The position numbers and the translations under genes were made by a program. From contig NZ_KE384547.1 of the NCBI RefSeq assembly GCF_000426625.1, positions 1,162,986 through 1,226,985 of the forward strand: a stretch of 64,000 bases of DNA, read 5' to 3'. How positions within the stretch are numbered: position 1 is the first letter of the stretch; every line of letters begins with the position of its first letter. Of this stretch, positions 1 through 64,000 are shown one piece after another. This DNA comes from Psychrilyobacter atlanticus DSM 19335. GTDB lineage: Bacteria; Fusobacteriota; Fusobacteriia; Fusobacteriales; Fusobacteriaceae. The notes beneath the pieces were generated by a model that saw nothing but the letters and a program-made list of their open reading frames with translations, made no database searches and was not told the DNA's origin.

Positions 1-1624
1 CCATGAGAACGGTATTTGGTTTTAGACGACCGATTCCACTGGATTGTACAGTTTCAAGAAAGGTATCTACCATATTTTCTCCGACGACTACTTCGGAAAA
101 AGCTAAAATTTTATTTTCTTTCAGATAACAATCTAATTTTACTTTGGCTTCTTTAATCTTCTCCTGCATATCTTCTAGGTGTCCAAAAATAAATCTCACA
201 AGGGTAATTACTCCACGTCCTTTGGAAAAATGATTGGCTAGATAAATTAAATTACTTCTGTTTTGGGGATTTCCGGAGAATACAATGATATCAGGTTTCC
301 AGTTTTTTTCCTGTTTTTCATTGAATCTTAATTTTAAAAGACATGTTCTGATAATAGATATCAACACTCCATCTCTAAGGTCTCCCCATGTTCGAGTAAT
401 ATTCTTTTTACTGATATAGAGGTAGATGATAAATGTAAAGGTAAGGCATATAACCGTAGCTGTAAAATTAATTAAAAACATAACTCCATAGGATCCAAGA
501 GCTCCTATTAAAGATATTACCCAGTGAGTTTTAAAAGTCGGTCTAAAACTTGGGTTACCAACTATCTTTTCTAGTGCTACAACCATATTTATAGCTCCAT
601 AGGTATTTAGAAAAAACATAGTAATAATAGGAGCTACAAAGTTTAAGTTAACCATTATTATAAAAATAAATGCTATAATGAAGCTTATAAGTGCAGCTAT
701 TCTTGGTTCATTAGCTTTACCGCTTCCACGACCTAAAAATGAGGGTAAAACCGAATCTTTAGCTAGAGCCTGCATAGTTCTTGGTGCAGAAATCATACTT
801 CCAAGGGCAGAAGAAAGGGTCGCGGCCCAAACTCCACCGATAATAAGTACAGGGAAATTAACTTTACTTATGAGTACCAATTTATTACTGATAAGTTCTT
901 CTACTGGGATATTAAATCCAAACCAAAATATCTGTAGTATGTAGATTAAAAATGTAACTCCAATAGCATAAAATGTTCCCTTAGGGATATTTTCCCTGGG
1001 ATTAGTAAGGTCTCCAGACATACTGACACCTGCTAAGATACCTGTTACTGCTGGGAAAAAAACAGCAAATGTCATCCAAAAATTACCACTTTCTACATAT
1101 GTACCAAGGGATGTGGGAACATAGTTATAACTACCAGAAGTGATAATTGTACCCAGTGAAAGGAGGATAAGGCAGAATATACCATATTGCATCTTAACTG
1201 CCAGATCTGCTCCAATACTGGAGATAATACCTATTATAACTGTTACACCCACAGAAAGTAAAAGAGTATTTATATCTGGGAATATGAGTTTAACCGACTC
1301 TATAAATCCTAGGATATAAAGAGCTACTGATATAACCTGGGATAAATATAGAGGGATCCCGATACTTCCGCCTATTTCTAAACCGAGACTTCTTGAGATC
1401 AGGAAATAGGCTCCTCCTCCCTTCACTTCCATATTTGTAGTAATACTAGCCATTGAAAAAGCAGTAGAGATAGTAATGATGTGAGCTAGCACAACAATAC
1501 CTAAGGTTCCTAATATTCCCGCATTACCTACTATCCATCCAAATCTCAAATAAAAAATTACACCCATTATTGTAAGAAAGGTAGGGAGAAAAACTCCATT
1601 AAATGTACCAAATCTTTTTTCCAT
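1..1624 (-). CDS. SLC12-type cation-chloride cotransporter (3' end cut by window)
   Basis: A multi-pass membrane protein of the APC superfamily that most resembles the SLC12 (Na-K-Cl / K-Cl cotransporter) branch. The first 100 residues contain FLPTFLTIMGVIFYLRFG and a following glycine-rich GGGAYFLISRSLG stretch, both typical of SLC12 proteins and of their bacterial relatives. About twelve hydrophobic segments are followed by a soluble C-terminal region with the phrase IIVFSGNPQNRSNL, which is also SLC12-like. The ATG at 1624 is preceded by GAGGTGG. About 541 codons lie in the window and the C-terminus is missing. It probably moves K+, Na+ and/or Cl- across the inner membrane, but substrate cannot be read from sequence; a general amino-acid permease is the alternative. 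It is divergent from the diguanylate cyclase at 1866. Confidence 0.8.
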   Translation of the reverse strand, partial: MEKRFGTFNGVFLPTFLTIMGVIFYLRFGWIVGNAGILGTLGIVVLAHIITISTAFSMASITTNMEVKGGGAYFLISRSLGLEIGGSIGIPLYLSQVISVALYILGFIESVKLIFPDINTLLLSVGVTVIIGIISSIGADLAVKMQYGIFCLILLSLGTIITSGSYNYVPTSLGTYVESGNFWMTFAVFFPAVTGILAGVSMSGDLTNPRENIPKGTFYAIGVTFLIYILQIFWFGFNIPVEELISNKLVLISKVNFPVLIIGGVWAATLSSALGSMISAPRTMQALAKDSVLPSFLGRGSGKANEPRIAALISFIIAFIFIIMVNLNFVAPIITMFFLNTYGAINMVVALEKIVGNPSFRPTFKTHWVISLIGALGSYGVMFLINFTATVICLTFTFIIYLYISKKNITRTWGDLRDGVLISIIRTCLLKLRFNEKQEKNWKPDIIVFSGNPQNRSNLIYLANHFSKGRGVITLVRFIFGHLEDMQEKIKEAKVKLDCYLKENKILAFSEVVVGENMVDTFLETVQSSGIGRLKPNTVLM

Positions 1625-1737
1625 AGTTCCACCTCGTTATTTAATTTCTATTTTTTGTTACTAAATTTAATTTTAGAACAAAAAATAATATTTGTACATA
1701 GTACACTATATTTACTCCTTAACAAACTATAATCCTA

Positions 1738-1785
1738 TTAAGATTAAATTATTTTAATCTTAAAATTAAAATAATTTAATCTTAA
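1738..1785. repeat. Perfect 21-bp inverted repeat in a divergent promoter region
   Basis: The arms at 1738-1758 and 1765-1785 are exact reverse complements, separated by 6 bases. Each arm can also fold on itself (AAGATTAAA / TTTAATCTT in the left arm), so cruciform or alternative hairpins are possible. It lies between the divergent SLC12-like gene and the GGDEF gene, about 80 bases before the latter. It has no T-run typical of a terminator, so an operator or nucleoid-protein site is more likely. Confidence 0.6.
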
Positions 1786-1865
1786 GCTAGGTATATTTCA
1801 TTTTAAATACTATTTGATAGAGGAAAGGAAAATATATAATGTATATTTAATAGTGAGGTGATTAG

Positions 1866-3455
1866 ATGAATTTAAAAAAGAATGTATATATAGTAAATTT
1901 TTTTACAGCAATTATCCCCATATTAATAATTTCCATGGTTACATATTTTATTTTCTCGGAAAAATTGGAGGAGTTAGAAGAGGAAAAATTTGAATTTATA
2001 AGCCAGACTATAGAAAAGCATCTAGATGAAAAAATATCAAATAGTCTTGAGATGCTGATTTATTTAGAAGGTGTCTATAAAAATGAAGATAATTATTTAA
2101 TGGATATACATAATGGAGGCGGTGATAAGGAAAGAACTGACCATATGCTTCATCACATGGGGAAATTATCTACCTTAGAAAATACAGTTAAATTTATAGC
2201 TTATGGAACAGCTGAAAAAGAAATGTTTTTTGATGAAAATGCAGGGGATCAACATCTGCCCTCTGATTATGACCCTACTGTAAGACCGTGGTATGTAGGA
2301 GCGTTAAATTCTTCAGGTTACTATCTGTCTGAAGTTTTTAGACATGCAGGAACAAAGGAACCTATTATTACAATATCTAAAAAGATAGAGATAGATGGCA
2401 AAGAAACAGGGGTATTGACAGCTCTCCTGGATCTCTCTGTAATATCCAAAACTCTATCAGAGTATAAAATTGGAGAAAATGGAAGTTTTTTTATTGTAGA
2501 TAAAAATAATAAGATGCTTATTGGCTCAGATGGAGATAAAGAAAAGTTTAGTTATATAGATGATATGGATTTAGATAGTCTCAAGACTCATGAATTTGAA
2601 AAAAATACTCCAGAGGGAACTATAATATATCATATTTATAAGTTGAAAAATTTAGATGCGGCCTTAATAGGAGTAGTTTATGAAAAGGAGCTCCACGCTC
2701 CTCTTTATAAATTAAAAAATATAGTGTTGTTAATATTATTTATAGTTATTGTCATTATAAGTGTTATATTATTTATTTTTGGTAAATTTTTTGATAAGTC
2801 TCTGGACAGGTTATCCTATATAGTTAATAGTATCTCCAATGGAAATTACACAAAAAATATAGATAAATTAACGGATATGATAGGAGAAAAAAGTGAATTA
2901 AAGATTATTAAAGAAGCTATAAAAAATATGAACTATGAGATAGTTAAGAGAGAGGTAGAATTAAAATATATATCTGAAACAGACCCATTGACGGATATAT
3001 GTAATAGAAGGGCTATTATAAGTTTTATAGAGATAGAAATTCAAAGGGCAAAAAACTTTGAATCAGAATATACTATTATTATGTTTGATTTAGATAAATT
3101 TAAGAGATTAAATGATAAATTCGGACATCTATTTGGAGATGAAGTTTTAAGGGAGGTATGTAAAATAGTGTCAAACAATATAAAAGACACAGATAAATTT
3201 GGAAGGTACGGAGGAGAAGAATTTTTAATTATACTTCCTGACACGGCTTTCTCTGAGGGAATTGAAGTAGCTGAGAGGTTGAGAAAAAAAATTGAGGGGA
3301 TGACGTGGAAGAACGATGTAGTTGTAACGGTCAGTATGGGAGTCATTAGGAATATGAAAGCTGATACTTTGGATCTATCCTTGGAAAGAGTGGATAACCT
3401 CCTCTACAAAGCTAAAAATAACGGCAGAAATAGAATAGAATATCAAAAAATATAA
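1866..3455 (+). CDS. Cache-sensor diguanylate cyclase (GGEEF)
   Basis: A membrane-bound enzyme predicted to make cyclic di-GMP from two GTP. One transmembrane helix at about 9-30 and another at about 284-306 bracket a periplasmic double-Cache region. A linker follows, then a GGDEF domain from about 370 with FDLDKFKRLND and GGEEF at 449-453. The Cache region carries Y135, R140, W142 and Y143 in the spacing Y-x4-R-x-W-Y, plus D189; this matches the published amino-acid-binding dCache_1 signature, so an amino acid is the likely ligand (inference). The inhibitory I-site is K440-D-T-D443 instead of RxxD, so product inhibition may be weak. GAGGTG precedes the ATG. It is monocistronic, followed by the rubrerythrin promoter. 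Confidence 0.9.
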   Translation: MNLKKNVYIVNFFTAIIPILIISMVTYFIFSEKLEELEEEKFEFISQTIEKHLDEKISNSLEMLIYLEGVYKNEDNYLMDIHNGGGDKERTDHMLHHMGKLSTLENTVKFIAYGTAEKEMFFDENAGDQHLPSDYDPTVRPWYVGALNSSGYYLSEVFRHAGTKEPIITISKKIEIDGKETGVLTALLDLSVISKTLSEYKIGENGSFFIVDKNNKMLIGSDGDKEKFSYIDDMDLDSLKTHEFEKNTPEGTIIYHIYKLKNLDAALIGVVYEKELHAPLYKLKNIVLLILFIVIVIISVILFIFGKFFDKSLDRLSYIVNSISNGNYTKNIDKLTDMIGEKSELKIIKEAIKNMNYEIVKREVELKYISETDPLTDICNRRAIISFIEIEIQRAKNFESEYTIIMFDLDKFKRLNDKFGHLFGDEVLREVCKIVSNNIKDTDKFGRYGGEEFLIILPDTAFSEGIEVAERLRKKIEGMTWKNDVVVTVSMGVIRNMKADTLDLSLERVDNLLYKAKNNGRNRIEYQKI

Positions 3456-3464
3456 ATAAAAAAA

Positions 3465-3493
3465 TTGACAGACAGATGTTTATGACATATACT
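3465..3493 (+). promoter_or_regulatory. Sigma-70-type promoter of the rubrerythrin operon
   Basis: TTGACA at 3465-3470 and TATACT at 3488-3493 are separated by 17 bases, close to the ideal housekeeping promoter. It lies about 45 bases before the rubrerythrin start and just upstream of the palindrome at 3502-3515. Confidence 0.75.
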
Positions 3494-3501
3494 TTTAAAA
3501 A

Positions 3502-3515
3502 GATCGTATACGATC
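3502..3515. promoter_or_regulatory. Palindromic operator GATCGTATACGATC, candidate OhrR site
   Basis: A perfect 14-bp palindrome placed 8 bases after the -10 element, covering the expected transcription start. A dimeric repressor bound here would block initiation. The obvious candidate is the MarR/OhrR-type protein encoded second in the same operon, giving autoregulation. The sequence differs from the Bacillus OhrR site, so this is inference from position. Confidence 0.6.
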
Positions 3516-3539
3516 AATATTTAGTGGGGGGGAAAAGTC

Positions 3540-3971
3540 ATGAATATAAAAGGAAGTAAAACTGAGAAAAATTTAATACAGTCATACCAAGTGGAGTTAG
3601 CAGGAGACGCACTTTATAACATATTTGCGGAAAAAGCTAGAGAAGAGGGGCATGAAGATGTAGCTTCATCATTTGAAAAATTAGCCAAGGAAGAGGTTGG
3701 ACATAGTGAAGTTTTTAAAAGGTTTTTAGGAGAAGTAAATATAAATATAGATATAGAGAATTTAAAATCTATGTGTGGTGAAACAGTTTCAAATTTAAGG
3801 ATGGCTTCTGCCGGAGAATACCAGGCATATAAAGAAATATATCCTGAATTTTCAAAGGTAGCTCAATCAGAAGGATTTTCTGAAATAGCAAAAGTATACG
3901 AAGTGCTGGGAAATGTTGAGTTGAGACATAGTAACATTTTAAAAGAATTGGCAGATGGGATAGAAAATTAA
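3540..3971 (+). CDS. rbr: Rubrerythrin-like diiron protein without rubredoxin domain
   Basis: A ferritin-like four-helix protein of 143 residues, expected to reduce peroxide in the cytoplasm of an anaerobe. The diiron ligands are visible: E19, E52-x-x-H55, E93 and E127-x-x-H130. Classical rubrerythrin carries a C-terminal rubredoxin domain, which is absent here; a separate four-cysteine mini-protein is encoded two genes downstream and might serve as electron carrier (inference). The ATG at 3540 follows a G-rich ribosome binding site. It is first in an operon with the OhrR-type repressor and the zinc-ribbon protein. Confidence 0.88.
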   Translation: MNIKGSKTEKNLIQSYQVELAGDALYNIFAEKAREEGHEDVASSFEKLAKEEVGHSEVFKRFLGEVNINIDIENLKSMCGETVSNLRMASAGEYQAYKEIYPEFSKVAQSEGFSEIAKVYEVLGNVELRHSNILKELADGIEN

Positions 3972-3987
3972 TATTAGAGGTGGAGAG

Positions 3988-4410
3988 ATGGAAGATTATC
4001 TAAAGCTGGATATGCAGCTTTGTTTCAAATTTTATAAGATATCAAGATCTATCATAAGGGCCTATAAACCTTTATTGGAGAAATTAGGCCTTACTTATCC
4101 TCAATATTTGGCTATGCTGGTAATGTGGGAATACAATGAAATATCATTTTCTGATATAAGTAAAAAATTAGATTTAAAAACAGGGACACTGTCTCCTATG
4201 TTAAAAAAACTAGAAAAAATGGAACTTATAGAGCGGGTAACTTCAGATACCGATTGTAGAAAAATAATGATAGGGATAACCAAAACAGGCTTGAAATTAA
4301 AAATAAAAGCTGAAAGTATACCCTTGGAAATATTAAAAAAGACAGGGATAACCATGGAAGAGTTAAAAGATATAAAGGCTGTACTTCAAGTCGTAGAAGA
4401 TAAATTTTAG
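3988..4410 (+). CDS. ohrR: MarR-family, OhrR-type peroxide-sensing repressor
   Basis: A 140-residue winged-helix repressor. The N-terminus LDMQLCFKFY places Cys12 where OhrR proteins have their reactive cysteine (C15 in Bacillus subtilis). Tyr26 and Tyr37 match the two tyrosines (Y29, Y40) that contact that cysteine, at the same offset of three. The LTYPQYLAMLVMWE helix, the recognition region around KTGTLSPMLKKLE and a degenerate DTDCRK wing complete the fold. OhrR proteins leave DNA when the cysteine is oxidised by organic hydroperoxide. It starts 17 bases after rubrerythrin, so it probably senses peroxide and derepresses its own operon. Confidence 0.82.
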   Translation: MEDYLKLDMQLCFKFYKISRSIIRAYKPLLEKLGLTYPQYLAMLVMWEYNEISFSDISKKLDLKTGTLSPMLKKLEKMELIERVTSDTDCRKIMIGITKTGLKLKIKAESIPLEILKKTGITMEELKDIKAVLQVVEDKF

Positions 4411-4421
4411 GAGATGATTTT

Positions 4422-4568
4422 ATGGAAGAGTTTTATTATTTTGGAGATGAAGTAGAAAAAGGAACATATATGTGTATCTTATGTGGTTTGGAATTAAAGA
4501 TGGAAAAAGGCGAAACTTTAGATCTATGCCCTATATGCTCAGGATCCAAATATCAAAAAACAGATTAA
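4422..4568 (+). CDS. Small zinc-ribbon / rubredoxin-like protein
   Basis: A 48-residue protein with two CxxC pairs, CILC and CPIC, about 20 residues apart. This is a treble-clef, zinc-ribbon or rubredoxin-like metal knuckle. The ATG at 4422 sits 11 bases after the ohrR stop with a GGAG-type ribosome binding site overlapping that stop. Position suggests a partner of the rubrerythrin, replacing its missing rubredoxin domain. A rubredoxin would usually have CxxCG in both knuckles; the first here is CILCG and the second CPICS, so Fe or Zn are both possible. Confidence 0.7.
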   Translation: MEEFYYFGDEVEKGTYMCILCGLELKMEKGETLDLCPICSGSKYQKTD

Positions 4569-4581
4569 TATCAAATAAAAG

Positions 4582-4621
4582 TAGTGGATTGTTTAATAGA
4601 GCAGTCCACTATTTATGTTTT
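4582..4621 (+). terminator. Terminator of the rubrerythrin operon
   Basis: Stem arms TAGTGGATTG (4582-4591) and CAGTCCACTA (4602-4611), with one G-T pair, are followed by a T-rich stretch. Confidence 0.6.
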
Positions 4622-4686
4622 TAATGTTTTATCTTAAAAACTTATGTTATTATATAAAATATATTTTTATTAAATGGAGGTCGTTT

Positions 4687-5295
4687 ATGCTTGTTGATAT
4701 AACTCAAGAAACAAAGATTGGAAAAATATACAGAACTGGGTCTCCAGCTCTCAATGTAAAAGAAATTATCTGCAATGAAGGAACAAAATCAGAATATAAA
4801 ACTATTGAATACAGTATCGCTACTCACAATATGGGAACCCATATAGATGTTATGGGTGTAGGGGTAGAGATCCCCCTTGAAAGACTTATTGGAAATGGAA
4901 TTAAATACGATGTTTCTCATATAACTGATAGACCAGTTGAGGTTAAAGATATCGATCTATCTCTTATAGAAGGGGGAGAATTTATATTTTTTCAAACTAA
5001 TTGGGACCGATATCTAATGGAAGATAAATATGCTGATCATCCTGAAATATCCATAGATCTTGCAAAAAAATTATCTGAACTAGATATAAATATGGTCGGA
5101 ATAGATGCTCTTGGTATTGGAAGAGGAAAAAATCATGGAACTATTGATAAATTGTTGGGAAAAGCAAAGAAATATGCTATTGAAAATTTATGCAATTTAG
5201 ATAAAATTCCAGCCAAAGGATTTAAGGTATATTGTCTGCCAACTAAGATAGAGGGGTTAGATGCTCTACCTGCAAGGATACTTGTAGAATTTTAA
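4687..5295 (+). CDS. Cyclase-family (kynurenine formamidase-like) metal hydrolase
   Basis: A 202-residue protein of the cyclase family (PF04199 type), which includes arylformamidase and related amidohydrolases. The family metal motif HxGTHxD is present as HNMGTHID near residues 46-53. The following histidine usually found in the xxPxH part is not obvious (VMGVGVEIP), so metal binding may differ. I chose the ATG at 4687 because AAATGGAGG sits just before it; an upstream in-frame ATG at 4615 lacks a ribosome binding site and would add a hydrophobic tail unlike the family. The substrate is unknown, and no tryptophan catabolic genes are nearby. Confidence 0.75.
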   Translation: MLVDITQETKIGKIYRTGSPALNVKEIICNEGTKSEYKTIEYSIATHNMGTHIDVMGVGVEIPLERLIGNGIKYDVSHITDRPVEVKDIDLSLIEGGEFIFFQTNWDRYLMEDKYADHPEISIDLAKKLSELDINMVGIDALGIGRGKNHGTIDKLLGKAKKYAIENLCNLDKIPAKGFKVYCLPTKIEGLDALPARILVEF

Positions 5296-5355
5296 ATTTT
5301 TATGAACAATAAATATTTTGATTTTGAAACAGCAAAAATATTTAGAAAAAAATAA

Positions 5356-5383
5356 AAAAGGAATAGGTCTCCCTATTCCTTTT
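5356..5383. terminator. Bidirectional terminator between cyclase gene and proC
   Basis: Perfect 12-bp stem AAAAGGAATAGG / CCTATTCCTTTT with a 4-base loop between convergent genes; A and T runs on the two sides serve both strands. Confidence 0.85.
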
Positions 5384-5405
5384 CCTATAAATTACAATTA
5401 AACTC

Positions 5406-6209
5406 TTATTTACTCATTTCTTCAGATTTTTCCATACACTTTATCATCCCGGAAATTACAGATGATCTAAATCCTGTTTTTTCAAGTTCTGCTACAGCTT
5501 CAATAGTTGTTCCTCCAGGGGAGCATACCATATCTTTTAAAGCTCCCGGATGTATACCAGTTTCTAAGATCATCTTAGCGGATCCCATCACTGCCTGGGA
5601 GGCAAATTTATATGCTTTATTTCTTGGCATACCTGCTAAAACAGCAGCATCTGCCATAGCTTCTATAAACATAAACACATAGGCAGGGGCAGACCCACTT
5701 ACACCTATGACACTATGGATAAGAGTTTCAGGAATTTCCTCCACTTCTCCAAATCCCTCTAAGATCTGTTTGGCTACGGAAGCTTCTTCAGGTGTTACAT
5801 TTCTATTTGGACTCATAGAAGTCATCCCCATACCTACAAAGGCAGGTGTATTTGGCATTGTACGGATAATTTTAGCTTTATCTCCTAATCTCTCTTCGAT
5901 TGCAGCAATAGTCACTCCGGCAGCAATTGAAATGATTACCTTGGTATCGTCTACAACAGGTTTTACTTCTTCCATAACCAGGGAAAAGATGTTAGGCTTA
6001 ACAGCTACCAAGATCATCTCACTAGAACTCACTAGTTCAGTAGGAGTAGATGAGGTATTTATTCCGTATTTTTTCTTTAAATCTTTTTGTCTGTCTTCAT
6101 TTTTTTCAAAGACATAGATATTCTCAGCATTGTCAAAAGAATCGATAATCCCCTTTAACATTGCTTCTCCCATATTTCCACAACCTATAAATCCAATTTT
6201 CTTATTCAT
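5406..6209 (-). CDS. proC: Pyrroline-5-carboxylate reductase
   Basis: Catalyses the last step of proline synthesis, NAD(P)H reduction of 1-pyrroline-5-carboxylate. At 267 residues it has the normal family length. The N-terminal Rossmann motif is GFIGCGNMGEAMLKG. The family segments IRTMPNTPAFVGMGMT and, near the C-terminus, VCSPGGTTIEAV are present. It is a single gene facing the divergent XRE-cupin regulator at 6451, with about 240 bases between the two starts. Confidence 0.96.
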   Translation of the reverse strand: MNKKIGFIGCGNMGEAMLKGIIDSFDNAENIYVFEKNEDRQKDLKKKYGINTSSTPTELVSSSEMILVAVKPNIFSLVMEEVKPVVDDTKVIISIAAGVTIAAIEERLGDKAKIIRTMPNTPAFVGMGMTSMSPNRNVTPEEASVAKQILEGFGEVEEIPETLIHSVIGVSGSAPAYVFMFIEAMADAAVLAGMPRNKAYKFASQAVMGSAKMILETGIHPGALKDMVCSPGGTTIEAVAELEKTGFRSSVISGMIKCMEKSEEMSK

Positions 6210-6390
6210 ACAATAATCTCCTCTGTAAAATTTTATGTTTAAATATTTATTCTAAAAAGTTCCTTCACTTTCTTCAATGATCTTATCTTGAAGTATTTTC
6301 TAAGATTTTTATTTTATTATTTATTATATTACATCTTGAAGTAATTACAAACTTTTTATAGGAGAAATATATTTTATTTGTTTACTATAT

Positions 6391-6418
6391 TTGCTTTATA
6401 TTGATAGTGTGTTAGAAT
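6391..6418 (+). promoter_or_regulatory. Possible promoter of the XRE-cupin regulator
   Basis: TTGCTT at 6391 and TAGAAT at 6413 are spaced by 16 bases, 33 bases before the start codon. This is a moderate match in AT-rich DNA. Confidence 0.4.
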
Positions 6419-6450
6419 GAGAAGAGGGAAATCGAAAAAAAGGAGTTACT

Positions 6451-7059
6451 ATGAACAAAACTGTAGGGAATCGTATAAAAAAATTAAGAACTAAAAGAAA
6501 AATGACATTAAAAGAATTAAGTTTACTTTCGGATCTTTCAGTGGGATTTTTGTCACAATTGGAAAGGGGAATGACCAGTGTTGCAATTGATGACCTTGAA
6601 AAATTATCGAAGATATTTGACGTTGATATAAGTTTCTTTTTTACTCATGCAACAAATGAAAAGAGTTATGTGATGAAATCTTATGAAAGAAGAGTTTCAC
6701 CAATTGCAAGAGGGAATTCTATCCAATACTATCTTTCAAAAGTGATAGAGGATAAACAGTTACTTCCAAGGCTCATTGAACTTTTACCAGGACATAAAAG
6801 CTCTGCCTTAGAGAGGGAACATGAACATGAAGGTGAAGAATTTATATATGTATTAGAAGGGATACTAACCCTTGTAGTGGACGGCGTAAAAACAGATCTA
6901 TATCCAGAGTATACAGCACATTATTTAACATCATCTCCTCATAACTGGATAAATAATACCAATAAAACAGTTAAATTTGTTACTGTGAATACTCCTAATT
7001 TTTTAATAGATGCAGATGGAGAATTGTTTTATAAGAGTCCTGATAAAGAAATAGATTAA
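6451..7059 (+). CDS. XRE-family regulator with C-terminal cupin
   Basis: A 202-residue transcription factor. Residues about 8-62 form a lambda-repressor-like helix-turn-helix (LKELSLLSDLSVGFLSQLERG). Residues about 105-185 form a cupin with the EREHEHEGEEFIYVLEG metal-binding-like strand. This architecture (PuuR/SutR-like) usually senses a small molecule, often an amino acid or polyamine derivative, through the cupin. Its target is unclear. The divergent neighbour is proC, so proline or glutamate metabolism is one guess. GGAG precedes the ATG. Confidence 0.88.
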   Translation: MNKTVGNRIKKLRTKRKMTLKELSLLSDLSVGFLSQLERGMTSVAIDDLEKLSKIFDVDISFFFTHATNEKSYVMKSYERRVSPIARGNSIQYYLSKVIEDKQLLPRLIELLPGHKSSALEREHEHEGEEFIYVLEGILTLVVDGVKTDLYPEYTAHYLTSSPHNWINNTNKTVKFVTVNTPNFLIDADGELFYKSPDKEID

Positions 7060-7060
7060 T

Positions 7061-7098
7061 AAAAAAATTCTCATAGATGGTTCTATGAGAATTTTTTT
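7061..7098 (+). terminator. Terminator after the XRE-cupin gene
   Basis: A 17-bp stem (7061-7077 with 7082-7098) with the loop TGGT, ending in seven T. Confidence 0.9.
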
Positions 7099-7243
7099 AT
7101 TGTCTAGGAAATTATACCCTCAAGGGGCATCACCAAAATGCTATTACTTAACAACATAAATATAGGATTTTGAGATAAAATTTATTAAATAAAAAAATTA
7201 AAAATCTAGATTGTGACCCTTTGGGTGCAATGTCACGTTATTA

Positions 7244-8239
7244 TTAATTATCCAGTTTGACTTTTACAGTGAAATTATCGATCAAATTTCCTGTTCCTGG
7301 ATGGCCATCTGATGTGGCGATAGAGTCAAGAGAAAATCTGGTAACTGTCTGACCTTCAGGAACTACATACTCCTGGGTGTAGGTTACCCATCCATCTCTT
7401 CCGGTTGTCATAGTTTTTTGGAGGTCCAGACTCTCGCTAGAACCGCCGACACTCAGAGCAGCAGTATCGTCTCCTGATCGTCCCCTGTGGCTGACAGTCC
7501 ATACTAAAGTTGTTCCGGGAATGGTAGGGATATCCTGATATAAGGAGGCAGCCTGGTTTGCATTCATTTCTAGAAAATAACCTCCATCTACGGCATTTAC
7601 TCCTAGAAAACCATCTTTCCATATCTCTATTTTTTTATCTGTAGCAGTAGTCTTCCAATTATCGATCTGACCTTCATTGAATAGAGTCCAATTTGTGAAA
7701 TCCCTGGGTAAGGATTCAAAACTTGGATTATTTCTATACTGTCCATTGTCATCAACGTCCAGATTTTGATTTCGAAGATCATCTAAAGTGACAGAACCTT
7801 CACCTTTCCATATCTCATATACCTTGTCGTAGGTATATGCCCCATTGGGAAGGTTGGCATAGATCTCACCTGTGGTCTTATTGTAGAACCATCCCCCTGT
7901 ATTATCTCTGATTCCAACAACTCTATCAGTTTCACCATAAGAACCGTTATTATCTGAAAATGCTTCGGTAGGGTGAATATCAAACTTATTGAGTAAACTA
8001 ACATCGTTGGAACCCAGGTTGGGAAATTCATCGGCAAAGTTACTGTCAATGGAAAGTTTGGATCTAATTAAACCTAATTTATGCTGTACCTTTGCTACCT
8101 TACCTTTGGCTAGTTCTTTTCTGAGTTTAGGGACAAGGGTAGTAGCCAGCAGACCGATTATTCCTATGACAATTAATAGTTCTATCATGGTAAAACCAAG
8201 ATTTTTTTTATAGGGATTTGAAGAATGGGTGTTATCCAT
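7244..8239 (-). CDS. Type IV pilin-like protein with large C-terminal jelly-roll-like domain
   Basis: The N-terminus has a short leader ending in Gly15, then FTMIELLIVIGIIGLLATTL: a class III prepilin cleavage site with Glu at mature position 5 and the hydrophobic assembly helix. Pilins and pseudopilins usually have 130-180 residues; this one has 331. The extra part, from about residue 170, begins NPSFESLPRDFTNW and continues with IEIWKDG and NANQAASLYQDIPTIPGTTL. That pattern resembles the galactose-binding-like beta-sandwich modules of many marine secreted proteins. I infer a minor tip pilin or pseudopilin carrying an adhesin-like module. No other pilus assembly gene is nearby. The ATG has GGAGGTAAG upstream. 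Confidence 0.82.
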   Translation of the reverse strand: MDNTHSSNPYKKNLGFTMIELLIVIGIIGLLATTLVPKLRKELAKGKVAKVQHKLGLIRSKLSIDSNFADEFPNLGSNDVSLLNKFDIHPTEAFSDNNGSYGETDRVVGIRDNTGGWFYNKTTGEIYANLPNGAYTYDKVYEIWKGEGSVTLDDLRNQNLDVDDNGQYRNNPSFESLPRDFTNWTLFNEGQIDNWKTTATDKKIEIWKDGFLGVNAVDGGYFLEMNANQAASLYQDIPTIPGTTLVWTVSHRGRSGDDTAALSVGGSSESLDLQKTMTTGRDGWVTYTQEYVVPEGQTVTRFSLDSIATSDGHPGTGNLIDNFTVKVKLDN

Positions 8240-8406
8240 AATCTTACCTCCGTTAAATTTATTTACTTCTATATTACCATTTAAATTTATATCCTTCTAC
8301 ATTAATTATTTTTCATTTATGAAAACAAATTATCTTTTCTTCTATAAAGAGGGTGTTTTTATGATATAATTTAAAGTAAAATAAAAAATGAGGTGAAGAA
8401 TTAATT

Positions 8407-9594
8407 ATGTATACATTTAAAGATTTAGGAATAAAGAGAGAATTTGTGGATTCTCTAAAAAAAAATGGGATTAAAACTCCTACTCCCATACAGGAGATGA
8501 GTATAGAGGCGATACTAGATAAAAAAGATATAATCGCAGAAGCACCTACAGGAACAGGAAAAACTTTAGCTTTCCTTCTGCCTATGATGAGTCTTATGCA
8601 GCCTAATAACAGCGGTGTTCAAGGGGTTATTATAAGTCCCACGAGGGAATTAGCTATACAAATATCGGAAGAAGCTCAAAAGATAAACTGTAATAAGATC
8701 AATATCCTGACTGTCTACGGAGGAAAGGAATATTCTAAACAATTGAAAGAAGCGAAAGGTTCAGTAGACCTGATAGTTGCCACTCCAGGAAGGTTGGTAG
8801 ATTTTATCAACCAGGGATTGATTAAACTAAATACTTTAAAAACATTGATCTTAGATGAAGTAGACCAAACACTTCTTATGGGGTTCCAAAAAGAAGTGGA
8901 AATAATCTTGAATAAGAGTAATAAAAAAAGACAAACTCTGTGCTATTCAGCTACTCTTAGTAGCCAGGTAAAAAAAATAGCATATAAAATCACAAAAGAT
9001 CCACTAGTGATAAAAGTAGAGGATGAAAATAAAAATGATAAGATGAAAAAATACCTAGTAGAAACTACAGACAGATGGAAGATAGATGCACTTGCAACTA
9101 TTTTGAATAGAACGAATCCATTTATGACTATTATATTCTGCAGAACCAAGGCTAGGGTAGATAAGATAGAGGCTAAGTTGGAGGAGAGGGGATACAATGT
9201 GCAAAAATTACATAGTGATATACCTCAAATTAAAAGGGAAAAAATCATAAAGTCATTTAAAAAAGCTGAGATACAATATTTGATAGCTACAGATGTAGCA
9301 TCCCGTGGACTAGATATCACAGGAGTAACCCATATATTTAATGTAGATATACCGGAAAAAGCTGAAACATATATTCACCGTATAGGACGTACTGCCAGAG
9401 CAGGGGAAGAGGGAGAAACATATCTATTTGTAGATCCAAAAGATAGAAGAGTATTAGGAGAGATTGAATCGCTCTTAGGAAAACCATTGGAGAGAGTGGA
9501 ATATGATGGAGCAAAAGATGTAGTGAACACAAATGATTCCCTTAAGAAAAAATATAATAAAAAAATAAAAACAAGAAGCGGGGAGAGAAAATAA
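8407..9594 (+). CDS. DEAD-box RNA helicase
   Basis: An ATP-dependent RNA-remodelling enzyme of 395 residues. All family motifs can be seen in order: Q motif (GIKTPTPIQ), motif I APTGTGKT, PTRELA, TPGRL, motif II written DEVD rather than DEAD, SAT, IIFCRT, ATDVASRGLD and HRIGRTARAG. A short basic tail (KKKYNKKIKTRSGERK) follows the two RecA-like domains and may bind RNA. The DEVD variant still keeps both acidic residues. It is monocistronic, with TATAAT about 40 bases before the start and a GAGGTG ribosome binding site. The exact paralogue (CshA-, DbpA- or RhlE-like) cannot be decided. Confidence 0.95.
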   Translation: MYTFKDLGIKREFVDSLKKNGIKTPTPIQEMSIEAILDKKDIIAEAPTGTGKTLAFLLPMMSLMQPNNSGVQGVIISPTRELAIQISEEAQKINCNKINILTVYGGKEYSKQLKEAKGSVDLIVATPGRLVDFINQGLIKLNTLKTLILDEVDQTLLMGFQKEVEIILNKSNKKRQTLCYSATLSSQVKKIAYKITKDPLVIKVEDENKNDKMKKYLVETTDRWKIDALATILNRTNPFMTIIFCRTKARVDKIEAKLEERGYNVQKLHSDIPQIKREKIIKSFKKAEIQYLIATDVASRGLDITGVTHIFNVDIPEKAETYIHRIGRTARAGEEGETYLFVDPKDRRVLGEIESLLGKPLERVEYDGAKDVVNTNDSLKKKYNKKIKTRSGERK

Positions 9595-9719
9595 TTTTTA
9601 ACCTTTCTTTAGATCTTTAGAAAATATTTATTTGGAAATCTATTTCTAAAAAGTAGGATTTAAAACTTTTTTTCAGTATAAAACTTTAGTGAGAAATTTA
9701 TACAGGAGGAGGGGTTACT

Positions 9720-10976
9720 TTGAAGGATAGTTTTACAATTAATTTAGGTAATTTGCTATTATCTCTATCGGAATCTATAGATATGGCAAATCAAAATTCA
9801 CCGCAGCATCAATTGAGGACAGCTTTTATTGCGTTAGAATTAGCAAGATACCTTAATTTAGATGAAGTAACTATAGAAAATATATTTATAGCTTCTTTAC
9901 TGCATGATATTGGAAAAAAAATTAATTCAGAGGAAAGTATAGACTATGAATTACAATGTATAAGGGGTGAATTATTTGTTCAGAGGGTATCCATATTAAA
10001 AGATGCTGCTAAGGTTATAAGGTATCATTATTTAGATTGGAAAGATTGGAAGGGAAATATCGATAAACCATTAACGATATCTTCACAGATTATACTCCTT
10101 GCCAACTTTGTAGATATGATGATCAGCAGGGACAGGTATATCCTCCATCAGGTAGAAAATATATGGAAAGAACTAGCTAGATTAGAGAACGATATATTAA
10201 ATAGTAAAGTAGTAGGAGGATTTAAAGCAATTTCAACCAAGGAGGAGTTTTGGTTTGATCTGACATCCTATAGATTATATTCTATCCTTTTGCATGAAGG
10301 GCCTCTAAAGAAAAAAGAAATTAACTTAAATGAACTTGCCAGTATGGGAGATCTCTTTAAAGATGTTATTGATTTTAAATCAAAATATACAGTAACGCAT
10401 ACCACAGGAGTATCAGCTTGTTCTGAGATGCTGGGGAATTTATTTGGTCTCACAGAGTTAGAGATCAAGGTCTTGAGGATAGCAGCGAATTTTCATGATC
10501 TAGGGAAATTGATAATTCCAAATAGTATCTTGGAGAAAAAGGGTGAACTCACCAAGGAAGAATTTGAAATTGTTAAGAGTCATCCCTACTATACCTATCA
10601 GATTTTAAATTCTATAGGGGGACTGCATCAGATAGTGCAGTGGGCGTCCTACCACCACGAAAGGCTCGATGGAAGCGGATATCCATTTCATCGTGTAGCT
10701 AAAGATTTAGATACAGGAGCCAGAATTATCGCAGTCTCAGATATATTTATTTCCAGAATGGAGAGAAAGTCATATAGAAATGAGATGGGAAAAGATAAAA
10801 TATTTGAAATAATGAAAAAAATGGGGCGGAATAATTTTATAGATATGAAGTTTGTAGATCTATTATTTGATAATTATCAAATAATAGTAAATTATATACA
10901 TATTAAACAGGAAAAAACTCTGGATTTTTACAGAAATTATATGGAGCATACTTGGAAAGAAGATGATCTATACTAA
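9720..10976 (+). CDS. Tandem HD / HD-GYP cyclic-di-GMP phosphodiesterase
   Basis: A 418-residue cytoplasmic protein with two HD domains. The first (about 28-140) has H62-D63 in SLLHDIGKK. The second has H259-D260 in NFHDLGKL and the HHERLDGSGYP signature at 312-322, which defines HD-GYP enzymes that hydrolyse cyclic di-GMP. The first HD may be regulatory or degenerate. I accept the TTG at 9720 as start because AGGAGGAGG lies just upstream; the next in-frame ATG at 9783 has no such signal. It would oppose the three GGDEF proteins of this window. It ends in a strong terminator. Confidence 0.9.
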   Translation: MKDSFTINLGNLLLSLSESIDMANQNSPQHQLRTAFIALELARYLNLDEVTIENIFIASLLHDIGKKINSEESIDYELQCIRGELFVQRVSILKDAAKVIRYHYLDWKDWKGNIDKPLTISSQIILLANFVDMMISRDRYILHQVENIWKELARLENDILNSKVVGGFKAISTKEEFWFDLTSYRLYSILLHEGPLKKKEINLNELASMGDLFKDVIDFKSKYTVTHTTGVSACSEMLGNLFGLTELEIKVLRIAANFHDLGKLIIPNSILEKKGELTKEEFEIVKSHPYYTYQILNSIGGLHQIVQWASYHHERLDGSGYPFHRVAKDLDTGARIIAVSDIFISRMERKSYRNEMGKDKIFEIMKKMGRNNFIDMKFVDLLFDNYQIIVNYIHIKQEKTLDFYRNYMEHTWKEDDLY

Positions 10977-10980
10977 ATAA

Positions 10981-11026
10981 AACAAGCTGATTTTAAAGAA
11001 ATTTCTTTAAAATCAGCTTGTTTTTT
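10981..11026 (+). terminator. Terminator after the HD-GYP gene
   Basis: A 42-base near-continuous palindrome (10981-11022) beginning AACAAGCTGATTTTAAAG and ending in a run of seven T. Confidence 0.92.
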
Positions 11027-11087
11027 TAATTATCTAGGGAAGGATGTTATCCAAACATTACCTGTCTGGATAAAACGTCACGTTGGT

Positions 11088-11309
11088 TTAAAAATATCCA
11101 TAGATTCCATATACTTGGATCATCAATTTTTTAAACTCCTCCAACTCATCAAAGGTATTGATAACATTTAACCTGCTGCCCACATCATCTAAAATATAAA
11201 TTGTAATGTCTTCTTTTAAATTCTTTTCCATGGCGACTAAAAGTCTATCAAATTCCAAATAATTTTGATCGTGGAGTAATTTTTTTATATCTTTAATTTT
11301 AAAATTCAT
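11088..11309 (-). CDS. Small hypothetical protein, 73 residues
   Basis: Not recognised. An acidic, helix-rich small protein (IKDIKKLLHDQNYLEFDRLL) with no membrane segment and no cysteine. The start at 11309 lies 11 bases beyond the end of the downstream leucine-dehydrogenase-like gene, with AAGGGG as a ribosome binding site, so it is probably its co-transcribed partner. Its 3' flank carries the AACGTGACGTT motif that recurs elsewhere in the window. A role in controlling the dehydrogenase is possible, but nothing in the sequence proves it. Confidence 0.55.
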   Translation of the reverse strand: MNFKIKDIKKLLHDQNYLEFDRLLVAMEKNLKEDITIYILDDVGSRLNVINTFDELEEFKKLMIQVYGIYGYF

Positions 11310-11320
11310 TGAATAACCCC

Positions 11321-12418
11321 TTATCTTTTAATATAAGTTCTATGGATGTTTTTTATGATTTCTATTCGATACTCTGCATAATGAGAGGCAGCAGCATGAG
11401 TAGAGATATTTTGCTCCTTGGCAATCTTATAGATATCTAATAATCTGTCATAGATCAATTCAGAATCATGAAGTGCATTAACTCTGTTATATCCTTTAAT
11501 TTCATAGTAAACGTTGATCAATCCAGCGGCATTGATAACGTAGTCTGGAGCATAAACTATACCTTTCTCTCTTAAAACATCAGCATGTGAGTCTTCTTTT
11601 AAAACGTTGTTTGAAGATCCAGCAATAGCTTTACACTTAAATTGGGGGATAGTCTCGTCATTGATAACTCCTCCTAGCGCGCAAGGAGCGAATAAATCAA
11701 CATCTAAACCGTAGATATCATCTGGAGCAACGAATTCAACTTCAGGATGCTCAGCTTTCATTCTAGCAATATGCTCTTCATTTACTTCAGTGAAGTAGAT
11801 CTTTTTAGCTTTTTCTTTAGTATAAGTATCAGTTAAGAAATCATATCCTAATAAGTATTTGATTAAGAAATAACCAGTTTGTCCTGCACCTTGTACAGCG
11901 AAAGTCTTGTCAGCTACAGAGTCAGATCCAAAAGTTTCCTTCAAAGTAGCTTTTAATCCTGCGAATACTCCCCATGCAGTAACAGGTGAAGGGTTTCCAC
12001 TCTTACCAGGTAACCCAACAACATGGTCAGTTTCCATAGATAAGAATAACATGTCTTTAGTAGATGTATTAACATCTTCAGCAGTAATATATCTACCATT
12101 TAATGATTGAACAAATCTTCCTAATCCTCTGAAATAAGCTTCAGATTTAACTTTCTTAGGATCTCCAACAAGAACAGTTTTTCCTCCGCCAAGATTTAAA
12201 CCGGCACAAGCAGCCTTATATGTCATACCTCTGCTAAGTCTCAGTACATCCTCGGTAGCTTCATCCTCGGTAGCGTAGTTCCATAATCTGGTTCCTCCTA
12301 AGGCAGGACCTAGAGTAGTATCGTGAATACCGGTAATCCCCTTTAATCCAGTAGATTTATCATGAAAGAACACCAATTGCTCATGTCCAAACTTTTCCAT
12401 ATAGTCAAAAATTTTCAT
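11321..12418 (-). CDS. Leucine-dehydrogenase-type amino acid dehydrogenase, copy 1
   Basis: NAD-dependent oxidative deamination of a branched-chain or other hydrophobic amino acid is expected. The 365-residue sequence follows Bacillus leucine dehydrogenase closely. It has MTYKAACAGLNLGGGK with the two active-site lysines, NGRYITAEDV, SGNPSPVTAWG, the dinucleotide motif GAGQTG, and APDYVINAAGLINV. It differs from copy 2 at 12543 at only about 18 residues, several of them at the C-terminus (YAEYRIEIIKNIHRTY against YAEHRMETMKNINRTY). AGGAGG precedes the ATG. A terminator separates it from copy 2, so it has its own promoter. Leucine is more likely than phenylalanine or valine as substrate, but this cannot be settled by eye. 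Confidence 0.88.
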   Translation of the reverse strand: MKIFDYMEKFGHEQLVFFHDKSTGLKGITGIHDTTLGPALGGTRLWNYATEDEATEDVLRLSRGMTYKAACAGLNLGGGKTVLVGDPKKVKSEAYFRGLGRFVQSLNGRYITAEDVNTSTKDMLFLSMETDHVVGLPGKSGNPSPVTAWGVFAGLKATLKETFGSDSVADKTFAVQGAGQTGYFLIKYLLGYDFLTDTYTKEKAKKIYFTEVNEEHIARMKAEHPEVEFVAPDDIYGLDVDLFAPCALGGVINDETIPQFKCKAIAGSSNNVLKEDSHADVLREKGIVYAPDYVINAAGLINVYYEIKGYNRVNALHDSELIYDRLLDIYKIAKEQNISTHAAASHYAEYRIEIIKNIHRTYIKR

Positions 12419-12500
12419 AAATACCTCCTAAAATTTAGCTAAGAATAAATTTATCTCTATTACTATAATATATCATTTTTTAAAATTTTCAAAAAAATAA

Positions 12501-12531
12501 AGAAAAAAGGAAGTAGAACTTCCTTTTTTCT
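12501..12531 (-). terminator. Terminator between the two amino acid dehydrogenase genes
   Basis: A 14-bp stem AGAAAAAAGGAAGT / ACTTCCTTTTTTCT with loop AGA, just beyond the end of copy 2 on the minus strand. Confidence 0.85.
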
Positions 12532-12542
12532 CTTTTTAACTT

Positions 12543-13640
12543 CTATCTTTTGATATAAGTTCTGTTTATATTTTTCATAGTTTCCATTCTATGCTCAGCA
12601 TATTGAGAAGCAGCAGCATGAGTAGAGATATTTTGCTCATTTGCAATCTTATAGATGTCTAATAATCTGTCGTAGATTAATTCAGAATCATTAAGCGCAT
12701 TAACTCTGTTATATCCTTTAATTTCATAGTAAACGTTGATCAATCCAGCAGCATTGATAACGTAGTCTGGAGCATAAACTATACCTTTCTCTCTTAAAAC
12801 ATCAGCATGTGAGTCTTCTTTTAAAACGTTGTTTGAAGATCCAGCAATAGCTTTACACTTAAATTGAGGGATAGTCTCGTCATTGATAACTCCTCCTAAT
12901 GCACAAGGAGCGAATAAATCAACATCTAATCCATAGATATCACTTGGAGCAACGAATTCAACTTCAGGATGCTCAGCTTTCATTCTAGCAATATGCTCTT
13001 CATTAATTTCTGTAAAGTATATTTTCTTTGCTTTTTCTTTAGTATAAGTATCAGTTAAGAAATCATATCCTAATAAGTATTTGATTAAGAAATAACCAGT
13101 TTGTCCTGCACCTTGTACAGCGAAAGTCTTATCAGCTACAGAGTCAGATCCAAAAGCTTCCTTTAAAGTAGCTTTTAATCCAGCGAATGTTCCCCAAGCA
13201 GTAACAGGTGAAGGGTTTCCACTCTTACCAGGTAATCCAACAACATGGTCAGTTTCCATAGATAAGAATAACATGTCTTTAGTAGATGTATTAACATCTT
13301 CAGCAGTGATATATCTACCATTTAATGATTGAACAAATCTTCCTAATCCTCTGAAATAAGCTTCAGATTTAACTGTTTTAGGATCTCCAATAAGAACAGT
13401 TTTTCCCCCACCAAGATTTAAACCAGCACAAGCAGCCTTGTATGTCATACCTCTACTAAGTCTTAGCACATCTTCAATAGCTTCTTCTTCAGTAGCGTAG
13501 TTCCATAATCTAGTTCCACCTAAGGCAGGTCCTAAAGTAGTATCGTGAATTCCAGTAATTCCTTTTAATCCAGTAGCTTTGTCATGAAAGAACACCAATT
13601 GCTCATGTCCAAATTTCTCCATGTAGTCAAACTTTTTCAT
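12543..13640 (-). CDS. Leucine-dehydrogenase-type amino acid dehydrogenase, copy 2
   Basis: The same enzyme family and length as the copy at 11321, about 95 percent identical in protein. All catalytic and nucleotide-binding motifs are intact in both copies. The DNA of the two copies has drifted mainly at third positions, with the most change at the 5' and 3' ends; long central stretches are nearly identical. This fits a tandem duplication, perhaps homogenised by gene conversion. AAAGGGGGA precedes the ATG. Two active copies may serve different expression conditions. Substrate uncertainty is as for copy 1. Confidence 0.88.
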   Translation of the reverse strand: MKKFDYMEKFGHEQLVFFHDKATGLKGITGIHDTTLGPALGGTRLWNYATEEEAIEDVLRLSRGMTYKAACAGLNLGGGKTVLIGDPKTVKSEAYFRGLGRFVQSLNGRYITAEDVNTSTKDMLFLSMETDHVVGLPGKSGNPSPVTAWGTFAGLKATLKEAFGSDSVADKTFAVQGAGQTGYFLIKYLLGYDFLTDTYTKEKAKKIYFTEINEEHIARMKAEHPEVEFVAPSDIYGLDVDLFAPCALGGVINDETIPQFKCKAIAGSSNNVLKEDSHADVLREKGIVYAPDYVINAAGLINVYYEIKGYNRVNALNDSELIYDRLLDIYKIANEQNISTHAAASQYAEHRMETMKNINRTYIKR

Positions 13641-14053
13641 TATTAATCCCCCTTTGAATTATATTGTATTATTTACAAACATTTAAGTTGTTTAATTGTC
13701 ACTATTAAGTTTATAATCTATTTTTTTACAAAAATCAAGGCTTTTTTTCAAAAAAATAATGTTTTTTTTGACAGGACACACATGTACTATATTATAATTA
13801 CTTTATATGTTATATAGTCCGATAATTAATTTATATAAAATTTAAAATAAAAATAATAAAACCAAATAAAATCTATAAAATCTTCAAATAAGCTCTAAAT
13901 AAAAATAATTTATGATATAATAAATAGTGATATTATTATTTATATTTAGTCCAATTGGATCTATTTAATTTAAAAATAAAAAAATAATTAATATATTTCC
14001 AAAAAATAAAAAAAAGTAATTTAAAAAATGGAAAAATATGAGGAGAAAATAAA
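13641..14053. other. 413-base divergent spacer before polA
   Basis: Very AT-rich DNA between the leucine-dehydrogenase-like gene and polA. It holds a likely promoter at 13768-13795 and no convincing ORF, hairpin terminator or riboswitch. If that promoter is used, polA has a leader of about 250 bases rich in A and T. Confidence 0.5.
13768..13795 (+). promoter_or_regulatory. Candidate promoter for the polA operon
   Basis: TTGACA at 13768-13773 with TATTAT at 13790-13795 (16-base spacing), or TATAAT at 13793 with 19-base spacing. Confidence 0.5.
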
Positions 14054-17000
14054 ATGAAAAAAGCAGTATTATTAGATGTAAGTGCAATTATGTACAGATC
14101 ATATTATGCACATATGAACCTTAGAACAAGTTCAGAACCGACCGGTGCAACCTTTGGATTTTTAAATACACTATTAGGTGTCCTAAAAGAATTTGAACCT
14201 GAATATATAATAGGAGCTTTTGATGTAAGCAGAAAATCTTTGGAAAGAACAAAAATTTATGATAAATATAAATCAGATAGAAAACCAATGCCAGATGAAC
14301 TAGCATTACAGATAAAAAGAATTGAAGAACTCTTAGACGTATTTAATATAAAAAAAGTAAAAATTGAAGGGCACGAAGCCGATGATGTTATGGGAACCTA
14401 TGCAAAGGAACTCTCAAGAGAAGGAATAGAAACATATGTAGTGACTGGAGATAAAGACCTTTCTCAAGTTTTAGATGAAAATATAAAGATTGCTCTTTTA
14501 GGAAAGGGAGATGGGAAAAGTAGATTTGGAATCCTTCGAACTCCTGAAGATGTAGTGGCACAATTAGGAGTTACACCAGAATTAATTCCTGATCTATTTG
14601 GTCTTATTGGGGATTCCAGTGATGGAATTCCAGGTGTAAGAAAAGTCGGTCCTAAAAAGGCAGTTCCCATGTTAGATCTATATGGAAATTTAGAAGGAAT
14701 ATATGAAAATGTAGAAAAGTTAAGTGACATCCCCGGAATAGGAAAGGGTCTAGTGAAAAATATTATCGAAGATAAGGATCTTGCATTTTTGAGCAGGGAA
14801 CTGGCAGTGATCAAGACAGATATCGATCTAAATTTTAATTTGCAAGATATGAAATATAATAAAGATTTAAATAAATTAGTAAATTTATGTAAAGAATTAA
14901 ATTTTAAAAGCTATATCAAAAGATTTACTTTAGAATTAGAAAAGGAAGAAAAAGGTAAGCCAACTTTGGATATTAAAAAAGTTGAAAGTTCAGAAAAAAA
15001 GATTCTAGAAGAGGCAGATTCTCAAAGGCAGAGTGAGCTTGAGAAAGCTTTAGAAGAAATTTTAAAAGTTATAGATACAGCATCTATAACAATGGAAGAA
15101 TTTGAACTGATAGAGAAAAAGATAGAAGAAACTCTTTCTGAAAAAAAGGAAAAAGAAGAGAGTAAAGAAGTAGAAATTTTAAAAGAGAAAGAGTTTGAAA
15201 GAAGTAACATTGTAGATCTAGACGGAATAAAAAAATTAAAAAAAGAGGTAGAGAAATCTGACCAGGTGGCACTCTTTGCAAATGAAGAAGGAATAGTATT
15301 TGTTACAGATAAGGGGAGCAGATATGTCTCTTTGAATCCAAGTGCTCTTATAACAGCAGAGATAACCTTAGATGCTTTAAAACCGTTATTTGAACTGGAT
15401 ACACCATATATAATTTATGGGTATAAGAAATTACTAAAATCAGGGATAGATCCTAAAAATATAAAGTGTGATATCTTTATAGGAAATTATCTTTTGACCA
15501 ACCATACAAAGGAAGAGTTTGAAAACTTGGTCTTGGACAGAGATGGAGAGGTTTTAAAAACACAAAATGAAATCTTAAAGGAAAAATCTATTGAAAAAAT
15601 AAGTTTAGAAGATATGCATGAATTTTTAGAGATCAGAGCTAAATTTTTATATAGATCAGGAACTAAATTTTTAGAGGAATTAGAAGAGGAAAACTTAACT
15701 AAAATATACAATATCGAGATGGAATTAGTTAAAGTATTATACAAGATGGAAGAAGAAGGAATCTTAATTAATTTGGATTACTTTAAGGAATATCAGCAAG
15801 AATTAGCTGTAAAATTAGATGAGATAATCCCTCAAATCAAAGCTGAAGTAAAAAAAGGTGTGGAACATAATATCAATATGATGGAATTGAGTGAAGAGCA
15901 GATTAGAGAGAGTCTCCTACAGTTAGGGAAACTTAACTATAAGAAAAAATCAGAATATACTGCATATGAAGAAAAGATAGAAAAAGCTGATTTGGAGGAA
16001 TTATTGAATAACCAGCTGGTATTTAATATAGCCTCACCTAAACAATTGGGGATAGTTTTATTCCAGCTCATGAAATTAGCGAAGGTAAAGAAAGAATCTG
16101 TAGGAGTAGAAGTGCTAGAAGTGCTTAGGGATAGAGATGGAGAAGTTATTGCCAAAAATATCTTGGAATATAGAAAATTAGCTAAATTACAAAGTACCTA
16201 TGTAGAAGCACTGCCTAAATTAGTCGATAAACATAGTAGGATACATACAACATTTAACCAGACAGGAACAGCAACTGGAAGATTGTCGTCGTCTAATCCA
16301 AATCTACAAAATATCCCAGTGAAAACACCAGAGGGGATAAAGATCAGACAGGGATTTGAGGCAAAAGATGGATATAAACTCCTAGCTATTGACTATTCAC
16401 AAATTGAACTTAGAGTTCTAGCTGAAATAAGTCAGGATGAAACTCTGATCCTTGCCTATGAGCAAGACAAGGATCTTCATGATCTTACAGCCAGAAAATT
16501 ATTTTCTCTGACAGAAGATGAAGAAGTAAGTCGTGAAAAAAGATCTTTGGCAAAAATCGTTAATTTTAGTATAATCTATGGGAAAACAGCCTTTGGATTG
16601 TCCAGTGAACTAAAAATAAGCCTTAGTGAAGCAAAAGAATATATCTCTAGATATTTTACTCAGTACCCAGGAGTAAAGGCTTTAGAAACAAAGATAATAG
16701 AAGATGCTAAATGTGATGGATTTGTAAGAACCCTCTATGATAGAAAAAGAGCGATAGATGGGATAAATTCTTCCAATAAAAATATTGTAAAACAAGCTGA
16801 AAGGATGGCAGTAAACTCTGTAATCCAAGGGACAGCAGCAGATATTTTGAAAATAGTAATGGTAGAATTAGATAAAAAGTTAGAGGGTAGGGAAGATATA
16901 AAGATGAACTTACAGGTTCACGATGAATTGATCTTTGAAGTAAAGGAAGATAAGATAGAAGAGTATGCAAAACTTATAAAAGATATAATGGAAACAACTG

Positions 17001-17068
17001 TAAAACTAGATCATGTGAAATTAAAGGCTAATGTAGCTATGGGTTATAATTGGAGTGAAGCTAAATAG
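14054..17068 (+). CDS. polA: DNA polymerase I
   Basis: A 1004-residue replication and repair polymerase, longer than the usual 880-930. The N-terminal 5'-3' exonuclease is intact (EGHEADDVMGTYA, VTGDKDLSQVL, GDSSDGIPGVRKVGPK). A highly charged, probably coiled-coil insert of about 90 residues follows near 295-390. The middle domain lacks the DxE metal-binding residues of a proofreading exonuclease (VALFANEEG where DTE would be), so proofreading is probably lost, as in Bacillus and Thermus enzymes. The polymerase motifs are complete: A (DYSQIELRVLAEIS), B (KRSLAKIVNFSIIYG) and C (QVHDELIFEV). It is first in a run with whiA, ribF, scpA and murJ. Confidence 0.97.
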   Translation: MKKAVLLDVSAIMYRSYYAHMNLRTSSEPTGATFGFLNTLLGVLKEFEPEYIIGAFDVSRKSLERTKIYDKYKSDRKPMPDELALQIKRIEELLDVFNIKKVKIEGHEADDVMGTYAKELSREGIETYVVTGDKDLSQVLDENIKIALLGKGDGKSRFGILRTPEDVVAQLGVTPELIPDLFGLIGDSSDGIPGVRKVGPKKAVPMLDLYGNLEGIYENVEKLSDIPGIGKGLVKNIIEDKDLAFLSRELAVIKTDIDLNFNLQDMKYNKDLNKLVNLCKELNFKSYIKRFTLELEKEEKGKPTLDIKKVESSEKKILEEADSQRQSELEKALEEILKVIDTASITMEEFELIEKKIEETLSEKKEKEESKEVEILKEKEFERSNIVDLDGIKKLKKEVEKSDQVALFANEEGIVFVTDKGSRYVSLNPSALITAEITLDALKPLFELDTPYIIYGYKKLLKSGIDPKNIKCDIFIGNYLLTNHTKEEFENLVLDRDGEVLKTQNEILKEKSIEKISLEDMHEFLEIRAKFLYRSGTKFLEELEEENLTKIYNIEMELVKVLYKMEEEGILINLDYFKEYQQELAVKLDEIIPQIKAEVKKGVEHNINMMELSEEQIRESLLQLGKLNYKKKSEYTAYEEKIEKADLEELLNNQLVFNIASPKQLGIVLFQLMKLAKVKKESVGVEVLEVLRDRDGEVIAKNILEYRKLAKLQSTYVEALPKLVDKHSRIHTTFNQTGTATGRLSSSNPNLQNIPVKTPEGIKIRQGFEAKDGYKLLAIDYSQIELRVLAEISQDETLILAYEQDKDLHDLTARKLFSLTEDEEVSREKRSLAKIVNFSIIYGKTAFGLSSELKISLSEAKEYISRYFTQYPGVKALETKIIEDAKCDGFVRTLYDRKRAIDGINSSNKNIVKQAERMAVNSVIQGTAADILKIVMVELDKKLEGREDIKMNLQVHDELIFEVKEDKIEEYAKLIKDIMETTVKLDHVKLKANVAMGYNWSEAK

Positions 17069-17080
17069 ATAGGAGTGGAG

Positions 17081-17974
17081 ATGTCATATACATTTAGGAT
17101 AAAAGATGAAATTTTTAGTAAAGAGATCGATAGTTATGATGAAAATCTAGCTGAGATCTATGGAATACTTTATTCAAAGAATGCATTTTATGAAAAAAAA
17201 ATTGAGATAACTTTGGAAAACTACCCTCTTTCGCAGAGGGTGGTGGAACTCTTTAAAAAGTTAACAAATTTAAAGACATTTATAAAATATTCTATCAGTA
17301 AAAAACTGGGAGAACATAAGGTATATGTGGTTACTATACCATATCAAATGGGATATAATAAGTTTTTAGATTCTTTTCGATTGATAGAGGAGCAGTTAGA
17401 TCAAAGGGAGGACCTATACAATGGTTTTCTCAGGGGATTATTTTTAGCCTGTGGATATATAAAGGATCCTGAAAAAGAATATGCCATTGATTTTTTTATA
17501 GATTCTGAAGAAGTAGCTGATAAACTTTATTCCCTTTTAAAATCAAGGGATAAAAGATGTTTTAAAACGACTAAAAGAAATAAATTTTTGATATACCTGA
17601 GAAATTCAGAGGATATTATGGATGTTTTAGTGGCTGTGGGAGTACTTAAAGAATTTTTTAAATACGAAGAAACAATAATGATGAAAGAAATAAAAAATAA
17701 GACCATTAGAGAGATAAACTGGGAAGTAGCCAATGAAACAAAGACATTAAATACTGGGAGAAAACACGTACTTATGATAGAGTATATAGACAAGGAGATC
17801 GGTCTTTCTTCACTAACTTCGGTATTGCAGGAGATGGCTATGTTGAGGTTACAAAATCCAGAATTTTCCCTTCATGAATTAGGAAATCTGATTAATTTGA
17901 GTAAATCTGGAGTTAGAAATAGGTTTAGACGGATAGAAAAGATATACAATGATTTGAAAGAAGAAAATAAATAA
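17081..17974 (+). CDS. whiA: WhiA-family DNA-binding regulator
   Basis: A 297-residue protein with the WhiA layout: an N-terminal homing-endonuclease-like LAGLIDADG fold (GFLRGLFLACGYIKDPEKEY) and a C-terminal helix-turn-helix (FSLHELGNLINLSKSGVRNRFRRI). WhiA proteins regulate cell division and growth genes in many Gram-positives and occur in other low-GC bacteria. I prefer the ATG at 17081, with AGGAG five bases upstream, over a GTG at 17075 inside that signal. It starts 12 bases after polA, and ribF follows at once, so co-transcription is likely. Confidence 0.9.
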   Translation: MSYTFRIKDEIFSKEIDSYDENLAEIYGILYSKNAFYEKKIEITLENYPLSQRVVELFKKLTNLKTFIKYSISKKLGEHKVYVVTIPYQMGYNKFLDSFRLIEEQLDQREDLYNGFLRGLFLACGYIKDPEKEYAIDFFIDSEEVADKLYSLLKSRDKRCFKTTKRNKFLIYLRNSEDIMDVLVAVGVLKEFFKYEETIMMKEIKNKTIREINWEVANETKTLNTGRKHVLMIEYIDKEIGLSSLTSVLQEMAMLRLQNPEFSLHELGNLINLSKSGVRNRFRRIEKIYNDLKEENK

Positions 17975-17984
17975 GGAGTATAGT

Positions 17985-18917
17985 ATGAAAATCATAGATG
18001 ATATATTTCAATTAAAAGAGAAAAATCACGATCTATGTGTGGCGATTGGAGCATTTGATGGAATACACGAAGGTCATAAAAATGTAATTAAAGGGGCAAT
18101 TAAAAGAGCAAAAAAAATAGGAGGGAAATCAGTAGTATTTACCTTTGATAAACATCCTAAAAGTTTTATGCCTCAAAAAACAGCTCCTAAACTAATAAAT
18201 TCAAAGGAAGAGAAGGTCCACCTTTTGGAAAAATTAGGAGTAGACTATGTCATATTTCAAAAATTTGATCAAAATTTTTCTGCCCTTACACCATTAGAAT
18301 TTTTAAATCTATTAAAGATATTTAGAACCCGTGAAATATTTGTAGGATTTAATTTTAGATTTGGTGCAGGAGGAGCAGCAACTGTAGACGATATGATTAA
18401 GATGGGAAAAACCTGTGGAATCGAAGTAAATAAGGCGAATCCTGTAACTTCAGGGAAAAAAGTCATAAGTAGTACTTTAATTAGGGAACTCATTACCTGT
18501 GGAGAGCTGGACACAGTAAAAAATCTATTAGGTTATAATTTGTTTATAATAGGAAATGTAGTTCATGGGAAAAAATATGGACGTCAACTAGGTTTCCCCA
18601 CAGCAAATTTAAAATTAATTGATAAGATCTATCCTCCATTTGGGATATATGGAGCTAGGGTTCAGATAGAAGGTTACGACAAGGTATATGACGGGGTAGT
18701 TAACATTGGAAGGAATCCCACGTTAAAAGACGGAGAACTAAGTGTAGAAACTCATATATTGGATTTTTCAGATTATATATATGGAAAAAAAGTTATTGTG
18801 GAATTGATAAAGAATCTCCGAACTGAAAAAAAGTTTAATTCGATAGATGAATTAAAGACAGCCATCGCCAATGATGTTTTGATATGGAAGGATTATCTTC
18901 AAAGTAATAAAAATTAA
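17985..18917 (+). CDS. ribF: Bifunctional riboflavin kinase / FAD synthetase
   Basis: Makes FMN from riboflavin and then FAD. At 310 residues it has the normal length. The N-terminal nucleotidyltransferase part has GAFDGIHEGHKNVI, FTFDKHPKSFM and ISSTLIRELI. The C-terminal kinase part has GKKYGRQLGFPTANLK and GVVNIGRNPT. AAGGAG precedes the ATG, 10 bases after whiA. Confidence 0.97.
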   Translation: MKIIDDIFQLKEKNHDLCVAIGAFDGIHEGHKNVIKGAIKRAKKIGGKSVVFTFDKHPKSFMPQKTAPKLINSKEEKVHLLEKLGVDYVIFQKFDQNFSALTPLEFLNLLKIFRTREIFVGFNFRFGAGGAATVDDMIKMGKTCGIEVNKANPVTSGKKVISSTLIRELITCGELDTVKNLLGYNLFIIGNVVHGKKYGRQLGFPTANLKLIDKIYPPFGIYGARVQIEGYDKVYDGVVNIGRNPTLKDGELSVETHILDFSDYIYGKKVIVELIKNLRTEKKFNSIDELKTAIANDVLIWKDYLQSNKN

Positions 18918-18969
18918 AGTAATTCGTGGTGAAAAGATTAAATAAAAATAAAAATTAAAGAAGGTAAAA

Positions 18970-19659
18970 ATGAAAATAGAGATTAAATTAGAAAATTTTG
19001 AAGGTCCCCTGGACCTTCTTCTCCATCTTTTGGAAAAAAAAGAGATGAAGATAACAGAGGTAAAGATAAGTACCCTTATAGATGAATATCTATCTCTTAT
19101 AGAGGATGCCAGAAGGGAGAGTGTCTCTATCAAGGTGGAATTTTTAGGAGTTGCCAGTGAATTATTGGAGATAAAAGCACTATCTATCTTAAATATGAGG
19201 GAGAAGGAGAAAAAAGAGGAAGCTCTTTCACAAAAACTTGCAGAATATAAATTATTTAAGGAATTAAGTGAAAAAATAAGGGAATTAGAAAATGAATATA
19301 ATATCTCCTATACTAAATTCAGTAAGGGAAAAAATATAATAAAAGTTCCAAATACAGATTTTGATCTATCCAATTTAAGCGGAAACCTGATATTTAATAT
19401 CTATTCTAAATATATAAAAAATACAGATGTATATGAGATCGATATTGAAGTTAAATATGACCTTAAAGAGGAAAAAAATAAATTATGGAAGAGTATACCT
19501 GCAGGGAGGGAAGTTTATTTAGAAGATATATTTTCCAAAGCTGTAGACAGACTTCATCTGGTGTATCTATTTCTATCTCTCTTGGAACTGTATAGAGATG
19601 ATGATATAGAGATATTAGAACATGGAATAAAATTGAAAACTCCCTGTGAGGTGATCTAG
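18970..19659 (+). CDS. scpA: Segregation and condensation protein A
   Basis: The kleisin subunit of the bacterial SMC-ScpAB condensin. The family signature FEGPLDLLLHLLEKKEMKI opens the protein, followed by ISTLIDEYLSLI and VEFLGVASELLEIKAL. The C-terminal winged-helix part (VYLEDIFSKAVDRLHLVYLF) contacts the SMC head. 229 residues is within the family range. scpB and smc are not in the window. It ends one base before murJ begins. Confidence 0.95.
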   Translation: MKIEIKLENFEGPLDLLLHLLEKKEMKITEVKISTLIDEYLSLIEDARRESVSIKVEFLGVASELLEIKALSILNMREKEKKEEALSQKLAEYKLFKELSEKIRELENEYNISYTKFSKGKNIIKVPNTDFDLSNLSGNLIFNIYSKYIKNTDVYEIDIEVKYDLKEEKNKLWKSIPAGREVYLEDIFSKAVDRLHLVYLFLSLLELYRDDDIEILEHGIKLKTPCEVI

Positions 19660-19660
19660 G

Positions 19661-21121
19661 ATGTTTAAAAGTGGTATTTTGATTATGATAATCACCTTGG
19701 CCAGTAGAGTTTTAGGGTTGGTTCGGACAGCACTTATTGCATATTATTTTGGAGCTACAAAGTTTACTGATGCTTACTTCAGTGCTTTTAAAATAAGTAA
19801 TTTTTTCAGACAATTATTAGGTGAGGGAGCCTTAGGAACGGTATTTATTCCTGTCTACAACGACAAGGAAAAAAAATACGGAGCTGAGAGATCTAAATCT
19901 CTGATATATTCAGTTTTAAATCTATTATTTATATTTACAACTCTGATAACAATTCTCATGGTTATCTTTTCTGATAATATAATTAATTTTATTGTGACAG
20001 GATATCCAGAGGAAACAAAGGTCATAGCTTCTAAACTTTTAAAAATAATGGCTGTCTACTTCGTATTTATAGGGTTAGCCGGGATGATCTCTGCGATATT
20101 AAATAACTTTAAAAAGTTTTTAATTCCTGCTAGTACCTCATTATTTTTTAACTTTGCCATAATAATTAGTATTATGGTTTATGGAAAACAATATGGTGTA
20201 ACGGCAATGGCAGTAGGAGTAGTTGCAGGTGGGCTGTTACAATTTTTAGTAGTTCTGCCTACTTTTATAAAGATAGTTAAAAACTATGAATTTAGGATAG
20301 ATTTTAAAGATGATGATCTGAAAAAGATCTTTATCTTGATGGTACCTATGCTTCTTGGTATCTTTGCCAGACAGATAAATAGTATAGTGGATCAATTCTT
20401 TGCATCCCACCTAGCCAGCGGAGGAGTATCGGCATTAGAAAATGCCACAAGGATATATAATCTGCCACTGGGAGTATTTGGTATTTCCATAGCTACAGTA
20501 ATCTATCCGACTCTTTCTAAGGCTATTTCAAACAATGAAACTGAGGTGGTCAGTAAGAGTCTTCAAAGGGGATTGAATTTTTTACAATTTTTAATCATAC
20601 CCAGTATGGGAGTCTTGATATTTTATGCAAGGGATATAATAAAACTGGTTTTAGGTCATGGAGAATTTACACAAAATTCCATAACTATTACCTCTGAAAG
20701 TTTGATATATTATTCAGTAGGATTATTTTTTTATACGGCAGTTCACCTTATGAGTCGGGCATTCTATGGGATGAAAGATACCAAAAGACCTGTAATATTT
20801 AGTGTTGTGTCAATATTAATAAATATAATTTTAAATGCAGTATTGATCAGGCAATTCCAGCATAGTGGATTGGCACTGGCAACAGCCATAGCATCTATGG
20901 TTAATTTTATCTTGTTATACATTACATTTAATAAAAAATATATAAAGTTAGATCTGACTTATATAGTAAAGTTTAAATTTAAAGTTGTTATGAGTACGCT
21001 CCTGGCATTAGGAGGAAGTTTTTATATAGATAACATCTTTATAAAATTAATAACTTTTTCTGGGATCTACCTGGCTCTTTGGGCATGGCCACTGAAAAAA
21101 AATAAGTTAGAGGTATTTTAA
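19661..21121 (+). CDS. murJ: Lipid II flippase MurJ
   Basis: A 486-residue inner-membrane protein of the MOP superfamily with about 14 transmembrane segments, which moves lipid-linked peptidoglycan precursor to the outside. The N-terminus ITLASRVLGLVRTALIAYYFGA and the LGEGALGTVFIPVYN segment are typical MurJ/MviN signatures. Arginines in the first and third helical segments (R16, R22, R50) agree with the conserved charged cavity. It is the last gene of the polA run. Confidence 0.95.
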   Translation: MFKSGILIMIITLASRVLGLVRTALIAYYFGATKFTDAYFSAFKISNFFRQLLGEGALGTVFIPVYNDKEKKYGAERSKSLIYSVLNLLFIFTTLITILMVIFSDNIINFIVTGYPEETKVIASKLLKIMAVYFVFIGLAGMISAILNNFKKFLIPASTSLFFNFAIIISIMVYGKQYGVTAMAVGVVAGGLLQFLVVLPTFIKIVKNYEFRIDFKDDDLKKIFILMVPMLLGIFARQINSIVDQFFASHLASGGVSALENATRIYNLPLGVFGISIATVIYPTLSKAISNNETEVVSKSLQRGLNFLQFLIIPSMGVLIFYARDIIKLVLGHGEFTQNSITITSESLIYYSVGLFFYTAVHLMSRAFYGMKDTKRPVIFSVVSILINIILNAVLIRQFQHSGLALATAIASMVNFILLYITFNKKYIKLDLTYIVKFKFKVVMSTLLALGGSFYIDNIFIKLITFSGIYLALWAWPLKKNKLEVF

Positions 21122-21141
21122 CTTCATTTTATACTTGTCTC

Positions 21142-21232
21142 TCCTAATAATTAGGAGGGATAAAGTTTAGGCAGGCGTTTAAGAAAATAATAAAAAAGTA
21201 CAATAGCTTCTCAAGATTTATGAGAAGCTGTT
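21142..21232 (+). terminator. Hairpin and terminator after murJ
   Basis: A first hairpin around 21143-21170 (CTCCTAAT / ATTAGGAG) lacks a T-run. A second stem AATAGCTTCTCA / TGAGAAGCTGTT at 21202-21232 is followed by T8 and is a good intrinsic terminator. Confidence 0.8.
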
Positions 21233-21342
21233 ATTTTTTTTGAAAATTAAAGATTCATATCTATAGAGTTCATAAACCAAAATAATTTTTTAAAAAAATA
21301 TAGATGTGGTATAGATAAAAATAAGGAGAGGTTTGAGAAAAA

Positions 21343-24075
21343 ATGAAGAAAAAAATTTATATAGGTTTGTTTATAGGGTGGATTATATTTATGATTCAGC
21401 TGCCATCAATAGTAAAAAATATAGCAGTAAATAAATTAGAGAAAACAATCGGAAGAAAAGTAAGCAGCGGAGATTTCAGGTATAACTACCTCAGGAATAT
21501 TCTTTCAATTGAAAATTTGAAGATATATGAGGATGACGGGGAAAATATTTTCGTAAAATTTGATTCTTTTAATGTAAATATAGATATATTACCCCTATTA
21601 AAAAGAAAATTTTATATAGAGGAGTTAACCCTTATAAACCCAAATTTCACATTGAAATATAGTGATGGGACAGCTAATTTTGATTCTATTCTGAAAAAAA
21701 TAGGTTCAGACAATAAAAAAGTAGAGGATGCAACTGAAACTAACCACTATATAAAAAGCGTTGAATTAGAAAATATTACTATAGATAATTTTACTTTTTA
21801 TTATAATGATCAGGTGGTCCAGGGTAAAAATAAATTTACTCTGGAAACACCACAATTATTGTATGAAAATAAAAATATTATTTTAAACTCAATAGTAGAT
21901 TTTTATGAAAGTGGAGAAATAAATTTAAATTTAGAATATAAGAAAGATGGATCTCTATCGGGAGAAATTAAAACAAAAGATTTTTTATTAGATGATAAGC
22001 TTTATATAGTAAAAGCTTTATATGGTTTGGAAAAGTTAGAGGGAGAGATAGATAGTTGCTTTAATTTTAATTTCAATTTTTTAAAAGAAATCTATAATTT
22101 AAAAGGTCAGTTTAGTCTAAAAGATTTAAAAGTAAGTTCTGACAAGTTTGGAAAACTTTTTTCAATTGGAAGTGTAGAAGGAGAAATAGAGGATTTTAAA
22201 ATAAAAGAGAATAAATTTTTTCTAAAAGATATAAGAACAAATAAAGGTGTAGTAGATATAGAAAATATCAAAAAGTATATGTCTCTTATCTCAAAAATTT
22301 CAAAAGAAAAAGAAAACGAGAGTAGTGTAAAAAGAGATGAACTAGAATATCCTATATTTAATATAAAAAGGTTTGAAATATCAGATTATAAAATATATGA
22401 TGAAAAAGTAAACTTAGAGATAGAAAATTTTAAAATAAATGATCTAGGGACACTAAAAGGAAATTCAAATTTTGAATTTGCAGGAAAGTTTCAAAATTCG
22501 GAAGTTAATTTTACCGGGGAAATAAAAAAAGAAAAGGCTGTAAGGAAAGAAGAAGATCTAAATTATATTGGAATTGGAGGAAATATAAATATACTATCTT
22601 TAAATTTAAAAAATATAGATCCACTTTTACAAGAAAAATTAAACTTAAATGGAAGTTTAGATATATCTTCGAAATTTAATTATTTAACGAATAATCTCCA
22701 GATGGAAAATTTGATTTCTTTAAAAAAGCTATCATTAAAAAAAGATGATATGGTTTTAAAAGTAGAAAATTTAAAATTTAATAATACGATCTCAAAGAAT
22801 AGCAAAGATTACCATATTAGAGGAAAGATAAAAGCTCAAGGAGGAGCGTTTAATATGGATGAAGTTAATTTTTGGTTAAAGAGTGGAGAGATAGAGATAG
22901 GAGAAATATCCAAAAATAAAATAAGGTTAAATAAAATAAAGTTAGAGAGGCCATGGATAAAAATAAAGAAAAAAGAAGAAAAAAATAATATACAGGAAAA
23001 AATAACACAGAGAGAAAGTTCCAAAGGTCATGAAAAAAATAATTTAAAAGAAGAGGAAATAGGGAAAGTTAAACTACCTGAATTATTCATAAAAAATATA
23101 GGTGTAAGTAATGGCCGGCTAGATTATATTAATAAGGATATAAAGTATAATCTAAGGGATATTACAGTCGATATAGATAGTTTTACTACAGAAAAAAACA
23201 AAGAATTTAACGGGGATATAAGAGCTGATCTAACAGGGAATGGAAAGTTTAAGTTTAATTTCCTGTCTTCATTGGAAAAGAGCTGGGATTTTTCCCCTGT
23301 AAGTTTAAATATGGATGGAGAGTTAGATATATATAATTTGAATTTTTTAGATTTTAAACAGGTACTTTCTGAAAATTTACCCAACGAAATTGACAATGGA
23401 AAACTTAATTATAACTGTAATATCAGTCTAAATAAAGGAAAAGTAGTAGGAGAAAACCTTATCTCTGTAGAAAAGATCAACATAGGAGAGGCAACAAAGG
23501 TAAATTCTATGATTCCTTTAAAATTAGGAGTTAATATACTTAAAGATAGAGAGGATAATTTAAAACTAGACCTTCCTATATCTGGAGACTTTAACAATCC
23601 TAAATTCAAAATATCCAAGGTTGTCTTAGAAGCACTAAAAAATATTTTAATAAGAGCGGTCGCTTCTCCAGCGGACTTTATATTGAACTCTTTTAATATA
23701 GGAGATGAAAAAGATCTATTTATTGAATATGACTATTTAAATCCAAATTTTAAAAATAAGGATAATAATACATTGGGGAAAGTAGTTGAGATATTAGAAA
23801 AAAAAGAGGATATAAATATAATTTTTACCCTATTTACCGATAAAGAGGTGGAAAAAAACTTGTTGAATACACAATTAAAGGAAGAGATGTTTTTTAAAAG
23901 AGATACAAAAGATGAAATTTTAGAAGAAAAAATAAATAAAATAATAACAGAAAGAAGTGAAGGGATTAAAAATTATTTTAAAGGTAAAGAACTAGGAGAA
24001 AGAGTAAAAGTTCAAATTTCTGATATTTCACGAAATAAGGCTATGTCAAGTATTGAATTAATAATAAAGGATTAA
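21343..24075 (+). CDS. AsmA/DUF748-like envelope protein
   Basis: A 910-residue protein with one N-terminal membrane anchor (about 5-22) and a long periplasmic part rich in repeated beta strands of the type NLKIY, FKINDL, LNLKNI. N-terminal features (KLEKTIGRKVSSGDFRYNYLRNILSIENLKIYEDDG, then FDSFNVNIDILPLLKRKFYIEELTLINP, each read as separate parts) match the AsmA-like DUF748 group. These relate to bridge-like lipid transporters such as TamB and YhdP, so a role in moving phospholipid between membranes is inferred. This supports a double-membrane envelope. AAGGAGAGG is the ribosome binding site; the gene is monocistronic. Confidence 0.8.
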   Translation: MKKKIYIGLFIGWIIFMIQLPSIVKNIAVNKLEKTIGRKVSSGDFRYNYLRNILSIENLKIYEDDGENIFVKFDSFNVNIDILPLLKRKFYIEELTLINPNFTLKYSDGTANFDSILKKIGSDNKKVEDATETNHYIKSVELENITIDNFTFYYNDQVVQGKNKFTLETPQLLYENKNIILNSIVDFYESGEINLNLEYKKDGSLSGEIKTKDFLLDDKLYIVKALYGLEKLEGEIDSCFNFNFNFLKEIYNLKGQFSLKDLKVSSDKFGKLFSIGSVEGEIEDFKIKENKFFLKDIRTNKGVVDIENIKKYMSLISKISKEKENESSVKRDELEYPIFNIKRFEISDYKIYDEKVNLEIENFKINDLGTLKGNSNFEFAGKFQNSEVNFTGEIKKEKAVRKEEDLNYIGIGGNINILSLNLKNIDPLLQEKLNLNGSLDISSKFNYLTNNLQMENLISLKKLSLKKDDMVLKVENLKFNNTISKNSKDYHIRGKIKAQGGAFNMDEVNFWLKSGEIEIGEISKNKIRLNKIKLERPWIKIKKKEEKNNIQEKITQRESSKGHEKNNLKEEEIGKVKLPELFIKNIGVSNGRLDYINKDIKYNLRDITVDIDSFTTEKNKEFNGDIRADLTGNGKFKFNFLSSLEKSWDFSPVSLNMDGELDIYNLNFLDFKQVLSENLPNEIDNGKLNYNCNISLNKGKVVGENLISVEKINIGEATKVNSMIPLKLGVNILKDREDNLKLDLPISGDFNNPKFKISKVVLEALKNILIRAVASPADFILNSFNIGDEKDLFIEYDYLNPNFKNKDNNTLGKVVEILEKKEDINIIFTLFTDKEVEKNLLNTQLKEEMFFKRDTKDEILEEKINKIITERSEGIKNYFKGKELGERVKVQISDISRNKAMSSIELIIKD

Positions 24076-24079
24076 AATT

Positions 24080-24117
24080 AAAGGAGCTCTTCAAAATTTT
24101 GAGGAGCTCCTTTTTTG
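24080..24117 (+). terminator. Terminator after the AsmA-like gene
   Basis: Stem AAAGGAGCTC / GAGCTCCTTT, extended inward by TCAAAATTTTGA, followed by T6. Confidence 0.9.
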
Positions 24118-24132
24118 ATGATTTTAGTCTCT

Positions 24133-24219
24133 TTAGACCCTTGTTTCTGTTATCCCAGCGATAATCATAGCGCCTGCAGTTAATTTTTTACTGTTAATAT
24201 TTCTTTTCAATAAATGCAT
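24133..24219 (-). CDS. Micro-ORF of 28 residues with strong ribosome binding site
   Basis: A short reading frame starts at the ATG at 24219, eight bases after a perfect AGGAGG. It reads MHLLKRNINSKKLTAG, then AMIIAGITETRV, and stops at 24133. The basic start followed by a short hydrophobic patch could be a small membrane-active or leader peptide, or the first codons of a gene lost by deletion. It lies on the minus strand between two plus-strand genes, so it is not a leader of either. Not recognised. Confidence 0.35.
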   Translation of the reverse strand: MHLLKRNINSKKLTAGAMIIAGITETRV

Positions 24220-24677
24220 ATTTTTTCCTCCTGTGATTTATTATTAAGACTAATAATATTATCTAATAAAATAAAGAGTTGTCCTGTTCGGTACAAATAA
24301 AAAAATAAAAGAAATTTAAATTGATTGATGTATATCTTAAAGTAAGGAATTAAGGGAGGGGAGAGTTAGGGGAAATACAAAAAAGTTTGAATTTAAAGAA
24401 GGCGACACAGAAAAAACAATTAATTTAGAACGATATGATACACTGTATCTTTGTGAACTTGAATTCATCTTTTCTCTAATAAAGGGTTTGATATACCGGT
24501 CAGCTTAAAACAAACTAAAGGATAAAACTTATTTTTAGGGTGAAAAAAATTATAAAATCAACTCAAATTTAGATATTTATGATACTATATATTTTACTAG
24601 AAAAGTAAAAAAGATGTTTTACAGTAATTTAATATTTATAATAATTAGGGAAAGTTTTTAAAATAGAGGAGGAAAGT
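24220..24677. other. Spacer with a start-less ORF remnant
   Basis: Beyond the micro-ORF, an open frame from 24341 to the stop at 24506-24508 (plus strand) reads RGNTKKFEFKEGDTEKTI, then NLERYDTLYLCELEF. It has a protein-like composition but no ATG, GTG or TTG in a useful position, though G-rich DNA precedes it. It may be a decayed gene fragment. The rest is AT-rich and ends with the AGGAGG of the antiporter gene. Confidence 0.3.
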
Positions 24678-26150
24678 ATGAATATAGATAAAATTAGTAT
24701 GATAATAGGTTTTCTAATATTATCTTCTATTTTTTCATTGCGTATTTCAAAAAAATATAGTCTGCCAAGTTTACTATTATTTTTAGGTGTTGGGATGTTG
24801 GCAGGATCAGAAGGCTTTGGAGGTATTTATTTTGATAATATGGCAATAGCTCAGTTGATAGGAGGAATTGCTCTTGCTTTTATCCTTTTTAATGGAGCTT
24901 TTTCAACAAATATAAACACTGTTAGAAATGGAGCTTTCGAAGGGTTATTATTAGCTTTTATAGGAGTATTTATAAACACGGCTATTGTCGGGATTATAGT
25001 TTATTTTTTTACTGGATTTAGTATTACGTACTCACTTCTAATAGGTGCTATTGTGTCATCTACAGATGCATCGGCAGTGATGTCACTCCTCTCCTTTGGA
25101 GGATTAAAATTAAAGAAAAAAGTTTCTTCAATCCTCTTGGTTGAATCGGGGACAAATGACCCAATGGCTAATGTAATTATCATTTTATTGATTAGTCTGA
25201 TTACAAGGCCTGATTTTAGTACACTTGAGGGTCTAACATTTTTATTTCTTCAAATAGTCGTTGGTGGGTTAATTGGATTTTTATCAGCTAGAGGAACTAT
25301 AGGTCTCCTTAAAAGATTTTCAATCAAGTTGCCGGAAATACACCAGCTGATCCTGGTATCTGGAGTATTTTTAACTTTTGGGATTACAAATATATTAAAT
25401 GGTAATGGTTATCTTGCAATTTATATCTATGGATTAGTATTAGGAAATTCAGCAATCCAATTCAAAAAAAGTTCTAGACGGTTTTTTGTTAGTTTATCTT
25501 GGGGTGTTGAAATTGGTATATTTCTTATATTAGGACTTCTAGTATTCCCCAGTGAATTACTTAATGTTTGGAAAGTTGGAACTTTTATAGGGTTTGCACT
25601 TATATTAATTGCGAGGCCACTTAGTGTGATTATCACTCTATATAAAACAAAACTTTCCATGAAGGAAAAATTATTTATAAGCTGGGGAGGGTTAAAAGGA
25701 GCAGTTCCCATAGTTTTTGCAATTCTACCTGTGCTTGCAAAGATAGAGGGTGCTGAAATTATCTTTCCTATAGTTTTTTATGTTGTAGTAATCTCAGTGA
25801 CTATACAGGGAACAACGTTACCCTTTGTAGCTACATTATTTGGAATGAAAGATACGGAGAGTTCTAAATGGGTTGAACCTGACTTAGAACAAATAGAATT
25901 TATGGAAGAAAAGATGATTAAATTAAAAGTAAAAAGTGGAAGTTCATTTCATAATAAAAGTGTAATGGATATGCAATTTGAAAAAGGAGTCCTTCTCCTT
26001 CTCATCGAAAGAAATAACCACCAAATTTTTCCTCAGGCAAACACAAAAATATTAGAATTTGATTCCCTTCTTATTTTTGGAGAAGATCAGAATAAACTAG
26101 ATCAACTAATTGAAAATTGGAATAAGGTTGAAAACCAATTGATCATTTAA
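24678..26150 (+). CDS. Potassium/proton antiporter, CPA1 (NhaP2/CvrA) type
   Basis: A 490-residue inner-membrane exchanger with about 13 transmembrane segments and a C-terminal cytoplasmic RCK_C (TrkA_C) domain at about 405-485 (MIKLKVKSGSSFHNKSVMDM). The core helix IVSSTDASAVMSLL and the later VESGTNDPMANV contain the acidic residues that carry ions in CPA antiporters. NhaP2-type proteins exchange K+ (or Na+) for H+ and help with osmotic and pH control. AGGAGG precedes the ATG. It is monocistronic with a terminator shared with the convergent gene. Confidence 0.9.
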   Translation: MNIDKISMIIGFLILSSIFSLRISKKYSLPSLLLFLGVGMLAGSEGFGGIYFDNMAIAQLIGGIALAFILFNGAFSTNINTVRNGAFEGLLLAFIGVFINTAIVGIIVYFFTGFSITYSLLIGAIVSSTDASAVMSLLSFGGLKLKKKVSSILLVESGTNDPMANVIIILLISLITRPDFSTLEGLTFLFLQIVVGGLIGFLSARGTIGLLKRFSIKLPEIHQLILVSGVFLTFGITNILNGNGYLAIYIYGLVLGNSAIQFKKSSRRFFVSLSWGVEIGIFLILGLLVFPSELLNVWKVGTFIGFALILIARPLSVIITLYKTKLSMKEKLFISWGGLKGAVPIVFAILPVLAKIEGAEIIFPIVFYVVVISVTIQGTTLPFVATLFGMKDTESSKWVEPDLEQIEFMEEKMIKLKVKSGSSFHNKSVMDMQFEKGVLLLLIERNNHQIFPQANTKILEFDSLLIFGEDQNKLDQLIENWNKVENQLII

Positions 26151-26192
26151 GATAATTGATCAAAAATAAGATATATAATATGTTTTAAAATA

Positions 26193-26233
26193 AACAGAGA
26201 GAAATCCTTTAAAATAAAGGATTTCTCTCTGTT
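26193..26233. terminator. Bidirectional terminator between convergent genes
   Basis: Perfect 18-bp arms at 26193-26210 and 26216-26233, loop AAAAT, between the antiporter and the minus-strand GGDEF gene. Confidence 0.85.
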
Positions 26234-26248
26234 ATTATATCTTGATCT

Positions 26249-28249
26249 TTATTGAGTATTTACCTCGATTTTATTTCTTCCCTCCTCTTTAGCTTTATAA
26301 AGTAATTCATCTACCTTAATAACTATATTTTCTAAACTTATATCTTGAGTTTTATTTACTTCTAATATACCACCGCTGAAACTTACCCGGAGTTCCGGAT
26401 ATTTCCAAGATGTATCGTAGATAATTAATCTTATTTTATTCATAATTTTTTCAGCTTCTTTTAGAGAGGTATCTGGGAGTACTATTAAAAATTCCTCTCC
26501 TCCATATCGGCCTATGAGGTCAGTTTTTCGAAGATTTTCAGTCAATATCTTTGCAAATCCTTTTAAGACCTCATCTCCAGCACTATGGCCTAAAGTGTCA
26601 TTAACTTGTTTAAAATGATCGATGTCAATCATAGATACACACAGTGGTTTCTCAAGGTTTACATTCTCGAGTTTTAATTCCAGTTGTTTTAGAAGGTATC
26701 TTCTATTGTTTAACTGGGTCAGTCCGTCTGTGATTGAAAGTTCCATAAGTTTTTTTTCCATTTTTTTCCTGTCTGTAATATCCCTAACAAAGGCAATCCA
26801 CATTTTTTTGTTGTTAAGTTTTACATATTTTGAGTTTAATTCGAGAAAAAGAAATTTTCCATTCTTTTTTTTAAAAACTCTTTCTTCGTAGGAATCACCT
26901 GTAACAGGATTTTTAGAAGTGTCAAAATCATCTGAAGTATTTTTTTTGAAATCATATAGAGATAAAGTTCCTAATTCTTCCCTAGTATATCCTAGCATCT
27001 TATATGCACTGATGTTACAATCTTCTATTTCTCCTTTTTCATTTCCTAAATAAATTCCATCAAGGGATAGATTTATCAATGTCTCATAGACAGTTTCACT
27101 TTCATCAATAAACCTCTTTATTTTTCTCATAACATAAAATTCAGATAAAAAAATTATCCCACCCATTAAAAATATGAAAAATGAAATTTCTATTAAGATC
27201 CCTTCCATTTGATCCTTTAAAATTTTTTTGTTATTGGAAATTGTCCTAGCTATATCATCTAAATAAACTCCAGTTCCTACCATCCACTCCCAGTCATTTA
27301 TTGCCTTGATAAAAGTCATTTTAGAAATTTCTTTACTTCCCTTTCCCGGTTTTGTCCAATTGTAGTTTAAAAATCCTCCCTGGGGGTTTACAGATATTTT
27401 TTTTAGTTCCTGTATTATTTTTACATCATTAGAATTTTTCAACTCCCACAAATTTTTTCCTATGGCTTTTTTCTCATCGATATTTTCAGTGGCCAAAAGA
27501 TTTCCTGAAAAATCCAATACAAAGATATATTTTCCATTATCTGGACTTCTATGAGTAATTTCATTTAAAACATCTTCTTTTATATCTTTTTCTACATCTT
27601 CAAAATATGCTCCAGTTCCTATCCAGAGATTAAGAGGCTTAAAGAGCTTTAAAAATGATTTTTTATTATGATCATATCCTGTGTTTCCAGGCTTTGCCCA
27701 CAGATATTCATAGAAACCTTCTCCTTTTTTCTTTACTAAGGCTACCATCTCCCTGAATATATATTTTCCATTTGGACCTCTGTAATCTAAAACCATCTCT
27801 CCGACATAATCAGGATTAGATGTGAATAAAAGCTTCCCTTTATCAACATTTCCACCAAAATAATATCCTTTTCCATCACTAAATCTAATAACTTCAAGAG
27901 TTTCTTTGATAAGATTTTCTATCTCTTCATCGGTTTTCTTCCCTTTATTTTTTTCATATATAACCGAAGCCATATCATGAGCTTCATAGGTCCTTTCTTT
28001 AATACTCCTATCTAAGATTTTCTCTGTTTCAGACTTATGATACTCTATACTTTGTATAACTTTATTAATAGCATCCTTTACCCTCATTTTTTCTTTGGTT
28101 GTATAATCCTGCTTTATCTTTTCAGATTCTTTATTAAAATAATTATATGTGGAATAGATCCATACACCGCCTATAAATAGGATATTGATGACCACTATAA
28201 ACAGTATGGTATAACGAAAACTTTTTCCTATTTTTCTTAAATTTTTCAT
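26249..28249 (-). CDS. Double-Cache, PAS, GGDEF diguanylate cyclase
   Basis: A 666-residue membrane signalling protein. A helix at about 13-33 and another near 352-372 flank two related Cache_2-like modules. The first contains GKGYYFGGNVDKGKLLFTSN and WIGTGAYFEDVEKDI; the second contains YNWTKPGKGS and WMVGTGVYLDDI. This is the layout of carboxylate-sensing dCache_2 receptors. A PAS domain (about 385-500) and a GGDEF domain (about 505-664) follow, with GGEEF and an intact RKTD inhibitory site five residues before it. It should make cyclic di-GMP with product feedback, perhaps in response to a short organic acid (inference). No operon partner. Confidence 0.92.
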   Translation of the reverse strand: MKNLRKIGKSFRYTILFIVVINILFIGGVWIYSTYNYFNKESEKIKQDYTTKEKMRVKDAINKVIQSIEYHKSETEKILDRSIKERTYEAHDMASVIYEKNKGKKTDEEIENLIKETLEVIRFSDGKGYYFGGNVDKGKLLFTSNPDYVGEMVLDYRGPNGKYIFREMVALVKKKGEGFYEYLWAKPGNTGYDHNKKSFLKLFKPLNLWIGTGAYFEDVEKDIKEDVLNEITHRSPDNGKYIFVLDFSGNLLATENIDEKKAIGKNLWELKNSNDVKIIQELKKISVNPQGGFLNYNWTKPGKGSKEISKMTFIKAINDWEWMVGTGVYLDDIARTISNNKKILKDQMEGILIEISFFIFLMGGIIFLSEFYVMRKIKRFIDESETVYETLINLSLDGIYLGNEKGEIEDCNISAYKMLGYTREELGTLSLYDFKKNTSDDFDTSKNPVTGDSYEERVFKKKNGKFLFLELNSKYVKLNNKKMWIAFVRDITDRKKMEKKLMELSITDGLTQLNNRRYLLKQLELKLENVNLEKPLCVSMIDIDHFKQVNDTLGHSAGDEVLKGFAKILTENLRKTDLIGRYGGEEFLIVLPDTSLKEAEKIMNKIRLIIYDTSWKYPELRVSFSGGILEVNKTQDISLENIVIKVDELLYKAKEEGRNKIEVNTQ

Positions 28250-28380
28250 AAATCACCTCTAATAAATAAAAACTTTTTAAATTTGTCATAATTATCAAAT
28301 TTTTATGGGACTTTTAAATTGTAAAACATATTAATATATTACTCTTTTAATTTAAATTTCCTTTCTTAACTGCATCTACT

Positions 28381-29067
28381 TTACTTGATTACCCGATAAT
28401 TATATTCCGGTCTGCCAATATTTCCATGGGTTGTGGTAGAACTTATTTTTCTTACACTCTCCAAATAATCCATATATTTTTTTATAGTAACATTACTGAT
28501 GTTGAGTTCCTTAGAGATCTCCCGAATAGTCCATATTTTATTTTTTTCTTTTAAAAGGAGAGATAAAATCCTATCCAGAGTTTTTTCATGGAGACCCTTG
28601 GGCAGATCTAATTTTTCCATGACAGGTTTAGTATAAAACATATCTATTTTATCCTGGCTGAGGTTAGCCTTCTCTGATCTATTGGTAGTCTCAAAAAAAC
28701 TATTTTTAGTTAAAAATTTATCCACAGCTTCATTGAATCTGTTTCTTTGAAAGGGTTTGACTAAATAATCTATAACTCCGTATGCCATGGCTTTTTTTAT
28801 ACCTTCAATTCCATTGGCAGCAGTAACCATGATAACATCGGTTAAATACTGCTTTTCTCTGATTTTTTTTAATATATTCAGACCATCTGAGTTTGGAAGG
28901 TATACATCTAAGATAATCAGGTCTATCTTATTTGATTTTAAACTGTTAAAAACATCTATTTTAGTTGCTACACAGCCGATAACTTCAAAATTTTCTATCA
29001 TCTCTATATAGTCTTGGTTGATCATTGCAACCATTGGATCATCTTCAACAATTAATACTTTATACAT
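28381..29067 (-). CDS. Response regulator of the CitB/DcuR family
   Basis: A 228-residue regulator with a receiver domain (acid pocket E8-D9-D10, phosphorylation site D54 in IILDVYLPNSDG, lysine in YLVKPF). The C-terminal helix-turn-helix is of the type used by citrate and C4-dicarboxylate regulators (WTIREISKELNISNVTIKKYMDYLE). Its start overlaps the end of the sensor kinase gene by 8 bases, so the two form one translation-coupled pair. Likely targets are the AEC permease and 2-hydroxyacid dehydrogenase operon immediately upstream, whose promoter region carries repeated TTAAATAAC boxes. Confidence 0.92.
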   Translation of the reverse strand: MYKVLIVEDDPMVAMINQDYIEMIENFEVIGCVATKIDVFNSLKSNKIDLIILDVYLPNSDGLNILKKIREKQYLTDVIMVTAANGIEGIKKAMAYGVIDYLVKPFQRNRFNEAVDKFLTKNSFFETTNRSEKANLSQDKIDMFYTKPVMEKLDLPKGLHEKTLDRILSLLLKEKNKIWTIREISKELNISNVTIKKYMDYLESVRKISSTTTHGNIGRPEYNYRVIK

Positions 29068-30619
29068 TGTAATTCACCTCTTTAAATAATCTAATAGTAA
29101 AAGTTTTTCCATTTGTATCTTCCCTGAAGGAAAAGTTTCCATTATAAAGTTTAGTTCTATTTTTAACCAGATATAGACCAGAACCACGTTTATTTCCCTT
29201 GGAGGAGATACCTCTTTGAAAAATTTTATCTTTAATTTTGGGATCTACAGGGGAACCATTATCAAAAACAGAGATCTCAATGAATTCTTTGTCTTCCATA
29301 AGGGATAATATTACATTTTTTTCCTCGATATTTGAAAGATGGAAAGATTCAAAGGCATTTTCTATGAGATTTCCGATGATAACAATAAGATCGTTGTAGG
29401 AGATAATACCGTGTTTTTCATAGAGTAAAGATCCTTCCTTTAATTTTAGATTGATCCTCTGCTCTTTGGCAATCCCCAACTTCCCAATGAGAATACCTTT
29501 TATATAGTAGTCATCTATATTATTGAAATTAACCTGGTCTAATTTTTCAACTTCTTGAAGTTCTAAAACATAGTTCTTTAGAATATCATATTTTTTTAGT
29601 TCTAAAAGTCCGGTGATGACATGTAATCGATTTTTAAATTCATGTATATTTGCTCTCATACTTTTGATAATCTGGTCTACCCCTGTAATTTCTTCAACTA
29701 CATCTTTAATCTGGCTTCTACTGGTAATTGTTATAATAGAGCCAATGTATTCGTTGGAGTTTATAATGGGGTGAAAACTTATAAATATTTTCTTTTGGAA
29801 GATGATAATCTCCTTCATATCAAAGGGCTTTTCTTCAAAGATAATATTTTTTATCTCCTCTATAAACAGAGCAGGAGAATTTTCAGGGAAAAGTTTTAAA
29901 TAAGCGCTGTTTACTTCCATAATTTTATTACTTTTATCCAGTGCAATTATCCCCTCATTGACATTGTTCAAAATAATAGTTTTTTCCTTATAGAGACGGG
30001 ATATTTCTTCCGGTTCCAGCCCTAAAATTTTATCTTTAATGTTTTTTGCAAAGATCCCTGCTAAAATCCAAATTAAGATAACTCCTCCTAAAAATAGGAA
30101 TAGATACATGATAGCTGTCCTCACAGTGAGAAGTTTGAGATCGTTATAGTATTTTCCCACCATAACAAAGCCTATCTGCTTTCCATCTTTAAATACAGGT
30201 TCAAAGCGTCTTTGGGTGAGTCCCTGGGAACCTTTTTTAAGGGAAAAATAAGGGACTCCCTCGTGTAAAATTTTCCATTTATCTTCATTGACAAAAACTT
30301 CTCCAATCTGTGTCTCATCCAAATGGGAATATTTGATCCCGTTCATATCGGCAATTACAATGATATCTACATCTTCTAATTGATCCACAAAGAAAGATGT
30401 ATAATTTTGAATGGACATATCCTGCTGATGTTTGGAAAGTCTGTCTATGATAAAGGGGGTTTTGCTGATATTTACCGACATCCTGTATAAATTTCCATCC
30501 ACGCGATCCTGTATAGAGGTGAATTTATCATAGATAAATATCCCGTAGGAAAGCAATAGGGGGATGAGAGCAGTCAGGATAGACCACAGGATAATTTTTT
30601 TTTCAAATTTACCTTTCAT
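29060..30619 (-). CDS. Sensor histidine kinase of the CitA/DcuS/MalK family
   Basis: A 519-residue membrane kinase. Two transmembrane helices (about 9-28 and 168-190) surround a periplasmic Cache_3 domain with VIADMNGIKYSHLDETQIG, the hallmark of citrate/dicarboxylate sensors. A cytoplasmic PAS follows, then the phosphoacceptor helix IHEFKNRLHVITGLLEL and an ATPase domain with NLIENAFES, DNGSPVD and RGSGLYLVKN. The ligand is probably a hydroxy- or dicarboxylate. It is separated from the upstream dehydrogenase gene by a terminator, so it has its own promoter. Confidence 0.93.
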   Translation of the reverse strand: MKGKFEKKIILWSILTALIPLLLSYGIFIYDKFTSIQDRVDGNLYRMSVNISKTPFIIDRLSKHQQDMSIQNYTSFFVDQLEDVDIIVIADMNGIKYSHLDETQIGEVFVNEDKWKILHEGVPYFSLKKGSQGLTQRRFEPVFKDGKQIGFVMVGKYYNDLKLLTVRTAIMYLFLFLGGVILIWILAGIFAKNIKDKILGLEPEEISRLYKEKTIILNNVNEGIIALDKSNKIMEVNSAYLKLFPENSPALFIEEIKNIIFEEKPFDMKEIIIFQKKIFISFHPIINSNEYIGSIITITSRSQIKDVVEEITGVDQIIKSMRANIHEFKNRLHVITGLLELKKYDILKNYVLELQEVEKLDQVNFNNIDDYYIKGILIGKLGIAKEQRINLKLKEGSLLYEKHGIISYNDLIVIIGNLIENAFESFHLSNIEEKNVILSLMEDKEFIEISVFDNGSPVDPKIKDKIFQRGISSKGNKRGSGLYLVKNRTKLYNGNFSFREDTNGKTFTIRLFKEVNYNV

Positions 30620-30684
30620 TTTTCCTCCATATATTTTGATAAAGAATTCACATTATTGTTAAAGAAAAATTTTCCATTTAATAA

Positions 30685-30715
30685 TAAAGGCTGTTGAGTT
30701 ATTCAACAGCCTTTA
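30685..30715 (-). terminator. Terminator after the 2-hydroxyacid dehydrogenase gene
   Basis: Stem TAAAGGCTGTTGA / TCAACAGCCTTTA with loop GTTAT. Confidence 0.88.
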
Positions 30716-30724
30716 TATTATACA

Positions 30725-31717
30725 TTATAATTCATTAATTGAGTATCCCTGAGTGAGGATGTCATTTAAGTTGTCGTATGAGATCTCTACCATATTTGTC
30801 AGTGCTTCATCTGTATATGAACCAATATGTGGTGTGATCATTACTCTGGGGAATAAATTTATTAATTTTTCCACATTTGCATCTAAAGGTTTCCCTTCTA
30901 AATTTTTAAAGAAGATATTGTGCTCTCCCTCTAAAACATCGGTACCGAATCCCTTTAGTTTACCGGATTCTAATCCTCTGATAACTGCTTCTATATCCTG
31001 TAGTTCTCCCCTTGCAGTATTTATCAGAATGCTGTTATCTTTCATATTGCCGATAAATTTATCATTTACCATATGATGGTTGCTGTCTTTAAAATAAGGA
31101 CAGTGGATAGAAATAACATCTGATTGTTTTTGCAGTTCTTCCATAGAGACATATCTTACTATATCCCTGGCGCTTTCATTTTCAAAGACATCGTATGCTA
31201 TAACATCTGCACCTAATCCCTTAAAAAGTCTGGCTGTAGTCAGTCCGATTTTTCCTGTACCGATTATTCCAACTGTACAATTTCTTATCTCTGGACTGAA
31301 CATTGTAGGGTCAGCAGTAAAATCTTTTTTTACAGTTTTATTAACTGTGTAGGTAGTACTTCTTAAAAGGGTCATTGTAAGGGTCAGAGCTAACTCACTT
31401 ATTGCATTGGGTGAATAACCAGGAACTCTAGCTACCTTCATCCCGTATTCTTTAGCTGCATCGATATCGATATGATTAAATCCTACAGTTCTTGTAAGAA
31501 GATATTTCACTCCATAGTCAGCCATAGTTTTTATAACATCTCTGGTTGCATGGCAGTTTCCTCTCAGCATGACAGAGTTATGTCCTTTAACCATATCTAA
31601 ATTTTCACTATTTAAAAGGTCCTCTACCAATGTAGTGTTGTAGCTGTATTTATTTAATTCGTTGAAATAAGGTACTTCTACCTCTCTTACTCCGTAACAC
31701 ATTAGATTTATTGACAT
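30725..31717 (-). CDS. D-2-hydroxyacid dehydrogenase, (R)-2-hydroxyglutarate dehydrogenase-like
   Basis: An NAD-dependent D-2-hydroxyacid dehydrogenase of 330 residues. The dinucleotide motif is GIIGTGKIGLTTARLF. The catalytic arginine lies in LINTARGE and the histidine in TPHIGSYTDEA. Within the family it looks closest to the Acidaminococcus-type 2-hydroxyglutarate dehydrogenase: CYGVREVEVP at the start, VMLRGNCHA, MFSPEIRNCTVG and PHIGSYTDEALTNMVE. That enzyme serves the hydroxyglutarate route of glutamate fermentation; D-lactate or 2-hydroxyisocaproate are alternative substrates. It follows the AEC permease by 12 bases, suggesting that the permease carries its substrate or product. Confidence 0.85.
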   Translation of the reverse strand: MSINLMCYGVREVEVPYFNELNKYSYNTTLVEDLLNSENLDMVKGHNSVMLRGNCHATRDVIKTMADYGVKYLLTRTVGFNHIDIDAAKEYGMKVARVPGYSPNAISELALTLTMTLLRSTTYTVNKTVKKDFTADPTMFSPEIRNCTVGIIGTGKIGLTTARLFKGLGADVIAYDVFENESARDIVRYVSMEELQKQSDVISIHCPYFKDSNHHMVNDKFIGNMKDNSILINTARGELQDIEAVIRGLESGKLKGFGTDVLEGEHNIFFKNLEGKPLDANVEKLINLFPRVMITPHIGSYTDEALTNMVEISYDNLNDILTQGYSINEL

Positions 31718-31729
31718 CTTCTCTCCTCC

Positions 31730-32773
31730 CTATGCAAATATATTTAAATTTTTGATAATTTCTAAAATAATGATGATAATTGGCATGCACACAACACTCA
31801 GTACTGTTGACAGCAATGAGCAGTTAGATGTCAGCAGTGACTCTTTGTCAAATTTTATGGCAAAGGCTGCTGCAACTGTTGCTGTAGGAGTAGCCATCAT
31901 TATAACTACAGTAGCTACTGCTGTAAATGAAAGGGGTAATATCCCAGTTACTTTCAAAATATATAGAGCAACAATATTTATAACAGGTACTAAGATGACT
32001 TTTACAACACTATATAACCAAGATTCAGTAGATAGAAATGCATCTTTTAATGAGATATCTGCTAACTTTGATCCGATAGCTAACCAGGCCAGTGGAGAAC
32101 AGATTCTTGCTAAGAATGTCATTGGTTTAAATAACCAAAATGCTGTTTTATCTATCCTAAGAAATGCATAACTTTTTTCACCAATTAAAACTTGCGGCAG
32201 CGATGATTGGAAGATCCAGATAAACATTCCGGCAAATGTTGCTACGACGATTGGATTTAATATCATACTTTTAAGATTATTTTTATCCATCTTTACACCA
32301 GACATCTTAATGAATCCATAAGAATATAAGAATACTCTGTAGGCGATATTAAATATAGAAGCATACATTACCCCTGTTGCTCCGTAAACTGCTCCTATAA
32401 TAGGAATTCCAAAGAATGTTGTAGACCCGAAGATAGTTAAAACTCTGAAAACATCTTTTTTATCTCCTTTATATCTTAGGTAGATAACCTTAGTTACCAA
32501 GATAAGGATGATATATATGGCAAATCCCCAAATTAAAAGATTTATTCCCTCTCTCAGACTATCTTTGTTGATATCTTGCATAAATGCTTTAAATGCCAAT
32601 GCAGGTAAAGACGCCGATAAGATAACATTACTTAACATCTTAGAGAGTTCACTTGAAAAAATATCCTTTTTTCTCAAATAAAAACCGAATAAGATAATTA
32701 ATATAGAGGATGCTATGGCACCGACAATATTGTTGTTACTAAATATACTTTGTAAAATAATTCCTAAGCTCAT
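31730..32773 (-). CDS. AEC-family permease
   Basis: A 347-residue inner-membrane carrier with about ten transmembrane segments of the auxin efflux carrier family. In bacteria this family includes malate and other carboxylate permeases (MleP, MdcF types). Features include GFYLRKKDIFSSELSKMLSNVILSAS as two adjacent parts and the repeated helix-break regions LPALAF and PTATVAAAFA. It is first in an operon with the 2-hydroxyacid dehydrogenase and next to a CitA/DcuS-type two-component system, so transport of a 2-hydroxy or 2-oxo acid is a reasonable inference. AGGAGG precedes the ATG. Confidence 0.87.
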   Translation of the reverse strand: MSLGIILQSIFSNNNIVGAIASSILIILFGFYLRKKDIFSSELSKMLSNVILSASLPALAFKAFMQDINKDSLREGINLLIWGFAIYIILILVTKVIYLRYKGDKKDVFRVLTIFGSTTFFGIPIIGAVYGATGVMYASIFNIAYRVFLYSYGFIKMSGVKMDKNNLKSMILNPIVVATFAGMFIWIFQSSLPQVLIGEKSYAFLRIDKTAFWLFKPMTFLARICSPLAWLAIGSKLADISLKDAFLSTESWLYSVVKVILVPVINIVALYILKVTGILPLSFTAVATVVIMMATPTATVAAAFAIKFDKESLLTSNCSLLSTVLSVVCMPIIIIILEIIKNLNIFA

Positions 32774-32940
32774 TAAAAGCCCTCCTATGAAAAATTAAAT
32801 TATTATTTTCACTATTAATCTTAGAAAAATAGGTGAAAATATTTATGTTTCGATTATATATGATAATTTTTTCATTTACTATTTAACTAATTATTTAAAT
32901 GAGTTGTTTAATTAAGTTAAGTAAAAAGGCCGAAAATAAA

Positions 32941-32970
32941 AGTTATTTGACTTAAATAACTTAAATAACT
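32941..32970. promoter_or_regulatory. Repeated TTAAATAAC boxes upstream of the AEC operon
   Basis: AGTTATTT (32941-32948) pairs with AAATAACT, and the unit CTTAAATAA occurs twice in tandem (32951-32959, 32960-32968). This compact set of inverted and direct repeats sits about 170 bases before the AEC start and could bind the adjacent CitB-type regulator. Confidence 0.4.
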
Positions 32971-32998
32971 AGGAGAGGAAATTATTATAGGATATAAA

Positions 32999-33025
32999 AA
33001 AAGATCGTCATTACGACGATCTTAA
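32999..33025 (-). terminator. Terminator after brnQ
   Basis: AAGATCGTC / GACGATCTT stem with loop ATTAC, directly beyond the brnQ stop. Confidence 0.85.
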
Positions 33026-33036
33026 TAGTGAATATT

Positions 33037-34311
33037 CTATTCAACTGCAATCTTTGTATGGCCCTTTAATAGAGTCCCGGTAAATATGGAAATAAGAAGT
33101 GTGGGCAATAACCATGCGAATCCTTCAGAAGAAAATGGAAGAAGATTAAAAGCTCCAGTAAGGTTGTCTGATATTCCTGCTTTAGATATAACTTCAAGGA
33201 TACTAAATGATAATCCAGTATATATACTTCCTTTGAATATATTCGGGTTGTCTATTTTTAATATATTTAAGGCTATAAGTATTATAGTAACTGGATAAAG
33301 TATTGTCAGTATAGGGACTGCTATATCTATTATAAATCCTAATCCTGTAGCAGCCAATACTGCTGATATTACACAAGTTATTGTTGTGATCGTCCTGTAT
33401 GATAATTTTGTTCTCTCTGAGAAAAAATCAGCTACTATAGCAACCAGCGCTATCGAAGTTGTCAGGCAAGCCGCAGTTACACACATCCCTAAAGCCGCTA
33501 TACCTAAAGAACCCATAGTTGTTTGTGCAAAATACATAATTAATTCAGATCTACTAAGAGACAGACCGTTGCCGTTAGCCATAGCTCCAAGATATAATAG
33601 TCCCCCATAAACAAGAGCCATTCCTAAACCTGCTAAAAGACCTGATTTTACTATCATAGTTCTCTGCTCTGTTTCTCTGACGTACCCATTAGCTTTTAGA
33701 CCTTTTATTATTATTGCTCCTAATATTACAGAAGTTATAGCATCCATAGTCTGATATCCACCAAAGAATCCATAAGAAAATGAGTTCTGATCTATAATTT
33801 TATTTCCCGGAACTCCAAACCCCATGAAAGATCCCTTAAGGATTATAACTGCAAGGATTGTCAATATTATAGGAGTCAAGTATTTACCTATATTGTTCAT
33901 TAATTTTGAAGGCTTCATGACTAAAATATATACAACAGTAAAATATATAGATGAGACTAATAGTGGGTTTATATCTCCAAAATTAGGAGCTATTCCCATT
34001 TCATAGGCTGTAGCAGCTGTTCTAGGTACTCCAAGCATCGGTCCTATAGAAAGAATCAATAGTGTGAAATAACCGGTGTTAAATTTATTAGAAACTTTGT
34101 TACCAAACTTATTTATATCTGTAACCCTGCTAAATGCAAGTAGACCGCAGACAGGAAGGCATATTCCAGTAAGAAAAAATCCCGCTGAAGCTGCTAACCA
34201 CTCTTTTCCAGTCATTAAACCAATCTCTGGAGGAAAGATAAGATTCCCCGCTCCAAAAAACATAGCAAATATTGCTAATCCAAATACTAATACATCATTT
34301 TTATTTTTCAT
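33037..34311 (-). CDS. brnQ: Branched-chain amino acid:cation symporter BrnQ
   Basis: A 424-residue LIVCS-family transporter with about 12 transmembrane helices that takes up leucine, isoleucine and valine with Na+ or H+. The N-terminal signature GLAIFAMFFGAGNLIFPP and the segment GPMLGVPRTAATAYEMGI are diagnostic. It would supply the leucine-dehydrogenase-type enzymes at 11-13 kb. AAAGGAG precedes the ATG. It is monocistronic with its own terminator. Confidence 0.95.
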   Translation of the reverse strand: MKNKNDVLVFGLAIFAMFFGAGNLIFPPEIGLMTGKEWLAASAGFFLTGICLPVCGLLAFSRVTDINKFGNKVSNKFNTGYFTLLILSIGPMLGVPRTAATAYEMGIAPNFGDINPLLVSSIYFTVVYILVMKPSKLMNNIGKYLTPIILTILAVIILKGSFMGFGVPGNKIIDQNSFSYGFFGGYQTMDAITSVILGAIIIKGLKANGYVRETEQRTMIVKSGLLAGLGMALVYGGLLYLGAMANGNGLSLSRSELIMYFAQTTMGSLGIAALGMCVTAACLTTSIALVAIVADFFSERTKLSYRTITTITCVISAVLAATGLGFIIDIAVPILTILYPVTIILIALNILKIDNPNIFKGSIYTGLSFSILEVISKAGISDNLTGAFNLLPFSSEGFAWLLPTLLISIFTGTLLKGHTKIAVE

Positions 34312-34502
34312 TTATACTCCTTTAAATACTTTTATCTTTAACAATATCGCGTTTGATATAACTTAACTTTGTTAAATTTTAATTAGTTTATCATGTGAAA
34401 TTGTTTAATAAAAGGACTAATGTCTTTATTTTTATAAAAAGTTCATTTTTATGATATTTTTGTATATAAAAATGAAATATTGGAGAAATTTAAACTATAA
34501 AT

Positions 34503-34790
34503 TTATCTTTTAGGTCTCTTATAAAAATTAAAGGTATATTCGTATCTATGAGAACCCTCTTTGTGACTTATTTTAGATAAAATATTATATTTTTCAAGTT
34601 CACACATGGCATTTTTTACAAAAGTAACTGAACAGCCAAGTTTTCTGGATATCTCTGTAGGAGAAAAGTGAAAATTATCTTTATGTATCGACAAGATATA
34701 GATAAACAATAACTTTCCCCTATAAGACATGTCTGTATAATTAAAAATATTTTGATCCAGTTCTTCAATATCTGTATAAACTTTTATCAT
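34503..34790 (-). CDS. Small winged-helix DNA-binding protein
   Basis: A 95-residue protein with one clear helix-turn-helix (FSPTEISRKLGCSVTFVKNAMCELEKYNIL) followed by a beta wing (KEGSHRYEYTFNF). The SYRGKLLFIYILS helix before it recalls plasmid or phage initiator and DnaD-like winged helices. I place the start at the ATG at 34790 with GGAAGGTG in front; a GTG at 34799 lies inside that signal. It may regulate itself through the 18-bp palindrome 80 bases upstream. The family is not recognised. Confidence 0.65.
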   Translation of the reverse strand: MIKVYTDIEELDQNIFNYTDMSYRGKLLFIYILSIHKDNFHFSPTEISRKLGCSVTFVKNAMCELEKYNILSKISHKEGSHRYEYTFNFYKRPKR

Positions 34791-34868
34791 TTTGATCACC
34801 TTCCCTATATGATATTTTAAAAGTCCTCCTATTTAAGTCTTCCATAGAAAACTAAAAAAATACAAAGG

Positions 34869-34886
34869 ATGCACGATATCGTGCAT
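34869..34886. promoter_or_regulatory. Perfect 18-bp palindrome, candidate operator
   Basis: ATGCACGATATCGTGCAT reads the same on both strands and stands out in AT-rich DNA. It lies 79 bases upstream of the small winged-helix gene. It matches no operator family I know with confidence. Confidence 0.5.
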
Positions 34887-34931
34887 AGGAGCCGAAAAAA
34901 TAGAAGTAAAAGAATAAAAAATCGTTTATTT

Positions 34932-35126
34932 GCCCCTGAAGGCCTGTTGAGAGACTCTCCCTTATAATCTATCCTCTGTTTTCTCAGAATTGAAATGAGA
35001 GCTTGGCTATAAGCTAATAAAATTAAGGATAGAGAGGGGAAGGTTGGGTATAGAACCCAAATATTAAAGAAGAGGTTTAATGAGTCCTTTAGAGGGTTTA
35101 TTAAACCTCTTATAAGGTGATTTTTT
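34932..35126 (+). ncRNA. Candidate structured RNA before glsA
   Basis: Nested complementary segments suggest a folded RNA. CCCCT (34933-34937) pairs with AGGGG (35035-35039). TCTATCCT (34968-34975) pairs with AGGATAGA (35026-35033). Inside are small stems TCTCA / TGAGA and AGCTT / AAGCT. Then TTGGGT / ACCCAA (35044-35060) and a 12-bp stem AAGAGGTTTAAT / ATTAAACCTCTT (35070-35111) are followed, ten bases later, by T6. No known riboswitch consensus is apparent. The orientation is inferred from the T-run. Confidence 0.35.
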
Positions 35127-35525
35127 ACTGAATATGTCCATGGTTATGATAGTTGTTACATTTGTAATCATTGAATTAGAGATTGTAAAATAAAAAATAT
35201 ATAATAATTAAAAAGATAAAAATACATTTTAAACCTTTATTTTAAAGGGATTTAGATAAAAACATCTGATTTTAAATTTTTAATATTTTTATACATAAAT
35301 TATATTGTTTAAATATATGTAGTTTATATGTAGTGTTCTATTATTTTTTTAACTAACAAGATATTACTGAGCCCTACTATAACCTACTGAGATTGTAAAA
35401 TAAAAATAAAACAAAGCATATGATATATATATATCGTATATTATATGAGTTTTTTTTGTATATAAATCATATTTTCCTCCTCATTGACCATTCTATATTT
35501 TGTGTATTACAATTGTACAAACAGA

Positions 35526-35561
35526 AGGTTGGCCGACCTAATAGTTCAGAATAAATATAAT
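35526..35561 (+). promoter_or_regulatory. glsA promoter with GC-rich dyad at -35
   Basis: TATAAT at 35556-35561 is a good -10. The place of the -35 is taken by an imperfect GC-rich dyad AGGTTGGCCGACCT (35526-35539) instead of TTGACA. A weak -35 overlapped by a protein site is typical of an activated promoter; the GlnL-like regulator encoded downstream is the natural candidate. Confidence 0.45.
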
Positions 35562-35601
35562 GATATATAATTGTATATTTTGTTATAGGGGGAGATTCAT
35601 A

Positions 35602-36519
35602 ATGATAGATTCAGATGTTCTTTATGATTTAATTTTGGCAAATAAAGAAAAATGTAAAAATGGTAAGGTAGCTGATTATATTCCAGGTTTAAAAAATGCA
35701 GATAAGGAAAACTTTGGGGTTTGTCTTATTGATAACAATAAGACAGTTTTCTGGGCTGGGGATTATGAGCAAAAATTTACTATCCAAAGTATATCCAAAC
35801 CTTTGATTTTAATGTTAGCAATATTGGATAATGGAGAAGATTATATATTTTCAAAGATAGGAATGGAGCCTACAGGAGATGCTTTTAATTCTATAAAAAA
35901 ATTAGAAACATCTTTAAGTAAGCCTTTTAATCCTATGATAAATGCTGGAGCAATAGCAGTATCCTCTATGATAAAAGGGAACTCTTCAGAGGATAAATTT
36001 AACAGAGTTTTAAAATTTATAAAGAAAATTTCAGAAAATCCTAATTTAGATCATGATGAGGATATCTATATGGGAGAAAAAACAACTGGAAATAGAAATA
36101 GAGCTATGGCTTATTTCATGAAAAATGATGGGATCATTGAGGGAGATGTAGAAGAAGCTTTAGATGTTTATTTTAAACAATGTTCCATAAGAGTATCTGC
36201 ATATGATTTGGCAAAAATAGGGCTTTTTCTTGCAAATAATGGGGTAATTAGTTCAGGAGAAAGGGTTATTTCTATACATACTGCTAAATTAATAAAAAGC
36301 TTGATGGTTACATGCGGCATGTATGATGGTTCAGGAGAGTTTGCAGTAAGAGTCGGAATACCTGCTAAATCAGGAGTAGGTGGAGGAATACTTTCATTAG
36401 TTCCAGGAAAGATGGGAATAGGAGTTTATGGCCCTGCTTTAGATTCAAAAGGTAACTCCATAGGAGGTTATGCTCTTTTAGAGAGTATATCTAAAATTCT
36501 CTCTTGCAGCATTTTTTAA
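35602..36519 (+). CDS. glsA: Glutaminase A
   Basis: Hydrolyses glutamine to glutamate and ammonia. The protein has 305 residues and the serine beta-lactamase-like glutaminase fold: catalytic SxxK in FTIQSISKPL, NPMINAGAIAV, and AKSGVGGGILSLVPGKMGIGV (two adjacent parts). I chose the ATG at 35602 because GGGGGAG lies just upstream and the product then starts MIDSDVLYDLI like other glutaminases; the longer frame from 35560 adds an unrelated hydrophobic tail. The gene is followed at 33 bases by the AGCS symporter. Together with the kinase and regulator downstream this mirrors the Bacillus glsA-glnT / glnK-glnL set. Confidence 0.95.
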   Translation: MIDSDVLYDLILANKEKCKNGKVADYIPGLKNADKENFGVCLIDNNKTVFWAGDYEQKFTIQSISKPLILMLAILDNGEDYIFSKIGMEPTGDAFNSIKKLETSLSKPFNPMINAGAIAVSSMIKGNSSEDKFNRVLKFIKKISENPNLDHDEDIYMGEKTTGNRNRAMAYFMKNDGIIEGDVEEALDVYFKQCSIRVSAYDLAKIGLFLANNGVISSGERVISIHTAKLIKSLMVTCGMYDGSGEFAVRVGIPAKSGVGGGILSLVPGKMGIGVYGPALDSKGNSIGGYALLESISKILSCSIF

Positions 36520-36551
36520 AATAAAATACATAATAAAATAAGGAGGAATAA

Positions 36552-37994
36552 ATGTTTAATTTAATCAATAATATTATCAATACAGGAAACACAATTTTAT
36601 GGTCTTATGTACTTATCGCGGTTTTAATAGGAGTAGGGGTATTTTTTACTGTAAAAACAAACTTTGTTCAATTTCGTTTTATAGGAGAGATGTTTAAAGT
36701 TTTAGGAGGAAGTGGTTCAAAAAAAGAAGGGGGAGTATCTGCATTTCAGGCATTTTGTATAAGTGTGGCTTCCCATGTTGGGACAGGAAATCTTGCAGGA
36801 GTTGCAATAGCAGTATCTGTAGGAGGTCCAGGAGCAGTATTTTGGATGTGGGTTATTGCTCTTTTAGGAGCATCTTCAAGTTTTATTGAAAATACTTTGG
36901 CCCAGGCATTTAAAATAAAAGATAAAAATGGTTATCGTGGGGGACCTGCCTACTATATGGAAAAAGCTTTGGGGCAGAAAAAAATGGGAATGATTTTCTC
37001 TGTACTTATAACAATATCATTTGGACTTGTTTTCAACTCAGTTCAAGCAAACACTGTTTCATTTGCCTTTGAGGAAGCTTTTGGTATAAGTAGAATCTTT
37101 GTGGGAGTAGGACTTAGTGCTGTTACTGCCATGGTTATATTTGGAGGAGTTAATAGAATTGCAAGAGTTTCTGAGATTTTAGTACCTGTTATGGCTACAG
37201 CATATGTTTTAGTTGCGTTCTTTGTAATTGGAAAGAATATTACTCTTGTCCCTCAAGTTTTTGCTATGATCTTTGAAGGAGCTTTTGGGATGAAAGCTGC
37301 AGCAGGTGGAGGTATTGGAGCTGCCATGATGATGGGTATAAAAAGAGGACTCTTCTCCAATGAGGCTGGAATGGGATCTGCTCCAAATGCAGCTGCTACT
37401 TCTGAAGTAAGTCATCCTGTAAAACAAGGTCTTCTTCAGACTTTAGGAGTCTTCGTAGATACTATATTAATATGTAGTTGTACTGCACTTGTAGTTCTTA
37501 TTTCAGGAGCTAACCAGACTGAAGGACTTACTGGAATTCAACTTACTCAGACAGCTCTTTCTTCACAAGTGGGTTCTTGGGCTAATCTATTTATCGCTGT
37601 ATGTATCATGTTATTTGCATTCAGCTCGATCATAGGTAATTATTATTATGGTGAATCTAATATAGAATTCCTTAAAGCGAATAAAAATTGGCTTCAAGTA
37701 TTTAGAATAGCTGTATTAGGAATGGTTTTCTTTGGAACTCAAACAGCAGTATCAGTAGTATGGAATATGGCCGATCTATTCATGGGTCTTATGGCTCTTA
37801 TGAACCTATATGCTATAGTTAGATTAGGTCATCTAGCAATTGCTATCCTAGCAGATTATAAAAAACAAAAATCTCAAGGGAAAGATCCAGTATTTATATC
37901 TTCTAATATAGAAGGACTTGAAAAAGCGGAAGTTTGGACAGAAAAACATGCAGAACAATTTACAGAAAAGCAAGTTAAAACTGTAAATGTTTAA
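36552..37994 (+). CDS. AGCS-family sodium:amino acid symporter, probably for glutamine
   Basis: A 480-residue inner-membrane transporter of the alanine/glycine:cation symporter family with about 11 transmembrane helices. Family signatures include FQAFCISVASHVGTGNLAGV, GGPGAVFWMW and GLFSNEAGMGSAPNAAA. The family takes up alanine, glycine or glutamine with Na+. Direct linkage to glutaminase and a GlnK/GlnL-like system argues for glutamine, as for Bacillus GlnT (inference). AGGAGG precedes the ATG and a terminator follows. Confidence 0.92.
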   Translation: MFNLINNIINTGNTILWSYVLIAVLIGVGVFFTVKTNFVQFRFIGEMFKVLGGSGSKKEGGVSAFQAFCISVASHVGTGNLAGVAIAVSVGGPGAVFWMWVIALLGASSSFIENTLAQAFKIKDKNGYRGGPAYYMEKALGQKKMGMIFSVLITISFGLVFNSVQANTVSFAFEEAFGISRIFVGVGLSAVTAMVIFGGVNRIARVSEILVPVMATAYVLVAFFVIGKNITLVPQVFAMIFEGAFGMKAAAGGGIGAAMMMGIKRGLFSNEAGMGSAPNAAATSEVSHPVKQGLLQTLGVFVDTILICSCTALVVLISGANQTEGLTGIQLTQTALSSQVGSWANLFIAVCIMLFAFSSIIGNYYYGESNIEFLKANKNWLQVFRIAVLGMVFFGTQTAVSVVWNMADLFMGLMALMNLYAIVRLGHLAIAILADYKKQKSQGKDPVFISSNIEGLEKAEVWTEKHAEQFTEKQVKTVNV

Positions 37995-38021
37995 ATTTGA
38001 TATAAAAAGTTTTTAAATTTG

Positions 38022-38056
38022 AACCTTGTTCTAAATCTAGAACAAGGTTTTTTTTG
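38022..38056 (+). terminator. Terminator of the glsA operon
   Basis: Perfect 12-bp stem AACCTTGTTCTA / TAGAACAAGGTT, loop AATC, followed by T8. Confidence 0.92.
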
Positions 38057-38169
38057 TGTCTTGTTATTAAATCTTTTGTGTTCCATTTATTTATATAGTA
38101 TAATTTTGTTATGTTTTTTTGATAATGATAATACAGAGACTACAATATATATATTTTTGAGGTGATACT

Positions 38170-39420
38170 TTGAACAAATATTTTTCTTACTTTATACTCC
38201 TTCTTTTAACTAAGAATTTACGTTACTATTTTTTCGAAAAGGAACTTGAATTTTCTGGGGCTGTTTTCACTATTTTTCTTTTGATTCTTTTAGATAGAAA
38301 TATTAATTTTAAAAAAATTATGGGATTATTTTTAGGCATATTTTTTATCGATATTTTTATATTAAATTGGGGATTCTTTAATTATACCCTAGAAAAATCT
38401 TGGTTTTTGGCTCTGCCGGCAATATTTTATTATTATACTTTTTTAATGGGCTGTTTAATAATTGATATAAAAAAATATAATCATGGGAAAATGATGATTA
38501 TACTTTTAATTATGGATTTTATCTGTAATCTTTTAGAACTTCTAGCTAAAAATAGCCATCATCTGCCTCTTATTAATTATATGATAATAGCAATAATTAT
38601 AAGGGGGATTATAGTGTATACCATTTTTCTTGCATACAAAAAAAAAGAAATGTTGATACTTCAAGAGGAACACAATGAAAAGTATATAAAGTTAAATCTA
38701 ATGGCTTCAGATCTTGAAGCAGAATCTTTTTATCTAAAAAAGATATCTACTAATGTGGAAACCCTTATGAAAAAGGCATATACTTCTTACAAGACAGTGT
38801 CAGAGATAGAGGAAGCAAAAAGATACTTTCTAGATTTATCTAGAGAAATACACGAGTTAAAAAAGGATTATACAAGGGTAGTGATAGGTTTGGATAATCT
38901 TTTTAATAAATTTGAGCATGATGAAATTATATCCCTGACAAAGATTGGAGATATAATAAAAAATAATACTAAACGCTATCTCGTAGAAAAAAATCTAGAT
39001 ATTGTTTTTAAGGTTAAATTTAAAGATAATTTTAAAATCAGATATTATCATAAAATTTTTATAATAATAAATAATCTAATTATTAATGCCATAGAAGCTA
39101 TGGCCGAGGAGACTACCTATCTAATTTCTAATTCAAAAATTGAAGTTATGGAATATAGCGATACTGATTATATCTATATCATTGTCTCAGATAATGGACC
39201 TGGAATACCCAATGGATTTTTTGAAATTATTTATAATCCAGGATTTACAACAAAATTTGATAAAAAAACTGGGATTTCTTCTACGGGAATGGGACTTTCC
39301 CATGTAAAAAATATAGTAGATGAAATGGAGGGAGATATGGATATAATATCTTCCCATGAAGATGGAACAAAATTTAAAATAAAACTTCCTATCAAAAATT
39401 TTAGAGGTGATACAATATGA
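38170..39420 (+). CDS. glnK: Membrane sensor histidine kinase, GlnK-like
   Basis: A 416-residue kinase with about five hydrophobic helices in the first 155 residues, a coiled-coil (160-225), a phosphoacceptor candidate H228 in REIHELKKDY, and a GHKL ATPase domain with N box NNLIINAIEA (301-310), DNGPGIP (341-347) and GMGLSHVK (373-380). It lacks a large extracellular sensor. It overlaps the response regulator gene by four bases (ATGA). Placement beside glsA and a symporter, and the YcbB-type partner, make it a likely counterpart of Bacillus GlnK, which senses glutamine. The TTG start at 38170 follows GAGGTG. Confidence 0.8.
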   Translation: MNKYFSYFILLLLTKNLRYYFFEKELEFSGAVFTIFLLILLDRNINFKKIMGLFLGIFFIDIFILNWGFFNYTLEKSWFLALPAIFYYYTFLMGCLIIDIKKYNHGKMMIILLIMDFICNLLELLAKNSHHLPLINYMIIAIIIRGIIVYTIFLAYKKKEMLILQEEHNEKYIKLNLMASDLEAESFYLKKISTNVETLMKKAYTSYKTVSEIEEAKRYFLDLSREIHELKKDYTRVVIGLDNLFNKFEHDEIISLTKIGDIIKNNTKRYLVEKNLDIVFKVKFKDNFKIRYYHKIFIIINNLIINAIEAMAEETTYLISNSKIEVMEYSDTDYIYIIVSDNGPGIPNGFFEIIYNPGFTTKFDKKTGISSTGMGLSHVKNIVDEMEGDMDIISSHEDGTKFKIKLPIKNFRGDTI

Positions 39421-40277
39421 AGAATAAAATTATTATAATTGATGATGATATATCTATTAGAATGATGCTTCGTTTTATAATAGAAAAGAATTCATTAGGA
39501 GAGGTTATTGAAGAACTATCTTCGGGAGACAATGCATCAGAATTGATAAAGATCTACAATCCTGATATAGTCTTGATAGACTTTCTCCTTCCTGAAAAAG
39601 ATGGAGTGAAAATTATAAAAGAGTGTGTCAAAAATGGATATAGAGGAAAATTTATCATGATCTCTCAAGTGAAAGATTCAGATATGATAGGTGAAGCCTA
39701 TAAACAAGGGGTTCTTTTTTTTATCCATAAACCCATCAATGAAATAGAGGTAAAAACAGTTTTAGAAAATATAATAAAAACTATAGATATGGATCGATCA
39801 ATGGAAATTATAAGAACTACCTTAATAAATACTACTTCTCCTAAAGAAAAAGAAAGTAAGGATGATCTAAAAAAAATATTTTCTGACCTTGGAATAATAT
39901 CAGAATTTGGAATAAATGATTTGAAAAAAGTAATTCTCTCTATAATGATTCTTAAAGAAAAAAATCATTCTAAATCTTATCAATTAAAGGATATATTTCA
40001 AGAGGTGATCAAAAACTATAAAATTAATGATGGAGTTGATATTAATTTTAAAAGCTTTGAGCAGAGGATAAGAAGATTGGTATATAAAGCATTTGAAAAT
40101 ATGTGTCATGTGGGAGCAGCAGATTTTTATAACCCTGTTTTTTCTAAATATTCAAATATACTTTTTGATATAGGTGAAATTAGAAAGGTTATAAATAATT
40201 TTGATGAAAATGAGGGGAAAAAAGGGAAAATAAATGTAAAAAAATTTATAGAGGGAATAGTATTAAAAGTCTTATAA
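39417..40277 (+). CDS. glnL: Response regulator with YcbB-type output domain, GlnL-like
   Basis: A 286-residue regulator. The receiver domain has D8-D10 (IIDDDIS), phosphorylation site D55 in IVLIDFLLPEKDG and K105 in FIHKPI. The C-terminal half, about 150-286, does not look like OmpR, NarL or CitB output domains. Its pattern (DLGIISEFGINDLKKVI, EQRIRRLVYKAFENM, INVKKFIEGIV) fits the YcbB domain of Bacillus GlnL, an activator of the glutaminase-glutamine transporter operon. Translational coupling to the kinase and linkage to glsA support this. Confidence 0.82.
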   Translation: MKNKIIIIDDDISIRMMLRFIIEKNSLGEVIEELSSGDNASELIKIYNPDIVLIDFLLPEKDGVKIIKECVKNGYRGKFIMISQVKDSDMIGEAYKQGVLFFIHKPINEIEVKTVLENIIKTIDMDRSMEIIRTTLINTTSPKEKESKDDLKKIFSDLGIISEFGINDLKKVILSIMILKEKNHSKSYQLKDIFQEVIKNYKINDGVDINFKSFEQRIRRLVYKAFENMCHVGAADFYNPVFSKYSNILFDIGEIRKVINNFDENEGKKGKINVKKFIEGIVLKVL

Positions 40278-40462
40278 ATGTAAAGAGACTATCTTTTGTA
40301 TATTTACAATTAACCTTTCTTTCAATTTTACTTCTTATTGATTTTCCTAAAAGTTTGTTAATTTTTCTAAAAGGTATTAATTTGTTATTTATTATTTCTA
40401 ACTGTATAATATAACAAAGTAGTTAATAGCAGTATTATTAGTAGTAGGGACAGGGAGGGAAT

Positions 40463-41371
40463 ATGAACTTAATAGAATTTATTAAAGAGCAGAATCAACC
40501 ATTAGAAGAGTTAGTGGATCTACTCCCTATTCCTATCTTCTATAAAGATAGAAAGGGTGTATATCTAGGGTGCAATAAAGCATTTGAAGAGTTTATAAAA
40601 CTTCCAAGGAAGAAGTTGGTAGGAAAGACTGTGCATGAATTATTCCCTAAGGGAAAAGCAGATATTTATTTTCAAAAAGATGAAGAGTTATTTAATAGTC
40701 CGGGCATTCAAGTTTATGACGGACAGGTAGCATCCCGTGAAAATGATTTATATAATGTTCGTTTTCATAAAGCTACCTTTAAAAATGACAGTGGGGAAAT
40801 TACCGGCCTTATTGGAGCAGTATTTGATATTACCAAAGAGGTAATGCAGGAAAAACATCTGGAGAAACTTGCTTCCTATGATGAACTTACAGGGATCTAT
40901 AACAGGCGTAAGGGAATGCTTCTCTTGGGAAACCTGATTGATCAGAGTAAATATGGTAAGTTGCCGTTTTCAGTTATTATGATGGATATAGATCATTTTA
41001 AAAAAATAAATGATACCTATGGCCATAGTTATGGGGATGAAATTCTTAAGGTGATTTCACAGATACTAAAAAAAAATTTGAGAGATCAGGATATAGTTTT
41101 CAGACATGGTGGAGATGAGTTCATATATTTTCTGCCTAAACTGAGTAGAGAAGAAGCTTTTTTAGTATCAGAAAGGATAAAGATGAGTATACTGAAGAGG
41201 TTTGAAAACCATGAGAAAAAAATATGCAGAGATCTCAGTGCAAGTTTTGGAATTGCACTTTTCCCTCATGATGGGAGTAATGTTGATCAGTTGATTAATA
41301 GAGCAGATGATGCCATGTATAGAGTTAAAACAAGTGGACGTAACGGGATAGGATTTGTAGATACAGTATAA
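40463..41371 (+). CDS. PAS-GGDEF diguanylate cyclase, cytoplasmic
   Basis: A 302-residue soluble protein with a PAS domain at about 15-125 (LVDLLPIPIFYKDRKGVYLG) and a GGDEF domain at about 135-300. The metal-binding strand is MMDIDHFKKIND, the active site GGDEF is at 216-220, and the inhibitory RDQD is at 207-210 with correct spacing. It should be an active, feedback-inhibited producer of cyclic di-GMP. No transmembrane segment is present, so the PAS senses a cytoplasmic signal. It stands alone between the GlnL-like gene and the convergent DUF2817 gene. Confidence 0.93.
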   Translation: MNLIEFIKEQNQPLEELVDLLPIPIFYKDRKGVYLGCNKAFEEFIKLPRKKLVGKTVHELFPKGKADIYFQKDEELFNSPGIQVYDGQVASRENDLYNVRFHKATFKNDSGEITGLIGAVFDITKEVMQEKHLEKLASYDELTGIYNRRKGMLLLGNLIDQSKYGKLPFSVIMMDIDHFKKINDTYGHSYGDEILKVISQILKKNLRDQDIVFRHGGDEFIYFLPKLSREEAFLVSERIKMSILKRFENHEKKICRDLSASFGIALFPHDGSNVDQLINRADDAMYRVKTSGRNGIGFVDTV

Positions 41372-41372
41372 A

Positions 41373-41424
41373 AAAATAGAGAGAGCCAGGCACTTAAGCT
41401 TAGTTCTGTCTATTTTTTTTATGG
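41373..41424 (+). terminator. Probable terminator after the PAS-GGDEF gene
   Basis: AAAAAATAGA and TCTATTTTTT close a longer imperfect stem centred on TTAAGCTTA. A second inverted repeat TTTCGTAG / CTACGAAA lies at 41432-41463, of unknown role. Confidence 0.55.
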
Positions 41425-41583
41425 TGGTAGATTTCGTAGTGGGAAAGGAGTATGTCTACGAAAAATATATTTTATTCCTCTCATAGTCTATATAAAGTTT
41501 CTAACTTAAACCAGAAAATAAAAAAATCAAAATATAAGTGTTCCAGCTAATTTAGTTTCCATCAATAATTTTGCTAGTACTAC

Positions 41584-42744
41584 TTATTGTATGTGCATTA
41601 GAGTCTGTTCTACGATTTTCTGTCCCTGAATCCAGACTTTGAATTTCCATTTGGGATCATCTGGGTAAAAAGCCCTTAATAGTTTGGACTTTATTTTTTC
41701 AGCTTTTAGATGATTTCTACCGCCATGATGATATAGCCAATTTTCCGACCGGAGAGCCCAAAATACTCGCATAGAAGATATTGTTCCAAATTCTAAACTC
41801 ACAGCAGTAACTTCAGCATTTGGGAACATACGGGGAAGGGCAAGTTTAAAAGAACCGGGCAGGTGGATAGAAACAGATTCATTGGAAAAAGTGGTTTTTA
41901 CTTTGTCTCCCCACCACTTTTTAGCACGTTTATAGGCTGCTGTTTCCTCTTTTTCATTTAATATGATTTCATATTCTCCATAGTGACCCAGGCCGGTATG
42001 GATATCTAGAACTACCACACGTTCAGCCTGTACAAGATATTTCTCTGATATATATCCCATTGTTTGGTTCATCCAGGTTTTGGACCGACCTCCATAAAAA
42101 AGACCTTTAGGGTCTGAATATTGACCGCCACTTATAGCAAACTTCAATTTAGTTTGGCCATTTTTTACACCATACCATAAAAGTTTGAAAAATGATTTTA
42201 TATTAGAGAAAAAAGAAATAGAATTAGGTGCAATCGAATCCGAAAGGTATTCATACCCTGTATTTTTAGGGAGTGATTCTGAATGATCGATAAAATTACG
42301 ATTCGGGTCAACATTGTCTTCATCAAATCTTCGGATATGTGCAAATCCATAAGGATTTAGTGCATGAATCATAAGAATACTTGTATCATGGGTTAATTTA
42401 GAAGTAATCCCTTCCTGTAAAAGTCCAGTCTGAATACCGGAACCTGCAAATCCTTCTACCCCGTGGGTTCCTGATATCAAGACGAGAACATTTTTAGCAT
42501 CCTTAGATCCGAACAAGGCGATATCTGTGTAAAGAGCTTCATTATTAGGTCCTTTATTTGGATTCTTTAAACTCTTAATACTGGCACCTGCCATAAGGGA
42601 TGTGTCTATGAATTTTTTTCGGGCTTTTGTATAGTCGTTGGAAAAATATTTTATTACTTTATTAGTTTTCTGTTTATCATTTGTATAACTTGTACAGAAG
42701 AAAAATATCATCGTTATGATTATCCAAAAAAAATTACTATGCAT
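41584..42744 (-). CDS. DUF2817 / M14-like zinc hydrolase, exported
   Basis: A 386-residue protein beginning with a hydrophobic export signal or anchor. The core has VLVLISGTHGVEGFAGSGIQ, with His and Glu that bind zinc in carboxypeptidase-like M14 folds, then DEDNVDPNRNF and VVLDIHTGLGHYGE with the third ligand His. This is the DUF2817 family, related to succinylglutamate desuccinylase/aspartoacylase-like deacylases. The substrate may be an N-acylated amino acid or peptide in the periplasm (inference). A cysteine at residue 17 follows FFF and does not make a good lipobox. Monocistronic. Confidence 0.82.
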   Translation of the reverse strand: MHSNFFWIIITMIFFFCTSYTNDKQKTNKVIKYFSNDYTKARKKFIDTSLMAGASIKSLKNPNKGPNNEALYTDIALFGSKDAKNVLVLISGTHGVEGFAGSGIQTGLLQEGITSKLTHDTSILMIHALNPYGFAHIRRFDEDNVDPNRNFIDHSESLPKNTGYEYLSDSIAPNSISFFSNIKSFFKLLWYGVKNGQTKLKFAISGGQYSDPKGLFYGGRSKTWMNQTMGYISEKYLVQAERVVVLDIHTGLGHYGEYEIILNEKEETAAYKRAKKWWGDKVKTTFSNESVSIHLPGSFKLALPRMFPNAEVTAVSLEFGTISSMRVFWALRSENWLYHHGGRNHLKAEKIKSKLLRAFYPDDPKWKFKVWIQGQKIVEQTLMHIQ

Positions 42745-42941
42745 CGAAGCACCTCCATGATCAATAATTAAAGTTAATTTTTAATTTAAAATTTACTTAA
42801 TAATGATAGATTGATAGGTTATAGAAGAGATAATAATTAATAAAATTAGCCTATTAATACTTTATTAAAGGAAAAAACTTTAAATCCTTTAATATAATTA
42901 CAAAATCAAAATTTTTCGATAAGGATCAGATAGGAGGTTTT

Positions 42942-43835
42942 ATGATAAAAGTACTATTTTATATAAAATGGGCTATAGACAGGGTAATATTAAAAAAAAG
43001 AATACCTCTGAACAGTTCTATAATTTTAACTGACAAATGTAACTTACATTGTAAACACTGCATTGTTGCAAACCTTGGGTACCCGAACTATCATTTTGAC
43101 TCGGTTAAAGATGATTTAAAGAAACTTTATAACCTCGGATCTAGAATATTAATTATAAGCGGAGGAGAACCATTTATATGGAAAGATGAGATCTATGATG
43201 TTGAGGATGTAGTTTCTTACGCTAAAAAACTTGGATTTTTTAGAGTCTTCATATGTACTAATGGAACTTTTGAGTTAAAATCAAAAGCTGACTATCTCTG
43301 GGTAAGTATGGATGGAAATGAAATAGAACACAATAAACTGAGGGGAGAGGTGTTTTCAAAAGTATATAGAAACATTTTGGATAGCAATCATAAAAATATC
43401 TATATAAATTTTGTGATAAGTAAAATAAATTATAAAAACTTTGAAGAATCCATAAAGAAAATATTGAGCATAAAGAAAATAAAAGGAATACTAGTACATA
43501 CATTCACTCCTTATGTCGGATTAGACAGAAGTCTTATGCTTAATTTTGAAGAAAAACAAGATGTAATCTTAAGGTTGTTAAGATTAAAAAAGAAACATCC
43601 TTTTAGAATTTTAAATACTTTTGATGGCTTGAGGGCACTAAAAAGTGATAAATGGGAGAGACCAGTATGGGGAAGTGTTGTTATGAATCAGGGACAAATT
43701 ACCAATTGCTGCTGCAGAGAGGGAATATTTGATAAGTATACATGTAAAAATTGTGGGATTTCCATTAGTGTGGAAATTTATGTGTTGCAGAGGATGAAAC
43801 CCTTAGCAATATTAGAGTATTTAAGGTTCTTATAG
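42942..43835 (+). CDS. Radical SAM protein of unknown function, with C-terminal cysteine cluster
   Basis: A 297-residue radical SAM enzyme. The cluster motif CNLHCKHC (CxxxCxxC) lies near residues 33-40 and the SAM-binding GGEP near 74-77. The C-terminal region has a run NCCCREGIFDKYTCKNCG, with five cysteines, which looks like a SPASM-like auxiliary Fe-S site. A basic, hydrophobic first helix may touch the membrane. Some resemblance to HpnH- or MoaA/NirJ-type enzymes is visible, but no specific reaction can be assigned. It is co-directional with, and 15 bases upstream of, a HemN-like radical SAM gene, so the two probably act in one pathway. Confidence 0.85.
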   Translation: MIKVLFYIKWAIDRVILKKRIPLNSSIILTDKCNLHCKHCIVANLGYPNYHFDSVKDDLKKLYNLGSRILIISGGEPFIWKDEIYDVEDVVSYAKKLGFFRVFICTNGTFELKSKADYLWVSMDGNEIEHNKLRGEVFSKVYRNILDSNHKNIYINFVISKINYKNFEESIKKILSIKKIKGILVHTFTPYVGLDRSLMLNFEEKQDVILRLLRLKKKHPFRILNTFDGLRALKSDKWERPVWGSVVMNQGQITNCCCREGIFDKYTCKNCGISISVEIYVLQRMKPLAILEYLRFL

Positions 43836-43850
43836 TAAAAGGAGGATACT

Positions 43851-45098
43851 ATGTTATTAACCAATATATTAAAATTAATTTTAACAAGACGATGGAATCC
43901 CTTTATATTTTATAAACCTCAAAAAGAAGTAGAGTTGAAATACAATTCAGGTGAGATTGGTCTATATATCCATATTCCATTTTGTAAGTCAATATGTAGT
44001 TTTTGCCCCTATTTTAAGGTTTTATACAATGAAGATCTGGCGAATTTTTTTATAAATGCCCTGATAAAAGAGATAAAAATTGTTTCAGAGAGATACCCTA
44101 AAAAGATTACTTCAATATACTTTGGGGGAGGAACTCCAGCTTTATTAATTGAGAAATTGGGGAATGTTGTTACGGAAATAAGGAATAGTTTTGATGTTGA
44201 AAATAACTTCGCAATTGAACTACATCCAGACAATTTAGAAAACGAAATTTTGTCCCAGTTAAAGGAGAATGGATTCAATATGATAAGCATAGGGGTTCAA
44301 TCATTTTCTGAAAACTGTTTGAAAAATCTAGGGAGAGATAAAGAGAATATTGAAGAGAAATTAGAGAGAGTTAGAAAATTTCAATTTGATGTTGTTGACG
44401 TGGATCTGATCTTTGGAATCCCAGGACAAACTGAAGATGACTTGGAGTATGATTTTGACAAAGCAGTAGAGTTAGGAGCTACTCAGATATCAACATATCC
44501 ATTTATAGATTTTTCATACTCAAAAAATAAAAATAAACCTTTGGGGAGGAGTCAAAAGAAAAAAATGCTGAATAGACTGTCGGAGGTATCTGAAAAAAAT
44601 AATTTTGAGAGAACTTCAGTATGGACATTTGCTAAAAAAGGTTCATCAAAATACTCTTCGGTAACAAGGGATAGTTTTATAGGATTAGGACCAAGTGCGG
44701 CTTCTCTTGCAGACAATTTTTTTAAGGTGAATACTTTTTCTGTAGAAGAATATATAAAAAGCATAGAAATGGGGAAAAATCCAACTTGTTTAGTAATGAA
44801 ATTTGATTTTAGAACAAGAGCCGCATATTGGCTTTTTTGGAGTTGTTATAATATAGAGATAAATTCAGACTCATTTAATGAGTTATTTAATGAAACCTTA
44901 GCTGAAAAATATAGTTGGGAATTAAAGATCTTAGAGAAATTAAGATTTTTAGAAAAGTATCCCACTGGGTATAGGTTAACCGAAAGAGGTGCATATTACT
45001 TTCATCTAGTAGAACAGAAATATACACATCAGTATATCGATAAGACCTGGAGAATGGCTTTAGAAAATCCTTGGCCAGAAAAAATTGAACTTTATTAG
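43851..45098 (+). CDS. HemN/HemW-like radical SAM protein
   Basis: A 415-residue member of the coproporphyrinogen-dehydrogenase-like radical SAM family. IHIPFCKSICSFC gives the CxxxCxxC cluster. IYFGGGTPALL, SIGVQSFSENCLKNLGRD, VDLIFGIPGQTEDDLE and FIGLGPSAAS follow in HemN order. The C-terminal part after 330 is a winged-helix-like HemN_C region ending in a basic-aromatic tail. True HemN is about 450 residues and HemW about 380. The neighbour is another radical SAM protein rather than heme genes, so tetrapyrrole modification, heme breakdown (ChuW-like) or class C methyl transfer are all possible. Confidence 0.82.
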   Translation: MLLTNILKLILTRRWNPFIFYKPQKEVELKYNSGEIGLYIHIPFCKSICSFCPYFKVLYNEDLANFFINALIKEIKIVSERYPKKITSIYFGGGTPALLIEKLGNVVTEIRNSFDVENNFAIELHPDNLENEILSQLKENGFNMISIGVQSFSENCLKNLGRDKENIEEKLERVRKFQFDVVDVDLIFGIPGQTEDDLEYDFDKAVELGATQISTYPFIDFSYSKNKNKPLGRSQKKKMLNRLSEVSEKNNFERTSVWTFAKKGSSKYSSVTRDSFIGLGPSAASLADNFFKVNTFSVEEYIKSIEMGKNPTCLVMKFDFRTRAAYWLFWSCYNIEINSDSFNELFNETLAEKYSWELKILEKLRFLEKYPTGYRLTERGAYYFHLVEQKYTHQYIDKTWRMALENPWPEKIELY

Positions 45099-45253
45099 TA
45101 GTCAAAATAGACCTTATTAGCGTTATATTAAGACTGGTTATTTTCAAATGATTACTAAATTATCAATGGAATGGTTATATATCAGTTTATGTTGAATGAG
45201 AAAGGTAAAATTTGGTTATTCAAAAGGACAAAGAGAATATTAGGAATATAAAA

Positions 45254-45280
45254 AAGCAGATAGGTTTATCCTATCTGCTT
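45254..45280. terminator. Bidirectional terminator after the radical SAM pair
   Basis: Perfect 11-bp stem AAGCAGATAGG / CCTATCTGCTT with loop TTTAT between convergent genes. Confidence 0.85.
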
Positions 45281-45329
45281 CTACTTTTAAATTTTTAAAA
45301 ATAATATTAAATAACCATTACGCGAGTGA

Positions 45330-46196
45330 TCAATTAAACATATTTTCAATCATAGTTTCAAATATATTTGAAACTACAGGAGCTACATTTATACTAATCA
45401 TCCACTCATTACCATATAATTCATTTTGTTCAAGATAGTAGTTAACCTCAAGATCAAACTTCCATGGCCTTCCATTGATGATAGCGGTTTTTGTTATAGT
45501 TGCGTTTATTGGTACATCCCACTGTTCATTTTCCCAGTCATATGCAAATTTAGGTGTTGAACCTACTCCCCAACCTTCTCCTAGGAATTTCATACAAAAT
45601 ACCTGGGTTGTCGATGTAGAAATAGAAGTATCACCGCTTCCACCAGTATCCCAACGGTGATTAGGTAGTATCCCCACTAAATTTTCATTTGTTATTTTAG
45701 CTATTAACACTTCAGGACCAAAGGCAAATTTGTTCTGAGTAAATTCATTACTTCCGGTAGGCAGCTGACCTATAATACCACCAGCATAAAGTATCCCGTT
45801 TGGATTATTGACTGCATAAACTAAATCAAATCCCAGATCTCCAACACCACTTTCAGAGTGTATTCTACCGTCGGAGCCAGGACTACCCTGATCTAAATAA
45901 AGTGGAATAGCAGGTCTAAAAAGTATCTTATTACCATTATCTAATTTAAAAGGTAAGGTTGGTTGAAATAAAACTAAAGAACTGTTATGAGAGTCTGCTC
46001 CTGGAAGATCCCCACTCATATCCCTATATTGAAATTTAAACTTTAAACTTGCCAAAGAAGTATTAGGGTTTGATAGTTCCCTGGTCACTTTAGCAGCATC
46101 TTTTAAGTTAACCTCTTCATTAGGAGCGCCCGAAAGTTCTCCAGCAAAAAGACAGGTATTAAGTAACGATAAAAGAACTATAATTTTTTTTTTCAC
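45330..46196 (-). CDS. Outer-membrane beta-barrel protein, MetA-pathway/transporter-like
   Basis: A 288-residue exported protein. The signal peptide is MKKKIIVLLSLLNTCLFAG with likely cleavage before or near Glu20. The mature part alternates polar and hydrophobic residues in short strands (SSLVLFQPTLPF, GDLGFDLVYAV, ILYAGGIIGQLPTG, KFAFGPEVLIAKI) as in outer-membrane barrels of the Phenol_MetA_deg type, often misnamed neuromedin U. Transport of a small hydrophobic or organic compound is possible. The start is GTG at 46196 with GGAGAGTG upstream. No close operon partner. Confidence 0.7.
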   Translation of the reverse strand: MKKKIIVLLSLLNTCLFAGELSGAPNEEVNLKDAAKVTRELSNPNTSLASLKFKFQYRDMSGDLPGADSHNSSLVLFQPTLPFKLDNGNKILFRPAIPLYLDQGSPGSDGRIHSESGVGDLGFDLVYAVNNPNGILYAGGIIGQLPTGSNEFTQNKFAFGPEVLIAKITNENLVGILPNHRWDTGGSGDTSISTSTTQVFCMKFLGEGWGVGSTPKFAYDWENEQWDVPINATITKTAIINGRPWKFDLEVNYYLEQNELYGNEWMISINVAPVVSNIFETMIENMFN

Positions 46197-46214
46197 AATA
46201 AATCACTCTCCATT

Positions 46215-46275
46215 TTTTTATACTAAAAAAACATTTACACAAATACACAAATTTTTATACTAAAAAAAACATTTA
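46215..46275. repeat. Short tandem direct repeat
   Basis: The unit TTTTTATACTAAAAAAA followed by CATTTA occurs at 46215-46237 and again at 46252-46275 (one extra A), upstream of the outer-membrane protein gene. The two copies are 37 bases apart. Confidence 0.65.
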
Positions 46276-46332
46276 TCCCAATCCAAAGACTTAACTTTAA
46301 ACCTTCAAATGGTTTATTCCCTAGTGTTTTCC

Positions 46333-47517
46333 TTAACTTGCTAATTCAGTGATTCGTTTCACAACTGTGTTTCTAGCAATAATTAATCCAAGAATTTCAG
46401 TAATCAACATTGCTGCTAATACCATTGACAAGGTTTGTTCAGAGACAATTCCGTCTTTATACGCAAATGCTATAAATGTCAATGCAAGACCTGCTTGAGG
46501 CAACATTAGTTTACCTAGCATACTAACGTCCTTTCTAGTGCCTTTAACTAACATACTACCTGCTTTGTATCCGATTCTACGAGAAGTGATTCTTGATACT
46601 GTGTAAGCAATCGAAATTGCCAAGGTAGAAACGTTAGCTAAAAGCATAACATTCAATTTCATACCTAAATCAACCATAAAAAAAAGAATACAGACATTAA
46701 TGATTTTTTGAAATCCTTGTTCCATCACAACAAATTTTTGTGGCATTTTTTTTATCATCATATTAACAAAGGTGATGCCGGCTACAGTTAAAGTGATTAA
46801 TAAATCAATTGTTAATAATTTAGTCCCAGCTAACAACAAAATAGTGCATATTATAGTATAAATTAGTGGGGCTACTTTATCACTTACCTTTCCTACTAGA
46901 AATAACAGAACAAAACCTGATACGATACCATATATTAATGAAGTTGTCATGATGATAAATGGTATAGCGATGCCTCCTGAACCCGTTAACAAATTCTTAA
47001 CAATACCAAAGATAAGCAATACCAAAACAAGATTCATAAACATAGTTGGCAACAAGCGTGCTTTTATTTTTTCTTCTAAACCTTGCATGGCCATAATAAT
47101 CGTAGCTACAGAAGTGCCACCTCCAATTATGCCCAATATTATTGCTTCACTCATAGGCATACCAAATGCACGCATAACACCAAAAACAATTGAAAAGGTG
47201 ATTGCAATCTCAATAAGTGCTATGGATATTGAACTTTTAAAGTTTGATTTTATTATACTTAATCTAACATCCTTTGTCAGTAAAAAACCAAGTGGTGAAA
47301 GAGCCAATACATATATAATTTTGTACAAAGGAATTGACATTAATTTATCTGGTGTTAACCATTCAATATTGAGTAGCCTTCCTATCGTTCCCAATACTAT
47401 TCCTCCAATTAATATCCCCGCAATCGCAGGTAATTTAGTAGCGCCTGCCAGTTTAGTAAATACAACACCAGTCAAAACCATAACCACAATAACTGATAAC
47501 AATAAAATAAGTTCCAT
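46333..47517 (-). CDS. CPA2-family cation:proton antiporter (Kef type)
   Basis: A 394-residue inner-membrane exchanger with about 12 transmembrane helices and no cytoplasmic RCK domain. Features are LSVIVVMVLTGVVFTKLAGATKLPAIAGILIGGIVLG (two adjacent parts), ALSPLGFLLTKDVRLS and GIIGGGTSVATIIMAMQGL. Substrates in the family are Na+ or K+. It follows the ketopantoate-reductase-like gene on the same strand by 115 bases, divergent from a TetR gene that probably controls both. Confidence 0.87.
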   Translation of the reverse strand: MELILLLSVIVVMVLTGVVFTKLAGATKLPAIAGILIGGIVLGTIGRLLNIEWLTPDKLMSIPLYKIIYVLALSPLGFLLTKDVRLSIIKSNFKSSISIALIEIAITFSIVFGVMRAFGMPMSEAIILGIIGGGTSVATIIMAMQGLEEKIKARLLPTMFMNLVLVLLIFGIVKNLLTGSGGIAIPFIIMTTSLIYGIVSGFVLLFLVGKVSDKVAPLIYTIICTILLLAGTKLLTIDLLITLTVAGITFVNMMIKKMPQKFVVMEQGFQKIINVCILFFMVDLGMKLNVMLLANVSTLAISIAYTVSRITSRRIGYKAGSMLVKGTRKDVSMLGKLMLPQAGLALTFIAFAYKDGIVSEQTLSMVLAAMLITEILGLIIARNTVVKRITELAS

Positions 47518-47547
47518 GTATCCCCCCTGTTAATGCCTCTTTATAAT

Positions 47548-47583
47548 AAGAAATTCCCGAGTACACAAATTCGGGAACTTCTT
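47548..47583 (-). other. Hairpin between the reductase and antiporter genes
   Basis: AAGAAATTCCCGA and TCGGGAACTTCTT pair with one mismatch around a 10-base loop. No T-run follows on the minus strand, so it may be an mRNA-processing or attenuation hairpin rather than a full terminator. Confidence 0.4.
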
Positions 47584-47632
47584 ATAAATAATTTATTAAA
47601 AGATATTCTTTTATTTATATAAATAGTTATAT

Positions 47633-48562
47633 CTAAAACTGTAGTTCATAAGAATTTTGAATAATTGACATTAATTTGACTATTGTTTCATTAACTGGAA
47701 CTGGTACATTGAATTTTTTTCCTTCTTTTGCTACCGCTCCATTGATTGATTCAATTTCAGTTAATCGTTTATTCATAGCATCCTGAGCCATAGAAGGATA
47801 GTGTGCTCCCACTTTAGGAAGTTGTATTTTTATGAATCCCATGATTTTATCATAATCTAAGGAAATTTTCTTTGCACGAGCTACAGCAACAATTTCTCTA
47901 AGTATATCTTCTACTAATGCCATTCCTTCATTGTGACCGATGAAATCACCAGCTTTTAATCTAGTTAATGCACAAGCAGCGTTGAAACATCCGTTTATAG
48001 CTAATTTCCCCCAAATATCCTCTTCAACATCCATAGATAATATTGCATTTACACCAGATTTTGCAAATGTATTTACTATATTTTCTACTTTATGATCTAC
48101 TGTACCATTCAAAGGTTTGATTTTAATAACACCATCTAACAAATGGCATTTGATGTGTCCAGGTCCTTTTAAATCGCTTCCAACTTCACAAATTCCAAAC
48201 ATTATTTGATTATTATCCACAACTTCACTGATTATTTCTACATTTCCAAGACCATTTTGCAATGCAAGAACCGTAGTATCTTCATCAATCATTGGAAGTG
48301 CTTCTCTTATAGACTTAGACAAGTAATTACTTTTAGATAAAAGGATAACAAAATCTACAGTGCCCACTTCTTTAGGATCAACAGTTGCATTAATATCAAT
48401 ATACTCATCACCACTGCTATCACTCATTAAAAGACCTTCTTTTTTTACTTTATCCATATGTTCTTTCCAAGGATCTACCAACCATACTTCTTCTCCAGCT
48501 TTTCTTAGTAAGCCTCCAAACAAGCATCCCATTGCGCCAGCACCCATAATTGCTATTTTCAT
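47633..48562 (-). CDS. Ketopantoate reductase family (ApbA/PanE-like)
   Basis: A 309-residue NADP-dependent reductase. The N-terminus MKIAIMGAGAMGCLFGGLLRKAGE is the typical PanE nucleotide-binding start, and LALQNGLGN and WGKLAINGCFNAACALTR include the catalytic lysine and asparagine regions. I moved the start to the ATG at 48562, preceded by AAAAGGAG; the longer frame to 48604 adds an unrelated peptide. Genuine pantothenate synthesis is possible, but the link with a cation antiporter and a TetR regulator suggests a specialised relative acting on another 2-oxo acid. Confidence 0.8.
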   Translation of the reverse strand: MKIAIMGAGAMGCLFGGLLRKAGEEVWLVDPWKEHMDKVKKEGLLMSDSSGDEYIDINATVDPKEVGTVDFVILLSKSNYLSKSIREALPMIDEDTTVLALQNGLGNVEIISEVVDNNQIMFGICEVGSDLKGPGHIKCHLLDGVIKIKPLNGTVDHKVENIVNTFAKSGVNAILSMDVEEDIWGKLAINGCFNAACALTRLKAGDFIGHNEGMALVEDILREIVAVARAKKISLDYDKIMGFIKIQLPKVGAHYPSMAQDAMNKRLTEIESINGAVAKEGKKFNVPVPVNETIVKLMSIIQNSYELQF

Positions 48563-48653
48563 AATTTCACCACTCCTTTTTTTAAAATGCTGAATCATAT
48601 TCACCGAACTTGATTCGATAAAACTTTAACACATTGTGAATAGATTGTCAACA

Positions 48654-48700
48654 TTGTTTTCCCCAACTGTGAATGATATAATAAATAAATAAATAAATAA
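48654..48700 (+). promoter_or_regulatory. TetR gene promoter with five ATAA repeats in the leader
   Basis: TTGTTT (48654) and TATAAT (48677-48682) with 17-base spacing, followed by five copies of ATAA (48681-48700). TGTGAAT occurs twice nearby (around 48636 and 48669), with ATTCAC at about 48599, which could be repressor half-sites. Confidence 0.5.
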
Positions 48701-48719
48701 TGATCAAAAGAGGTGTACT

Positions 48720-49313
48720 ATGAAACAACTAACTAACCGTCAAAAACAAGCTATTAATACGAGATTAAAAATTATAGATGCAGGAATTGATCTTTTTAAA
48801 TATTCTGACTTCGGGGATGTAAAAATAAAAGACATATGTGAAAAAGCGAATATATCTGTTGGTACTTTTTATCATCATTTTCAATCTAAAGAAGACGTTA
48901 TAAAAGTTAGTTATGAAAAAATAGATTCATTGTTGAAAGACAAATATAAAGATATAAAGTTTGAAGATACTTTTAAGACTATTTATTCTTTAATTGAAGA
49001 ATCATCGCAAATAACAATATCTTATGGCTACAAGCTTACAACGCATGTTTATTCGACCCAATTAACAATTGATAGTAAATATATTTTAGATGAGAACCGC
49101 TATCTCTATAAATGTTTAAATGAAACCTTGGAAAACGGTCTGAATAAAAAAGAAATTATATCTAGTCTAACCTCTAAAGAAATCACTGATATGATAATGA
49201 GATTAACAAGAGGTGTCACTTTTGATTGGTGTTTACATGAAGGGAATTATAATTTAATCGAACGTACTCTTAAAGATTTAGAGCTTATGCTCACTAATTT
49301 TAAGTTTTTATAA
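48720..49313 (+). CDS. TetR/AcrR-family repressor
   Basis: A 197-residue regulator. The N-terminal helix-turn-helix is clear (INTRLKIIDAGIDLFKY, then DICEKANISVGTFYHHFQSKEDVIKV). The C-terminal ligand domain is diverse, as usual. It is divergent from the ketopantoate-reductase-like and CPA2 antiporter genes, the classic arrangement for a local repressor; the inducer is unknown. GAGGTG precedes the ATG. Confidence 0.92.
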   Translation: MKQLTNRQKQAINTRLKIIDAGIDLFKYSDFGDVKIKDICEKANISVGTFYHHFQSKEDVIKVSYEKIDSLLKDKYKDIKFEDTFKTIYSLIEESSQITISYGYKLTTHVYSTQLTIDSKYILDENRYLYKCLNETLENGLNKKEIISSLTSKEITDMIMRLTRGVTFDWCLHEGNYNLIERTLKDLELMLTNFKFL

Positions 49314-49459
49314 ATTAATTTAAATATTTGAAGATTTCCTTTATTCTCATAAAAATCAGATCTTTGAAGTTGCATTTCGTTTGCCGTTAAGCCTCAAACG
49401 CTTGGGTAAGTACTGACAAAAATGGTTTTTGAAATAAATTTGAAATATGAGGTGGGGAA

Positions 49460-49960
49460 ATGGAGAAAGAAAAATTTACTATTCCGGCAGTAAGAGGAAT
49501 AATAGAGGATAATATAGATGGGGAAGATGTTATCTTGATACAAAAAAGATTTAAGGATTCCAAAGATGGAAATGGATTATTAGAGATACCGGCAGGAAAA
49601 ATAAGGGAATTTGAAGATATATTTACATGTTTAAGAAGGGAGATCAGGGAAGAGACTGGTTTAGAGGTTATAAAAATTGTAGGGGAAGACGAAGCTGTTA
49701 AAGTAGTAGAAAATGGATATTGTGTTTTAAACTATGAGTCTTTTAGTACTTCTCAAAATATAGGTGGAGAATACCCTGTAATGGTGCAGATCTTTCTCTG
49801 TAAAGCTAAAGGGGAGCTTCTTAGATCTTCCAACGAATCTCAAGAAATTCAATGGATTTCATTGAAGGTATTAAAAGAAAAGTTGGAAAGATCTCAAAGT
49901 GATTTTTATCCAATGCATATCAGTGCATTAAAAAAATATCTTAAGATGAAGAATGTTTAG
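49460..49960 (+). CDS. NUDIX hydrolase
   Basis: A 166-residue hydrolase with a complete Nudix box GX5EX7REUXEEXGU in GKIREFEDIFTCLRREIREETGL. It resembles ADP-ribose pyrophosphatase-type enzymes that open nucleotide-sugar diphosphates, with an ILIQKRF-type first strand and the PAGK start of the box. Exact substrate unknown. GAGGTGGGG precedes the ATG. Convergent with the DMT permease gene, only 9 bases apart. Confidence 0.9.
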   Translation: MEKEKFTIPAVRGIIEDNIDGEDVILIQKRFKDSKDGNGLLEIPAGKIREFEDIFTCLRREIREETGLEVIKIVGEDEAVKVVENGYCVLNYESFSTSQNIGGEYPVMVQIFLCKAKGELLRSSNESQEIQWISLKVLKEKLERSQSDFYPMHISALKKYLKMKNV

Positions 49961-49969
49961 TTAAAAAAT

Positions 49970-50869
49970 CTAATATTTTGTTTTAAAGATATTTTTCCCC
50001 CTGGGGATTTCTATTTTGGATATGACTATCCCTCCTAATAATATAACAATACCAATTATATTTACAGCCAAAAGATATTCTTTTAAGAAAAAATGACCGA
50101 TAATGGCAGCTGCTGGAAGTTCTACCAGACTGATTATACTTGCTTTTGTAGGTGTGATAAATTTAAGTGACATAGAATAAATAGTATAAGAAAAAACTGT
50201 GGGAATCAGCCCTAATAAGATTGAAAAAATAATAGTATTGAGACTGAATGTTTTTAAAAGTATTTTTATATCCAGCATAGGAAATGTAAAAATAGACCCT
50301 ATTAGAAAACTATACATAAGAATCCCTGTAAAATTAAAATTTTCGGGGATTTTTTTTCTTAATATAGGAAAAGATCCAAAGGCTAATGCCGATAACAGTC
50401 CCACAAGAAGACCTGCTCCATTGGTTTGCAGCTTAGAAAAATCTCCTCCTGTTACAACAAGAGATGCCCCATAAAGAGCTAAAAATAAAGCTAAACCTTT
50501 GAATAAAGTTATTTTTTCAGAGAAAAAGATTCTGGATAGAAGTGCTGTAAAAAGCGGTCCCAAACATACCATCATTATTCCAACTGTTGTAGATGTCATA
50601 GAAATACATTTATACATGGCTAAACTCATGGTTCCCTGACTTATAATTCCAATTAAAATGGCATGTTTTAATTCTTTTTTTTCTATTCTCACTTTTCCTT
50701 TATCCGTCATGAAATAAAAAAGAAACATGATTAAAAATGCAAAAAATAATCTCAAGAAAGCTACTTCAAAGGGACCAATACCTGTTTTTCCCAGAAAGTA
50801 GGAGATAATCCCGATTGTTCCCCATCCAACACCTGCTAAAAATGCTAGAGTATATCCATTTTTTCCCAT
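49970..50869 (-). CDS. DMT-superfamily permease (EamA)
   Basis: A 299-residue inner-membrane protein with ten hydrophobic helices arranged as two EamA repeats. WGTIGIISYFLGKTGIGPFEVAFLR (read as two parts) is a typical EamA start, and STTVGIMMVCLGPLFTALL marks the end of the first repeat. Such proteins export amino acids, nucleotides or other metabolites; the substrate is not predictable. GAGGAGATGGG precedes the ATG. Confidence 0.9.
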   Translation of the reverse strand: MGKNGYTLAFLAGVGWGTIGIISYFLGKTGIGPFEVAFLRLFFAFLIMFLFYFMTDKGKVRIEKKELKHAILIGIISQGTMSLAMYKCISMTSTTVGIMMVCLGPLFTALLSRIFFSEKITLFKGLALFLALYGASLVVTGGDFSKLQTNGAGLLVGLLSALAFGSFPILRKKIPENFNFTGILMYSFLIGSIFTFPMLDIKILLKTFSLNTIIFSILLGLIPTVFSYTIYSMSLKFITPTKASIISLVELPAAAIIGHFFLKEYLLAVNIIGIVILLGGIVISKIEIPRGKNIFKTKY

Positions 50870-51088
50870 CTCCTCGCCTCCTTTGGTTATATCTGATTTA
50901 GATGCAGTTGTTTAAATTTATTAAGTTTGGATTATTTATATAGATTTTTAAATATTTTTTGTGAACCAACAGAGGAAATTAAGTTATTCAAAAATTAACT
51001 ATTAGTAAAACTATACTTCTAATAATAACTATTAGCAAGAAAAAAATAACATTTTACATATAATCGACTTCATAAGAAATAATAAAAA

Positions 51089-51114
51089 AAGAAGTCATTT
51101 TAAAATGACTTCTT
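51089..51114 (-). terminator. Terminator after the sulfurtransferase gene
   Basis: A 26-bp continuous palindrome starting AAGAAGTCATTTTAAAATG, between convergent flanks with A/T runs. Confidence 0.8.
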
Positions 51115-51141
51115 AATTTATTACTATTCCAAAACTAAATT

Positions 51142-51969
51142 TTAATTTTCATCTTTAGTTTCAATGGAGTTCTCAGGGTAACTTGTCCAGTCTGAATAAC
51201 TTCCTATGTATACTTTTCCATTGGAGAAAAATTCACTGTAAACTGCATAGTCTAAAGATGCATTTACCCCGGATCCACATGAAAATACTATATTTTTTAA
51301 GCTGTCCAGTCTCCTAAAAATTTCATTTAACTCATCAACGGATTTTATCTTCCCATCCTTTAATAATGATTTGGAATCTATAGAGAGAGCTGTAGGGAGA
51401 TGTCCCGGCTTAGAATAAAAAGGTTCATTTTGCCCTAAATATCTTTCATAAGATCTGCACTCTACTAGGGAGATCTCTTTATCTATTATTGCTTCTTTAA
51501 CTTCATCGATATCAACATAGAGATTATTTTGAATTTCAAAATCATACGTGCTTATTGTAGGAAATGGAGTTATATCACTAGTAACGTTTCCATTTTCTTT
51601 TATCCATTCTGGATATCCTCCATCTAATATTTTAACATCCTCATGGCCAATATATTTAAACATCCAGAAAGCTCTGGCTGCTGTAACCATCTCCTCATCG
51701 TATACGACGATAGAGCTCTCTTTTGTTATTCCCAGTCTTTCTATCTTTTGAATGAATCTATCCATCTCAGGAAGAGGTCTGGAACCCCCGTGTTCTTTTT
51801 TATCTCCTGCTAAATCTCTGTCCAGATCTATAAAAAAAGAACCATCGATGTGCTCTTCATTATATTTTTTTTGTCCGTACTCCGAATTATGTAGATCAAA
51901 TCTTACGTCTAAGATTACTACGTCTTTTAAATTTTCTTTTAATTGATTTACACTTATAAAATTTTTCAT
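51142..51969 (-). CDS. sseA: Sulfurtransferase with two rhodanese domains
   Basis: A 275-residue protein with an inactive N-terminal and an active C-terminal rhodanese domain. The catalytic cysteine is C231 in FSCGSGVNASL. The loop CGSGVxA is the form found in 3-mercaptopyruvate sulfurtransferases, while thiosulfate enzymes have CRxGVTA, so mercaptopyruvate is the favoured donor. Other landmarks are VVILDVRFDLHN, LDGGYPEW and PGHLPTALSID. Functions include cysteine catabolism and persulfide supply. GGAGG lies before the ATG. Confidence 0.92.
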   Translation of the reverse strand: MKNFISVNQLKENLKDVVILDVRFDLHNSEYGQKKYNEEHIDGSFFIDLDRDLAGDKKEHGGSRPLPEMDRFIQKIERLGITKESSIVVYDEEMVTAARAFWMFKYIGHEDVKILDGGYPEWIKENGNVTSDITPFPTISTYDFEIQNNLYVDIDEVKEAIIDKEISLVECRSYERYLGQNEPFYSKPGHLPTALSIDSKSLLKDGKIKSVDELNEIFRRLDSLKNIVFSCGSGVNASLDYAVYSEFFSNGKVYIGSYSDWTSYPENSIETKDEN

Positions 51970-52242
51970 TTTAAAGCCTCCTGTAAATATTTATATATTT
52001 TTTTAGTGATTTTTATAAAAACTACCTAATAATATACCATAGATAGAAAAAAAAGACCTGTTTTTTCATATAATGAATCTATCAGATAATATTTTAAAAA
52101 CACTCCATTAATTTTTTTGTCTAAGATATCTACATATTTGAGATTTTTAGCTATAATCTCTCCTTCTTCTAACTTATTGATGAGTTTATACAGAGTAGAG
52201 TTATTCATAAATTAAATTTTGGAATAAACGATTTATAATATC
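51970..52242. other. Spacer between sulfurtransferase and arsenic operon
   Basis: A 60-codon minus-strand frame at 52026-52208 has no ribosome binding site and does not resemble a known protein. No hairpin or repeat of note was seen until the ars promoter. Confidence 0.4.
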
Positions 52243-52294
52243 TTGACTTTTATCAAAAAAAAAAGTAGTATATGATTATATAATCATATACTAC
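52243..52294 (+). promoter_or_regulatory. ars operon promoter and 30-bp palindromic operator
   Basis: TTGACT (52243-52248) and TAGTAT (52266-52271) are spaced by 17 bases. A perfect 30-bp palindrome covers 52265-52294, with each half GTAGTATATGATTAT, overlapping the -10 element and the start of transcription. The ribosome binding site begins right after it. This is the expected place for ArsR to bind. Confidence 0.8.
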
Positions 52295-52305
52295 AGGAGG
52301 AAAGT

Positions 52306-52626
52306 ATGGAAATAATAGATATATTAAAACTGATTGCAGATAAAAATAGATTGAGAATATTAAATATACTGTACAATAAAAATAAAACCTGTGTCTGTAT
52401 ATTGGAAGAGATATTGGAGCTTAACCAGTCGAACCTTTCCAGGCATCTCAACAGACTAAAAAAAGCAGGAATAATTGTAGGAGAAAAAAGAGTTCAATGG
52501 GTTGATTACAGAATATCTGAAAAGTTTCTAGAAGAAAATTATTTTGTAAAAGAAATATTAGAGGAAAGATTAGATGGGGGAATATTTTTGGAAGATCTGG
52601 AAAAAACTAAAGATTTAAAATGTTAA
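52306..52626 (+). CDS. arsR: ArsR-family arsenic-responsive repressor
   Basis: A 106-residue winged-helix repressor. Cys29 and Cys31 in KTCVCILEE match the metalloid site of the ELCVCDL type at the start of the recognition region, followed by LNQSNLSRHLNRLKKAGII. As(III) binding would release it from the palindrome just upstream. AGGAGG precedes the ATG. First gene of the arsR-acr3-arsC-like operon. Confidence 0.93.
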   Translation: MEIIDILKLIADKNRLRILNILYNKNKTCVCILEEILELNQSNLSRHLNRLKKAGIIVGEKRVQWVDYRISEKFLEENYFVKEILEERLDGGIFLEDLEKTKDLKC

Positions 52627-52663
52627 GACAGAGATATATATAATTATATTAGGGGGAAAAGGA

Positions 52664-53710
52664 ATGAAAAAAAAAATAGAAATTAATTTTTTTGAAAAAT
52701 ACCTTACAGTCTGGGTAATCTTATGTATGATAGGAGGAACATTAATCGGAAGGTATATTCCTCAAATTCCCACAGCACTGGGAAAATTGGAGTATGAAAA
52801 TATATCCATGCCAATAGCAGTATTGATATGGCTTATCATCTATCCAATGATGCTTAAAATTGATTTTAAAAGTATAGTCAATGCAACTAAAAATTTAAAA
52901 GGGTTGACGATAACAACCAGTATGAACTGGCTGATTAAACCCTTTACAATGTATGCTATAGCAGTACTTTTTTTAAAAGGTATATTTGGGGGCCTTATCC
53001 CTACAGAGCTTGCGGATGAATATATCACAGGAGCAGTTTTATTGGGGGCCGCACCTTGTACAGCCATGGTATTTGTATGGAGTAAACTAACCAAAGGTGA
53101 TACAGCCTATACCTTGGTACAGGTAGCAGTAAATGATCTGATTCTTCTGGTGGCATTTGTTCCTATTGTAGGTTTTTTATTAGGAGTTTCCAATGTTAGT
53201 GTACCCTATGGAACTTTATTTTTATCGGTGATTTTATTTGTGGTAACCCCTCTAGTAGCAGCATGGATAACAAGAAAATCTATAGTGGCTCATAGGGGAC
53301 TGGATTATTTAGAAAATATATTTATTAAAAAATTTGATAAAAGTACTATGACGGGGTTATTATTAACACTGATCATCATATTTTCTTTTCAAGGAGAGAA
53401 ATTACTGACCAATCCAATGGATATAGCTCTTATAGCTGTACCTCTGACTATACAGACATTCCTGATATTTATTATAGCCTACCTATGGGCTAAGAAATGG
53501 AATATGCCCCATGAAATTGCATCTCCAGGTGCTATGATTGGTGCCAGTAATTTCTTTGAGCTTGCAGTAGCGGTAGCCATATCAATATTTGGTATTGACT
53601 CAGGAGTAACTTTAGCAACTGTAGTAGGACTTTTAGTAGAAGTGCCTGTTATGTTAATTTTAGTAAAAATTTCAAATTCAACAAGAAAATACTTTAAGGT
53701 AAGTGTATAG
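52664..53710 (+). CDS. acr3: Arsenite efflux permease, ACR3 family
   Basis: A 348-residue inner-membrane carrier with ten transmembrane helices. The ACR3 hallmark GAAPCTAMVFVWSKLT, including the essential cysteine, is present, as are the early PIAVLIWLIIYPMMLKIDF and the late PGAMIGASNFFELAVAVAI. It expels As(III), energised by the proton gradient. It starts 37 bases after arsR behind AGGGGG and is followed closely by the ArsC-like gene. Confidence 0.96.
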   Translation: MKKKIEINFFEKYLTVWVILCMIGGTLIGRYIPQIPTALGKLEYENISMPIAVLIWLIIYPMMLKIDFKSIVNATKNLKGLTITTSMNWLIKPFTMYAIAVLFLKGIFGGLIPTELADEYITGAVLLGAAPCTAMVFVWSKLTKGDTAYTLVQVAVNDLILLVAFVPIVGFLLGVSNVSVPYGTLFLSVILFVVTPLVAAWITRKSIVAHRGLDYLENIFIKKFDKSTMTGLLLTLIIIFSFQGEKLLTNPMDIALIAVPLTIQTFLIFIIAYLWAKKWNMPHEIASPGAMIGASNFFELAVAVAISIFGIDSGVTLATVVGLLVEVPVMLILVKISNSTRKYFKVSV

Positions 53711-53741
53711 ATAAAAATTAAAATAAAAAGGAGAGTAAACA

Positions 53742-54116
53742 ATGAAAATAGCATTTGTATGTAACGGAAATTCTTTTAAATCTCTTATCGGAGAAAGGTT
53801 TGGAAATGAATTCAATGATGGGAGTTTTGAAATCTATTCAGCAGGAACCAACCCAGCTGAAAAGATTAATGAAGCTGGGGAAAAGATAATGAAAGCCAAA
53901 GGATACTCAATGGAGGGATACTCTCCAAGCAGTATGGATGAATTACCTGAAAAAGTAGATGTTCTAGTGAAGATGGGATGCGATATTGACTGTCCGATCC
54001 ATCATGCAGATAAAGTTGTTAATTTTGGGTTAGAAGGTATAAAGGATAAGGAAAAATGTGTTGAGATGATAGAGTTAAAGGTAAAAAAATTATTAGAAGA
54101 TCTGTCACAAAATTAA
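53742..54116 (+). CDS. arsC: ArsC-like low-molecular-weight phosphatase-fold protein, atypical active site
   Basis: A 124-residue protein with the fold of thioredoxin-linked arsenate reductases. The N-terminal loop is C7-N-G-N-S-F-K13, where the family has CX5R; the arginine that binds the oxyanion is replaced by lysine. The usual DP general-acid motif is not evident (FGLEGIKDK). Cysteines at VKMGCDIDCP resemble the resolving pair of arsenate reductases. The operon position argues for As(V) reduction or arsenic handling, but the active site suggests altered chemistry or a non-catalytic role. AGGAG precedes the ATG. Confidence 0.75.
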   Translation: MKIAFVCNGNSFKSLIGERFGNEFNDGSFEIYSAGTNPAEKINEAGEKIMKAKGYSMEGYSPSSMDELPEKVDVLVKMGCDIDCPIHHADKVVNFGLEGIKDKEKCVEMIELKVKKLLEDLSQN

Positions 54117-54136
54117 ATTTAAAAAGCATGTTTTAA

Positions 54137-54163
54137 AGGCTTCCAAGTTGGAAGCCTTTTTTT
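54137..54163 (+). terminator. Terminator of the ars operon
   Basis: GGCTTCCAA / TTGGAAGCC stem followed by T7. Confidence 0.92.
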
Positions 54164-54227
54164 GATAAAAAATAAAAAAACCTTTAAATTATTAGAAATA
54201 TATTCTATTTGCAAACTAGGTTACTAG

Positions 54228-54407
54228 AAGAGAGTAGGTAATTATCAATTTACATCTGAATGGTCGGCATTTGCTCTAGCAGAGATGCAGTATGTGGCAG
54301 ACGAAATTGGGAACTCACCCATTGTAGATGAAAGAGCTAACTATTTTATGGGAGTAGGTTTAAGGTATAATTTTTTAAAAGAGAGAGATCTATTCTATCA
54401 AAAATGA
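54228..54407 (+). pseudogene. C-terminal fragment of an outer-membrane porin-like protein
   Basis: A 59-codon frame without a start codon, opened directly after an in-frame TAG at 54225. It reads KRVGNYQFTSEWSAFALAE, then MQYVADEIG, and later YFMGVGLRYNF: two amphipathic strands of the kind that close a Gram-negative beta-barrel. The upstream part of the gene is absent, replaced by the ars terminator. It marks a deletion or insertion boundary. Confidence 0.65.
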
Positions 54408-54551
54408 ATAAAAACAGAAAAAGGATTAAAAGTGCTGCTATAAATTATATAGTGGCTTCTTTTTTTTGATAAAATTTAGTGGTATACTTAAGTAGAAGAA
54501 AATTATAAATTAGTATTAGAAGAAGAGGCAAAGGGAAAAAAGGGGGGATCA
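54408..54551. other. Spacer before the methyltransferase gene
   Basis: Contains an imperfect hairpin around 54428-54470 (AGTGCTGCTATAA / TTATATAGTGGCTT) ending in T8, a possible terminator, and the G-rich ribosome binding site of the next gene. Confidence 0.4.
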
Positions 54552-56090
54552 GTGAATATAAACAGTGATACAAATTTTAAGGTGTACACACCGGATTATA
54601 TAGCAAAAGAGATGGTAGACAAGAGCTTAGAAATATATTTTCATGGAGATTACAGCAGATCCAAATTTGATAACCTCAGGTGTGCTGATCTTTCGTGCGG
54701 GACGGGTAATCTTATCATTCCACTACTACAGACTATTATGGAGTTATCCAAGGGAAAATTAGGAGAGTATATCTATAACAGTTCATGGATTACAGGCTAT
54801 GATATAGACGGGGAAGCCCTGGTGATATGCAAAAATAATATTTCAAAGGTGCTGGAAAAATATGAGATTGCAGATAAAGATATAAATTTAATAGAGACTA
54901 ACTCCCTCATGGAGGAGATCGATGAAACCTATGATATTGTTTTAGGAAACCCTCCTTATTTTGGTGAGAAGAACAATAAAGAGATCTTTAAAGATATGAG
55001 GCAATATAAGTTCGGGAAGGAAAATTATGAGGGAAAGATGGATTACGCCTATTTTTTTATAGCCAAGGGGATAGATGTACTAAAAGACGGAGGAGTCCTG
55101 AGCTACATAACCACAAATTATTGGTTTAAAGCTGATCATGCTAAAAAACTGAGGGAGAAGATAAAAAAACATACTACCTTTAAATATATAAATAACTATA
55201 ATAAATCTGTCTTTGAGGATGCTGTAGGACAGCACAACGTTGTTTTTACCCTGAAAAAGGAAAAAAAACAAGGCAGATTAGAAGTAATAGATGATAGGGA
55301 AAAATACTTTATAGATAGTGATAAAATATATAATTATAGAGATAAGATTATCCTGGCTAAAAATGATGATTTGGAACGATTGGATAAGGTATATAATGGA
55401 AGAACTCATTTCTTAGGAGAACTCCTAAATATCAATCAGGGAATAGTCAGCGGGCATGATAGGGCCTTTGTTTTTGATTCCTATGAAAAAAAATACAGTG
55501 AATATCTAAAACCATTCTATAAAAATAAAGATATAGACCAGTATTCTTATGCTTCCAATAAATACTGGATCCTCTATCTGGATTATAAGGTAGCTTTAGA
55601 TAAAAAACTGGCTAAGCATATGAACCCTTATAAGGAACGACTCAGTAGGAGGAGGGAAGTTCTAAAATCCATTATTAATTGGTGGGAACTCCAGTGGGCC
55701 AGAGATGAAAAGATATTTAATGTGCCTAAGATAATCGGGAGACAGAGATCTAAGATAAATAAGTTTTCATATTCAGAAGGTGAATTCTATGGGAGTGCAG
55801 ACATATATTATCTCACTCCTAAGCAAAAAGATATAAATTTATTTTATATCCTGGGTTATCTAAATTCCAAGGTTTTCTATGACTGGTTTAAATATAACGG
55901 GAAGATGAAGGGGGATAATTTAGAGCTCTACGCCACTCCTCTAAAGGAAACACCTATATATTATTCTGAAGATAAAAGTGAAATAGCCTATATTGAGAAG
56001 CTAGTGAAGAAGCAGATCAAAAATTATGAGGAGGAGACTCAAAAATTAATAGATGGATATTTTTTTGATCTAAAATATAGAAGGAAATAA
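54552..56090 (+). CDS. N6-adenine DNA methyltransferase, Eco57I/TaqI-like
   Basis: A 512-residue enzyme that should transfer methyl from SAM to adenine N6. The SAM site is DLSCGTGN (46-53) and the catalytic motif IV is NPPY (133-136) in VLGNPPYFGEKN. The C-terminal 220 residues, with INQGIVSGHDRAFVF and FYILGYLNSKVFYDWF, resemble the TaqI-type target-recognition domain. No restriction nuclease gene adjoins it and no nuclease motif is seen, so it may be an orphan methylase or part of a degraded type II/IIG system. The start is GTG at 54552 behind GGGGGG. It sits beside a pseudogene, consistent with accessory DNA. Confidence 0.88.
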   Translation: MNINSDTNFKVYTPDYIAKEMVDKSLEIYFHGDYSRSKFDNLRCADLSCGTGNLIIPLLQTIMELSKGKLGEYIYNSSWITGYDIDGEALVICKNNISKVLEKYEIADKDINLIETNSLMEEIDETYDIVLGNPPYFGEKNNKEIFKDMRQYKFGKENYEGKMDYAYFFIAKGIDVLKDGGVLSYITTNYWFKADHAKKLREKIKKHTTFKYINNYNKSVFEDAVGQHNVVFTLKKEKKQGRLEVIDDREKYFIDSDKIYNYRDKIILAKNDDLERLDKVYNGRTHFLGELLNINQGIVSGHDRAFVFDSYEKKYSEYLKPFYKNKDIDQYSYASNKYWILYLDYKVALDKKLAKHMNPYKERLSRRREVLKSIINWWELQWARDEKIFNVPKIIGRQRSKINKFSYSEGEFYGSADIYYLTPKQKDINLFYILGYLNSKVFYDWFKYNGKMKGDNLELYATPLKETPIYYSEDKSEIAYIEKLVKKQIKNYEEETQKLIDGYFFDLKYRRK

Positions 56091-56237
56091 AATAGAGGTT
56101 CTTATTTGGAAATTTAAATGGAAGTTAAAAAATTATATATGGTTAATAAAATTGGGCTCTGGAGAGTCCTTTTTTTATTTCATTACTATTTATTTTAGCA
56201 CTGGGATCACCTGTAGCATTATATATTTTAAACTAAA

Positions 56238-56284
56238 AAACCTCCCAGATTATTAGAGAGGCAAACTAATAATCTGGGAGGTTT
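56238..56284. terminator. Strong bidirectional terminator
   Basis: Perfect 19-bp arms at 56238-56256 and 56266-56284 (beginning AAACCTCCCAGATTATTAG) with a 9-base loop, between the methyltransferase gene and the convergent 4-hydroxybutyrate cluster. Confidence 0.92.
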
Positions 56285-56298
56285 AATTTAAAAATTTT

Positions 56299-57417
56299 TT
56301 AGTAAAGATTTTTATAGATATTTATTATATCGGTTCTTTCTAAAGGAACATAGTTGTTGGCCAAAAGCCTTTGCTGTCCTGCAATTACTGCATCTGCAAA
56401 TCCTTCAATTTCCTCTTCCTTCATCCCATATTCTTTGAGTGGTTTTCTAGAAAGTAGTTTGTCTAAAACATTTGATAAACCTGCATAAACATCTTCCCCA
56501 GCTGGGATATTCATAATATCAGCCAATACTTTATTAACTTCAGCGATCTTACCATTTGGATCCTTAGCTAAGTATGTTTTAAATACCTCTGTGAAGAACT
56601 GATAGTTAGCTTCTCCATGGGGAACATGATACACTCCTCCTAAAGGATAAGATAGTGCATGAACTGCTCCTACTCCTGCATTTCCAAATGCTATTCCTGC
56701 ATAGTTACTTCCTATCATAAATTCTTCTATGATCTCTTTTCTATGATCTTCTCCATGTTCTAAAATTTCCATATATCCCTTCAGGATCATCTCAATTGCT
56801 TTGACACTGAAGATCTCAGTATACATATTTGCTTTTGGAGACACATAGGCTTCTATAGCATGGATCAAAGCATCTATTGAACTTGTTACGAAGAATTTAT
56901 ATGGTAAATTCATAAGTAATTCCGGAATTAATACTGCACTTTCAGGGTAAAGCTCATCTACAGCTAATCCCATCTTAGTTTTTTTAGATTTTATTTCAGA
57001 GATAGAGATATTTGTTACCTCACTTCCTGTTCCACAAGTTGTAGGTACTATGACTAATTCTCTTACTTTTTTTATCTCAACTGTTTTTTCAAAATAATTA
57101 AGGCAATCTTTGGTATCTTCTAATATCAATAATTTTGAGATATCTATGACAGATCCTCCACCTACAGCGATAACTCTTTTTATATCCTTCCCTCTGATAG
57201 CGTCCATAATATAATTTATAGTTTCATCAGAAGGTTCTCCTAAGCCAAAGCACTCGAAGAATAAATTTTCAGATTCTAAATTTAACTCTTTCATATAGTT
57301 ATCAAAAAGGAAATCATGGGTAAAAAGTAAGTCCCCCTTTCCTATTTTAAATTCTGTAGCAAACTCTTTAAATTTATCAAATTTATGTATTTCTGGTTGT
57401 ATTTTTAAAAGTCTCAT
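56299..57417 (-). CDS. 4hbD: 4-Hydroxybutyrate dehydrogenase (iron-containing alcohol dehydrogenase)
   Basis: Reduces succinate semialdehyde to 4-hydroxybutyrate with NADH. The 372-residue sequence is a group III alcohol dehydrogenase: nucleotide-binding GGGS at 86-89, PTTCGTGSEVTN, and metal ligands D182, H186, H253 and H267 in IDALIHAIEAY and VHALSYPLGGVYHVPHGEA. The specific assignment comes from the sequence style and from the gene order with sucD, cat1, cat2 and abfD. GAGGAG precedes the ATG, 12 bases after sucD. It is the last gene before the terminator. Confidence 0.93.
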   Translation of the reverse strand: MRLLKIQPEIHKFDKFKEFATEFKIGKGDLLFTHDFLFDNYMKELNLESENLFFECFGLGEPSDETINYIMDAIRGKDIKRVIAVGGGSVIDISKLLILEDTKDCLNYFEKTVEIKKVRELVIVPTTCGTGSEVTNISISEIKSKKTKMGLAVDELYPESAVLIPELLMNLPYKFFVTSSIDALIHAIEAYVSPKANMYTEIFSVKAIEMILKGYMEILEHGEDHRKEIIEEFMIGSNYAGIAFGNAGVGAVHALSYPLGGVYHVPHGEANYQFFTEVFKTYLAKDPNGKIAEVNKVLADIMNIPAGEDVYAGLSNVLDKLLSRKPLKEYGMKEEEIEGFADAVIAGQQRLLANNYVPLERTDIINIYKNLY

Positions 57418-57429
57418 CTATTTCTCCTC

Positions 57430-58800
57430 CTATTCCCAGATTTGTTCATCTGTTGGAATTATAACGTCTTCTCTAATTAAACCTATTCTAGAAACATTGA
57501 TTAAATGTTTATAATCTAAATTTTCTGAAATAATATTATTTCCCCAAGTTCCACAACCTAGTGTAGTCGTAGGAGCAAATCCGTTTAACATAGATCCTCC
57601 AGCAGTTGTTGAAGAGGAAGCATTTACAACTAATCTACTTACTGTTAATAAGTTTCCAGCTAATTCAATATTTTCTAAATTAAATGAATGGATAGATGCT
57701 GTATGTCCCTTTCCTTCAAGATCTAAGTTTGTTTGAGCAATATTAATTGCGTCTTCAATAGTATCATATTCAAAAGCTGAAAGTACAGGACACATTTTTT
57801 CTTTACAAAGAAGATCTTCTGCTCCTATTCCACTGGCTTTTAAAAGTATAACTTTTGCTTCTTTTGGAACTGCTACTCCTGCCATCTCTGCAACTTTAGC
57901 AACTGACTGTCCTACAACATCTTTATTCATATGTCCACCTTCAAAAATTGTATCTCTAAACTTTTGAATATCAGCAGGATTATCGATATAGTGAGCTCCG
58001 TTTTTAACCATAGCATCTATAACTTTATTATATTCTGATTTTGGAGCGATTACTGTCTGCTCACCAGAACAAATTATACCGTTATCAAATTTTCTACCAG
58101 CTATAATTTTAGCTGCTGCATCATCGTAATTAACGCCTTTATCTACAATTACCTGAACGTTTCCTGCTCCTACTCCAAATGAAGGTTTTCCACTTGAATA
58201 AGCAGCTTTAACCATTCCCATTCCTCCAGTTGCAAGAACTACATCTACTTTTTCCATCAATTCGTTTGTATAAGCTAGAGATGGTTCTGTGATTACTTGG
58301 ATAGCATCCTTTGGACATCTGATTCCATTTTCTACTAAAGCATTATTGATTCTAGCAACTGTTTCAGTAGTACAACCTTTAGATCTAGGATGTGGAGCTA
58401 CGATAATTGCATTTCCCCCTTTCACAGCGAACATAGCGTTACACATAGGTGTTACTATTGGATTTGTTGTAGGAGTAACTGCTCCAACAATCCCAACAGG
58501 TTTAGCTACCATGATAAGATTTTTTTCTAAATCTCTTTCTATTATTCCTACACTTTTTTTATCTTTTAAATTGTGCCATATATTTTTAGATTTACCTTTA
58601 TTTTTTCCTACTTTGTCTTCATATACACCCATTCTAGTTTCATCTACAGCCATTCTTGCAAGTTCTTCAGCATTATCATATACAGTTTTACCAATTGTTC
58701 TAACTATGGCATCTAACTCTTCTTGGCTGTATGTTGCTAATTCTCTTTGAGCTACCGTTGCTTTTTGAATCATGTTGTTGATGTAGTTTTTTGAATCCAT
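57430..58800 (-). CDS. sucD: CoA-acylating succinate semialdehyde dehydrogenase
   Basis: Reduces succinyl-CoA to succinate semialdehyde. A 456-residue aldehyde dehydrogenase of the CoA-dependent branch shared with AdhE and EutE. The catalytic cysteine is C244 in NGIICSGEQT; the substrate-binding PTTNPIVTPM and cofactor segment ATGGMGMVKAAYSSGKP are present. Acetaldehyde dehydrogenase would look similar, but linkage with 4hbD and cat1 supports succinyl-CoA. AGGAGG precedes the ATG. The 180-base gap to cat1 could hold a second promoter. Confidence 0.92.
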   Translation of the reverse strand: MDSKNYINNMIQKATVAQRELATYSQEELDAIVRTIGKTVYDNAEELARMAVDETRMGVYEDKVGKNKGKSKNIWHNLKDKKSVGIIERDLEKNLIMVAKPVGIVGAVTPTTNPIVTPMCNAMFAVKGGNAIIVAPHPRSKGCTTETVARINNALVENGIRCPKDAIQVITEPSLAYTNELMEKVDVVLATGGMGMVKAAYSSGKPSFGVGAGNVQVIVDKGVNYDDAAAKIIAGRKFDNGIICSGEQTVIAPKSEYNKVIDAMVKNGAHYIDNPADIQKFRDTIFEGGHMNKDVVGQSVAKVAEMAGVAVPKEAKVILLKASGIGAEDLLCKEKMCPVLSAFEYDTIEDAINIAQTNLDLEGKGHTASIHSFNLENIELAGNLLTVSRLVVNASSSTTAGGSMLNGFAPTTTLGCGTWGNNIISENLDYKHLINVSRIGLIREDVIIPTDEQIWE

Positions 58801-58980
58801 TTTTGTTCCTCCTCTAAAAATAAGTTACTTTTATATTTTTGTACAATTATAAAATAATTTAATAATTTATGTTTCGTGCTTAGAAAGCCCATAATAATAT
58901 TAAGATATAATTCTTATTTCCTTTAAAATTCTATTTTAAATAAAGTGTTTTGATAATTTCAAATAAAATCATGGTTGTTT

Positions 58981-60480
58981 TTATTTTTTCATAGTTCCTG
59001 TTTCTAAGAAATTTGCATGCCACGAAAGAGCTTCCTCTAAAATGTGAGGTGTATGGCAGCTATGGCATACTTCACACGCTCTGTTAAAATAGTCTCTCAT
59101 TTGATCTTTGAAATCGGGATGGACACAATTTTCAATGACTAATCTTGCTTTTTCTTTTGGACTGAGTCCACGAAGGTCAGCTACACCTTGTTCTGTAACT
59201 ATTATCATTGTGTCATGTTCTGTATGGTCTACATGGGAAACCATAGGTACAATCGATGAAATTTTTCCACCTTTTGCAATAGAGCTTGTACTAAAAATTG
59301 TTAGATATGCATTTCTAGCAAAGTCACCAGATCCTCCGATACCATTCATTATTTTCGATCCCATTATATGAGTTGAATTTACATTTCCGTAGATATCTAC
59401 TTCGATAGCTGTATTCATTGCAATTACTCCTAATTTTCTAGCCATTTCAGGACTGTTTGAAATCTCTAATGGTCTCAAAATAATTTTATCTTTAAAGAAA
59501 TCGATATTTTCTCTGAATACTTTAAGACCTCTAGGAGAAGGACTTATAGAACAGGCAGATGCTTTTTTTATCTTTCCACACTGCATGAGTTCAAGCATTG
59601 CATCCTGGATAACCTCGGTATAACAGACTAAATTTTCAAAAGTAGAATCACAGAGTCCGGCAAGAACAGCATTTGCAACATTACCTACACCAGATTGTAG
59701 AGGAAGTAGATTTTTAGTTAATCTTCCTAAAGAAACTTCTTTTTCTAAGAAATTAATAATATTTTTAGAGATAGCTCTATCCACATCAGAAATTGGTGCC
59801 AGGTCTCTTACATGGTCTTCCATATCTGAAAAAACCACAGCTGCAATTTTATCTTTATCACACACTATAAACGGTGTTCCAATCCTGTCACCAGGAGTTT
59901 TTATAGGAATGTGAGTTCTCATAGGGGGATTTTCAAGCATGTATATATCTGACATCCCTTCTAATTCTACTGGCTGCTTTGAGCTTATTTCAACGATGAT
60001 CTTATCTGCATTCTTTATAAATGACGGCGAATTCCCCACTGCACTTGTAGGGATTATATTACCTTCCTCTGTTATAGCGATAGCTTCTACGATAGCTACA
60101 TCAACTTTTTGTAAGACACCGTAGTTGAGATATTGAGATGAGTGACTGAGATGCATATCCAGATATTCTACCTTTCCGCAGTTTATATCCTGTCTCAATT
60201 GTTTATTTGTCTGGTAGGGAAGTCTTTTGGCAAGAATCCCTGCTTCAGCCCATGCTCCATCTACTTCTGGTCCAAGGGAGGCACCGGAGTAAAGTGTTAA
60301 TTTCATTTTTTCGTTAGTGGATTTCACCCTCTCTGCAAGGGCAAGAGGGACAACCTTAGGATAACCTGAAGGAGTAAATCCACTGGTACCGATAACCATT
60401 CCATCTTTTATTAATTGAGCTGCTTCCATAGGATTCATAATTTTTTCTTTGAGTTTTTCATTTCTAATTCTAGATTGCAT
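58981..60480 (-). CDS. cat1: Succinyl-CoA:CoA transferase (acetyl-CoA hydrolase/transferase family)
   Basis: A 499-residue class I CoA transferase of the Cat1/ScpC type that moves CoA between succinate and acetyl-CoA or another acyl-CoA. Signatures are GTSGFTPSGYPKVVPLALAE, the DIYGNVNSTHIMGSKIMNG region, GGSGDFARNAYLTIFSTSS, and VTEQGVADLRGLSP near the end. An unusual Cys/His-rich stretch CEVCHSCHTPH near the C-terminus is not typical of a catalytic element and might bind metal. AAAGGGGTG precedes the ATG. Confidence 0.92.
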   Translation of the reverse strand: MQSRIRNEKLKEKIMNPMEAAQLIKDGMVIGTSGFTPSGYPKVVPLALAERVKSTNEKMKLTLYSGASLGPEVDGAWAEAGILAKRLPYQTNKQLRQDINCGKVEYLDMHLSHSSQYLNYGVLQKVDVAIVEAIAITEEGNIIPTSAVGNSPSFIKNADKIIVEISSKQPVELEGMSDIYMLENPPMRTHIPIKTPGDRIGTPFIVCDKDKIAAVVFSDMEDHVRDLAPISDVDRAISKNIINFLEKEVSLGRLTKNLLPLQSGVGNVANAVLAGLCDSTFENLVCYTEVIQDAMLELMQCGKIKKASACSISPSPRGLKVFRENIDFFKDKIILRPLEISNSPEMARKLGVIAMNTAIEVDIYGNVNSTHIMGSKIMNGIGGSGDFARNAYLTIFSTSSIAKGGKISSIVPMVSHVDHTEHDTMIIVTEQGVADLRGLSPKEKARLVIENCVHPDFKDQMRDYFNRACEVCHSCHTPHILEEALSWHANFLETGTMKK

Positions 60481-60608
60481 TTATTACACCCCTTTATTAA
60501 AAAATATTTTATCTAACTAATCTTTCGCAATATTGCACGCCTTTAAAAGTTAAATTTGAATCTTATCAAGGATTAATTATCGCAAAATATCAGCTGCTTA
60601 ACTGACTG

Positions 60609-61973
60609 TTACATGGGTAATTTATGTAAAATAATTGTGAATAAAACCATTCCAAATAGAGCAAATGGATATGTAGCAGCGTATCCTGCTGCGGGATCAT
60701 CGGTACCAATAACATCTACAGCAACTCCAAGACCAGGAGTAGAAGTCATACCACCGCAGATTGCTCCTGAAAGCATGATCCAGTTAATTTTAAATACGTA
60801 TTTCCCTACAAGGAAACCTGAAAACATAGAGAATATACCGACTAGAATAGCAACTATAGACAGATAAAATCCAGCTCCTGTTATAGAATCAATAGCCGCG
60901 AATCCATATCTTAAACCAACTATAGAGAGGAAAAAAGTAAGAGCAATATCTCTGATTACTCCAAGAATTTTTTTATCCATTCTAAAAGTCATAAATCCTA
61001 ATTTCCCGATATGTCCTAAGAAGATGGAAGCCGCTAAAATCCCTCCTGTAGATCCCAGACTGAAGTATCCTAAGTAGCCAAGGTTTATTTTTATCATCCC
61101 CAGTGTATAACCCATGACACAGACAAATGCAAAGGCGACGAGATCAAATGTTACAGGTTCTATATGTTTAATATTTATTTGTTTTTCTGCTTCTCTCATC
61201 TCATCTTGGAATTGCTGATGTTCCTCTTCCAAGTTTAATCTAAATAATTTAGGAAAGAGCTTCATCGCTAAGATAACGATAAGAACTCCAAATGGATACC
61301 CGATAGCATGACCTATACCTACTCCAGATTCCGCATCAATAATAAATTCGTCTGCTTGCTCTGAAGATAAGGTCGGTGTATTTTCTGGTGTGAGAGTACC
61401 ATTAGAATTTAATATGTTGAGCATTATCTCTTTGTTGTGATGACTAAGTGTTGGATAGTCTACAGTCCATTCCTTAGCGTGTTCTCTAGATGTTTCAATA
61501 GCAGCAGCTAATCCAGGGGAACTGGTAAGAGCTCCGGTATAAACACCTGAAACTTCATAGGGGTTTGCTTTATTACTCAAGATAGTAAGTGTATAAGTTG
61601 TCCCCGCTCCTATAAATACAATGAGAAGCCCCAACACAATAAATTTTGTGCCGTATGTTTTTAGTATTATGGCAATTTTATCTGCAGCCAAAAGTCCGAC
61701 TGCTCCTACAAAAAGAATTAAAAATAAACTAAAGAATTTTTTATCTATAACGCTGACCTTGAGCATAGAATTAAATGTAGAGGTGTAAGGTCCTTGTGCA
61801 TTTATTGAAGCATTGGCCATTTTTACAACGAGCCATCCTATTACCAATCCAGAGAACAAGGCTCCAGAGGTTCCAATTTTTAATAGTTTTCCTAAAAGTA
61901 ACCCTAAAAAAATTGTTACAAACATAAGAATGAAAGGATTAGTTAACCAATGAATACTTTTAAATACAAACAT
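60609..61973 (-). CDS. AspT-family (AAE) carboxylate exchanger
   Basis: A 454-residue inner-membrane protein with about ten transmembrane helices in two halves around a soluble insert (about 190-290). Each half carries the family motif: GALTSSPGLAAAIE and GGMTSTPGLGVAVD. Known members exchange aspartate for alanine or handle C4-dicarboxylates. Lying between cat1 and cat2, it probably imports succinate or exports a product of the same pathway, perhaps as an electrogenic exchange (inference). I placed the start at the ATG at 61973, seven bases after AAGGGGG; the upstream ATG at 61979 abuts that signal. Confidence 0.88.
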   Translation of the reverse strand: MFVFKSIHWLTNPFILMFVTIFLGLLLGKLLKIGTSGALFSGLVIGWLVVKMANASINAQGPYTSTFNSMLKVSVIDKKFFSLFLILFVGAVGLLAADKIAIILKTYGTKFIVLGLLIVFIGAGTTYTLTILSNKANPYEVSGVYTGALTSSPGLAAAIETSREHAKEWTVDYPTLSHHNKEIMLNILNSNGTLTPENTPTLSSEQADEFIIDAESGVGIGHAIGYPFGVLIVILAMKLFPKLFRLNLEEEHQQFQDEMREAEKQINIKHIEPVTFDLVAFAFVCVMGYTLGMIKINLGYLGYFSLGSTGGILAASIFLGHIGKLGFMTFRMDKKILGVIRDIALTFFLSIVGLRYGFAAIDSITGAGFYLSIVAILVGIFSMFSGFLVGKYVFKINWIMLSGAICGGMTSTPGLGVAVDVIGTDDPAAGYAATYPFALFGMVLFTIILHKLPM

Positions 61974-62048
61974 ACACATCCCCCTTAAAAGTTATTTTTT
62001 TCACTTTAATGATTTAATTTTTACTGAGACAAATTGCCTCAGCTAAAA

Positions 62049-63350
62049 TTAGAATTTACAGTGATATCTTTCCTCCCAATTTTTAATGAGATCTTCCCTA
62101 AAATCAGGGTGAGCAATATCTATCAATGCCCGTCCTCTTTCTTTGATGGTTTTACCTTTAAGTCTAGCAACACCATATTCAGTTACTATATAATCTACGT
62201 CATTTCTAGATGTAGTCACTACAGCACCTTCATCTAAGACTGAGACTATACGGGATACTTTTCCTTTGGCAGCTGTAGAAGGGATAGCAATAATTGATTT
62301 ACCACCTTTACTCATAGTGGCTCCTCTGACAAAGTCCACCTGTCCACCTACACCGCTTATTTGTTTATATCCTATAGATTCTGAACAGACCTGACCAGTT
62401 AGGTCTAGCTGTACACATGAATTAATAGAGACCATATTATCGTTTCTAGCTATTATTACCGGATCATTGACATAATCCACTGGATAAAACTCAACTAAAG
62501 GATTATTATCTACATAATCATAGAGTGCCTTGGTTCCCATTACAAAGGTAACAACCATCTTTCCTTTATGAAAATTTTTAGCTTTATTGTTTATGACACC
62601 AGATTTTACTAGTTCTAAGACACCATCGGAGATCATCTCAGAGTGAATTCCTAAATCTTTCTTATCTTTTAAAAACAATAGAGCTGCATCTGGAATAGCA
62701 CCGATCCCAAGCTGAAGGGTAGAACCATCTTCAACAAGAGATGCACAGTTTTTTCCAATAGCTTTTTCAATTTCTCCTATTTTAGGAGGATTGAGTTCAA
62801 TAAGAGGTTCAGAATGTTCCACAATATAATTTATGTCTGAGATATGGATGAAAGAATCTCCCATGGTTCTCGGCATATGTTTATTTACCTGAGCAATGAC
62901 AAGTTTTGAATTTTCTGCAGCTGATTTGATATAATCAATGGAGATTCCCATACTGCAGTTTCCATGTTCATCGGGAAGACTTGTTTGTATTAAAGCGGCA
63001 TCTACTGGGAGATGACCATCTCTAAATAACTTGGGAACTTCATGAAAATAACATGTAGTAAAATCAGCTCTTCCGTCTTGAACTGCTTTTCTGGTACTAG
63101 CCCCTGCAAATAATGCATTATGAACAAAGTGTTTTTTCATATCATCATTAACATATTGAGCTTTTCCCATTGCAACCATATGGACAATCTCTAAATTTTC
63201 AAATTTTTCTTTATTTTTAACTAAAGCATCTATTAAAATTTTTGGTTCGGCACATGCATGAGCTACTACTACTCTGTTTTTGGAATTTATATTTAAGATT
63301 GCTTCATCTGGAGATACTAGTTTTTCTTTATACAGCTCTTTCCAGTTCAT
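62049..63350 (-). CDS. cat2: 4-Hydroxybutyrate CoA-transferase
   Basis: Transfers CoA from acetyl-CoA or butyryl-CoA to 4-hydroxybutyrate (AbfT/Cat2). The 433-residue sequence has the catalytic glutamate at E238 in GIHSEMISDGV, the same number as in characterised AbfT, the oxyanion-hole glycine run LQLGIGAIPDA, and ISGVGGQVDFVRGA plus the ending AHPDFREDL. AAAGGGAG precedes the ATG. It is placed between the exchanger and the NifU-like gene. Confidence 0.95.
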   Translation of the reverse strand: MNWKELYKEKLVSPDEAILNINSKNRVVVAHACAEPKILIDALVKNKEKFENLEIVHMVAMGKAQYVNDDMKKHFVHNALFAGASTRKAVQDGRADFTTCYFHEVPKLFRDGHLPVDAALIQTSLPDEHGNCSMGISIDYIKSAAENSKLVIAQVNKHMPRTMGDSFIHISDINYIVEHSEPLIELNPPKIGEIEKAIGKNCASLVEDGSTLQLGIGAIPDAALLFLKDKKDLGIHSEMISDGVLELVKSGVINNKAKNFHKGKMVVTFVMGTKALYDYVDNNPLVEFYPVDYVNDPVIIARNDNMVSINSCVQLDLTGQVCSESIGYKQISGVGGQVDFVRGATMSKGGKSIIAIPSTAAKGKVSRIVSVLDEGAVVTTSRNDVDYIVTEYGVARLKGKTIKERGRALIDIAHPDFREDLIKNWEERYHCKF

Positions 63351-63383
63351 CTATTTCACTCCCTTTATTGTATATATAATTTT

Positions 63384-63665
63384 TTAAACATTTTTTTTAG
63401 CTAAAAGTTTTTTAGCCATCTCTATGAGGTCATCTGAAACACCGGTTTCTAAGACAACATCTTTAACTCCTACATCTTCCAAAAGAATTATTTTTTTCAC
63501 AAAATCTGATGTTGTAGAACTAGCGTGGTAACACCCTACACAGCTCCCTAGTAATTTTATTTTTAAAATTTCATCTTGGACTGAAATGATTTCAATGTCA
63601 CCGCCATGCTCTCTTATAGAGGGTCTTACTTTATCTGATATAATTTTTTCTATTCTTTGCAGCAT
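63384..63665 (-). CDS. NifU C-terminal-domain Fe-S protein
   Basis: A 93-residue NifU-like/NfuA-like domain protein with C42-x-x-C45 in LLGSCVGCYHASST, which holds or transfers a [4Fe-4S] cluster. I prefer the ATG at 63665 after AAGGTG; a GTG at 63674 lies inside that signal. It sits directly beside abfD, whose product needs a [4Fe-4S] cluster, so a dedicated assembly role is an attractive inference. General Fe-S maturation is the alternative. It is short of the N-terminal scaffold domain of full NifU. Confidence 0.88.
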   Translation of the reverse strand: MLQRIEKIISDKVRPSIREHGGDIEIISVQDEILKIKLLGSCVGCYHASSTTSDFVKKIILLEDVGVKDVVLETGVSDDLIEMAKKLLAKKNV

Positions 63666-63683
63666 TTTAATCACCTTATTTAG

Positions 63684-63705
63684 AAGAGAGGCCGAAGCCT
63701 CTCTT
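63684..63705. terminator. Hairpin between abfD and the NifU-like gene
   Basis: AAGAGAGGC / GCCTCTCTT with loop CGAA. The T-run is on the plus strand; on the minus strand only TTCT follows, so read-through from abfD is likely. Confidence 0.55.
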
Positions 63706-63738
63706 TTATTATTTTGTTTGGGTGCAACGTCATGTTGC

Positions 63739-64000
63739 TTATTTTTTTATTCCTGTAAGATCTTTAACCAATTGTTTTTTACCTTCAATATTTCCTTGTC
63801 TAGAGATCATAATTCTTTGAGCCTGAGGAGATCCTGCCCCATGCATTGATTCAGTTCTATATCCTACAGCAGATGCTCCTAAAGTAAGGTTTTCAATGAA
63901 TCTAAGTACTTTTTGACGATTTTCTACAGGAACTTTACTGTTTCCGGCAAAGTATTTATTGCAGTATTGACCAATTACAGGATGTTTAAAGTCTATATCT
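63739..64000 (-). CDS. abfD: 4-Hydroxybutyryl-CoA dehydratase, C-terminal part
   Basis: The last 86 residues of the flavin and [4Fe-4S] enzyme that dehydrates 4-hydroxybutyryl-CoA to crotonyl-CoA and also isomerises vinylacetyl-CoA. The fragment contains VIGQYCNKYFAG, RQKVLRFIENLTLGASAVG, YRTESMHGAGSPQAQRIM and ISRQGN, which match AbfD ends closely. The rest lies beyond the window. Its stop overlaps a motif (minus strand AACATGACGTTGCACCC) that also follows the pilin gene. Confidence 0.93.
   Translation of the reverse strand, partial: DIDFKHPVIGQYCNKYFAGNSKVPVENRQKVLRFIENLTLGASAVGYRTESMHGAGSPQAQRIMISRQGNIEGKKQLVKDLTGIKK

Follow-up and report, generated by a model that had tools for sequence, protein, structure and literature searches.

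Described systems that resemble the locus analysed here include HemN, the heme chaperone HemW and the anaerobilin synthases ChuW, HutW and HmuW, which are HemN-like relatives of class C. A two-SAM mechanism has been proposed for the class C methylases and cyclopropanases NosN, NocN, TbtI, C10P and Jaw5, which belong to natural-product clusters, and in the STM4012-type clusters, represented by STM4011-4014 of Salmonella, a HemN-like protein is encoded beside another radical SAM gene. The menaquinone methyltransferases (MKMT) MenK and MqnK are characterised by the motifs YFxxxRxE, GxxFxxxYxGGGT and LYxHxPFCxxxCxxCxF (PMC10320005).

The locus presented here lies within the 64,000 nucleotides of Psychrilyobacter atlanticus DSM 19335 that were analysed (the window) and comprises two genes on the + strand. 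P1 (42942..43835, 297 aa) encodes a radical SAM protein, and P2 (43851..45098, 415 aa) encodes a radical SAM protein with a HemN fold. The coordinates, strand, lengths and 15-bp spacing given for the two genes in the original prediction were all correct. Each gene is preceded by an AGGAGG-type ribosome-binding site. The intergenic region at 42745..42941 (strand not assigned) presumably holds the promoter of the unit, which is closed by a bidirectional intrinsic terminator at 45252..45282 (three terminator-like sites were found, against a mean of 0.6 in shuffled sequence). The pair is flanked upstream by a DUF2817 gene and downstream by genes for an unnamed protein and a Na/H-exchanger-like protein, all on the - strand; these flanking genes are convergent or divergent relative to the pair and unrelated. 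Downstream of the pair and convergent with it, at 45330-46196 (- strand), lies a gene for a 288-aa protein that looks secreted or outer-membrane-like and matches nothing in Pfam or NCBIfam. The riboswitch search found none adjoining the pair.

P1 and P2 form a real conserved two-enzyme radical SAM module of anaerobes, and both the family and the pairing are new. Scanning with aligned P2 relatives led to distant loci, with a P1 homologue next door in six of the nine best, and P1-alignment searches of three further orders, together with the surroundings of the loci, gave 41 loci encoding a full-length P1 of more than 300 bits. P2 was adjacent and on the same strand in every one of these 41, which come from Bacillota, Bacteroidota and Fusobacteriota, and the spacing was mostly 0-67 bp. 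The single-sequence P1 search of genome contigs gave no match; the plasmid search likewise gave no P1 match, and its P2 matches were remote and HemW-like only. The order P1-P2 is found in most loci, and the order P2-P1, seen in ten (one with a truncated P1), is confined to a single P2 clade (100/100). That two unrelated radical SAM genes have become neighbours by chance could be argued from the Fusobacteriota, where just 2 of 98 genomes carry the pair, but the 41 adjacent pairs in three phyla, in both gene orders and with a shared operator, refute this reading and leave it a negligible probability. The lack of conservation that would have spoken against a genuine unit was thus looked for and not found. 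The conserved pairing across genomes also agrees with the earlier suggestion that P1 and P2 act together; such joint action is probable and has good support. Orthology to a characterised enzyme was sought for both proteins and found for neither, so that the description of the enzymes as undescribed stands. Nothing relevant to the pair, the palindrome described below or the names of the families turned up in the open-access literature searched, and an earlier mention may exist.

The intact pair was present in 18 of 297, 9 of 295 and 11 of 225 genomes of three orders, and broken pairs were found at five loci (L156, L213, L217, L218 and L219). The second fusobacterial copy (genome G016, L002:925-2742) is about 77-80% identical to that of the window, its P1 bearing an internal deletion and its P2 a single in-frame TAA, which reflect either decay or an assembly error; the DUF2817 neighbour in G016 matches in its C-terminal part only. 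Between these two copies the dN/dS of P2 is about 0.09, and by this sequence measure P2 is under strong purifying selection. The distance matrices of P1 and P2 were correlated (Mantel r 0.70), none of 999 permutations reaching as high a value. In the trees the window P2 nests in the Bacillota clade of P1-P2 order, its exclusion being rejected (AU p 3e-5), and the window P1 was rejected from the matching Bacillota position (p 4e-4). The pair is retained in spite of these differing histories, and this suggests re-pairing; the discordance of the window P1 could come either from the exchange of one partner or from fast divergence of P1 (a long branch). If a partner was indeed exchanged, the case for a mutual need of the two functions would be strengthened. 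Ten Bacteroidales proteins (249-288 bits) constitute a sister group of P1, named P1', and have no P2 alongside.

In Bacillota the unit appears to be regulated jointly. The perfect palindrome AGTGTAA-NN-TTACACT (AGTGTAANNTTACACT), often extended to TATAGTGTAAAATTACACTATA, precedes it in 15 loci (L040, L142, L144, L146-L148, L150, L151, L208-L213 and L215), either 19-120 bp ahead of the pair or directly in front of an HTH regulator gene that precedes the pair. For upstream sequence of that total length the expectation is about 1e-4 perfect palindromes, and two further loci carry the palindrome with one mismatch. A 149-aa regulator of the HTH_3/HTH_19 type, whose C-terminal half has no assignment, is encoded directly upstream of the pair in seven loci, covering both gene orders (L146, L147, L151, L208, L211, L212 and L213). 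AGTGTAANNTTACACT is likely to be an operator. Neither the palindrome nor the HTH regulator was found upstream of the pair in the window. Viral contigs with the palindrome amounted to three unrelated matches, and no regulator with the site AGTGTAANNTTACACT was found in the open-access literature.

P2 belongs to the radical SAM superfamily (Pfam Radical_SAM, 71.7 bits against a cut-off of 29.5), and no NCBIfam model reached its cut-off; the best was PRK08629 (212 bits, cut-off 355), followed by STM4012, HutW, HemW and HemN. Its AlphaFold2 model (pLDDT 88.2) matched HemN (1olt) with a Z score of 30.9 and 3.5 A over 371 residues (17-388) at 21% identity, the next match having a Z of 15; this places P2 in the HemN-like, class C fold, the Pfam HemN_C score being just 12 bits. 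In the P2 tree all paired loci and some unpaired relatives form one clade of 54 rows (SH-aLRT 99), which is separate from the HemN, HemW, ChuW/HutW-like and MenK-like PRK08629 groups and adjoins the last of these. The clade is marked by CxxxCxxCPY (C45, C49, C52, P53 and Y54; 43983..44012, + strand in the window) and is called here the CPY clade: the Pro-Tyr after CxxxCxxC is present in 53 of 53 members and in none of the compared HemN, HemW, ChuW/HutW-like and MenK-like rows. Other residues private to the clade are F221, S270, W330, Y333, H385 and W400.

The residues that would be needed for a second SAM are retained. Y39, Y90, R162, D185 and E123 are invariant in P2 and correspond to Y56, H109, R184, D209 and E145 of HemN, and when Y39, Y90, R162 and D185 were compared with Y34, Y96, R153 and D196 of NocN, the SAM-II ligands of the latter (PMC12871812) were matched in residue type and position. 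The same two-SAM residues are retained by HemW, a heme chaperone, and for this reason they fall short of proving catalysis by P2.

The original prediction offered a tetrapyrrole or heme-handling pathway; a pathway of this sort could oxidise, degrade or traffic heme or coproporphyrinogen. The HemN fold of P2 and the presence of HutW and HemW among its next-best models fit such a role, but P2 belongs to none of the HemN, HemW and ChuW/HutW clades and lacks HNxxYW. A ferrochelatase match is absent from 38 of the 41 pair genomes (host included) and exceeded the cut-off in one; this count speaks for heme made through ferrochelatase, from which heme taken from outside and the siroheme-dependent (Ahb) routes are separate. 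No heme uptake or synthesis genes were found near the pair, and the suggestion was not borne out; a heme pathway is now very improbable. Most carriers of P2 lack ferrochelatase, although the database model that fits P2 best bears the name 'coproporphyrinogen III oxidase family protein'. As a separate observation, ten fusobacterial loci (L220-L229) encode HutW-like proteins (TIGR04107, 228-248 bits against 400) that read CxxxCSFCN[LM]N and group with ChuW; no HutW-like protein was found in the genome of the window at the threshold used.

The position of P2 next to the MenK-like proteins raises another reading, namely that P2 methylates menaquinone in the manner of MenK, MqnK and MenK2, with P1 as a further enzyme of quinone modification. 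PRK08629, the best-matching model, is MenK-like, and P217, W258, T295 and F296 are common to the P2 clade and the MenK-like rows and are hardly found in other groups. A MenA-like UbiA prenyltransferase gene lies directly upstream of P1' in six of the ten Bacteroidales loci (L197, L198 and L200-L203), where a menaquinone-linked step is possible. The host genome has one UbiA. Against this reading, a UbiA match over the cut-off is absent from 17 of the 41 pair genomes, among them five in which the main contig is essentially a whole chromosome (G311, G255, G264, G414 and G454); carriers lacking UbiA would be unable to make menaquinone by known routes. No quinone genes lie beside the pair, P2 constitutes a clade of its own, and the window P2 departs from the MKMT motifs (PMC10320005), reading FFINALIKE at the YFxxxRxE site, KKITSIYFGGGT at the GxxFxxxYxGGGT site and CPY at the LYxHxPFCxxxCxxCxF site. 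In QISTYPF, its counterpart of QxTxYPL, Ser replaces Thr and Phe replaces Leu; NxFxxxxY is matched by NTFSVEEY. A prenylquinone is thus unlikely as the general substrate, given the 17 carriers without UbiA, and the pair as a quinone-modifying system is improbable.

P1 is likewise a member of the radical SAM superfamily (Pfam Radical_SAM, 45.8 bits, cut-off 29.5), and no NCBIfam model matched it at its cut-off, the matches being generic and weak. The best model for its orthologues was PTO1314, at about 74 of 306 bits. C33 and C37 of its CxxxCxxC motif (43038..43061, + strand) are present in 41 of 41 pair orthologues and C40 in 40 of 41. The C-terminal motif C245-x10-C256-x11-C268-x2-C271-G of the orthologues (n=41) would bind an auxiliary Fe-S cluster. 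In the window this motif takes the form C256-(CC)-C268-x2-C271-G (43707..43754, + strand), C245 being replaced by Ser (Cys in 39 of 41 orthologues) and two extra Cys occurring at 257-258. The five-cysteine cluster ascribed to P1 at the outset proved to be a variant of the four-Cys motif of the 41 orthologues. A distant P1 relative of another family in the same order (L015:1396-3668) is PTO1314-like (93 of 306 bits).

The AlphaFold2 model of P1 (pLDDT 83.9, with confidence below 50 at 257-267) matched BlsE (Z 20.8), SkfB (20.7), viperin (about 19.5) and tetraether lipid synthase (within the range Z 19-21), and SuiB was also among the closest solved folds. P1 resembles the twitch/viperin type, and these model-based matches speak for its fold without showing its function. 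An anti-phage role was considered and rejected, the similarity to viperin being generic (PADLOC pVip, 46 bits). SkfB and SuiB are RiPP maturases, and class C enzymes occur in RiPP pathways, so P1, with its SkfB/BlsE-like fold, and P2 could together modify a precursor peptide. In 39 loci, however, no small ORF conserved across lineages was present within 700 bp of the pair, and neither a RiPP recognition domain nor a peptidase or exporter recurred near it, which makes peptide maturation hard to credit. The sole small ORF that did recur was discarded, as it proved to be a translation of the palindromic operator.

Ahead of the barrel, the N-termini of both proteins carry a segment that is hydrophobic and net positive, with a mean Fauchere-Pliska hydrophobicity of 0.74 for P1 and 0.51 for P2 and mean net charges of +2.2 and +3.0, respectively. 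These segments are consistent with membrane contact and fall short of proof; the N-terminal helices of P1 showed no excess of amphipathicity over shuffles. A rival reading has the pair modify no lipid but some small cofactor, or a nucleic acid such as tRNA or rRNA, common to anaerobes. Heme synthesis and prenylquinone are each missing from some carriers, so a general metabolite would fit, and many enzymes of that kind are known in the radical SAM superfamily, but the patchy distribution and repeated decay of the pair indicate an accessory trait and the hydrophobic N-termini point elsewhere, so that this reading is unlikely.

Gene neighbourhoods offer a few hints of a lipid, in the form of adjoining genes for the handling of polyprenyl compounds. 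They are seen where either protein stands without the other and are, for the most part, limited to a single order and a single family. Apart from the MenA-like genes beside P1', P2-only relatives adjoin a gene for undecaprenyl-diphosphatase UppP (named from sequence) in five genomes of one family (L003, L026, L028, L029 and L036), in an apparent operon whose reading frames overlap in L028. A UspA-like gene is also present in some of these operons. The distant P1 relative in L015 has a lycopene-cyclase-type FAD-dependent oxidoreductase gene as its neighbour. Among the pair loci themselves, four from Bacteroidota have a gene for a short-chain dehydrogenase immediately upstream, and no constant third gene pointing to a substrate was found.

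The reading preferred here, held tentatively and at somewhat less than even confidence, is a two-step radical modification of a membrane-associated, perhaps polyprenyl, substrate in which P2 contributes class C one-carbon chemistry. P1 and P2 would belong to one short pathway, or form one complex, and have a common target that they modify through radical chemistry in strict anaerobes. P2, as a class C enzyme, would cleave the SAM bound to its [4Fe-4S] cluster to a 5'-deoxyadenosyl radical, which would abstract a methyl hydrogen of a second SAM; the resulting methylene radical would attack an unsaturated carbon, leading to methylation or cyclopropanation. P1 would carry out a second radical step on that molecule with the help of the auxiliary cluster on its C-terminal cysteines. 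The one-carbon chemistry of P2 is predicted from its residues, the joint action on one substrate from the pairing, and a membrane-associated lipid, possibly a polyprenyl lipid, is a speculative substrate suggested by the solo relatives beside MenA-like and UppP genes. The fuller proposal, a two-enzyme module with its Clostridia operator and regulator for the one-carbon or cyclised modification of a polyprenyl or other membrane lipid in strict anaerobes, is doubtful. If a lipid is the substrate, the pair would stand for a new class of modified bacterial lipid and new anaerobic membrane chemistry. The conserved pair, the invariant residues and the Clostridia operator provide handles for the substrate hunt, as do the small size of the two genes, the predicted SAM-derived label and the occurrence of carriers and non-carriers in one order.

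Compared with the known systems, P1 has the radical SAM core in common with PTO1314, HpnH, SkfB, BlsE and viperin and differs from them in its own C-x10-C-x11-CxxCG auxiliary motif and in its P2 partner; the window P1 reached 33 bits with the PTO1314 family model (TIGR03961) and 38 of 180 bits with the NCBIfam model of prokaryotic viperin (pVip). P2 shares with HemN the fold and the two-SAM residues but lacks the fourth Cys of CxxxCxxCxC and scored 133 of 325 bits (TIGR00538). The domain layout and core residues are like those of HemW, and P2 has CPY where HemW has CDF (TIGR00539, 152 of 205 bits). With the ChuW/HutW model (TIGR04107) P2 reached 156 of 400 bits, ChuW and the HutW-like rows forming another clade, and with the STM4012 model 164 of 380. 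With MenK, MqnK and MenK2, for which PRK08629-type proteins served as a stand-in, P2 has the YP, W258 and NTF residues in common, whereas it has CPY after the cluster in place of their CSFN and, unlike them, is partnered with P1, many of its carriers having no UbiA. In keeping the SAM-II contact residues P2 is like NosN, NocN, TbtI, C10P and Jaw5, and in place of their natural-product clusters it has just a partner radical SAM gene.
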